A DNA stretch of 32,548 nucleotides from an uncultured Erysipelotrichaceae bacterium. GTDB taxonomy: Bacteria; Bacillota_I; Bacilli_A; Erysipelotrichales; Erysipelotrichaceae. Location of the stretch: the NCBI GenBank assembly GCA_949744505.1, contig CATJXY010000020.1:1-32548 (forward strand), written 5' to 3'. The notes below the pieces were generated by a model. The model did no database searches, was not told the DNA's origin, and saw only the letters and a program-made list of their open reading frames with translations. The translations under genes were made by a program, and so were the position numbers. Shown here piece after piece: positions 1 through 32,548 of the stretch (its first letter is position 1; each line of letters opens with the position of its first letter).

Positions 1-79
1 TCTTTCTTCTCATTGACGTTGTGATTTTGTTTCTATTTAGTTCTCAAAGATCAAGTCGCTTCCCTCTTTTGAGGTTAGC
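1..79 (-). ncRNA. Probable rRNA operon leader transcript (leftward)
   Basis: On the minus strand this stretch carries an antitermination-like block (plus 33-54, minus-strand core GATCTTTGAGAACTAAATAG) and, further on, ACGTCAA. It resembles the conserved leader or spacer segments around 16S rRNA in low-GC Gram-positives ("CTTTGAAAACTAAA..."). A good promoter lies just upstream at 86-115. No rRNA body is inside the window, so the assignment rests on the leader sequence alone. It could be a leader of another stable RNA. Confidence 0.5.
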
Positions 80-85
80 TTGTTT

Positions 86-115
86 ATATTAACACTTCTT
101 CTTCCCTTTTGTCAA
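86..115 (-). promoter_or_regulatory. Sigma-A promoter of the putative rRNA operon
   Basis: On the minus strand, TTGACA (110-115) and an extended -10 TGTTAATAT (TAATAT at 86-91) are separated by 18 nt; an alternative -10, TTAATA, gives 17. The promoter sits inside the end of the sensor kinase gene: the kinase stop codon (89-91) is part of the -10 box. The predicted start is near 79. Confidence 0.6.
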
Positions 116-1456
116 CTCTTTTTTTCTTTTATTTTTTCTTTTGGTAGTAATATCTCTTTGCTTAGGAATTAATATTGTCAAACAAAACTTTGAATCTTGG
201 ATATCAATATTAACAATTCCTTGATATTTTGAAACAATTTCTCGTATATTTTTGATGCCAAATCCATGACAAACCTTGTTTTCTTTTGAAGTTTCTAAAT
301 TCCGAATATCCTCTATTTTTACATCCATGTAATTCTCAAAACGTAAAATTACCATCTCATTTTTTTCAGCAATTTTTATATAAATTTCCTTTTTCTCAAA
401 ATCATTTATTTTTACAGTAGCTTCGATTGCATTATCAAATGCATTTCCAAAAATGATACTGAGATCTAATGGATTAATAAAATTCACACATCGACCATCG
501 ATATATGGCGTTACACGAATATTATTTTTGTTACAGATTGACATTTTTTCACTCAATTGTATATCAATTACTTCATTCCCCGTTCTTTGGATCCTTTCAT
601 AAGGGACTATATCTTTTTTTAACTGTTCCGTATACTCTTGAATTTCACCTGTATCATTCATTGTCTCTAATGCAAGTAAAATATGTTTTAAATCATGATA
701 ATTTCGGTTAATTGCATCAATAGATTCTTTTTTTATTTGGTAGCGTTCTTTTTGTTGCTCCAACAAAATATTCATTTTTTCAATTTCACTTCTATCAATA
801 TGCTCATATAAAAATTTTTCATTACTCAAAATCTGAAAGAGTGATAACAATGCTAAAAAAATCAACACTATCCAAAGCGAATAATCAACTGCTTCATTTT
901 TATCAAACATAGAAAACTGAATTGTTCTCATATAAGCAAAAGGAATAACCGAAGTAAATGAAACCAAGATTTCTTTCATCTTCAATTGTGAGCGATTATT
1001 ACGATAAATGTTTTTCTTTAGCATTCCACTAAACAAAATCAAAAAAAATGTATATAGAATCAAATTAAAATAATCATCCCTTCCTCCGGCTTCAAGCCCA
1101 AAAAGCAATCCCATCAACCATCTTCTCGCAATATCATAACTGAACAAATGCGCAATATCTTGTAAAAGACAATATACTCCACTCAAAAAAATTGCATTTT
1201 TCACATTTGTTTCTTTTATGTACATGATGTAAAACATCATCAATAAAAACATAATTGGAAATTGAAAAATAAACGAATATTGCTGATAATAGAGAATAAC
1301 AAATCCTAGTATAACAAGAATATGGAAAAAAATATTTTTATATTTATTTTTGTATGTATATTCTAAAGGATTACAAAACCAAAAAAAGACAAGCGCTTCA
1401 ATAACTGCTCCGATTCCAGTAGAAAAAGTATTAGAATAACTTATTAAATCTTTCAT
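89..1456 (-). CDS. GHKL-family sensor histidine kinase (AgrC/ComD-like)
   Basis: A 455-aa membrane sensor kinase. The N-terminal ~210 residues are strongly hydrophobic with about six membrane segments, followed by a short coiled linker. The phosphoacceptor region reads NYHDLKH (His254), the N-box is NAFDNAIEA (338-346) and the G-box GFGIKNI (398-404), as in the HPK10/AgrC type with a GHKL ATPase domain. It should autophosphorylate and pass phosphate to the LytTR regulator encoded upstream, with which it overlaps by 4 nt (ATGA), implying translational coupling. The last ~24 residues are extremely Lys/Arg-rich and end ...KGKKKC; this tail is encoded by DNA that is also the putative rRNA promoter. 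No AgrB or AgrD-like peptide gene is nearby, so the signal is unknown. Confidence 0.88.
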   Translation of the reverse strand: MKDLISYSNTFSTGIGAVIEALVFFWFCNPLEYTYKNKYKNIFFHILVILGFVILYYQQYSFIFQFPIMFLLMMFYIMYIKETNVKNAIFLSGVYCLLQDIAHLFSYDIARRWLMGLLFGLEAGGRDDYFNLILYTFFLILFSGMLKKNIYRNNRSQLKMKEILVSFTSVIPFAYMRTIQFSMFDKNEAVDYSLWIVLIFLALLSLFQILSNEKFLYEHIDRSEIEKMNILLEQQKERYQIKKESIDAINRNYHDLKHILLALETMNDTGEIQEYTEQLKKDIVPYERIQRTGNEVIDIQLSEKMSICNKNNIRVTPYIDGRCVNFINPLDLSIIFGNAFDNAIEATVKINDFEKKEIYIKIAEKNEMVILRFENYMDVKIEDIRNLETSKENKVCHGFGIKNIREIVSKYQGIVNIDIQDSKFCLTILIPKQRDITTKRKNKRKKELTKGKKKC

Positions 1457-2160
1457 AAAATCATCCCTTGATAAGCTGCGATAGCTTGATAAAAATCCTT
1501 TTTACGATGTTTAGAAACAGGAACTTCATACTGTTGCACCATTACTGTTTCACCATTCAATCTGACCACATAATTCATATTTATAAGAAAACCACTATGA
1601 CAACGATAAAAACCATAAACCTCTAATTTTTTTTGTACTTCTTGCATTGATTCGCTACAATTCACAGATTCATTATTAAGCTTGATGATCGTTTTTTTAT
1701 TATTTGTTTCTACTAAAATAATGTCATGTGCGTTAAGCATTATTATTTCTTTTTTAACTTGAAATGGAATCAAATGACATACCTTTTGTTCAAGCTTTTT
1801 CATCACTTTATCCATTCGTGCAGAAAACGTCAAATAATTAACCGGTTTTATCACGAAATCCATAGCTTCCACTTCATATCCTTCAATTGCATATTGAAAT
1901 AAATTAGTTATAAATAAAATAATAACTTCTTTATCTTTCTCTCTGATTTTTCGAGCTGTATCTATTCCATTTAATTTCTCCATTTCAATGTCAAGAAATA
2001 ACACATCAAAATTTCTATCATATTCTTGAATTAACTGAATCCCATCTGAAAATTCTTCTGTCTTAATTTCAAATTTATTTTCATTTGAAAATCTTTGGAT
2101 AAATTTTTGTAATTGCTCTCTTTCTTTTTTTTCATCTTCAACAATAGCTATCCTGATCAT
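1453..2160 (-). CDS. LytTR-type response regulator
   Basis: A 235-aa two-component regulator. Residues 1-120 form a receiver domain with the acidic pair at E8-D9, phosphoacceptor Asp57 in FLDIEM, and a conserved Lys in VIKPVN. Residues ~130-232 form a LytTR DNA-binding domain (MLNAHDIILVETNNKKT...). It is the first gene of the RR-HK operon. The start ATG is preceded by GAGG eight bases upstream. An inverted repeat overlaps its presumed promoter, which would suit autoregulation. Closest functional analogues are AgrA/VirR-type regulators of peptide sensing, but the regulon cannot be read from this window. Confidence 0.9.
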   Translation of the reverse strand: MIRIAIVEDEKKEREQLQKFIQRFSNENKFEIKTEEFSDGIQLIQEYDRNFDVLFLDIEMEKLNGIDTARKIREKDKEVIILFITNLFQYAIEGYEVEAMDFVIKPVNYLTFSARMDKVMKKLEQKVCHLIPFQVKKEIIMLNAHDIILVETNNKKTIIKLNNESVNCSESMQEVQKKLEVYGFYRCHSGFLINMNYVVRLNGETVMVQQYEVPVSKHRKKDFYQAIAAYQGMIL

Positions 2161-2179
2161 ATCATTTTCCTCATTTAAA

Positions 2180-2210
2180 ATTATATAAGATTTACCCTAT
2201 TTTAGTAAAT
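2180..2210 (-). promoter_or_regulatory. Promoter with inverted repeat for the RR-HK operon
   Basis: Minus-strand -10 TATAAT at 2180-2185, with its start predicted near 2173, about 13 nt before the regulator ATG. An inverted repeat ATTTAC-N9-GTAAAT (2190-2210) covers the spacer and the poorly conserved -35 (TTACTA). A weak -35 with an overlapping symmetrical site is typical of activator- or repressor-controlled promoters. Which protein binds is not known; the LytTR protein itself is a candidate. Confidence 0.4.
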
Positions 2211-2263
2211 ATTTTTTAAATTCTAATTTAATAATTATTTATAATTCTTTGTTCATAATAATT

Positions 2264-2341
2264 TAAAGATGAAATCTTTATCTTTTCGTGATAAAATTTT
2301 CCCATGATAAAATAAAGAAAGGAATTGTGCTTTATAAAGCA
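2264..2341 (+). promoter_or_regulatory. pncB leader with stacked symmetric elements
   Basis: Upstream of pncB are three nested elements: an inverted repeat TAAAGAT-GAA-ATCTTTA (2264-2280), a direct repeat of TGATAAAAT (2289-2297 and 2305-2313, 16-nt period), and a perfect 14-nt palindrome TGCTTTATAAAGCA (2328-2341) just after a Shine-Dalgarno-like AAAGGA (2318-2323). TAAAAT copies may serve as -10 boxes. The layout suggests operator control of the NAD salvage operon, for example by a niacin-responsive repressor, but I cannot match a known operator. Confidence 0.35.
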
Positions 2342-2360
2342 TGACAATGGAATTATATAC

Positions 2361-3830
2361 ATGCAAATGAATCGGTCTATTAATGCTGAAAGAAATCTTA
2401 CAATGCTGATGGATTTCTATGAATTAACCATGGCAAATGGGTACTTATTAAAAGGAAAAAGAGAAACAAAAGTTGTCTTTGATATGTTCTACCGCCAAAA
2501 TCCGGATCAAGGTGGTTTTGTTATTGCCGCCGGATTAAAACAATTTTTAGAATATATTGAAAATATGCACTTTGATGAAGAAGATATTCGTTATTTGGAA
2601 AATAAAAAAATATTTGATCCTCAATTCATCGAATATTGTCGAAATTTTAAGTTCACGGGAGATATCTATGCGGTAGAAGAAGGAACGATCGTCTATCCAT
2701 ATACTCCAATTGTTACAGTTGTAGCTCCGATATTGGAAGCTCAATTAATAGAAACGATGCTTCTATTAACTATTAATCATCAATCTTTGATTGCGACTAA
2801 AGCTAATCGAATTGTCAGAGCAGCAAAAGGACGAACAATAATGGAATTTGGTGCTCGAAGAGCACAGGGTTACGATGCTGCCATCTATGGTGCGAGAGCT
2901 GCTTTTATCGGGGGAGTCAATGCCACTGCAACAGTGAGTGCCGATCAATTATTCAATGTTCCTGCCGTAGGTACAATGGCTCATAGTTGGATTCAAGTTT
3001 TTGATTCGGAATATGAAGCTTTCAAAGCATACGCTGAAATTTATCCAAATGATTGTACTCTTCTCATTGATACTTACAGTATTTTAAAAAGTGGACTTCC
3101 TAATGCGATCCGGGTAGCCAAAGAAATACTTGAAGTTAAAGGATACAGATTAAAAGGTGTTCGTATTGATTCCGGAGATCTGGCTTATTTTTCAAAGAAA
3201 ATAAGAGAGGTTTTAGATAAAAACGAAATGCAAGACTGTAAAATCGTTGTTTCAAATAGTATCGATGAATTTCTTATTCAATCTTTACTTGAGCAAGGGG
3301 CATGCATAGATAGTTTTGGTATCGGAGAACGTTTGATTACTTCAAAATCAGAACCTGTTTTCGGAGGAGTATATAAACTTGCAGCAATTGAGGATAATGG
3401 TGAATTTATTCCTCGAATAAAAGTTTCGGAAAATACTGAAAAAATCACTAATCCGGGATATAAAAAACTATATCGAGTCTATGATCAAAACAATATCGGC
3501 AAAATTGATGTAATCGCTTTAGCAGATGAAATTGTTGATTATTCCACTAAACTTGTTGATCAAAATAAACCATGGAAACGATACTCAATTGAGAAAGGAT
3601 GGAGAATCGAGCCATTACACAAGCAAGTTGTCAAAAATGGAAAATTAAGCATTAAATTACCTGACGATATTACAATCCGCCAAAGAACTCTTGATAATTT
3701 AAAAACTGTATGGAATGAAGAAAAGCGTTTTTGTAATCCTCATACTCATTATGTTAACTTAAGTGAAAAAATGTATGATTTAAAAATGAAAATGTTAAAT
3801 CAATTTTCTCAGGAGGATTTGCATGAATAA
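2361..3830 (+). CDS. pncB: Nicotinate phosphoribosyltransferase
   Basis: About 489 aa. It converts nicotinate, PRPP and ATP to nicotinate mononucleotide, the first step of Preiss-Handler NAD salvage. Family landmarks are TMLMDFYELTMANGY near the N-terminus, EFGARRAQGYDAA (the phosphoribosyl-binding region), the SNSID segment and the VRIDSGDLAY motif. The frame extends up to a TTG at 2325, but that codon sits only 1-2 nt from AAAGGA. I prefer ATG 2361 (ATGGA 9 nt upstream) or ATG 2367; the exact start is uncertain. The 3' end overlaps the next gene by 8 nt, so the two are co-translated. Enzymatic identity is confident. Confidence 0.93.
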   Translation: MQMNRSINAERNLTMLMDFYELTMANGYLLKGKRETKVVFDMFYRQNPDQGGFVIAAGLKQFLEYIENMHFDEEDIRYLENKKIFDPQFIEYCRNFKFTGDIYAVEEGTIVYPYTPIVTVVAPILEAQLIETMLLLTINHQSLIATKANRIVRAAKGRTIMEFGARRAQGYDAAIYGARAAFIGGVNATATVSADQLFNVPAVGTMAHSWIQVFDSEYEAFKAYAEIYPNDCTLLIDTYSILKSGLPNAIRVAKEILEVKGYRLKGVRIDSGDLAYFSKKIREVLDKNEMQDCKIVVSNSIDEFLIQSLLEQGACIDSFGIGERLITSKSEPVFGGVYKLAAIEDNGEFIPRIKVSENTEKITNPGYKKLYRVYDQNNIGKIDVIALADEIVDYSTKLVDQNKPWKRYSIEKGWRIEPLHKQVVKNGKLSIKLPDDITIRQRTLDNLKTVWNEEKRFCNPHTHYVNLSEKMYDLKMKMLNQFSQEDLHE

Positions 3831-6378
3831 AATAATTGTATACGGAGGAACATTTAATCCTTGTACCTTAGCACATCTCAATGCTATTCAATGTGCTAAA
3901 AAAGCAATAGAAAATAATGATGATAAAATTATCAGCTTATTTCTTCCAACCGGAGATAAATATATAAAATCGAATAAAATACCCTCTAAAATGCGCTGTG
4001 ACATGATTGACAAAATGATTCAAGATGTTCAAGACGAATCAATTAAGTTATGCAAACTCGAAGTTGACAGTCCAAAGCAACCTAGAACTCTTCAAACATT
4101 AACACAAATACAAGAAAACGCAAAAGACTGGGAAATCTATTTTCTTCTTGGTGCTGATAAACTCTCTCAATTTGATCGTTGGTATAAATCGAACGAAATC
4201 TTAGAGAAATTTCATTTGATTGTTTTAAATCGTACAAATAAAAAAAATGAACTTTTTAATTTAAACGAAATACTTCAACGTGATTTTTTCCAAAAATTCT
4301 CAGACCGAATTATCATTGCCGAGAATAACAATGAATTTTATGATTCTATCTCTTCCACACTCATCAGAAAAAACTTTTATCAAGCACCAATAAAAGAAAT
4401 AAATACATGGCTCTCACCTTCTGTGATTAAATATATCAAAGATAATGGACTGTATTCAGAAAGTATTGAAAAAGAACCATTAAAAATAGCATTAGCACAA
4501 ATGAAAGTTATTCCGGGAAAACCCTCTGTTAATTTTGAAAAATTGAAAGAAATGGTAAAACAAGCAAAAAACAAAAATGCTGATATCATCATTTTCCCAG
4601 AAATGTGCATAAGTGGTTATATGCTTGCAGACAGATGGTATGATGAATCCTTTTGTGATTATCTTCTCAGCTTTAATGACAAAATTAAAGAATTATCTGA
4701 CGGCATTGGCATTATTTGGGGAAATATAGACAGTCGCTTAGATCTGAATGGTCGTGATGGAAGGAAATCCAGATTAAACTGTGCCTTTTTTGCCTATAAC
4801 AGAGAATGGTGTAATCATAAAAGAAGCTCAATTCTGTTAAAACCCGGCATCGAAGTCAAAACATTAAATCCGGATTATCGTATCTTTGATGATTCACGAT
4901 ATTTTCTTTCCTCCATTGAAGTTGTACAACAGCTTATGGATCATCCTGATAGCAAACAAATGGTCGATCCTTTCATTTTCAACAAAAACGGATCTTGCTA
5001 TTTAATAGGATTAGAAATTTGTGAAGATATGTGGTCTCAAGAATACAACAGCATTAACCCTACTGCACTTCTTACAGAATCAGGTTGTGATTATATAATT
5101 AATATATCTGCATCACCATGGAATCTTTCTAAAGAACACTTAAGGCAAGAGCGGATAAAATTTCAAGCAAAATCATGTGGTGATTTATTTTGTCCTTTTA
5201 TCTATGTCAATGCCGTAGGAATGCAGAATAATGGAAAAAATGTCTTAATGTTTGATGGAGAAAGCTCTGTATATGATAAACATGGAGATTTACTTTTGAG
5301 CTGTCGTGATGATTTTGAAGAAGATTTTAAAATCATGGATTTCAAAAAAAAGACAATTCATCAGCAAAAAGAAAACAATAATAAATTACTTAATTGTTTG
5401 ATCCATGCTATAAAAGAATTCGATGAGCAACAATTTAATAAAAAAATGAAATGGATCATAGGACTTTCCGGTGGTCTTGACAGCAGTATCAATGCTGCCC
5501 TCTTAACAATTGCTTTGGGTTCTCAAAGAGTTATCGGCTATAATCTAGCTACTAAATATAATAGTAATACAACAAAAAACAATGCTAAAATCCTTGCTGA
5601 TAAATTAAATATTCCTATTATCAATGGTAATATCGAACAAATCGTGGATGGTACAATCAATACCTGCAATCTCTATGGTTATTCAGATGATAAAATTTCA
5701 ACTTTGGTTTATGAAAATATTCAGGCACGCGTTCGTGGTCATCTTCTTTCTACCTTTGCACAAATTGAAAATGCCGTCATATGTAATAATGGAAATAAAG
5801 TAGAAATTGCACTAGGATATTGTACCCTTTACGGAGATACGATTGGTTGTCTCTCTCCATTAGGAGATTGTACAAAAGTACAATTATTTGAACTTGCATC
5901 CCAAATCAATACCCGATTTGGCGACGAAATTATCCCTTCTAATCTAATTCCAGAAATACACAACAATGAAGTAATCTGGGAAATGCCACCCAGCGCAGAA
6001 TTAAAAGAAGCTCAAAAAGATCCTATGAAGTGGTTCTATCACGATTGGCTCATATCACAGCTGACAGAATATCCCGGATATCGTATCGAAGAAATTTTAT
6101 CCAAGTATCTTGATCAAAGCATTTATGATACAGAAATAGGACAATGGATTAAATATTATGGATTAGATAAAGAACCACAAGAATTTATCAAAGATATCGA
6201 ATGGGTTCTCAGACAACTAAATCTTTCTGTTTTTAAACGAATCCAAATGCCTCCTATTATTACTATCAGCCAAGGAAGTTTTGGTTTTGATTACCGTGAA
6301 AATCAAACAAATTATGAATATACAGCTTCATATAATAAATTGAAACAACAAATTTTAGCGAAACAAAATAATTTATAG
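3823..6378 (+). CDS. Fused nicotinate-nucleotide adenylyltransferase / glutamine-dependent NAD synthetase
   Basis: An 851-aa three-domain protein. Residues 1-~213 are a NadD nucleotidyltransferase: GGTFNPCTLAHL at 8-19, where the usual first His of HxGH is Thr (TxAH), and ISSTLIR at 176-182. Residues ~220-505 are a nitrilase-type glutaminase with the Glu-Lys-Cys triad visible as FPE (E260), KTLNP (K346) and EICEDMW (C400). Residues ~540-851 are an N-type ATP pyrophosphatase NAD synthetase with SGGLDSS (549-555). It would adenylylate nicotinate mononucleotide and then amidate deamido-NAD using glutamine-derived ammonia. The fusion joins two consecutive pathway steps and follows PncB with an 8-nt overlap; AGGAGG sits 5-6 nt before the ATG. 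I see no frameshift scar at the junction (residues 205-222). Confidence 0.92.
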   Translation: MNKIIVYGGTFNPCTLAHLNAIQCAKKAIENNDDKIISLFLPTGDKYIKSNKIPSKMRCDMIDKMIQDVQDESIKLCKLEVDSPKQPRTLQTLTQIQENAKDWEIYFLLGADKLSQFDRWYKSNEILEKFHLIVLNRTNKKNELFNLNEILQRDFFQKFSDRIIIAENNNEFYDSISSTLIRKNFYQAPIKEINTWLSPSVIKYIKDNGLYSESIEKEPLKIALAQMKVIPGKPSVNFEKLKEMVKQAKNKNADIIIFPEMCISGYMLADRWYDESFCDYLLSFNDKIKELSDGIGIIWGNIDSRLDLNGRDGRKSRLNCAFFAYNREWCNHKRSSILLKPGIEVKTLNPDYRIFDDSRYFLSSIEVVQQLMDHPDSKQMVDPFIFNKNGSCYLIGLEICEDMWSQEYNSINPTALLTESGCDYIINISASPWNLSKEHLRQERIKFQAKSCGDLFCPFIYVNAVGMQNNGKNVLMFDGESSVYDKHGDLLLSCRDDFEEDFKIMDFKKKTIHQQKENNNKLLNCLIHAIKEFDEQQFNKKMKWIIGLSGGLDSSINAALLTIALGSQRVIGYNLATKYNSNTTKNNAKILADKLNIPIINGNIEQIVDGTINTCNLYGYSDDKISTLVYENIQARVRGHLLSTFAQIENAVICNNGNKVEIALGYCTLYGDTIGCLSPLGDCTKVQLFELASQINTRFGDEIIPSNLIPEIHNNEVIWEMPPSAELKEAQKDPMKWFYHDWLISQLTEYPGYRIEEILSKYLDQSIYDTEIGQWIKYYGLDKEPQEFIKDIEWVLRQLNLSVFKRIQMPPIITISQGSFGFDYRENQTNYEYTASYNKLKQQILAKQNNL

Positions 6379-6393
6379 ACCTTTGAATTCATA

Positions 6394-6422
6394 TTGACAA
6401 TCAATTATCCTGTCTCTATAAT
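6394..6422 (+). promoter_or_regulatory. Consensus sigma-A promoter of uppP
   Basis: TTGACA (6394-6399), a 17-nt spacer and TATAAT (6417-6422): a perfect match to the sigma-A consensus. The start is predicted near 6429, about 70 nt before the uppP ATG. It lies just after the NAD synthetase stop codon and indicates strong constitutive expression of uppP independent of the NAD operon. Confidence 0.85.
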
Positions 6423-6429
6423 TTTACAG

Positions 6430-6444
6430 AAGCCAGTTTGGCTT
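6430..6444 (+). promoter_or_regulatory. 5'-terminal hairpin of the uppP mRNA
   Basis: AAGCCA-GTT-TGGCTT forms a perfect 6-bp stem with a 3-nt loop. It begins at the first or second nucleotide predicted for the transcript. It has no U-run and lies ~55 nt before the start codon, so it is neither a terminator nor an RBS sequestrator. A 5'-end stabilising stem-loop is the simplest reading. Confidence 0.5.
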
Positions 6445-6498
6445 AAATTGGAATTATATTTGATTTAATTCAATAAAATAAGTTGTAAGGAGATTTTT

Positions 6499-7320
6499 AT
6501 GTTAGAAATATTAAAAACCATATTATATGGTATTGTACAAGGAATTAGTGAATGGCTTCCGATTAGCTCAACAGGACATATGTTACTTTTAAATCAATTC
6601 TGTCCTTTATTCGTATTTCAAGATGAAGTTAGTAACGAGGCATTCTTTAACTTGTTTTTGGTCGTCATTCAATTTGGATCTATTTTAGCTGTTATTGTTT
6701 TATTCTTTAACAAACTGTGGCCTTTTAAAGCAGATAAAAAAGAATCAAAAGAAGTATGGACGCTTTGGGCAAAAGTTCTTGTCGGAATTATTCCCGCCGG
6801 AATTGCCGGAATTCTTTTGGATGACATCATTGATGCTTATCTTCACGGTCCACTCGTTATTGCAATCACCTTAATTTTCTACGGTGTTTTATTCTTCTTT
6901 ATCGATGAAAAGAAAGGAATTAAAAATACTCGTTCTTTAAATCAATTATCATTTAAAACAGCCTTTCTTATCGGATGTTTCCAAATGCTCGCATTAATTC
7001 CCGGAACATCTAGAAGCGGAGCCACTATCTTAGGGGGATTACTTTTAGGATGTACACGTGCTGTTTCATCCGAATTCAGTTTCTTTCTTGCAATACCTGT
7101 CATGGCAGGTGCAAGTTTATTAAAATTAATTAAAGCAAAGTTTATATTCGATGCTTTTTCCATTATGATCTTATTAGTTGGAACGTTAATATCCTTTATA
7201 ATAAGTTTATTCGCAATCCGATTCTTAATGAATTACGTACGGACACATACATTCAAAATATTTGGAATTTATCGTGTTATACTGGGAATCGTAATACTTG
7301 CTGTACTCTTTCTTCAATAA
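6499..7320 (+). CDS. uppP: Undecaprenyl-diphosphatase UppP (BacA family)
   Basis: A 273-aa polytopic membrane protein that removes the terminal phosphate of undecaprenyl pyrophosphate to recycle the lipid carrier for peptidoglycan and other envelope polymers. The two signature regions are present: GISEWLPISSTGHMLL (15-30, with E18 and H27) and PGTSRSGATI (168-177, with R172). About eight hydrophobic segments match the family fold, and the length is normal. AAGGAG sits 8 nt before the ATG. It has its own perfect promoter and shares a terminator with the convergent PAP2 gene. Overexpression of this family gives bacitracin resistance; nothing here indicates specialised resistance. Confidence 0.95.
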   Translation: MLEILKTILYGIVQGISEWLPISSTGHMLLLNQFCPLFVFQDEVSNEAFFNLFLVVIQFGSILAVIVLFFNKLWPFKADKKESKEVWTLWAKVLVGIIPAGIAGILLDDIIDAYLHGPLVIAITLIFYGVLFFFIDEKKGIKNTRSLNQLSFKTAFLIGCFQMLALIPGTSRSGATILGGLLLGCTRAVSSEFSFFLAIPVMAGASLLKLIKAKFIFDAFSIMILLVGTLISFIISLFAIRFLMNYVRTHTFKIFGIYRVILGIVILAVLFLQ

Positions 7321-7325
7321 CTAAC

Positions 7326-7368
7326 AAAAAGCTAAGGATTTCACTTTAATTGACTTCCTTAGCTTTTT
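7326..7368. terminator. Bidirectional intrinsic terminator between uppP and the PAP2 gene
   Basis: AAAAAGCTAAGGA (7326-7338) pairs perfectly with TCCTTAGCTTTTT (7356-7368), 13 bp, giving U-tracts in both directions. The PAP2 stop codon (7346-7348, read leftward) lies in the loop, so the terminator stem overlaps its last codons. Confidence 0.9.
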
Positions 7369-7876
7369 TATTAAAATAGTATGATATTATTTTTCCAATC
7401 ATAATTCCGAAAATAGCCCCACATAATACATCACTTGGATAATGGACATTCAAATATATTCTGGAAAAAGCCACACAAGATGCCAAAATATACCAGAAAA
7501 CTCTATTTGATTTGCATATTCCCGATAAAACAGTTGCCGCACAAAAAGAAGAACTGGAATGACCGGAAGGAAATGAATATCCATTTGGAGCATCCCATGC
7601 ATGAGAAATCAATGTAGAGGTATATTTAAAAGGTCTGATCCTTTTTACAATATTTTTGAAAAAAACTGTACAAATTGTATGATTAATAAGTAATGAAACT
7701 AATAAAATAATAACAGGTTTCCATTGCTTATTTACTACAGCATATATCGTTGTAAATATTATCCAAATGAATGCCATCTCTCCTATTAACGAAAAAACAT
7801 TCATCATAAAGTCAAGAAATGGACATTGAAATTGTTGAATAAATTCCAAAATAGCTATATCAATTTTTTCAATCAT
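7346..7876 (-). CDS. PAP2-family membrane phosphatase
   Basis: 176 aa with about five membrane segments. All three PAP2 motifs are present: KNIVKRIRP (74-82), PSGH (103-106) and SRIYLNVHYPSD (138-149, with H145 and D149). Such enzymes dephosphorylate lipid pyrophosphates at the outer face of the membrane; the BcrC/YbjG branch acts on undecaprenyl pyrophosphate, PgpB-like members on phosphatidylglycerol phosphate. Its convergent position beside uppP favours undecaprenyl pyrophosphate, but substrate choice cannot be fixed from sequence. AGGAGG precedes the ATG, and the short divergent gap to the tRNA-Ser promoter is 16 nt. Confidence 0.88.
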   Translation of the reverse strand: MIEKIDIAILEFIQQFQCPFLDFMMNVFSLIGEMAFIWIIFTTIYAVVNKQWKPVIILLVSLLINHTICTVFFKNIVKRIRPFKYTSTLISHAWDAPNGYSFPSGHSSSSFCAATVLSGICKSNRVFWYILASCVAFSRIYLNVHYPSDVLCGAIFGIMIGKIISYYFNKKAKEVN

Positions 7877-7892
7877 AATTCCTCCTAAAGCT

Positions 7893-7921
7893 TTGACAAA
7901 TATTCGCCGTTTATGTATAAT
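7893..7921 (+). promoter_or_regulatory. Consensus promoter of tRNA-Ser
   Basis: TTGACA (7893-7898), a 17-nt spacer and TATAAT (7916-7921), a perfect consensus. The start is predicted near 7928, 12 nt before the mature tRNA. Confidence 0.85.
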
Positions 7922-7939
7922 AATCCAGTACTGATTAAC

Positions 7940-8027
7940 GGAGCATTGGCCGAGTGGTTTAAGGCACCATCTTGGAAAGGTGGCGAAGTGAAAGCTTCCG
8001 TGCGTTCGAATCGCATGTGCTCCGCCA
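7940..8027 (+). tRNA. tRNA-Ser (anticodon GGA), CCA encoded
   Basis: Acceptor GGAGCAT pairs with GTGCTCC (8017-8023, one G-T), then discriminator G and encoded CCA (8025-8027). The D arm is GCCGAGTGGTTTAAGGC, the anticodon arm CCATCTTGGAAAGGTGG with GGA, a long variable arm of class II type (CGAAGTGAAAGCTTCCG), and the T loop TTCGAAT. The large variable arm and GGA fit tRNA-Ser reading UCC/UCU. Confidence 0.97.
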
Positions 8028-8037
8028 GATTCAATTT

Positions 8038-8062
8038 AAAGTTCTCATTTGAGAACTTTTTT
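8038..8062 (+). terminator. Intrinsic terminator of tRNA-Ser
   Basis: AAAGTTCTC (8038-8046), ATTT loop, GAGAACTTT (8051-8059), followed by a T-run; it begins 10 nt after the tRNA CCA end. Confidence 0.9.
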
Positions 8063-8064
8063 AT

Positions 8065-8092
8065 TAAGAAAAGCTCAAAGAGCCCTTTGAGC
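8065..8092 (-). terminator. Probable terminator of the rimO operon
   Basis: On the minus strand GCTCAAAG-GGCT-CTTTGAGC (8073-8092) is a perfect 8-bp hairpin followed by TTTTCTT. It lies 165 nt past the rimO stop, leaving a rather long 3' untranslated region (8093-8256) in which I see no other feature. Confidence 0.7.
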
Positions 8093-8256
8093 AAATGCTT
8101 TAACAACTATTTCTTTTGTATAATAAACTTTAGAACTCTACAAAAATATCCCTGTATTCTTTTTCAAAATTAGATTCAACCTCTTATTAATCAACTATTC
8201 ATACATTTAGATTCTTTTTTAATAAGTACTCTCTTTTGAAAATCAAGGATGCATTC

Positions 8257-9561
8257 CTAAACGCTAACAAGTTCTCCTATCAAATCATGACTGATTGCAG
8301 CCGTAATTTTTACCATAACAAAACTTCCACAAGAAATACTCTCTTTACTATTAAAAATCACTTCTCCATCAACACCATCAGGAGCACTAAAAATACTTCT
8401 TCCTTTATATTGATGTGTTAAACTATCATGCTTTTCTACAAGAACTTCAAGAGTTTGTCCGATAAGTTTTTCACTGTTTTCTTGAGCAATTTTTTCTTGA
8501 AGTGTCATTAAAATTTCTAAACGCTTCTCTTTTACCTCTTCATCAATTTGCTCATCCATATCATATCCTTTTGTTCCTTCTTCTAAAGAATAGGTGAATG
8601 CGCCCAATCGATCCCATTTAGTTTCTTTTACAAATTCTAACAATTCATTAAAATCTTCTTCTGTTTCATGAGGAAATCCAACAATCATTGTTGTACGTAA
8701 AACAGGCATTTCATAATGTTCTCTGATCAATGAAATTGTTCGTAAAATACTTTCTTTAGAGCCTCTTCTATTCATCAATGTGAGCATTTTATCATTTCCA
8801 TGCTGAACCGGAATATCAAAGTAAGGAAGCACTTTCTCTAAATCTTTCATTCCCATAACAAGTTCGTCGTCAATTTCATCGGGATACATATATAGAACCC
8901 GAATCCAATGAAATCCCTTGATTTTATTAAGCTCCTTTAACAAATCAAGAAGTCGCCTTTTCCCATAATTATCCGTCCCATAACGAGTCGTATCTTGAGC
9001 AATCAAAATAAGCTCTTTAACTCCTCTTTTTGCAAGCAATTCGGCTTGCTTGATAAGATCCATCATTTCCACACTGCGATAAGGTCCTCTAATCAACGGA
9101 ATAGCACAATAAGAACAACGATTATCACAGCCATCTGCAATTTTCAGATAAGCCATCCATGGATAAGAAGATAAAACTCGATCCTCTTTTCCATAAACAC
9201 TCTTCACTTTTTCTTGAAGTACTTCACTCAGTATTTCACCGATATGAGAATATTCATCAATGCTGATAAAACGATCTACTTCAGGGATTTCTTTAATCAA
9301 TTCCTCTTTATATCGCTGAGGAAGGCACCCTGTAACAATTAGTTTTTTACAATTATGTTCTTTATATTCAGCCATTTCCAAGATAGTATTAATCGCTTCT
9401 TCTTTGGCTGAAGTGATAAAACCACACGTATTGATAATAATTGCTTCTGCTTGTTTTGCATCAGGTATAATTTGATGGCCACTTGCTTTTAAAAGTCCCA
9501 TTATTTGTTCACTATCGACTAAATTCTTACAACACCCAAGTGAAATAAAACCAATCTTCAT
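8257..9561 (-). CDS. rimO: Ribosomal protein uS12 methylthiotransferase RimO
   Basis: A 434-aa radical-SAM methylthiotransferase that adds a methylthio group to a conserved Asp of ribosomal protein S12. The N-terminal MTTase domain has the auxiliary-cluster cysteines (C10 in SLGCCKN, C46 in NTCGF, C79 in TGCL). The radical-SAM triad is C145-x3-C149-x2-C152 in GCDNRCSYC. A C-terminal TRAM-like beta domain follows (~370-434). SLGCxKNLVDSE and DGCDNRCSYC are typical of RimO rather than MiaB. AGGAGG-like GAGGA precedes the ATG. It is second in an operon, 11 nt after a small membrane protein gene. Confidence 0.95.
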   Translation of the reverse strand: MKIGFISLGCCKNLVDSEQIMGLLKASGHQIIPDAKQAEAIIINTCGFITSAKEEAINTILEMAEYKEHNCKKLIVTGCLPQRYKEELIKEIPEVDRFISIDEYSHIGEILSEVLQEKVKSVYGKEDRVLSSYPWMAYLKIADGCDNRCSYCAIPLIRGPYRSVEMMDLIKQAELLAKRGVKELILIAQDTTRYGTDNYGKRRLLDLLKELNKIKGFHWIRVLYMYPDEIDDELVMGMKDLEKVLPYFDIPVQHGNDKMLTLMNRRGSKESILRTISLIREHYEMPVLRTTMIVGFPHETEEDFNELLEFVKETKWDRLGAFTYSLEEGTKGYDMDEQIDEEVKEKRLEILMTLQEKIAQENSEKLIGQTLEVLVEKHDSLTHQYKGRSIFSAPDGVDGEVIFNSKESISCGSFVMVKITAAISHDLIGELVSV

Positions 9562-9572
9562 TACAATTCCTC

Positions 9573-9926
9573 CTAATCAAAAAATGCCCAACCACAGTAA
9601 ATATAGACCATATAAACCACAAATCCATTAATGCCGAAGAAATCAAAAATGGATTTGATTGCCGGAAAAACTACATATCCTAAATCCCAACAAACAAAAA
9701 ACAAGAGTACAAATGAAAGCAATACTTTTTTCAACCAACTTTCATAACGACTTCTTTTTTTGATATTTAAACTGAGTCCAAAACAGAAAAGACATAACGC
9801 GATTACGATTGCCACCAGTTCTGTACTAAACGCACCATGAATATACGTTCTAATCAATCTTACCAAAAGACTGGATACAATCATAATAATAAAAGGTAAT
9901 GCATAACGATGATAAAAATCTTTCAT
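9573..9926 (-). CDS. Small membrane protein of unknown function
   Basis: 117 aa with three to four hydrophobic segments (roughly residues 11-30, 37-55, 68-92 and 96-115) and a basic loop (IKKRSRYESWLKK). A GTG at 9935 is in frame, but ATG 9926 has GGAG 8 nt upstream and is the better start. I recognise no family. It is transcribed with rimO, 11 nt upstream, from a clear promoter at 9953-9981; it may simply be a lineage-specific membrane protein sharing the operon. Confidence 0.7.
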   Translation of the reverse strand: MKDFYHRYALPFIIMIVSSLLVRLIRTYIHGAFSTELVAIVIALCLFCFGLSLNIKKRSRYESWLKKVLLSFVLLFFVCWDLGYVVFPAIKSIFDFFGINGFVVYMVYIYCGWAFFD

Positions 9927-9952
9927 TTTTCTCACTCCAATTCATCTGAAAT

Positions 9953-9981
9953 ATTATACACGAAATAAATTAAAAGGACAA
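9953..9981 (-). promoter_or_regulatory. Promoter of the small membrane protein-rimO operon
   Basis: Minus strand: TTGTCC (9976-9981), a 17-nt spacer and a perfect TATAAT (9953-9958). The -35 is overlapped by one arm of an inverted repeat (9978-10008). Confidence 0.7.
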
Positions 9982-10013
9982 GATTGACAAGGAAGTAACG
10001 AATCTTGTTTTTT
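9978..10013 (+). terminator. Terminator-like hairpin in the divergent region (possible attenuator or operator)
   Basis: ACAAGATT (9978-9985) and AATCTTGT (10001-10008) form an 8-bp stem with a 15-nt loop, followed on the plus strand by five or more T. No rightward gene ends here, so it would act only on a transcript heading into the gene at 10081, or serve as an operator over the leftward promoter. I see no certain rightward promoter before it. Confidence 0.4.
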
Positions 10014-10080
10014 ATTTATTAATAGGCTAATGATTAATTCATTTCAACTGATTCCTTTATTATAAATTAGGAGGGATATT

Positions 10081-10662
10081 ATGTTTCAGCTTATTTTTGT
10101 TGCAATACTCATCTCTTTAGATGGATTTTTAAGTGGTTTTTGTTTTGGATTGAAAAAAATCAAGATCTCATGGGATAAATTAATAGTGATGTCTTCAGTT
10201 CCTTTTATAATCGGAACAATCATAATGATGTTTGCCAACTCTTTAACATTAATGTTAAACGAAACAATTATTAATAAATTAACTTTTTCATTATTCTTTC
10301 TTTTATTTGTCACCTCACTTAAAGAAACATTAAATAAAAAAGAAACCGGATTAATTTCCATACTTAATAATCCGGATTCTTCTGATTTAGATCATAATCA
10401 AGTAATTAGTTTTTTTGAAGCTATTCTTTTAGGGTGTGCTTTAACTTTAGATAATTCTATATTCTGCCTTCATTATGCATTAACAAAATCTTCGTTTGCA
10501 TGGGCTCCACTATGCTTTGCCTTAGTGAACTTGATATTAGTAAAATTAGGAAATATCGTCATTCATTTTCCCGGTATAAAATTGTTAAAATCATTTAGTT
10601 CATTTATCCCCAGCATTCTCTTCTTGATTTTCGCTTTGCTCCGTATTCCAAATCTCTTTTAA
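10081..10662 (+). CDS. MntP/YtaF-like six-helix membrane protein
   Basis: 193 aa with about six membrane segments in two similar halves, each with an acidic signature: ISLDGFLSGFCFGLKKIKI (11-29) and CALTLDNSIF (~119-128). This pattern matches YtaF, a relative of the MntP manganese exporters, in which the membrane Asp residues are needed. Cation transport is therefore likely, but the substrate is not established. The start has TTAGGAGGG before it. The last 63 nt overlap the convergent aminotransferase gene. YtaF is called a sporulation protein in bacilli; nothing else here points to sporulation. Confidence 0.72.
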   Translation: MFQLIFVAILISLDGFLSGFCFGLKKIKISWDKLIVMSSVPFIIGTIIMMFANSLTLMLNETIINKLTFSLFFLLFVTSLKETLNKKETGLISILNNPDSSDLDHNQVISFFEAILLGCALTLDNSIFCLHYALTKSSFAWAPLCFALVNLILVKLGNIVIHFPGIKLLKSFSSFIPSILFLIFALLRIPNLF

Positions 10663-11760
10663 ATACTTTTTAATTCTTCTCATCGCTTCTTTTAAAACTG
10701 CTTCTTCAGCTAAAACACTAATGCGAACAAACCCTTCTTGATGAAAGAAATATCCGGGTGTCATGATTACTTTTGCATGTTCAGCACATTTCTCGCAAAA
10801 AAAGCGACTATTATCCGTAATCCCCTTTATTTTAAAAAACAAATAAAACCCACCATCACTTAAAACAACTTCTACGTTAGACTTAATTAATTCTTCATAT
10901 ACAAGTGTTCTTTTTCTTTTAATTTTTTCTTTTTGAATTGACGTTGATAAATCCAATGCCTTGAATCCAGCTTTTTGAATGAACAAAGGAAGTGAGGTCA
11001 TCACACTTTGGTGAACTTTTAATATCTCATTAATAATGTTATTTTTGGCCATGATATATCCAAGACGATATCCACACATAAAATAACTTTTTGAAAAACT
11101 TCGAATTGTAATTAATCTATGACTAATCTTTGCTGATCGCGTTAGCGAAATAAAAGGACGAAATGAGTAATCTTTATAAACCTCATCAACAATACACCAA
11201 CAATCATTTGCTTGAACAAATTCAGTGATAGCATCAATACTCTGTTGATTATAAATAATGCCTGTTGGGTTATTAGGAGTATTGATAATTATTGCTTTAA
11301 TTTGATTTCCCACATAACTCATCAAATTTTCAGGTTGTATCTGCCATGCTGTATCTAATGTTTCCAACTCGATAATTTTTGCCCCTAATAATTGAAGTAA
11401 TGTGATATAAAGAGGAAATATCGGTTTTACTAATATAACAACATCATTTGGTTCGATAAGAGCCATGAGTGTAGATGCTAACGCTTCACTAGCTCCCGCT
11501 GTTATTAAAATTTCCTCCGGTAAATACATTGGATTTTGATTATGAATTTTTTCTCTTAAATCCCTAAAACCCCGTGCATCACAATAATGACTGTCTGAAC
11601 CAAGAATTGATTCAACAGCTTCTTGTTTAATCAAAGGATTTGTATCATAAGGAGGATCTCCAATCGAGCAATCAATTGTTGAATTATCATGAAATAAAGA
11701 GTTATTGAAAGAGCGAATCGTTTGAAGTTCTATTCTTTTTAAATTCTTGTTAAATTTCAA
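10600..11760 (-). CDS. PLP-dependent class I/II aminotransferase
   Basis: 386 aa, fold-type I. It has GASEA (89-93) for phosphate binding, NNPTG (163-167), DEVY (192-195), Schiff-base Lys224 in SFSKSYFMCGYRLG, and the C-terminal substrate Arg in GFVRISV. Related proteins act on aspartate, alanine or aromatic amino acids; the substrate cannot be set. The start codon is TTG (11758-11760) with GAGGTGA upstream, and no better ATG is near. The acidic tail (IWNTEQSENQEENAGDK) runs past the usual family end and is encoded antisense to the end of the convergent membrane protein gene. Confidence 0.87.
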   Translation of the reverse strand: MKFNKNLKRIELQTIRSFNNSLFHDNSTIDCSIGDPPYDTNPLIKQEAVESILGSDSHYCDARGFRDLREKIHNQNPMYLPEEILITAGASEALASTLMALIEPNDVVILVKPIFPLYITLLQLLGAKIIELETLDTAWQIQPENLMSYVGNQIKAIIINTPNNPTGIIYNQQSIDAITEFVQANDCWCIVDEVYKDYSFRPFISLTRSAKISHRLITIRSFSKSYFMCGYRLGYIMAKNNIINEILKVHQSVMTSLPLFIQKAGFKALDLSTSIQKEKIKRKRTLVYEELIKSNVEVVLSDGGFYLFFKIKGITDNSRFFCEKCAEHAKVIMTPGYFFHQEGFVRISVLAEEAVLKEAMRRIKKYLKEIWNTEQSENQEENAGDK

Positions 11761-11817
11761 AATCTCACCTCGATTTATTTTATGTTACATTCCCATTCAT
11801 TATGTGATTTCAACAAT

Positions 11818-11849
11818 AAAAAAAGCCTTTCTTTTTTATCAGAAAAGCT
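11818..11849 (-). terminator. Intrinsic terminator of the hydrogenase gene
   Basis: Minus strand AGCTTTTCT and AGAAAGGCT pair over 9 bp (one G-T) around an 8-nt loop, followed by seven T; 12 nt after the hydrogenase stop. Confidence 0.85.
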
Positions 11850-11861
11850 CTTAAAGCACAA

Positions 11862-13325
11862 TTAGTCATGTCGATGTGGATTGATTCCTTCAAAATTATA
11901 TTCTTGAAGTACCCCAGTAATATTCTTTTTATTTGTCAGATTTTCCTTTGTCATTCTTCCCTTAGTTACTAGTACATCCTCAATCATCGCAGGACCTCCG
12001 ATGCATCCACCTTTACATGCCATTCCTTCTAATATATCTGCATCTAATTTTCCGAACTTAAGCATCGTTAAACATTGCTTGCATTCTTTTCCACCATCTG
12101 CATACTTTGCAACAAAATCTGCACCACAACCCTCTTCAATGGAAGCCTGTTGAACTGCTTTACTGACTCCACCGCCTTGCGCAAAATTCCTACCAAATAC
12201 ACTCGGCTGTGCAAAATCAGTGGGTGTTACTTCTTCAGGATACATATGCCTTGCAACCATCATGGCTGCTAATTCTTCAAATGTCAAAACATAATCAACA
12301 TCCGATTTTGCAACATCTTCCATTGCCTCTTGTTTTTTAGCAACACATGGTCCGATGAACACAATCTTATGATCCGGATACTGGTGTTTAATCCAACGAG
12401 CTGTCAAGACCATAGGTGAAACCATTGATGACATATTTTTCTCATATATTTCAGGAAAATGAAGACGAATCATATTCACAAATCCCGGGCAACATGAAGT
12501 TGTCATCGGGATTCCTGCTGCTTTCTTTTCTTCTAGTTCACGATGTTCTCCCATTGCAACAGCATCTGCTCCCAATGCAGCTTCAAAGACATTATCAAAT
12601 CCCAAATTCTTAATGGTTTGAAATATTTGTGGTAAACTTGCAGACTCAAATTGACCTTGAATTGAGGGCGCAACAATTGCCATTACCTTTTCATCGGATT
12701 TTATCATTCTTGTTACCGGAACGATCCAACTGATATCCTCTATTGCTCCAAACGGACAGACAGTTTGACAAGAACCACAATTAATACATTTATCTTCCAT
12801 GATATAAGCAATATTATTGTCCCCAATTTGGATTGCATCTACCGGGCAAGCTTGACGGCACGGACGATTTGTTTCTACAATTGCATTATAGCTACAACTT
12901 CTGGCACAGCTTCCACATTCCTTACATTTGTTATAGTCAATAACAGCTCGATCAGCTCCCATAGAAATTGCACCAAAACGGCAAGCAGCCATACAGTTTT
13001 TAGCCATACACTTACGGCAATTATCGGTAATCCGAATCTTCTTAATTGAGCAACCATCACAAGCCGCATCAATTACTTGTACAACTTGACGAGGATTGTA
13101 AGGTACTTCGGCCGCCATCTTCCCCAAAGCTAATCTAGCTCGCTGACGAATAATTTCTCTTTCTTTATATACACAACAGCGGAAATTTGCTGTATTACCG
13201 GGAATTAATTTTCTACTTAATTCTACTTCAAAATTCTCTGTAATTGTATCATCATAGGCATGGATTGCAGTTTCTCGCAAAACATCAAATTTAAATTGCC
13301 TAGCTTCATGTTTAAATAATCCCAT
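11862..13325 (-). CDS. Monomeric [FeFe] hydrogenase (group-B-like) with N-terminal ferredoxin domains
   Basis: 487 aa from ATG 13325. An in-frame ATG at 13364 lies at the predicted transcription start and lacks an RBS, whereas GAGGAG precedes 13325. Residues ~85-200 carry several Cys clusters (CDGCSIKK, CRKCMAKNCMAACR, CKECGSCARSC, CINCGSCQTVCP) for about three [4Fe-4S] centres. The H-cluster domain follows with TTSCCPG (C278/C279), SPM in place of a longer PSPM signature, GPCVAKK (C327) and MACKGGCIGGP (C437, C441). It should couple ferredoxin to hydrogen production or uptake, or act as a redox sensor. No HydE, HydF or HydG gene is in the window. Gene pattern supports an anaerobe. Confidence 0.92.
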   Translation of the reverse strand: MGLFKHEARQFKFDVLRETAIHAYDDTITENFEVELSRKLIPGNTANFRCCVYKEREIIRQRARLALGKMAAEVPYNPRQVVQVIDAACDGCSIKKIRITDNCRKCMAKNCMAACRFGAISMGADRAVIDYNKCKECGSCARSCSYNAIVETNRPCRQACPVDAIQIGDNNIAYIMEDKCINCGSCQTVCPFGAIEDISWIVPVTRMIKSDEKVMAIVAPSIQGQFESASLPQIFQTIKNLGFDNVFEAALGADAVAMGEHRELEEKKAAGIPMTTSCCPGFVNMIRLHFPEIYEKNMSSMVSPMVLTARWIKHQYPDHKIVFIGPCVAKKQEAMEDVAKSDVDYVLTFEELAAMMVARHMYPEEVTPTDFAQPSVFGRNFAQGGGVSKAVQQASIEEGCGADFVAKYADGGKECKQCLTMLKFGKLDADILEGMACKGGCIGGPAMIEDVLVTKGRMTKENLTNKKNITGVLQEYNFEGINPHRHD

Positions 13326-13367
13326 AATTCTCCTCTTTTCACAATTGTTATTTTTTTCACACATAAA

Positions 13368-13396
13368 TTTATATCATATTTTGGATATAAGTTCAA
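13368..13396 (-). promoter_or_regulatory. Promoter of the hydrogenase gene
   Basis: Minus strand TTGAAC (13391-13396), a 17-nt spacer and TATAAA (13368-13373) with an extended TGA. The start near 13361 makes the upstream ATG at 13364 unusable and supports ATG 13325. Confidence 0.7.
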
Positions 13397-13472
13397 TGTA
13401 AAATTTAGGTAATCGAAAAAATATTCGTTTTTTCATCAGAATAAAATTTATTTATATTCCCTTTTTAACAAA

Positions 13473-14771
13473 TCATAAAATTCCAATTCTTTTATAAATC
13501 GTTTCAACATTCTTCAAATGAAATTCGAGTGAAAAACATTCTTTCAGGCAATCTTCTGATAAATTTTGTATAACAACTTCATTCTCATGAAGAAGATTCC
13601 AAAATGACTTCTTATTTGTCCAAGCATCCATTGCAAGTGGCTGAATTAAATCATAGGCTTCTTCTCTTGAAAAACCTTTTTTTTCAATCAAAGCAGTCAT
13701 AACACGTTGTGAAAAGATAACGCCATTCGTCAAATTAATATTTTGAAGCATGTTATCTTCAAAAACTGTAAGATTCTTCAAAATTCTCATATATCTATTC
13801 AGCATATAATCTAACAAGGTTGTAGCATCCGGCATAATAATTCTTTCGGCAGAGCTATGTGAAATATCCCTTTCATGCCATAAAGGAATATCTTCAAACG
13901 CCGTAATCATATATCCTCTCATAACACGAGCACAACCTGCCATATTCTCTGAAGAAATCGGATTTCTTTTATGTGGCATTGCACTGGAACCTTTTTGACC
14001 TTTTGCGAACGCTTCCTCAACTTCTCGTACTTCTGTTCTTTGTAAGTGACGAATTTCAATTCCCATTTTCTCAATGGAAGATGCAATCAATGCAAGCGTA
14101 GATATATAAAATGCATGCCGATCTCTTTGCAAAGTTTGCGTTGAAATTTCACTGGAATGGATTCCTAAATGAGTACAAACATAATCTTGAACTTCCGGTG
14201 GGGTATTGGCAAAAGTACCGACCGCACCTGAAATCTTCCCTACCTCAATTTGTTTACATGCTAATTCGAATCGTTCCATGTGACGATTCATTTCTTCATA
14301 CCATAATGCAAATTTCAATCCAAAGCATGTTATATCGGCATGAACACCATGTGTCCTTCCGATACAAGGTGTTGCTTTATATTGAAGCGCTTTTTCCTTC
14401 AAAACTGCCATATAAGCCTGTAAATCTTTTCTCAGTACTTCATTTGCCTGCTTATATAAATAACCATATGCGGTATCGACAACATCGGTACTGGTTAATC
14501 CATAATGAATCCATTTTTTTTCTTCATTCAAAGATTCCGAAACACATCTGGTAAATGCAACTACATCATGTTTTGTTTCTTGTTCAATTTCGAGAATTCT
14601 ATCCACATCAAATTTTGCATTCTTCTTAATTTTTTCAACGTCTTCTTTTGGAATTATTCCTAATTCGCACCATGCTTCTGTTGCTAAGATTTCTACTTTC
14701 AACCATGCCTTAAATCGATTTTCATCCATCCAAACAGAAGCCATTTCTTTTCTTGTATAACGTGATATCAT
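13473..14771 (-). CDS. purB: Adenylosuccinate lyase
   Basis: 432 aa. It cleaves SAICAR and adenylosuccinate to fumarate plus AICAR or AMP in purine synthesis. Fumarase/aspartase superfamily regions are clear: TSTD (93-96), RTHGVHA (H141 as candidate general acid) and the mobile signature loop [11 protein letters not shown] (261-271, catalytic Ser262 or Ser263). Length matches bacterial PurB. GAGGAA sits 7 nt before the ATG. It stands alone between the hydrogenase and transporter genes; I see no strong terminator after it. Confidence 0.96.
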
Positions 14772-14814
14772 AGTTCTATTCCTCGCCCTAATTATTTCAA
14801 AAATTTACAAACAA

Positions 14815-14823
14815 ATCATATCA
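14815..14823 (-). promoter_or_regulatory. Extended -10 promoter of purB
   Basis: Minus strand TGATATGAT (TG-A-TATGAT) with no good -35. It gives a leader of about 37 nt. I find no purine riboswitch-like structure in this short leader. Confidence 0.5.
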
Positions 14824-14862
14824 TAAGTATCGAACAAATTAAAGATTTACATTAAACCATAT

Positions 14863-14887
14863 GAAAAAGAAGTGCTACGCACTTCTT
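14863..14887 (-). terminator. Intrinsic terminator of the CNNM/CorC gene
   Basis: AAGAAGTGC (14867-14875), TAC loop, GCACTTCTT (14879-14887), a perfect 9-bp stem with five T on the minus strand. The stem starts within the transporter stop codon (14886-14888). Confidence 0.9.
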
Positions 14888-16139
14888 AATTTTCTTCTAT
14901 AACTTCAAGTCTTTCAACTTTAATTTCATTTACTTTCCTTATGCCGGTTTTGCTGACAGTAAACCGGAAACCCATAAAATCAAAAGTATCTCCGACTGTC
15001 GGCATTTTATCAAGTTGATGGATTACCCATCCACCTACAGAAATGATATCGTATTCCTCTTTTGTTTCAATATTCAAAAATTCAAACATATCATCCAAGT
15101 CCGTATCACAGGAAATTTCATATGTTTTTTCATCTATTTTATGGAAATGTTCTACAACCTCATCATGTTCATCCCATATTTCACCAACCAACTCTTCCAA
15201 TATATCTTCTAATGTAATGATACCCGCTGTTCCGCCATATTCATCAATTACTACCGCCATATGCGTTTTAGAGCTTTGAAGCTGTCTTAACAAGCTTGAA
15301 ATCTTGAAATGTGGATTCGTATAGACAACACTTGCAACGATACTTTTTAATGTCCCTTTTTTGGTATAATATAAATGGAAAAAATCTTTTTCATGAATCA
15401 CTCCCACAATATTATCAATTGTATTTTCATAGACAGGTAAACGAGAATACCCACTTTCCTTGAAAATAGACTCAATTGTATCTAATGGCATTTTTATATC
15501 AATTGCAACCACATCAACACGTGGTGTAAGGACATCACGAACATCTAAATCATTAAATTCAATAGCCGCACAGATAAGATCACTCTCATGTTCTTCAAGA
15601 TCTCCTTCCTGTTCTGCTTCTTCTACAATGGTCAATAACTCTTCCTGAGTCATTGAATCATCATTTTCAAATTTGAATATTTTAACTAAAATTTTCTTCA
15701 ACAATGTAAAAAATGCATTAACCGGAGCAAAGATCACCATTAAAACAGAAATAAATGAAGTCGCATACATTGCAAATGTTTCCGGCATTTCTTTTGCTAT
15801 ACTTTTCGGGATAACCTCACCGAAAATCAAAACAATACATGTCATTACAACAGTTGAAATACTCGCTCCGTAAATTGGAAAAAAAGTAACAAAAATTACA
15901 GTCATCAAAGATGCTGACATGATATTTACGATATTATTCCCGATTAAAATTGTAGAGAGTAGTCGGTCATAGCTTTCCGCAAGTTCTAATGTTTTTTCTG
16001 CTTTCTTATTACCATTATTCGCTAAAGTTTTCAATCTGGTTTTATTTACACTTGAAAACGCTGTTTCAGTAGCGGAAAAAAAAGCAGATAAAATAACAAG
16101 AATGACAATTAAGATTATATTTCTATTTAAATCAGACAT
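14886..16139 (-). CDS. CNNM/CorC-HlyC family transporter (DUF21, paired CBS, CorC_HlyC)
   Basis: 417 aa. Residues 1-~190 form a DUF21 membrane domain beginning with a long helix and ILSAFFSATETAFSSVNKTR, the family hallmark. About 200-330 are two CBS repeats (DVLTPRVDVVAID..., and VIDEYGGTAGIITLEDILEELVGEIWDE). About 340-417 form the CorC_HlyC transport-associated domain. Members transport or regulate Mg2+/Co2+ and bind nucleotides through CBS. The start ATG overlaps the end of a short ORF (16132-16209) that could couple its translation. The name haemolysin sometimes given to such proteins is historical. Confidence 0.92.
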   Translation of the reverse strand: MSDLNRNIILIVILVILSAFFSATETAFSSVNKTRLKTLANNGNKKAEKTLELAESYDRLLSTILIGNNIVNIMSASLMTVIFVTFFPIYGASISTVVMTCIVLIFGEVIPKSIAKEMPETFAMYATSFISVLMVIFAPVNAFFTLLKKILVKIFKFENDDSMTQEELLTIVEEAEQEGDLEEHESDLICAAIEFNDLDVRDVLTPRVDVVAIDIKMPLDTIESIFKESGYSRLPVYENTIDNIVGVIHEKDFFHLYYTKKGTLKSIVASVVYTNPHFKISSLLRQLQSSKTHMAVVIDEYGGTAGIITLEDILEELVGEIWDEHDEVVEHFHKIDEKTYEISCDTDLDDMFEFLNIETKEEYDIISVGGWVIHQLDKMPTVGDTFDFMGFRFTVSKTGIRKVNEIKVERLEVIEEN

Positions 16140-16209
16140 ACATCAACCATCCAATCAAATCGAAATAATAAAGCTCAGTTAAAATACTGGGTAACGGCGA
16201 ATCAGCCAT
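16132..16209 (-). CDS. Possible 25-aa leader peptide upstream of the CNNM gene
   Basis: ATG 16209 begins MADSPLPSILTELYYFDLIG and ends WLMYV-stop; its TGA (16132-16134) lies 8 nt inside the transporter gene. It occupies nearly the whole leader after the promoter at 16241-16249. The AAAGGA upstream is 13 nt from this ATG; an in-frame TTG at 16218 is only 4 nt from it, so the RBS is not ideal. The hydrophobic C-terminal half could enter the membrane. The overlap suits translational coupling or a sensing leader, but no homologue comes to mind and a chance ORF is possible. Confidence 0.35.
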   Translation of the reverse strand: MADSPLPSILTELYYFDLIGWLMYV

Positions 16210-16240
16210 GATAAACAACACATCCTTTCAAATAACATGA

Positions 16241-16249
16241 ATTATATCA
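16241..16249 (-). promoter_or_regulatory. Extended -10 promoter of the CNNM gene
   Basis: Minus strand TGATATAAT, a perfect TATAAT with the TGn extension and no good -35. The start near 16234 gives a ~95-nt leader containing the short ORF. Confidence 0.6.
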
Positions 16250-16339
16250 CATTTTTTATATTTTTACATATTTAATTGCATAAAAAGTATTATTTTCTCT
16301 TTTTTTTGAGCAATTTATTCGATTTTTTTAAAATTTCGA

Positions 16340-17059
16340 CTATTCTACTTCTATTTTAAAGTACTTTTTTATTTTTAATGGATTCGTATTTACTACTTGT
16401 TCAAGAGGAAAATCAACTTTTTGAACTGCTCTCATACAATTTTCAAAGTTTCCAATCAACTCACAATAATGTGCATCCGATCCGAAAATGACATCCACTT
16501 CATATTTTTTACATAACTCTAGGAGCATGCATACATTATCAAAAGCACCGACACGAAAAGATGTTGAGGCTATAGAAGAATTATTTATCTCCGGTAAAAC
16601 ACCATACTCCTTACATGACAACACAAACCTTTCTAACTCAATCGGAACACGACTATCATCCGGATGACCGATAATCTTTACAAAAGATTTTTTCATTGCA
16701 TTAATATATGCATCTGTGTTAACTTTGGCATCTTTTGAATAAAAACAAGGCGAATGAATGGATGCTATACAATAATCAAGTTCTTCGCAAATTCGATCAT
16801 CTAAATCAATAGAACCGTCCTGTCCCATAATATTCAACTCTACGCCTTTTAATAACCGCTGTCCTTCAATATGAGACGGTAAAATACGTAAATTAGAAAA
16901 ATAATACTCATGACATGTCCCCGGCATAGACGGTGCATGTTCACTGGTTCCCAAGACAGCCAATCCGATTTTTTTAGCATAATGACAATTTTCAGTCAAA
17001 GTCGAATATGCATGTCCGCTTACTAGTGTATGTGTATGTAAATCCAAATAAAAATTCAT
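16340..17059 (-). CDS. PHP-domain phosphoesterase (YcdX-like)
   Basis: 239 aa, a single PHP domain. Metal ligands are visible in DLHTHT (H8, H10), GHAYST (H16), SEHAP, IHSPC, GHPDD and GSDAHY, the trinuclear-zinc pattern of the YcdX/HisK-like phosphatases. It probably hydrolyses a phosphate ester; histidinol phosphatase is an alternative, but there are no his genes nearby. Its ATG directly abuts the stop of the serine hydrolase gene (TAAATG), with AGGAGC before it, so the two are translationally coupled. Confidence 0.85.
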   Translation of the reverse strand: MNFYLDLHTHTLVSGHAYSTLTENCHYAKKIGLAVLGTSEHAPSMPGTCHEYYFSNLRILPSHIEGQRLLKGVELNIMGQDGSIDLDDRICEELDYCIASIHSPCFYSKDAKVNTDAYINAMKKSFVKIIGHPDDSRVPIELERFVLSCKEYGVLPEINNSSIASTSFRVGAFDNVCMLLELCKKYEVDVIFGSDAHYCELIGNFENCMRAVQKVDFPLEQVVNTNPLKIKKYFKIEVE

Positions 17060-18898
17060 TTATTGCTCCTCCATAACTGAAATCGTTGCTTTTGCTCCAT
17101 TTTCACCTAAAAATCCGATATAACATCCTTTTGATTTTTCTGGAAGACGAGTACAAAGATCACTATCAAAAATCACATCTTCTTGATCATTGATAATTAC
17201 ACATCTGACTCTACCGTCAAATCTCAATGTGTCAATTTCATCTTCAATTCGATACCATTCAATCTCAGGATTTCTGAAATATATTTCTTTATTCGTAAGC
17301 TTTGTTACTGTATTCAAATTAATATACGCCCGATGTCCCAATTGTAATGCATCCATCCCCACTCTTTCAAGTGTTGCCATTTCTTTTCCCTCATTCCCAA
17401 TTACATCAATAAAAGGAACTGCTATACGATCATTTAAAATTCGCAATGGATAAGGATATAAAAGCGTATCCGAATATCCTTTTTCTATCTCTATACTAAG
17501 AATAATCGGTTCAATTTTAAACATTCTGCAATCAATTGATTCACGGATACAGATATATTTTTGTCCATTTAAATTTTCCCAATTATTTCCGGTATAATTC
17601 ATTTGTAACTTTTGAGCTAGCATCCTACGTTGACGAATTCCTTCAAAAGCTTCATCATCATATTCCACAAGTAAAAATGTTTTCTTTCCACATAAAGCAA
17701 ACTTGAACTTCGGATTTTTATAAGGACAAAGTCCACTATCAACATATGAAATATATCCTTCTTTATTTTTAATTTCTATATCTTTTGATGCCGAACTATT
17801 TACTCTGTAAATTTTATTATTTCCACCATATAATCCGGTTATTTCAGTTGCCATTTCGACAGGATTCAAAGTTCTTCCCTTATACTGAGGTTCTTCTAAA
17901 TACAAATATGCTAATTTCTTTGCAATTGTTTCAGCCTTAATATTTTCATCACATAAAAGAACTGTTACAACAATTTCAGCATCATAAAGTACAATTACAG
18001 ACGAATTAAATCCAAAAGTAGATCCATTTTTTAACCATGCTTTTTGTCTCAAACTACAAAAAGGTTCAATTTCAACCTCATCCCATCCTAAACCGTGTCG
18101 GTCATTCGAATTGTAATCAAATCCATAAGGACTCGCCATTTGAAGTTTTCCCATTAACAAAAGGCTTTCCTCACTAATCAATTTCCCATGAATAAGATTA
18201 TCCATAAACTTTGAAATATTTTCAGCAGTAGAAACAACCCCGCCTGAAGCAATACCATTTACAAATTCTTGCGGATAATCATGTCCAAATTCATTTTCAG
18301 CAAGTACAATACGTTCTTTACGAATATCGTGTACTTGGAAATCCGTATCCTCCAATTCACATGGAATACAAATTTTTTGATAAACGAAATTAGCATAACT
18401 CGTTTGAGCAATCTGTTCTACAATTAATTCCACCAAGCTATAAGCATCATTACAATAACAAGATATCTTTCCGGGAATATGGTTTAGATATAAGTCATGA
18501 TAAAGCTCAATCGTTTCTCGTAAAAATTGCCTGTTGGCAACATTCGTATATTTTCCCATTTTTGCAATTGAAGGAAGACCACTGCTATGATTAAGTAACA
18601 TTTTCACAGTAATTTTTTGATAATTCTTGTCTTTCATCTTAAACTGAGGCAAAATTTTATAAACCGGAGTATCTAAACTTAATTTCCCCTCTTCGACTAA
18701 TATCATAATAGAAACTGTCGCAAAAATCTTACTGATAGAACCGATTGAAAACATTGATTCCTTATCTATTTTTTGTTTAGAATTCTTGATTCCTTCTTTA
18801 AAAGAAAACACTTGTTTTCCTTGCTTAAAAACTGATACATCCATTGCTCGACAGTTATTTTCCGTCATAACTTTCTGACACATTTGCATTGCATCCAT
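17060..18898 (-). CDS. Serine hydrolase, beta-lactamase class C / D-alanyl-D-alanine carboxypeptidase-like, with C-terminal extension
   Basis: 612 aa. The N-terminal ~360 residues are a class C-type serine beta-lactamase/esterase fold: nucleophile S54-I-S-K57 (SxxK), Y148-C-N150 (YxN) and a third-motif candidate KNGSTFGF. The remaining ~250 residues are beta-rich and without a family I recognise. There is no signal peptide or lipobox, so it is probably cytoplasmic, which argues against a true antibiotic beta-lactamase. GAGGGAG lies 11 nt before ATG 18898. It follows a TrmH gene by 31 nt and is coupled to the PHP gene. Substrate unknown; a peptidase or esterase is likely. Confidence 0.82.
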   Translation of the reverse strand: MDAMQMCQKVMTENNCRAMDVSVFKQGKQVFSFKEGIKNSKQKIDKESMFSIGSISKIFATVSIMILVEEGKLSLDTPVYKILPQFKMKDKNYQKITVKMLLNHSSGLPSIAKMGKYTNVANRQFLRETIELYHDLYLNHIPGKISCYCNDAYSLVELIVEQIAQTSYANFVYQKICIPCELEDTDFQVHDIRKERIVLAENEFGHDYPQEFVNGIASGGVVSTAENISKFMDNLIHGKLISEESLLLMGKLQMASPYGFDYNSNDRHGLGWDEVEIEPFCSLRQKAWLKNGSTFGFNSSVIVLYDAEIVVTVLLCDENIKAETIAKKLAYLYLEEPQYKGRTLNPVEMATEITGLYGGNNKIYRVNSSASKDIEIKNKEGYISYVDSGLCPYKNPKFKFALCGKKTFLLVEYDDEAFEGIRQRRMLAQKLQMNYTGNNWENLNGQKYICIRESIDCRMFKIEPIILSIEIEKGYSDTLLYPYPLRILNDRIAVPFIDVIGNEGKEMATLERVGMDALQLGHRAYINLNTVTKLTNKEIYFRNPEIEWYRIEDEIDTLRFDGRVRCVIINDQEDVIFDSDLCTRLPEKSKGCYIGFLGENGAKATISVMEEQ

Positions 18899-18929
18899 AA
18901 ATTTCTACACTCCCTCTTTCCTAATTTTT

Positions 18930-19661
18930 TTATTTTTCCATAAATTCATACATGATAATTGCCGAAGCTACTGCTACATTTAAGCTTTCAAAAGAATGCA
19001 TTTCAATTTTGCAACATTTATCAGCTAAATCAATCAATTCTTTTTTTACTCCTTGTCCTTCATTCCCGAAAATGAAAGCCATTTTTTCCGTTGCTTCTAG
19101 ATGTTGAAGTGGTTGACTGTTTTTTAATGCCGTTGCTACAACAGTATATCCTTCTTTTTTCAAAGTTAAGATTTCATTGCTCAAGTCACATCTTCGAATA
19201 TCCAATAAAAACAATGCACCCTGAGTAGAACGGATACATTTTTCATTATAAACATCACAACAATCCAAAGACAAGATAATACGCTGAAAATTGAAACTAA
19301 CAGCTGTTCGAAGAATAGTCCCCAAATTCCCGGGATCTTGGATATTGTCCAAAAGAAGGATCCGATTACTTTCTTTCTTATTCTCTTTTTTATTACAAAT
19401 CGCTAAACATGTACAATTTGAAACATGACTGCTTAACTTATTCAACACTTCTTGAGAAGCAGTGATAACAACATCATTCTCAAACAATGCCTTCTTTTCT
19501 TCTAAGCATAATATCGTGTCCACACAGTGGGCTTTTTGTGCTTCTTGAATAAGATGTTCTTCTTCTACAATAAACTTTTTTGCTTGGTCTCTATACTTCT
19601 TGATAAGAAGTTTCGACCATTCTTTTACACGACTGTTATGAATTGAATTTATTTCGGCCAT
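18930..19661 (-). CDS. TrmH/SpoU-family RNA 2'-O-methyltransferase
   Basis: 243 aa from ATG 19661 (AGGTGA 5 nt upstream); a GTG at 19670 would add three residues. The N-terminal ~90 residues are the substrate-binding domain (RVKEWSKLL...KFIVEEEHL). The SPOUT domain follows with NIQDPGNLGTILRTA (motif 1), IFGNEGQGV (motif 2) and SLNVAVASAI (motif 3), which form the SAM knot. It should 2'-O-methylate rRNA or tRNA; the target is not fixed. The start follows the DUF1653 stop by one base (TGA-T-ATG). Confidence 0.9.
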   Translation of the reverse strand: MAEINSIHNSRVKEWSKLLIKKYRDQAKKFIVEEEHLIQEAQKAHCVDTILCLEEKKALFENDVVITASQEVLNKLSSHVSNCTCLAICNKKENKKESNRILLLDNIQDPGNLGTILRTAVSFNFQRIILSLDCCDVYNEKCIRSTQGALFLLDIRRCDLSNEILTLKKEGYTVVATALKNSQPLQHLEATEKMAFIFGNEGQGVKKELIDLADKCCKIEMHSFESLNVAVASAIIMYEFMEK

Positions 19662-19662
19662 A

Positions 19663-19875
19663 TCATTCACCTATATATTCAAATCGGGATAGCCATACCC
19701 CATCTCTTTCTATTTTTTCAAAAAACATTTCTTTTGGACGAATCCATATCTCTTGATTTCCATATAACGCTTTGTATACTACATATTCCTCACACGTTTC
19801 CGAATGCTTTGCCACTGCAAGTACCTGATATAAATTTCCTTTAAAATGCTTATATTTACCTAAACGAACTTCCAT
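19663..19875 (-). CDS. DUF1653-family small protein
   Basis: 70 aa covering a complete DUF1653 domain: GKYKHFKGNLYQVLAVAKHS, then a conserved VVYKALYG and IWIRPKEMFFEKI. Function is unknown; such domains are often found alone or next to RNA-related or ADP-ribose-related genes. The start ATG shares a base with the upstream stop (TAATG), with AAGGAAG upstream, so it is coupled to the neighbour. Confidence 0.88.
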   Translation of the reverse strand: MEVRLGKYKHFKGNLYQVLAVAKHSETCEEYVVYKALYGNQEIWIRPKEMFFEKIERDGVWLSRFEYIGE

Positions 19876-20318
19876 TAATTAAACTTCCTTTCTTTTTTTC
19901 CTTTAATTTTTCTCAGAAGCTTATCGATTTGATGATCTATCTCCATATCCAAACTATCATTTTCTTTTACTTTTCTTTGAAGCAAAATTTCCATACAAAT
20001 ATATTGAGATTGAACATTTCCGTCTATAACTACAATAGAGTTTAAACACCCTGATAATGGCATTATAACTTTATTTTCTACAATCAGATATGCATCATTT
20101 AATTCACATTTAATTCCGTTAATTTCAACTTTCCCTTTATTATTGATGAATATAACATGATCTTGTAACAATCTCGGTTCCAACTCTTTGCGTAAAATAC
20201 CATCCTGATCCCCACTTATAAATAAACAATCTATCAAATGATCTCGACAATATAAAACCAATCTTTCCATCAACTCTTGATTTTTAAATGAATGGGCTTC
20301 ACAATATCCAAAACGCAT
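19875..20318 (-). CDS. Unrecognised protein, possibly a degenerate YfcE-like metallophosphoesterase
   Basis: 147 aa from ATG 20318 (GAGG 8 nt upstream); a GTG at 20327 has no spaced RBS. The layout recalls compact YfcE/YsnB metallophosphoesterases: an opening beta strand where the family has a D-x-H (here FGYCEAHS), then a helix and a strand ending LFISGD, and a late strand pair (PLSGCLNSIVVIDG, YICMEIL) where the family ends with NPGS...SYAILEI. The D-x-H, GNCD and GHTH metal ligands are missing, so it would not be a normal phosphoesterase. The resemblance is by eye and may be wrong. The tail is highly basic and charged. It follows ftsZ after a terminator and is coupled to DUF1653. Confidence 0.5.
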   Translation of the reverse strand: MRFGYCEAHSFKNQELMERLVLYCRDHLIDCLFISGDQDGILRKELEPRLLQDHVIFINNKGKVEINGIKCELNDAYLIVENKVIMPLSGCLNSIVVIDGNVQSQYICMEILLQRKVKENDSLDMEIDHQIDKLLRKIKGKKERKFN

Positions 20319-20358
20319 GATTTTCACCTCAACAATTATATAATATCAAAATTATCAT

Positions 20359-20383
20359 AAAAAAAATAGAGCAAAAGCTCCAT
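20359..20383 (-). terminator. Intrinsic terminator after ftsZ
   Basis: Minus strand ATGGAGC-TTTT-GCTCTAT, 7 bp with one G-T, followed by at least seven T; it starts 4 nt after the ftsZ stop. It separates ftsAZ from the downstream cluster, which either relies on read-through or has an unrecognised promoter. Confidence 0.85.
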
Positions 20384-20387
20384 TCTT

Positions 20388-21464
20388 TTATCTGTATCTG
20401 AAGAAATCAGGGATGGATCCATCCTCAGCATCATTTGAAGTTTCCACAGCTTTTTCCTTAACAACTCCTTCATTTGAAGAAGCTTTAATAATTGAAGGTG
20501 AAGCTTTTTCCGGTTCTTCATGGAAATCAAATCCCGTCGCAATAACTGTAACAATAATGGATTCTCCGATTTTTTCATTAATCGCAACACCAAATATAAT
20601 ATCAATATTTCCGCCTGCCGCTTCACGAATATATTCAATTGCATCATTCGCATCATAAATGCTGATATTGGCACCACCGGTTACATTGACAATTGCATTT
20701 TTAGCACCGGCAATCTGCGCCTCTAGTAATGGACTCTGAATTGCTTTTTGAGCTGCTTCCTGAGCCTTGTTATCTCCTTGACTCATACCGATACCGATAA
20801 GTGCAGAGCCTTGTCCTTTCATAACTGATTTTACATCCGCAAAATCCAAGTTGATTAATGCCGGAACCGCAATCAAATCTGTGATTGTCTGCACGCCTTG
20901 ACGAAGTACATTATCTGCCTCTTTAAATGCATCCACAAACGGAATTCGTCCAATAACTTTCAATAATTGATTATTAGAAACAATAATCAAACTATCAACA
21001 TATTCTTTCAAATTTTCCAAACCGCTAAGAGCCTGTGTGGTACGCTTCTTTCCTTCAAAATCAAAAGGCTTTGTCACAATTCCTACTGTAAGGCATCCCA
21101 TCTCTTTAGCTAACTTAGCAAAGACAGGCGCAGCACCCGTTCCTGTTCCTCCACCCAATCCGGCAGTGATAAACACCATATCGGCACCGCTAATTGCTTC
21201 CTTAATTTCTGCTTCACTTTCCATGGCAGCTTTACGTCCTACTTCAGGATCTGCACCGGCACCCAATCCACCGGTTGTCTCTCTTCCTAAAATAATCTTT
21301 TTTTCAACAGGAGAAACATTCAACACTTGCAAATCGGTATTACAAACATAAAAATCTACTCCCTGTACTCCATCTTCAACCATGCGCCCTACCGCATTAC
21401 ATCCGGCACCACCGATTCCGAACACTTTAATTTTTGCTACCTGATTATACTGTAAATCACTCAT
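20388..21464 (-). CDS. ftsZ: Cell division protein FtsZ
   Basis: 358 aa, the tubulin-like GTPase that forms the division ring. GTP-binding features are [11 protein letters not shown] (15-25) and the signature loop GGGTGTG (104-110); the T7 catalytic loop is in [11 protein letters not shown]. Residues ~320-350 are a low-complexity linker and the conserved C-terminal peptide is IPDFFRYR, the anchor for FtsA. AGGAGG precedes the ATG. The gap to ftsA is 9 nt. No murein-synthesis genes flank ftsAZ here. Confidence 0.98.
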
Positions 21465-21473
21465 AAATTCCTC

Positions 21474-22721
21474 CTATTGCTTTTTGTCAAAAAGCATGCC
21501 TTTCAATTTCTTAGTAATTGTATCTTCTGTTCTCTTTTCAGGACGTTTGATATTTATCGTATTTTCAAATTCCTGCATATTAATACTGCTTAAATTATTG
21601 TTCAAAATTGTTTGCTGATCCTTGTATGCATAAAAAGCACCTAAACATGTTACCAAAGAACTATCTCTTCCACCAACTGTCTCAGGGTAATAAATTGAAA
21701 CATCCATATGAAGCTCTTTTTTCATTAACTCATCAATACCTTGTAATTCTCCCCCATCACCACAAAGCACAAATTTGACCGGATCTTTTTCAAAAATAGG
21801 TTCACATAAACGTTTTATTTCATCTATCCATTCTTTTGCTTTAGGGAAGATAGTTTCATATAATTCCTTTTCGCTGAGTGTTTTTGTTTTACCACCTGCA
21901 GCCCAAATATAAACCGGAGCCGATTCAAAATTTGTCATATTTAGGCGAGTATTATATTTAAGTAATTTCATCGCCTCATCACGTTTAATTGCTGTCTTTT
22001 CTAAGAGTGGTGCTATAAAATCTCTAAGACCTACACTCATCGCAATACTACTTGCCAGTCTTCCATCCGCAAAATACGATAAAGTAGATGATTGCTCTTG
22101 AAGATTAATTAAAATTGTAGGATGATTCAGAGCTTGTTCAAATAATACCGCTTCCTTTGCGATCGCATAAGAATCTAAACAAATATCCAAGATAGATAAT
22201 CCTGCTTTCTCTACACAAGAAACGTAATCAAATGTTGTAACTCTATCTGCACAAAGCAAATCAACATCTACAATCAACTCATCACATTCTTCATTTAATG
22301 GCATTCTCCTTGTGGTAATACCATTACATGTATATTTTACACAAACTACATTTATCAGGGCAAGCCCTTCTTGTGGCTTAATTTGAGAAGCCGTTTTCAT
22401 TGCCCGACTAATATCATTGACAGAAACACGCTTATCTATTTCCACAGAAACTCGTTTTGATACTCGCTGTGAATTGACAGAAGGAATACATAGAAGAACT
22501 CTTTCTATAGCTGCGCCTAACTGCTTTGAAGCATTTGCAACCGCTTTTCTGATATTCTCAATTACAGCTTCTTTATTTACAATTTTCTGCCCGAGTATTC
22601 CAGTGGTATGAACCCTTTCAATCTTCAATATATTAAATCGAGTATTAAAGAATTCTCCAACAATTAATCGTATTTCATGGTCAGCGATTTCTAAAGCTAC
22701 ATATAATTGTTTTTGAGCCAT
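21474..22721 (-). CDS. ftsA: Cell division protein FtsA
   Basis: About 415 aa from ATG 22721, which has GGAGGG 7 nt upstream; an in-frame ATG 15 nt earlier contains that RBS and is less likely. Actin-fold ATPase with an N-terminal phosphate loop (VALEIADHEIRLIVGE), the 1C domain (residues ~75-165) and the later ATP-binding strand FVLCGDGGEL. The end, ITKKLKGMLFDKK, fits the amphipathic membrane-targeting helix. It anchors FtsZ to the membrane. The gene is divergently transcribed from rpmB. Confidence 0.93.
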   Translation of the reverse strand: MAQKQLYVALEIADHEIRLIVGEFFNTRFNILKIERVHTTGILGQKIVNKEAVIENIRKAVANASKQLGAAIERVLLCIPSVNSQRVSKRVSVEIDKRVSVNDISRAMKTASQIKPQEGLALINVVCVKYTCNGITTRRMPLNEECDELIVDVDLLCADRVTTFDYVSCVEKAGLSILDICLDSYAIAKEAVLFEQALNHPTILINLQEQSSTLSYFADGRLASSIAMSVGLRDFIAPLLEKTAIKRDEAMKLLKYNTRLNMTNFESAPVYIWAAGGKTKTLSEKELYETIFPKAKEWIDEIKRLCEPIFEKDPVKFVLCGDGGELQGIDELMKKELHMDVSIYYPETVGGRDSSLVTCLGAFYAYKDQQTILNNNLSSINMQEFENTINIKRPEKRTEDTITKKLKGMLFDKKQ

Positions 22722-22748
22722 TTCGCTACCCTCCATTACTTCTTCATA

Positions 22749-22757
22749 ATCATACCA
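22749..22757 (-). promoter_or_regulatory. Extended -10 promoter of ftsA-ftsZ
   Basis: Minus strand TGGTATGAT (TGn-TATGAT) with an A/T-rich, poorly conserved -35. The start near 22742 gives a leader of about 20 nt. Confidence 0.5.
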
Positions 22758-22807
22758 TAAATATTGTTAATTAAAAAGTTTTTTTATTACGTTTTTCAAG
22801 AAAATTC

Positions 22808-22836
22808 TTGCAATTTAATATTCGCTATGGTATGCT
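22808..22836 (+). promoter_or_regulatory. Promoter of rpmB
   Basis: TTGCAA (22808-22813), a 17-nt spacer and extended -10 TGGTATGCT (TATGCT at 22831-22836). The start is near 22843, at a 10-bp palindrome AGCAATTGCT (22842-22851). Confidence 0.75.
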
Positions 22837-22876
22837 ATACAAGCAATTGCTATGAACACGAAAGGGGGTTTACGGT

Positions 22877-23068
22877 ATGTCAAAAGTTTGTGCAATCACC
22901 GGTAAAAAGCCTTTGTCTGGAAACAAGCGTTCTCATTCACTTCGTGCAACACGTCGTAAATGGAATGTTAACTTACAAAAAGTTAAAGTCATGGTAGATG
23001 GAAAACCACAGAAGCTCCGTATTTCTGCCCGTGCCTTAAAGACATTGAAAGCTCAGCAAAACGGTTAA
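22877..23068 (+). CDS. rpmB: Ribosomal protein bL28
   Basis: 63 aa, the whole length of the family. It has the expected basic composition, the N-terminal [17 protein letters not shown] segment and a C-terminal [11 protein letters not shown]. Only one of the zinc-ribbon cysteines remains (C5), so it is the zinc-free form. AAGGGGG precedes the ATG. It is monocistronic, between its own promoter and terminators. Confidence 0.97.
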
Positions 23069-23074
23069 TAAATT

Positions 23075-23095
23075 AGGATCTTGTGATCCTTTTTT
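23075..23095 (+). terminator. Intrinsic terminator of rpmB
   Basis: AGGATC-TTGT-GATCCT with a following T-run; 6 nt after the rpmB stop. Confidence 0.85.
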
Positions 23096-23104
23096 ATTTT
23101 TATA

Positions 23105-23147
23105 AAAAAATCCAAATTGTTAATGTTTATAACAACTTGGATTTTTT
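23105..23147. terminator. Second, long bidirectional hairpin after rpmB
   Basis: AAAAAATCCAAATTGTT (23105-23121) pairs with AACAACTTGGATTTTTT (23131-23147): 17 bp with a single A-C mismatch and a 9-nt loop, with T-runs on both strands. It could be a back-up terminator for rpmB or block leftward read-through toward rpmB. Confidence 0.75.
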
Positions 23148-23361
23148 ACTATCGTCACTAATACGACTACATAGCATTTTTCCATAAGCATTTACTGTGT
23201 TTTAAAATGAATGGCTTAAGTTATCGGTTATCATGAATAAACAAATAGTTTTTTTCGTTACTTCATATAATTTTCATCAGAATTCTGTAATCATAAAATA
23301 GAACATACTCAGAATTCAGTACCAAACTTTAATTATATAAATTAAAAGGTTTTTATAAAGA
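23148..23361. other. Intergenic stretch without a recognised gene
   Basis: Between the rpmB hairpins and the terminator of the AI-2E gene. I see two GAATTC-centred repeats (CAGAATTCTG near 23279 and TCAGAATTCAG near 23311) and a 22-codon ORF without an RBS (23233-23301). No RNA gene or promoter is convincing. Confidence 0.6.
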
Positions 23362-23364
23362 AAT

Positions 23365-23396
23365 ATAAAAGAGCGAAAAACTAACATTTTCACTCT
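23365..23396 (-). terminator. Intrinsic terminator of the AI-2E family gene
   Basis: Minus strand AGAGTGAAAA and TTTTCGCTCT pair over 10 bp (one G-T) around a 7-nt loop, then TTTTATATTT; about 22 nt after the stop. Confidence 0.75.
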
Positions 23397-23417
23397 CTTG
23401 CTTTCAATTTATATCTG

Positions 23418-24554
23418 TCAAACTTCAATTTGTTTTTCTTTGAGCCTTGCATCAATCCATTCTTTAGTTAGTGTATAAATTACTGCAAAAAACGGAACTC
23501 CGAAAAACATACCGGTTATACCGAATAAGCCACCACCCACAACGATTGCAAACATTGTCCAAAATCCCGGAAGACCTGTGGAATTTCCAAGAATCAATGG
23601 TCCCAAAATATTTCCATCAAATTGTTGTAACAATAAAATGAAAATTAAAAACCAAATTGCCTGAACAGGATCAACAATAAATAAAATAAAGACTGAAGGA
23701 ATCGCTCCGATAAATGGGCCGAAAAATGGAACGATATTGGTAATTCCGATAATACAACTGATCAAAACCGAATAATCCATCTTTAATAAACTCATACCGA
23801 TAAAACACAATATTCCAATTATAAACGAATCAATTGCTTTTCCCACAATAAAATTGTTAAACATATCCCCGGTTAAAGTAGCAATCGAAAGAATTCTTTC
23901 TACCGCTTTTGTACTTAAAAGTGCATACAAAAGTTTTTTAAATTGATGTTCGAATTTTTCTTTTCCCAATAAAATATAAACCGCAACAATAATACTTACA
24001 AAAATATTGATAATGAATGAGAAAACTTTAACAGAATTATTAATAACTTGTGGTAAATAATTAATTACTAAAGTAATTGCTTGCTGTAATACATCTTCAG
24101 ATGTATCCAATAAACCGGTTAAATATGTAGAATCTAAATTATACTTCATCATCATATCTTCTACAAATACACTCGTTAACTCAATATAATCATGAAGTTG
24201 ATTTGCTAAAGTAATAACACTGGAAATAATCTGGGGTATGACTAAAGATAGAAGTACATAAATAATGACAAACATAAGAATAACAGAAGAAAAAGCTGAA
24301 ATTTTTCGTTTTATTGAAAACGAGAAATTTACTTTTCCCAACAACTTTTCTTCAATCAATTTCATTACAGGCATCAACAAAAATGCAATTGCAAACCCCA
24401 ATATAAACGGAAATAAGATACCATTTAAAAACGAGAAAAAGTGTCTCAAAACATTAAAATTTTTGACGATGAAATAAAATGTCAACAAAATTATCCCAGA
24501 TAAGACAAGAGAAACAACATTCTCGCGTACTTTTGAGGAAAAATTAACTTTCAT
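23418..24554 (-). CDS. AI-2E family (PerM-type) permease
   Basis: 378 aa with about eight membrane segments. The C-terminal half is characteristic: GITNIVPFFGPFIGAIPS and LLQQFDGNILGPLILGNSTGLPGFWTMFAIVVGGGLFGITGMFFGVPFFAVI. Members export small molecules (TqsA for AI-2) or sodium ions (YdjZ/YtvI type), so the substrate cannot be fixed. GAGGTGAG precedes the ATG. It is monocistronic with its own terminator. Confidence 0.9.
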   Translation of the reverse strand: MKVNFSSKVRENVVSLVLSGIILLTFYFIVKNFNVLRHFFSFLNGILFPFILGFAIAFLLMPVMKLIEEKLLGKVNFSFSIKRKISAFSSVILMFVIIYVLLSLVIPQIISSVITLANQLHDYIELTSVFVEDMMMKYNLDSTYLTGLLDTSEDVLQQAITLVINYLPQVINNSVKVFSFIINIFVSIIVAVYILLGKEKFEHQFKKLLYALLSTKAVERILSIATLTGDMFNNFIVGKAIDSFIIGILCFIGMSLLKMDYSVLISCIIGITNIVPFFGPFIGAIPSVFILFIVDPVQAIWFLIFILLLQQFDGNILGPLILGNSTGLPGFWTMFAIVVGGGLFGITGMFFGVPFFAVIYTLTKEWIDARLKEKQIEV

Positions 24555-24574
24555 AAACTCACCTCTCTTCCTCT

Positions 24575-24583
24575 ATTTTAGCA
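24575..24583 (-). promoter_or_regulatory. Extended -10 promoter of the AI-2E family gene
   Basis: Minus strand TGCTAAAAT with no clear -35; the leader would be about 14 nt. Confidence 0.45.
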
Positions 24584-24646
24584 TAGAAGTATCCAATTTA
24601 CATCTTCAAATTTCTTAAGAATGTCTTATCATTTTCTAACTATCTA

Positions 24647-24655
24647 TGTTATAAT
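24647..24655 (+). promoter_or_regulatory. Extended -10 promoter of the small membrane protein gene
   Basis: TGTTATAAT, a perfect -10 with TGn; TTATCA 18 nt upstream is a weak -35. The start near 24662 leaves an ~18-nt leader with AAAGAGG. Confidence 0.6.
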
Positions 24656-24679
24656 TATAAAAAAGAAAGAGGAAAATTT

Positions 24680-25174
24680 ATGATTAATCAATTCGGGCCT
24701 TTGGTCATGGCCGTACTGGGCGTTTATATTATATATAAAAGATTCAGTGAACATGTACAGATCAATAAAGATTTAAAGCAATTGGATGCAGAAAAAAGAT
24801 ATATGAAAATTGATAATACAGGCATGGTTCAGCTTTATTACGGTATAGGATGTATTTTAGCTGCAATCGGTTTAGTAGTCGGAGTTTATATGAAAGATTA
24901 TGTAATCTTGACATTAGCATTTGTTTTAGCTTGTATGTCAGCTGCGGAGCTTTTAACAATGAAATCACACCATAGACTTTACTATAACAAAAGCGGATTT
25001 ATTTTAAACGGAAAAGTCATTCGTTATAAAAGTATTAAAAACATTCTTCCTCCGGGAAAATTCGGTGGTGCAACAAGAAAAATTGAAACATATGGCGGTG
25101 AATCATATAAGTTGCCAAAAAAATATGCCAATGTAATCGAACAGATGAAGAATAAAAAATTTGATGAGGAATAA
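24680..25174 (+). CDS. Membrane protein of unknown function with possible PH-like C-terminal domain
   Basis: 164 aa. One N-terminal hydrophobic segment (5-20), then a charged segment (22-47), two adjacent hydrophobic helices (~52-70 and 74-92), and a ~70-residue soluble tail (HRLYYNKSGFILNGKVIRYKSIKNI...). The tail, with strand-turn-strand spacing like bacterial PH domains, is only a resemblance. I do not recognise a named family. It stands alone with its own promoter and terminator. GAGG precedes the ATG. Confidence 0.7.
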   Translation: MINQFGPLVMAVLGVYIIYKRFSEHVQINKDLKQLDAEKRYMKIDNTGMVQLYYGIGCILAAIGLVVGVYMKDYVILTLAFVLACMSAAELLTMKSHHRLYYNKSGFILNGKVIRYKSIKNILPPGKFGGATRKIETYGGESYKLPKKYANVIEQMKNKKFDEE

Positions 25175-25176
25175 AT

Positions 25177-25208
25177 AACAGGGTCAAAAATGAAATGACC
25201 CTGTTTTA
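25177..25208. terminator. Terminator between the small membrane protein and deacetylase genes
   Basis: AACAGGGTCA (25177-25186) pairs perfectly with TGACCCTGTT (25196-25205); a plus-strand T tract follows, and a weaker minus-strand T-rich stretch. The deacetylase stop codon (25206-25208) touches the stem. Confidence 0.8.
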
Positions 25209-26474
25209 ATTTGCTTCATGGTAAACATGTCCTGCTTCAAGTTCAATTCCCTTTGCTTCAAATAACTCAGATACGGTAACAAATTGATACCCTCGTTTAA
25301 TTAATTCCGGAACAAGGATTTCAGTTGCCTCCGCTGTAGAATCGTACATATCATGCATCAAAATAATAGATCCATCTTTTACTTGACTTAAAACGGTTTC
25401 AACAACTGCATCACAATTTTTCCTTGACCAATCCATTGTATCAATCGACCACAGAATAAGTGGATAAGAAGTATTTTTTACAACAAAATCATTTGTTGCT
25501 CCATATGTGGGACGGATTAGCTTCATCTGATAAGTGGCATCCACCTCTTTTAACGCATCTTGCCAGGCACTAACTTGCTCATTTAATTGTTTCTTATCTA
25601 ACTTTCTCATATCTTGATGACCAAAAGTGTGATTTCCGATTTCACTTCCCTCTGCAATCATTCTTTCAATTAAAGAACGATGATTTGCTATACGACTTCC
25701 CAACACAAAGAATGTTGCTACACTATTATTTTCTTTTAGAACATTTAATATTCTCTCCGTCACCTGTGGATGGGGTCCATCATCATAGGTCAATGCAATC
25801 ATTGGCTTTGTCGGATCAATGATACGAACATCGATATCATTGATCAAAAGATGAGTGAAAGAAGACTGTATCCATGGTTCAAGTAAAGCAAGAGAGATTG
25901 TGATTCGATTTTCTTCTTCTGATTCTAAAAATAAAATCAATTCATTTCTATATAGATAATAATTTTCTATTTCATCTAAAGAAGAAAATACCTGCTTCTC
26001 TTCTTTCTTTTCGTATTCAATTAAAGCCTCTAATTTTGATAAAACGTCCGAAGAGAAAATATCATGCATCGTTATTACAGTATCTTCTTCAAGATCAAAC
26101 ACCCAAGCTCTATGTGTTATTATCCCATTCTTTTCAATTGTCAATAAAACACTGCAATAGCCTTCTTTTAAATCATAACTGGAATAATCTACATAAAGTT
26201 TTCCTTTTTCATCTTCAAAATCATGAATCAATTCATCTACAACCGCATGAATGCAAGAATCTATATGATCATGAAAAAATTTAGGATAATATATCGAAAT
26301 AAGCTTTTCTTTTTTCACAGTAACATGATGCATTTGTTTTCCTAATTCTTTTTCAGTTGTAGATGGATTTTTCATTTCTGATGGAAGCTTAGAATACTTC
26401 CAATAATAATTTCCGATAATTGATGAAACGATCACAATGAGAATAAGACCACTTGCAAATAAAAATTTCTTCAT
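25206..26474 (-). CDS. Membrane-anchored polysaccharide deacetylase (CE4)
   Basis: 422 aa. Residues 5-22 are an N-terminal membrane anchor. About 45-215 form a divergent domain like the PDaC/DUF3298 region found beside NodB domains. About 222-415 form the NodB domain with motif 1 TYDDGPHP (catalytic base D231, metal D232), motif 2 NHTFGH (metal H282, H286), motif 3 RPTYG (321-325), motif 4 around DTMDW, and motif 5 ILMHD (H374). It should remove N-acetyl groups from peptidoglycan or another extracellular glycan. It is last in the trhP1-like operon, 49 nt after the P-loop protein, with no terminator between. Confidence 0.9.
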   Translation of the reverse strand: MKKFLFASGLILIVIVSSIIGNYYWKYSKLPSEMKNPSTTEKELGKQMHHVTVKKEKLISIYYPKFFHDHIDSCIHAVVDELIHDFEDEKGKLYVDYSSYDLKEGYCSVLLTIEKNGIITHRAWVFDLEEDTVITMHDIFSSDVLSKLEALIEYEKKEEKQVFSSLDEIENYYLYRNELILFLESEEENRITISLALLEPWIQSSFTHLLINDIDVRIIDPTKPMIALTYDDGPHPQVTERILNVLKENNSVATFFVLGSRIANHRSLIERMIAEGSEIGNHTFGHQDMRKLDKKQLNEQVSAWQDALKEVDATYQMKLIRPTYGATNDFVVKNTSYPLILWSIDTMDWSRKNCDAVVETVLSQVKDGSIILMHDMYDSTAEATEILVPELIKRGYQFVTVSELFEAKGIELEAGHVYHEAN

Positions 26475-26523
26475 AGAAATCCCTCTTTCAAGTTTATTCT
26501 ATGAAGAAATCAGTTTAACTATT

Positions 26524-28215
26524 CTATTTCCTTACGATTAGTTCCAATAACCCTTCTGCCGCTTTTTTAAGGCCATCTTCCTTATCTTCCAAAGAAAGAT
26601 TTGTATAAATTTCACCAATAAATACACCCTCTTTTTGACATAAATCAAAGTATTCATCGATCAATTTCATACAAGACTCTTTTTTCTGCATTGGTCCAAA
26701 AGGATTCGCAAAGAAAGTAGATGAATATCCTTTTTCTTGCGTTGTACTCATTGCAAAGCGCTTTCCTTGAATAAAGACTTCCTTTCCATCTTCCATATTT
26801 TCAAAACGCTTAACACCATGTGCTTCTGTGTAATTATTCGCATATAAGAAAATATCCACCGGATGCTTAGCAGAAACAAGTTCAATTGTCGAAACCGGAA
26901 CAACAACTCGAGCATTCGTTTTTTCAGGATTAAAGAAAATGCTTCTATCCAAATCACGATAACTCGTTGCCTTATCCAAATCATCCAAACGTACAAAAGC
27001 TCCTATTTCAGTACCCACTGCACAAACTTTACCATTTTCATAGCACATCGCACCCATATCATCGAAAATCACTTCAAGACTTCTGATGTTGTCATCTTTC
27101 ATATTTTTTAAAGTTTCCAAAGTTTCTGATTTTCCTGCCCCGGAATCTCCCATCAAAACAACACCCTTTTTTCTGCCATCCTTCAAAGTAATATTAACCA
27201 TTGCGCCGTGGATCGGAAGCCATCCCTTTTTCATAGCGGCCAAATTATGAAGTGTTAAAATCATTTTCTTTAAATATCCAAAATAACTAAACTTTTCCTG
27301 TAAAGAAACTTTACCTACCCAACAATCATCCTGTTTATCATAATAGAAGACTGTATCTTGTTTTCCATCTGGATTTCCATAAAAGACCATACAATCCGGT
27401 TTTCTTTTTTTACACTCGCCCTCTAATGCCAGCTCAAATAGGTTAGCCAATCCCAATACATTAAATGTAAAGTCCCGATGGAAATAAACATAACAAAGAA
27501 GATTTCCCACCTTTAATGGGTAGCATAGCCAATTTTCTTCATCTTTCAGCTCTTCAATCGGATTTTCAAAAACTTCGGTAAACATTCCTTGACGCGTATT
27601 TGTTTTAGTATGAAGAATCAAAGGTGTTCTTAACATAATCATATTGACGAATGGAATTGAAGAAAGTACATTGTATTTTTCACTCAAATTGAATTTATAT
27701 TTTCTTAAAGCCATCGATGCATTGGTTCCCGGTTGAAGTTGACGATAAACATTGTTCAATCTGCCTTGTACTTTTTGTTGAATCGTTCGATAAAAATTCA
27801 AAATCGTCTGATTAAACTGACTATCTGCCTCGATAAAGTTTGCCCGTAAAAAATCCTTTCGATTCTGCATATAAATAAAAGAGCATCGATTAATACTACG
27901 CCAAAACTGATAAAAATCCTCAATAATCGCCAAAAACAAATCTCTGTTTTCCAAATAAGGATGTTCAATTTCTGACACTTCAAAATTCATAAGTAATTTC
28001 AAACAAAATATCATATCTTGTTGAATATCTTCTTTACACTTACTACTATTTAAAAGGTAATGATACAAATCTTCTCTTTTTGAAGAAAGATTATTCAAAT
28101 ACTGAGCTAAAACCGCTTTAAAATGTCTGCTTGAAATTAATTCACTTTCAGATTGGTAGTAGGTCATTGAATAATTGATCAATGCCATATTCTCCTTCAA
28201 ATAAAATGCATCCAT
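26524..28215 (-). CDS. HPrK/PEPCK-like P-loop protein of unknown substrate
   Basis: 563 aa from ATG 28215 (AGGAGG 7 nt upstream). Residues 1-~330 are helical, with no family I recognise. About 330-500 resemble the HPr kinase/ATP-PEP carboxykinase fold: WLPIHGAMV, Walker A GDSGAGKSE (356-364, the HPrK-style GxSGxGKSE rather than GLSGTGKTT of PEPCK), and VIFDDMGAM (DD 385-386) followed by a PEPCK-like beta segment. True PEPCK (~530 aa) carries other conserved residues that I do not see, so carboxykinase activity is doubtful; a protein or small-molecule kinase is possible. It follows the TrmH-like gene by 1 nt and precedes the deacetylase. Confidence 0.72.
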   Translation of the reverse strand: MDAFYLKENMALINYSMTYYQSESELISSRHFKAVLAQYLNNLSSKREDLYHYLLNSSKCKEDIQQDMIFCLKLLMNFEVSEIEHPYLENRDLFLAIIEDFYQFWRSINRCSFIYMQNRKDFLRANFIEADSQFNQTILNFYRTIQQKVQGRLNNVYRQLQPGTNASMALRKYKFNLSEKYNVLSSIPFVNMIMLRTPLILHTKTNTRQGMFTEVFENPIEELKDEENWLCYPLKVGNLLCYVYFHRDFTFNVLGLANLFELALEGECKKRKPDCMVFYGNPDGKQDTVFYYDKQDDCWVGKVSLQEKFSYFGYLKKMILTLHNLAAMKKGWLPIHGAMVNITLKDGRKKGVVLMGDSGAGKSETLETLKNMKDDNIRSLEVIFDDMGAMCYENGKVCAVGTEIGAFVRLDDLDKATSYRDLDRSIFFNPEKTNARVVVPVSTIELVSAKHPVDIFLYANNYTEAHGVKRFENMEDGKEVFIQGKRFAMSTTQEKGYSSTFFANPFGPMQKKESCMKLIDEYFDLCQKEGVFIGEIYTNLSLEDKEDGLKKAAEGLLELIVRK

Positions 28216-28216
28216 G

Positions 28217-28942
28217 TTATTTCCTCCTTTGGCGCACCACTTCAAATGCTACTGCTGCAACAGCACTTGATGCATTCAGTGCATTTTTAAAATCATTAGC
28301 ATAGGGAATCATGATATTTTGATTCGATTGATTTAACACAAGCTTTGATAAACCTCTTTTTTCTCCTCCAATTGCAAGAACAAACGGCCCGGTATAATCA
28401 ACATCGTACATTTCAACTGCATCTTTACGCATTGCACAATATACCTGACATCCTTTTTGCTTACAATCAAGTAGTGTTTTTTCCATATTCTCACAATCAA
28501 TCAATCGAATATATTCACTGGCTCCGGCACTTGATTTAGCAATTAAATTATCCTGTTGAGTCCAATTTCTTCCATTTAGCAAGACTCCACTGCACCCTGC
28601 AGCATAAAGCGTCCTTAATGCATAAGCAAAGTTAAACGGATCTTCAATTCCTTCTAATATTGCAAGAAAAGGATTTTTATCTTGAAAACAGTCTTCTAAT
28701 TTATCATAAATTCGTTCAGAGGCAGTACATAAAACCCCACCATGTGTTTTACCACTCGCAAGAAGATCAATTTCGCTTCGTGGCATTCTTTTTACAGAGA
28801 TTCCTTTTTCTTCGGCTTTCCTAATAATAAATGCCGTATCCCTATCTTTTTTTCTTTCATCAATTAAAACATCGAACACTTCTCGCTTACCGGACAAAAT
28901 GACAGCTTTTACGCTTAATGATCCCTCAAATAAAATTTTCAT
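28217..28942 (-). CDS. TrmH-like RNA 2'-O-methyltransferase (RlmB type)
   Basis: 241 aa. An N-terminal substrate-binding region precedes a SPOUT domain with LEGIEDPFNFAYALRTLYAAG (motif 1), AIGGEKRGLS (motif 2) and NALNASSAVAAVAFEVVRQ (motif 3). RlmB modifies G2251 of 23S rRNA and shows the same NP-N...R signature, but motif 1 here has PFNFAYALRT rather than PxNxGAIxRT, so the target is uncertain. The start overlaps the U32 stop by 17 nt, implying coupling. Confidence 0.8.
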   Translation of the reverse strand: MKILFEGSLSVKAVILSGKREVFDVLIDERKKDRDTAFIIRKAEEKGISVKRMPRSEIDLLASGKTHGGVLCTASERIYDKLEDCFQDKNPFLAILEGIEDPFNFAYALRTLYAAGCSGVLLNGRNWTQQDNLIAKSSAGASEYIRLIDCENMEKTLLDCKQKGCQVYCAMRKDAVEMYDVDYTGPFVLAIGGEKRGLSKLVLNQSNQNIMIPYANDFKNALNASSAVAAVAFEVVRQRRK

Positions 28943-30149
28943 CTGCTTTACCTCGTCTGATCATATCATACTTGTGAACTTTAAAAGGAACTTTACAATA
29001 AAGAATTTCCGTTGGTTTATTGGCAAGCATGACCTCATTTCCTTCACAATCCATCATGTGTTCTACTATAAAGCACTGATTATTAACCTCAGGACCAAAC
29101 ACTTCCATACAACAACCCACTTCAAAACGATTTCGCACTTCTATTTTCATTTGTCCATTTAATTCGTCATAATCCAATACCATTGCCAGAAAGTCGTGTG
29201 TTACACCGGCACCATTCACTCCATATAAATGCGTATCTTCTGATGGCAATCCCGCCAAAAATCCAAGTCCGGTCGGACGATTTTCTGCTTTTGCAAACTC
29301 TCTGGTATAATAGTTTATGCACTCTTTACTTAACCCCTTAGGTGATTTAACACACTCATCAATCAACATTCGATATGTCTTAACAACTGTCGCAATATAA
29401 TAAGCAGATTTCATTCTGCCTTCTATTTTTAAGGATGTCATCCCGGCATGGATCATTCTCCATACATATTCAGCAGCCAAAAGATCTTTTGAACTCATTG
29501 AAAAAAGACAATCCGGATCACTGATCAAATCGTCACCTTCATATACATGATATTTCCAGCGACAAGATTGTGCACACCCTCCTCGATTAGCATCACGTCC
29601 CGTCATCCAATTGGATAATGTGCATCTACCCGAATAATTCACACACATCCCCCCATGAATAAAGGCTTCTATATCAACATTTGAATTCTTAACAATCTTT
29701 TCAATCTGTTCCATGGAGCATTCTCTGGCTAAAACTACCCGATTCACCCCTAATGATTCATAGAAAGAAACGGCTGCCGAATTAGTAGAAGACTGTTGTG
29801 TTGAAACATGAACTTCTAATTTTGGAGCAACTCGTTTCGCTATTTCCATAATCGTAACAGACGCCACAATCACTGCTGTAACGCCGATTTCTTCAAGCTG
29901 TTTTAAATATTCTTCTAATCCCGTTAAATCTTCATCGTGGGGAACAATATTTACTGTTACATGAATTTTAGCACCGTACTGATTCGCAAATTCAACCCCT
30001 TCTTTGATTTCTTGCAAATCAAAATTACTGGCACGTGAACGTAACGAAAACTGCTTTCCTCCCAAATAAACTGCATCCGCTCCATAACGAATCGCCGTTT
30101 TTAATCTTTCAAGATCTCCCGCAGGAGCTAATAGTTCAATTCTGTTCAT
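28926..30149 (-). CDS. U32 peptidase family protein (TrhP2/YrrO-like)
   Basis: About 407 aa from ATG 30149, with AGGAG 7 nt upstream; a TTG 3 nt earlier is not needed. ELLAPAGDLERLKTAIRYGADAVYLGG is the hallmark N-terminus, and CVNYSGRCTLSNWMTGRDANRGGCAQSC carries four cysteines that bind an Fe-S cluster in the family. A C-terminal beta domain follows. In Bacillus, the adjacent TrhP1 and TrhP2 hydroxylate U34 of tRNAs using prephenate. Here two U32 genes are adjacent too, 4 nt apart, which supports that role over protease activity. Confidence 0.88.
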   Translation of the reverse strand: MNRIELLAPAGDLERLKTAIRYGADAVYLGGKQFSLRSRASNFDLQEIKEGVEFANQYGAKIHVTVNIVPHDEDLTGLEEYLKQLEEIGVTAVIVASVTIMEIAKRVAPKLEVHVSTQQSSTNSAAVSFYESLGVNRVVLARECSMEQIEKIVKNSNVDIEAFIHGGMCVNYSGRCTLSNWMTGRDANRGGCAQSCRWKYHVYEGDDLISDPDCLFSMSSKDLLAAEYVWRMIHAGMTSLKIEGRMKSAYYIATVVKTYRMLIDECVKSPKGLSKECINYYTREFAKAENRPTGLGFLAGLPSEDTHLYGVNGAGVTHDFLAMVLDYDELNGQMKIEVRNRFEVGCCMEVFGPEVNNQCFIVEHMMDCEGNEVMLANKPTEILYCKVPFKVHKYDMIRRGKADENFI

Positions 30150-30153
30150 CAAT

Positions 30154-31047
30154 TCACTCCTTTGTTAAATTTGTCTTTTTATAATAATAACCATCCGAAT
30201 AATTTTGATGAGGATACTTTTGTTTCATGTCTTCACATGCTGACTCTGGACTTTTTGTTCCCAATATAACACTTCTGTAATTCTTAACCGCATCCACCAA
30301 TTCTTCTTCAGATTGAAACATTCCATCAATTCTAAAACGATGAATTCCTACATCAATCATCTCTTTAATTTGTGAATAGCTCATCAAAACATAAGGTGTA
30401 AAAATGGATGTTCCATATTGATTCTCTACAATCGGCATTTTTTCATCTCTTGTACTTTCCATCAGAAATAAATCAAACTTATTTTCAACCTCTTTCGGTT
30501 GATTAATATATCGAAAATAATTACTTAACAGTTTTCTTTTTGAATAACTCATCGTTTGATGTCCATGAATAAGAATTTCCAAACAATCACACGCCTTTGC
30601 CATATCCAAGATTTCCTCCAACGTAATCTCTTTTGCGGCAACAACGCCTTGACATCCGAGTTGAATCATTTTATTCGCATCTTTTCCATTTGTAACCATT
30701 GTTTCAGGATCATAAATGCATTTATTTTCTATATTTAATTCTTTTGCCAACGCAAATACGCCCATATCTGAAAAATAAATACCATCAACATTCAATTCTT
30801 TCAATGCCATCAAATGTCCTTTTAATTTATCCAATTCTTCCTCTTCGAACATACGATTTACAAAAACATTTAATTTTACATTTATGTGACGACAGGTTTC
30901 TCGAAGTTCTATCAATTCATTCATAGTAAATTTATTATAATGTCGATCCGAAAAATCCTCTATCCCCATCGCAAAAGCTGTTGCACCTGCTTCAACAAGT
31001 TGGTTTAAATCAGATTTTTGATTCACACTAACACATAGTTCAATCAT
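30154..31047 (-). CDS. U32 peptidase family protein (TrhP1/YrrN-like)
   Basis: 297 aa from ATG 31047 (AGGAGG 6 nt upstream); an upstream frame extension lacks an RBS. It opens IELCVSVNQKSDLNQLVEAGA, has a TIM-barrel pattern (GATAFAMGIEDFS, KLNVFVNR, DGIYFSDMGVF), and is shorter than its partner, lacking the four-cysteine motif and C-terminal domain, as in YrrN. It probably acts with the following U32 protein in tRNA U34 hydroxylation. First gene of a five-gene operon; I see no clear promoter in the short upstream region. Confidence 0.85.
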   Translation of the reverse strand: MIELCVSVNQKSDLNQLVEAGATAFAMGIEDFSDRHYNKFTMNELIELRETCRHINVKLNVFVNRMFEEEELDKLKGHLMALKELNVDGIYFSDMGVFALAKELNIENKCIYDPETMVTNGKDANKMIQLGCQGVVAAKEITLEEILDMAKACDCLEILIHGHQTMSYSKRKLLSNYFRYINQPKEVENKFDLFLMESTRDEKMPIVENQYGTSIFTPYVLMSYSQIKEMIDVGIHRFRIDGMFQSEEELVDAVKNYRSVILGTKSPESACEDMKQKYPHQNYSDGYYYKKTNLTKE

Positions 31048-31095
31048 GATAAACCTCCTATTCATACTTTAATAGTTTACATTATTTTTAAATAG

Positions 31096-31131
31096 AAATA
31101 AAGAAAAATCATATCCCTAAAGATATGATTT
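31096..31131 (-). terminator. Intrinsic terminator of the CapA-like gene
   Basis: AAATCATATC (31106-31115) pairs perfectly with GATATGATTT (31122-31131), with a 6-nt loop and a TTTTTCTTTATTT tail on the minus strand. Confidence 0.85.
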
Positions 31132-31172
31132 CAAAATGATTGCGCTTTCACAAAACTTTAATCAAAGTAATC

Positions 31173-32303
31173 TTATACACCTCGATTAATCTCATTTTCC
31201 AAAGAAGTAACAACTTGCCAATATTCTTCAAAAATTTCCTCATGATTATTTAAAATTGTATCCTCTATCAAATCAAATGTATAAAGCCTAAAATCAGTCC
31301 AATGTGAATTATAAGAAGTAAAAAGCAAATCCGCCCTTAAATTACTCAATTCAACTTTAATGTCTCCTTGATTGTCAACTTTTTTAATATCTATTCCAAC
31401 CATTAATCCGATATTGCGAGGTAGCTGATCTTGAGCAGATATCATATTCCCACATGAATAAACTACTAATGTATCATCAATCCATTCTATCGGTTGTATC
31501 ACATGCGGATGATTACCAATAATGATATCCACCCCTTCTTTTGCAAGCATATTTGCCAATCGTTTCTGTTCTTCTGTCGGAGTATGAGTATATTCATTTC
31601 CCCAATGCATCGCAACAATGACAACATCACTTTTTTTTCTTGCAATTTTTACATCTTTCAAAAGCATTTCATCATCATACACATTCACTAAATATTCCAT
31701 TCCTTCTGGTGCTGTTAAACCATTGCACCCATATGTATAAGATAAAAATGTATAAGAAATTCCATTGCACTCATAAACCGGAATCTCATCTCTTTCTTCT
31801 TGTGAAAGATATGTGCCGGCAAATACAACCCCATCTTGTTCATGCCAAAATCGAAGAGAGTTTTCAATACCTTTTACACTTCGATCTAAACTATGATTAT
31901 TTGCCAAAGAAACAAGATTGAATCCCAATGCAACCATATCTCTTCCAAATTCCTGTGGCGAATTGAACATTGGGTATCCGGATAATTCCAATTCTACACC
32001 TCCTAAAATCGTTTCTTGATTATAATATGCCAAATCATATTTTTCGATGATTGGTTTAAGAATTTCAAGCTGATAAGAAAAATCATAGGTTTCTCCATTA
32101 TATGCATCTTTGTAAACCGCACCATGTAGCAAACCATCCCCAGTCATAAACAAACTCATTTCTGATATCTGCGGTTGCGAAATCTCCTCTACAAATGAAG
32201 ACTCTTCTTTCACGTCTGCTTCTTCACTAACAGAAGACTTTGATGAAAAACATCCTGTAACAAATAACATAAACAGTATCAAAAGAATTTTTAATGTTTT
32301 CAT
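31173..32303 (-). CDS. CapA-family lipoprotein (poly-gamma-glutamate or capsule metallophosphoesterase-like)
   Basis: 376 aa from ATG 32303, where GAGGG lies 4-5 nt upstream and the signal peptide begins; an upstream in-frame ATG is unlikely. Residues 1-17 are a lipoprotein signal ending VTGC, Cys18. The CapA domain covers ~60-345: MTGDGLLHG, NQETILGG, LANNHSLD, HWGNEY and GNHPHVIQPIEW, a calcineurin-like layout. Members (CapA/PgsA) aid poly-gamma-glutamate or other polymer export; partners CapB and CapC are absent here, so the role is open. Monocistronic. Confidence 0.88.
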   Translation of the reverse strand: MKTLKILLILFMLFVTGCFSSKSSVSEEADVKEESSFVEEISQPQISEMSLFMTGDGLLHGAVYKDAYNGETYDFSYQLEILKPIIEKYDLAYYNQETILGGVELELSGYPMFNSPQEFGRDMVALGFNLVSLANNHSLDRSVKGIENSLRFWHEQDGVVFAGTYLSQEERDEIPVYECNGISYTFLSYTYGCNGLTAPEGMEYLVNVYDDEMLLKDVKIARKKSDVVIVAMHWGNEYTHTPTEEQKRLANMLAKEGVDIIIGNHPHVIQPIEWIDDTLVVYSCGNMISAQDQLPRNIGLMVGIDIKKVDNQGDIKVELSNLRADLLFTSYNSHWTDFRLYTFDLIEDTILNNHEEIFEEYWQVVTSLENEINRGV

Positions 32304-32325
32304 AAAATCCCTCACTTCCGCTTTT

Positions 32326-32334
32326 ATTTTAACA
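32326..32334 (-). promoter_or_regulatory. Extended -10 promoter of the CapA-like gene
   Basis: Minus strand TGTTAAAAT with no good -35; the leader would be about 16 nt. It faces away from the tRNA-Gly promoter. Confidence 0.45.
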
Positions 32335-32342
32335 CAAAAGTA

Positions 32343-32370
32343 TTGCATTAATAAAAAAATATGCTAAAAT
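32343..32370 (+). promoter_or_regulatory. Promoter of tRNA-Gly
   Basis: TTGCAT (32343-32348), a 16-nt spacer and TGC-TAAAAT (TAAAAT at 32365-32370). The start is near 32377, 5 nt before the tRNA. Confidence 0.65.
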
Positions 32371-32381
32371 AATAGAGCAAT

Positions 32382-32455
32382 GCGAGTGTAGTTCAATGGT
32401 AGAACTTCAGCCTTCCAAGCTGACTACGTGAGTTCGATTCTCATCACTCGCTCCA
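32382..32455 (+). tRNA. tRNA-Gly (anticodon TCC), CCA encoded
   Basis: Acceptor GCGAGTG pairs with CACTCGC (one G-C/T-A set throughout), discriminator T and CCA (32453-32455). D arm GTTC-AATGGT-AGAAC, anticodon arm TCAGCCTTCCAAGCTGA with TCC, variable loop CTACG, T arm TGAGTTCGATTCTCA. TCC reads glycine GGA/GGG. Confidence 0.97.
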
Positions 32456-32465
32456 TAAAAAATTT

Positions 32466-32498
32466 AATTACTAACTAAATAGGGTTAGTAATTTTTTT
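32466..32498 (+). terminator. Intrinsic terminator of tRNA-Gly
   Basis: AATTACTAAC (32466-32475) pairs with GTTAGTAATT (32484-32493) around an 8-nt loop, followed by a T-run. Confidence 0.85.
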
Positions 32499-32548
32499 AT
32501 ATTTTTCTAATCCCATAACCAATACCTTACATTCATCATCTAAATTAA

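Follow-up and report, generated by a model that had tools for sequence, protein, structure and literature searches.

NadD and NadE are well known enzymes and are usually essential. In a draft genome of an uncultured, gut-type Erysipelotrichaceae bacterium, both appear to be encoded by one open reading frame, on a stretch of 32,548 nucleotides that was analysed as a whole and is called the window below. Is this frame a genuine fusion, and if so, how did it arise and what would it do for NAD synthesis? One chain with both enzymes is a natural experiment on whether joining successive steps alters flux, product release or fidelity.

Structure of the fusion gene and its neighbourhood

The nadD-nadE fusion gene (3823-6378, forward strand) is one uninterrupted frame of 851 aa plus stop codon, with no internal stop. 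Three Pfam domains were found on the chain, all above cut-offs: CTP_transf_like at residues 6-183, CN_hydrolase at 221-514 and NAD_synthase at 541-735; NCBIfam models agreed. Translation would start from ATG 3823, which lies 3' of an AGGAGG ribosome-binding site (3811-3816) within the 3' end of pncB. The NadD domain (residues 1-211, 3823-4455, TIGR00482) carries the motifs GGTFNPCTLAH (8-18), LLGADK (108-113) and ISSTLIR (176-182). It is followed by a linker of eight residues (SESIEKEP, 212-219, 4456-4479), in which there is no NadE start codon having a ribosome site. The glutaminase domain (residues 220-514, 4480-5364) belongs to PF00795, and the NAD synthetase domain (residues 541-851, 5443-6378; PF02540, TIGR00552, AF2 model with Foldseek) has the P-loop GLSGGLDSS at 547-555.

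The gene pncB (2325-3830, forward strand), encoding nicotinate phosphoribosyltransferase that converts nicotinate to nicotinate mononucleotide (NaMN), matched NF006695 with 676 bits (cut-off 469) and three NAPRTase Pfam domains. Its start may be ATG 2361 instead of TTG 2325. A preliminary description of the window had claimed a single uninterrupted NadD/glutaminase-NadE frame with limits 1-213 and 220-851, overlapped by pncB by 8 nt. The frame and the overlap (pncB end 3830, NadD ATG 3823) were confirmed, and the limits proved correct within a few residues. Third-position GC was similar across pncB and both halves of the fusion (0.23-0.24), and no Rfam element, an NAD riboswitch included, was found near the pncB-fusion operon. 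Elsewhere in the window, genes of a GHKL histidine kinase and a LytTR response regulator (89-2160) are divergent from pncB, and a tRNA is located at 32382-32452.

Junction of the two enzymes

The NadD part terminates at its usual place (...VIKYIKDNGLY211), and the NadE part opens with LKIALAQ at residue 220, the usual first strand. A suitable comparison is locus L050, from another Erysipelotrichaceae draft genome (the family member G245, as inferred from identical coordinates of matches). It too has pncB, nadD and nadE in that order, but as separate genes, with the nadE start placed on the nadD stop (ATGA) behind GGAGGA. Compared with L050, the nadD stop, the nadE ribosome site and the nadE start codon are all absent at the fusion junction. 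There is no Shine-Dalgarno-like word in the 120 nt upstream of the NadE part, and the only in-frame ATG or GTG codons near the junction are at 4423, inside NadD, and at 4501, past the first NadE strand; a single-base error is therefore unlikely. The fusion matched at one place in its genome.

We regard it as very unlikely that two overlapping genes like those of L050 were joined into one frame by an error of assembly or sequencing. The genome is a draft of 70 contigs, and frame +1 holds ATG 4445 and TTG 4466 upstream of NadE, so that one lost base could merge two frames. However, neither codon is preceded by a Shine-Dalgarno-like word, whereas the unfused nadE of L050 has GGAGGA; the end of NadD and the beginning of NadE share one frame just eight residues apart; and the other recognised window genes that were scanned gave full-length matches. 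We hold it to be still less probable that the NadD half of a genuine fusion is a passenger or has an altered role, with deamido-NAD supplied by another enzyme such as an undetected NadD, NadM or the truncated NadD on YqeK described below. The HxGH position of the fused NadD reads TLAH, with T at the first residue and A at the third (T being common to the whole operon clade described below), and a NadD stump is kept and translated within YqeK in many species. Against this, the fused NadD scored above the cut-off of the NadD equivalog model TIGR00482 (125.9 bits, cut-off 112.45), covering the whole model at residues 6-211, and all invariant and near-invariant columns of a 28-row alignment are retained, including (H/T)xxH and ISSTxIR. 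In the stump, both the central third, where the GxD/W region lies, and the ISSTxIR motif are missing, and no other NadD-like match was revealed in the genome.

Structure prediction of the NadD half alone, from the 28-row alignment, gave an AF2 model with pLDDT 93.6 and pTM 0.90, of which the best solved-structure match was Bacillus subtilis NadD (1kaq).

Glutaminase-NadE half

The C-terminal part scored 110.5 bits against TIGR00552 (nadE, cut-off 63.65). With the whole-protein NAD synthetase equivalog PRK13981 it aligned over residues 218-827 with 281 bits, below the cut-off of 479, so the fused NadE represents a diverged subfamily; domain order and motifs nevertheless agree. The nitrilase-type triad (E260, K346 and C400) aligned with the columns of relatives and of solved NAD synthetases. 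It is lost in many relatives and retained in the fusion. In the full-length AF2 model the NadE part matched NAD synthetases 5kha, 3n05 and 4f4h by Foldseek. NadD was poorly placed (pLDDT about 45) because its alignment is too thin, and the relative placement of NadD and NadE is not fixed by the model.

A shrunken glutaminase, with about 175-310 aa left, the triad lost and the synthetase loop intact, was seen at L014, L015, L050, L051, L054-L059 and L060-L075. These NAD synthetases of the same subfamily apparently returned to free ammonia.

NAD synthesis in the genome

Five PF01467 matches were found in the 97.9%-complete genome and were judged by sequence to be the fusion, CoaD, a TmcAL-like protein, RibF and a YqeK stump. 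The last is a 291-aa frame on contig G000:C50, composed of a C-terminal YqeK and an N-terminal part whose NadD match (24 bits) is confined to the first third of that enzyme. The possibility of a second nadD, raised in the preliminary description, thus came down to this truncated copy: no second complete NadD was found by PF01467 in the genome, of which about 2% may be missing. The fusion itself ends in glutaminase-synthetase and has no HD-domain YqeK, which is encoded separately on that contig.

PF02540 gave one match in the genome, the fusion. NadC (QRPTase_C) was not found in the genome, while 12 of 14 control genomes were positive, which makes salvage of nicotinate the likely route to NAD. 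A PncA-like protein of 173 aa is also encoded. NAD is probably made from nicotinate or nicotinamide through PncA, PncB and the fusion.

Distribution of the fusion

The fusion is known from one draft genome. Other genomes were searched for NadD and for NAD_synthase, and no second NadD-NadE fusion appeared among the matches listed for 272 family, 157 order and 395 class genomes. In the 272 family genomes, the longest NAD_synthase frame among the matches listed, after the 859-aa frame of the fusion, was 767 aa (NadE-Nudix), and the longest other NadD frame was 531 aa (NadD-DUF2804). Subfamily search P0001 found this NadE subfamily in at least 48 of the 157 order genomes, none of the others having NadD attached, and the NadD matches listed for the order and class genomes included no other NadD-NadE. 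None of 42 relatives in named genome contigs was fused. No phage record covered 80% of the fusion query; one plasmid did, and there nadD and the NAD synthase gene are separate neighbours. Unfused, adjacent nadD and nadE are common in Erysipelotrichaceae. No NadD-NadE fusion was found in the open literature, and an earlier report in subscription journals is possible. The fusion is a real new combination of two known enzymes, rare and set in a well-defined evolutionary background.

Several long frames were inspected and set aside. Actinomycetota frames of 899, 792, 932 and 783 aa (L042, L069, L071 and L074) owe their extra N-termini to GC-rich stop-to-stop readings without NadD, and NadD frames of 614 aa (G439) and 476-481 aa (family f14) are other fusions.

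Other combinations were also observed. NadD-NrtR fusions of 472-481 aa are located downstream of nadE (L172:1559-3001, L174:1522-2949 and L176:1369-2784); Nudix plus the NrtR winged helix was confirmed by Pfam in L172 and L174, and frames of similar length occur elsewhere in family f14. They attach an NAD enzyme to a regulator of the NAD pathway. At L168:352-2193 a GltD-like Fe-S/FAD oxidoreductase is fused to a T-type NadD and its gene overlaps a glutaminase-NadE gene. NadE with a C-terminal NUDIX domain was seen at L009 (767 aa), NadD with a TM1586-type nitroreductase domain adjoining nadE at L032 (419 aa), and NadD with DUF2804 adjoining an ammonia-type nadE at L158 (531 aa), where a lost stop codon is possible.

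Origin of the fused NadD

The usual NadD in Erysipelotrichaceae is the N-terminal half of NadD-YqeK, in frames of about 335-395 aa with the motif FDPxHxGH. In several genera NadD adjoins nadE, and YqeK there either stands alone or has kept a short remnant of NadD. We read 16 such remnants, one from the source genome and 15 from other family genomes (loci G000:C50 (L005, L111, L133), L119, L120, L122, L126, L127, L130-L132, L137, L139, L141, L143-L145 and L147). Stumps thus occur in at least 16 genomes of the family, nearly all of which encode NadD beside nadE instead. Where a remnant can still be aligned to the NadD model, roughly positions 72-150 of the model have no counterpart in it, and the ISSTxIR motif is missing. 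Mean pairwise identity among 15 remnants was 0.22 in the N-terminal half versus 0.36 in the HD half, whereas the two halves were equal in eight intact NadD-YqeK proteins (0.38 versus 0.37). Such a pattern is that of decaying sequence, or at the least of sequence under relaxed constraint. Genome G019, 98% complete and from the genus of L050, has a YqeK stump, yet no NadD or NadE among the matches listed; its operon perhaps lies in a gap of the assembly.

The remnants did not group together in the YqeK tree: YqeK of the source genome was placed with an intact NadD-YqeK (95/94) and YqeK of the L050 genus with two others (98/92). This scatter makes repeated decay likely. A single origin of the stumps was not favoured, since the tree requires about four changes, at least two of them by firm branches.

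The FNPxTxxH motif is carried by 11 of the 51 NadD domains that were placed in a tree. These 11, the fused NadD among them, formed one clade (99/93), and each of the other ten adjoins nadE. This supports, without proving, descent of the fused NadD by fusion from a pncB-nadD-nadE operon. Within such an operon, nadD would have lost its stop and nadE its start, and the fused NadD would have taken over the duty of NadD-YqeK, whose NadD half is now the stump.

Proposed function

We conclude with high confidence that the gene encodes a bifunctional NaMN-to-NAD enzyme (trifunctional when the glutaminase is counted), which was fused in a compact operon and replaces the NadD of NadD-YqeK. NadD would adenylate nicotinate mononucleotide to deamido-NAD, the glutaminase would free ammonia from glutamine, and the synthetase would amidate deamido-NAD to NAD. 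PncB would be translated just upstream with overlapping ends. Because a genuine fusion lies next to pncB, two neighbouring genes are predicted to encode the path from nicotinate to NAD, as the preliminary description had proposed.

The main gain is probably that both enzymes are supplied at a fixed 1:1 ratio, which would carry further the close coupling already given in an operon whose genes overlap, with channelling a possible extra. In our opinion it is rather unlikely that the fusion, in addition, channels deamido-NAD from the NadD site to the NadE site or retains it between them, with little of it released. The enzymes are consecutive, the linker has just eight residues, and nadD and nadE are repeatedly adjacent in Erysipelotrichaceae; but NadD is poorly placed in the full-length model, and a survey of metabolic fusions records that gene fusion by itself gave no channelling in tests (PMC4921024). 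Similarly doubtful is a broader proposal, in which a committed NaMN-to-NAD enzyme holds deamido-NAD bound or nearby, the choice of NadD partner acts as an evolutionary switch, and YqeK stumps are kept for a residual role such as nucleotide binding. If true, NadD would switch between YqeK, for removal of faulty products, and NadE, for the next step.

For the bifunctional enzyme that we prefer, the change of partner may itself matter. In JCVI-Syn3A the YqeK half of NadD-YqeK hydrolyses faulty NadD products (PMC9426524), so relocation of NadD to NadE would, as a hypothesis, end its physical tie to a product-clearing YqeK. One family thus holds a before-and-after series: NadD on YqeK, NadD beside NadE with a YqeK stump, and NadD fused to NadE.

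Comparison with known systems

Type F NadE-Gln (PMC3376133; PDB 5kha, 4f4h and 3n05) resembles the fusion in that a single chain combines glutaminase and synthetase and carries both nitrilase triad and P-loop, but the fusion adds a complete N-terminal NadD and scores under the PRK13981 cut-off. Its NadD shares fold and conserved residues with known NadD (TIGR00482; PDB 1kaq) and differs in TLAH for HxGH and in the attached NadE. NadD-YqeK (NF005519/PRK07152; PMC9426524), the usual family form, likewise has NadD in a two-enzyme chain; there the partner is a hydrolase proposed to clear faulty NadD products, whereas in the fusion it is the next pathway enzyme, and the source genome's own NadD-YqeK has a decayed NadD half. 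The overlapping pncB-nadD-nadE operons of Erysipelotrichaceae (L050, L051, G026, G033 and G230) have the identical gene order and overlapping ends, but nadD and nadE are separate in them and fused in the source genome.
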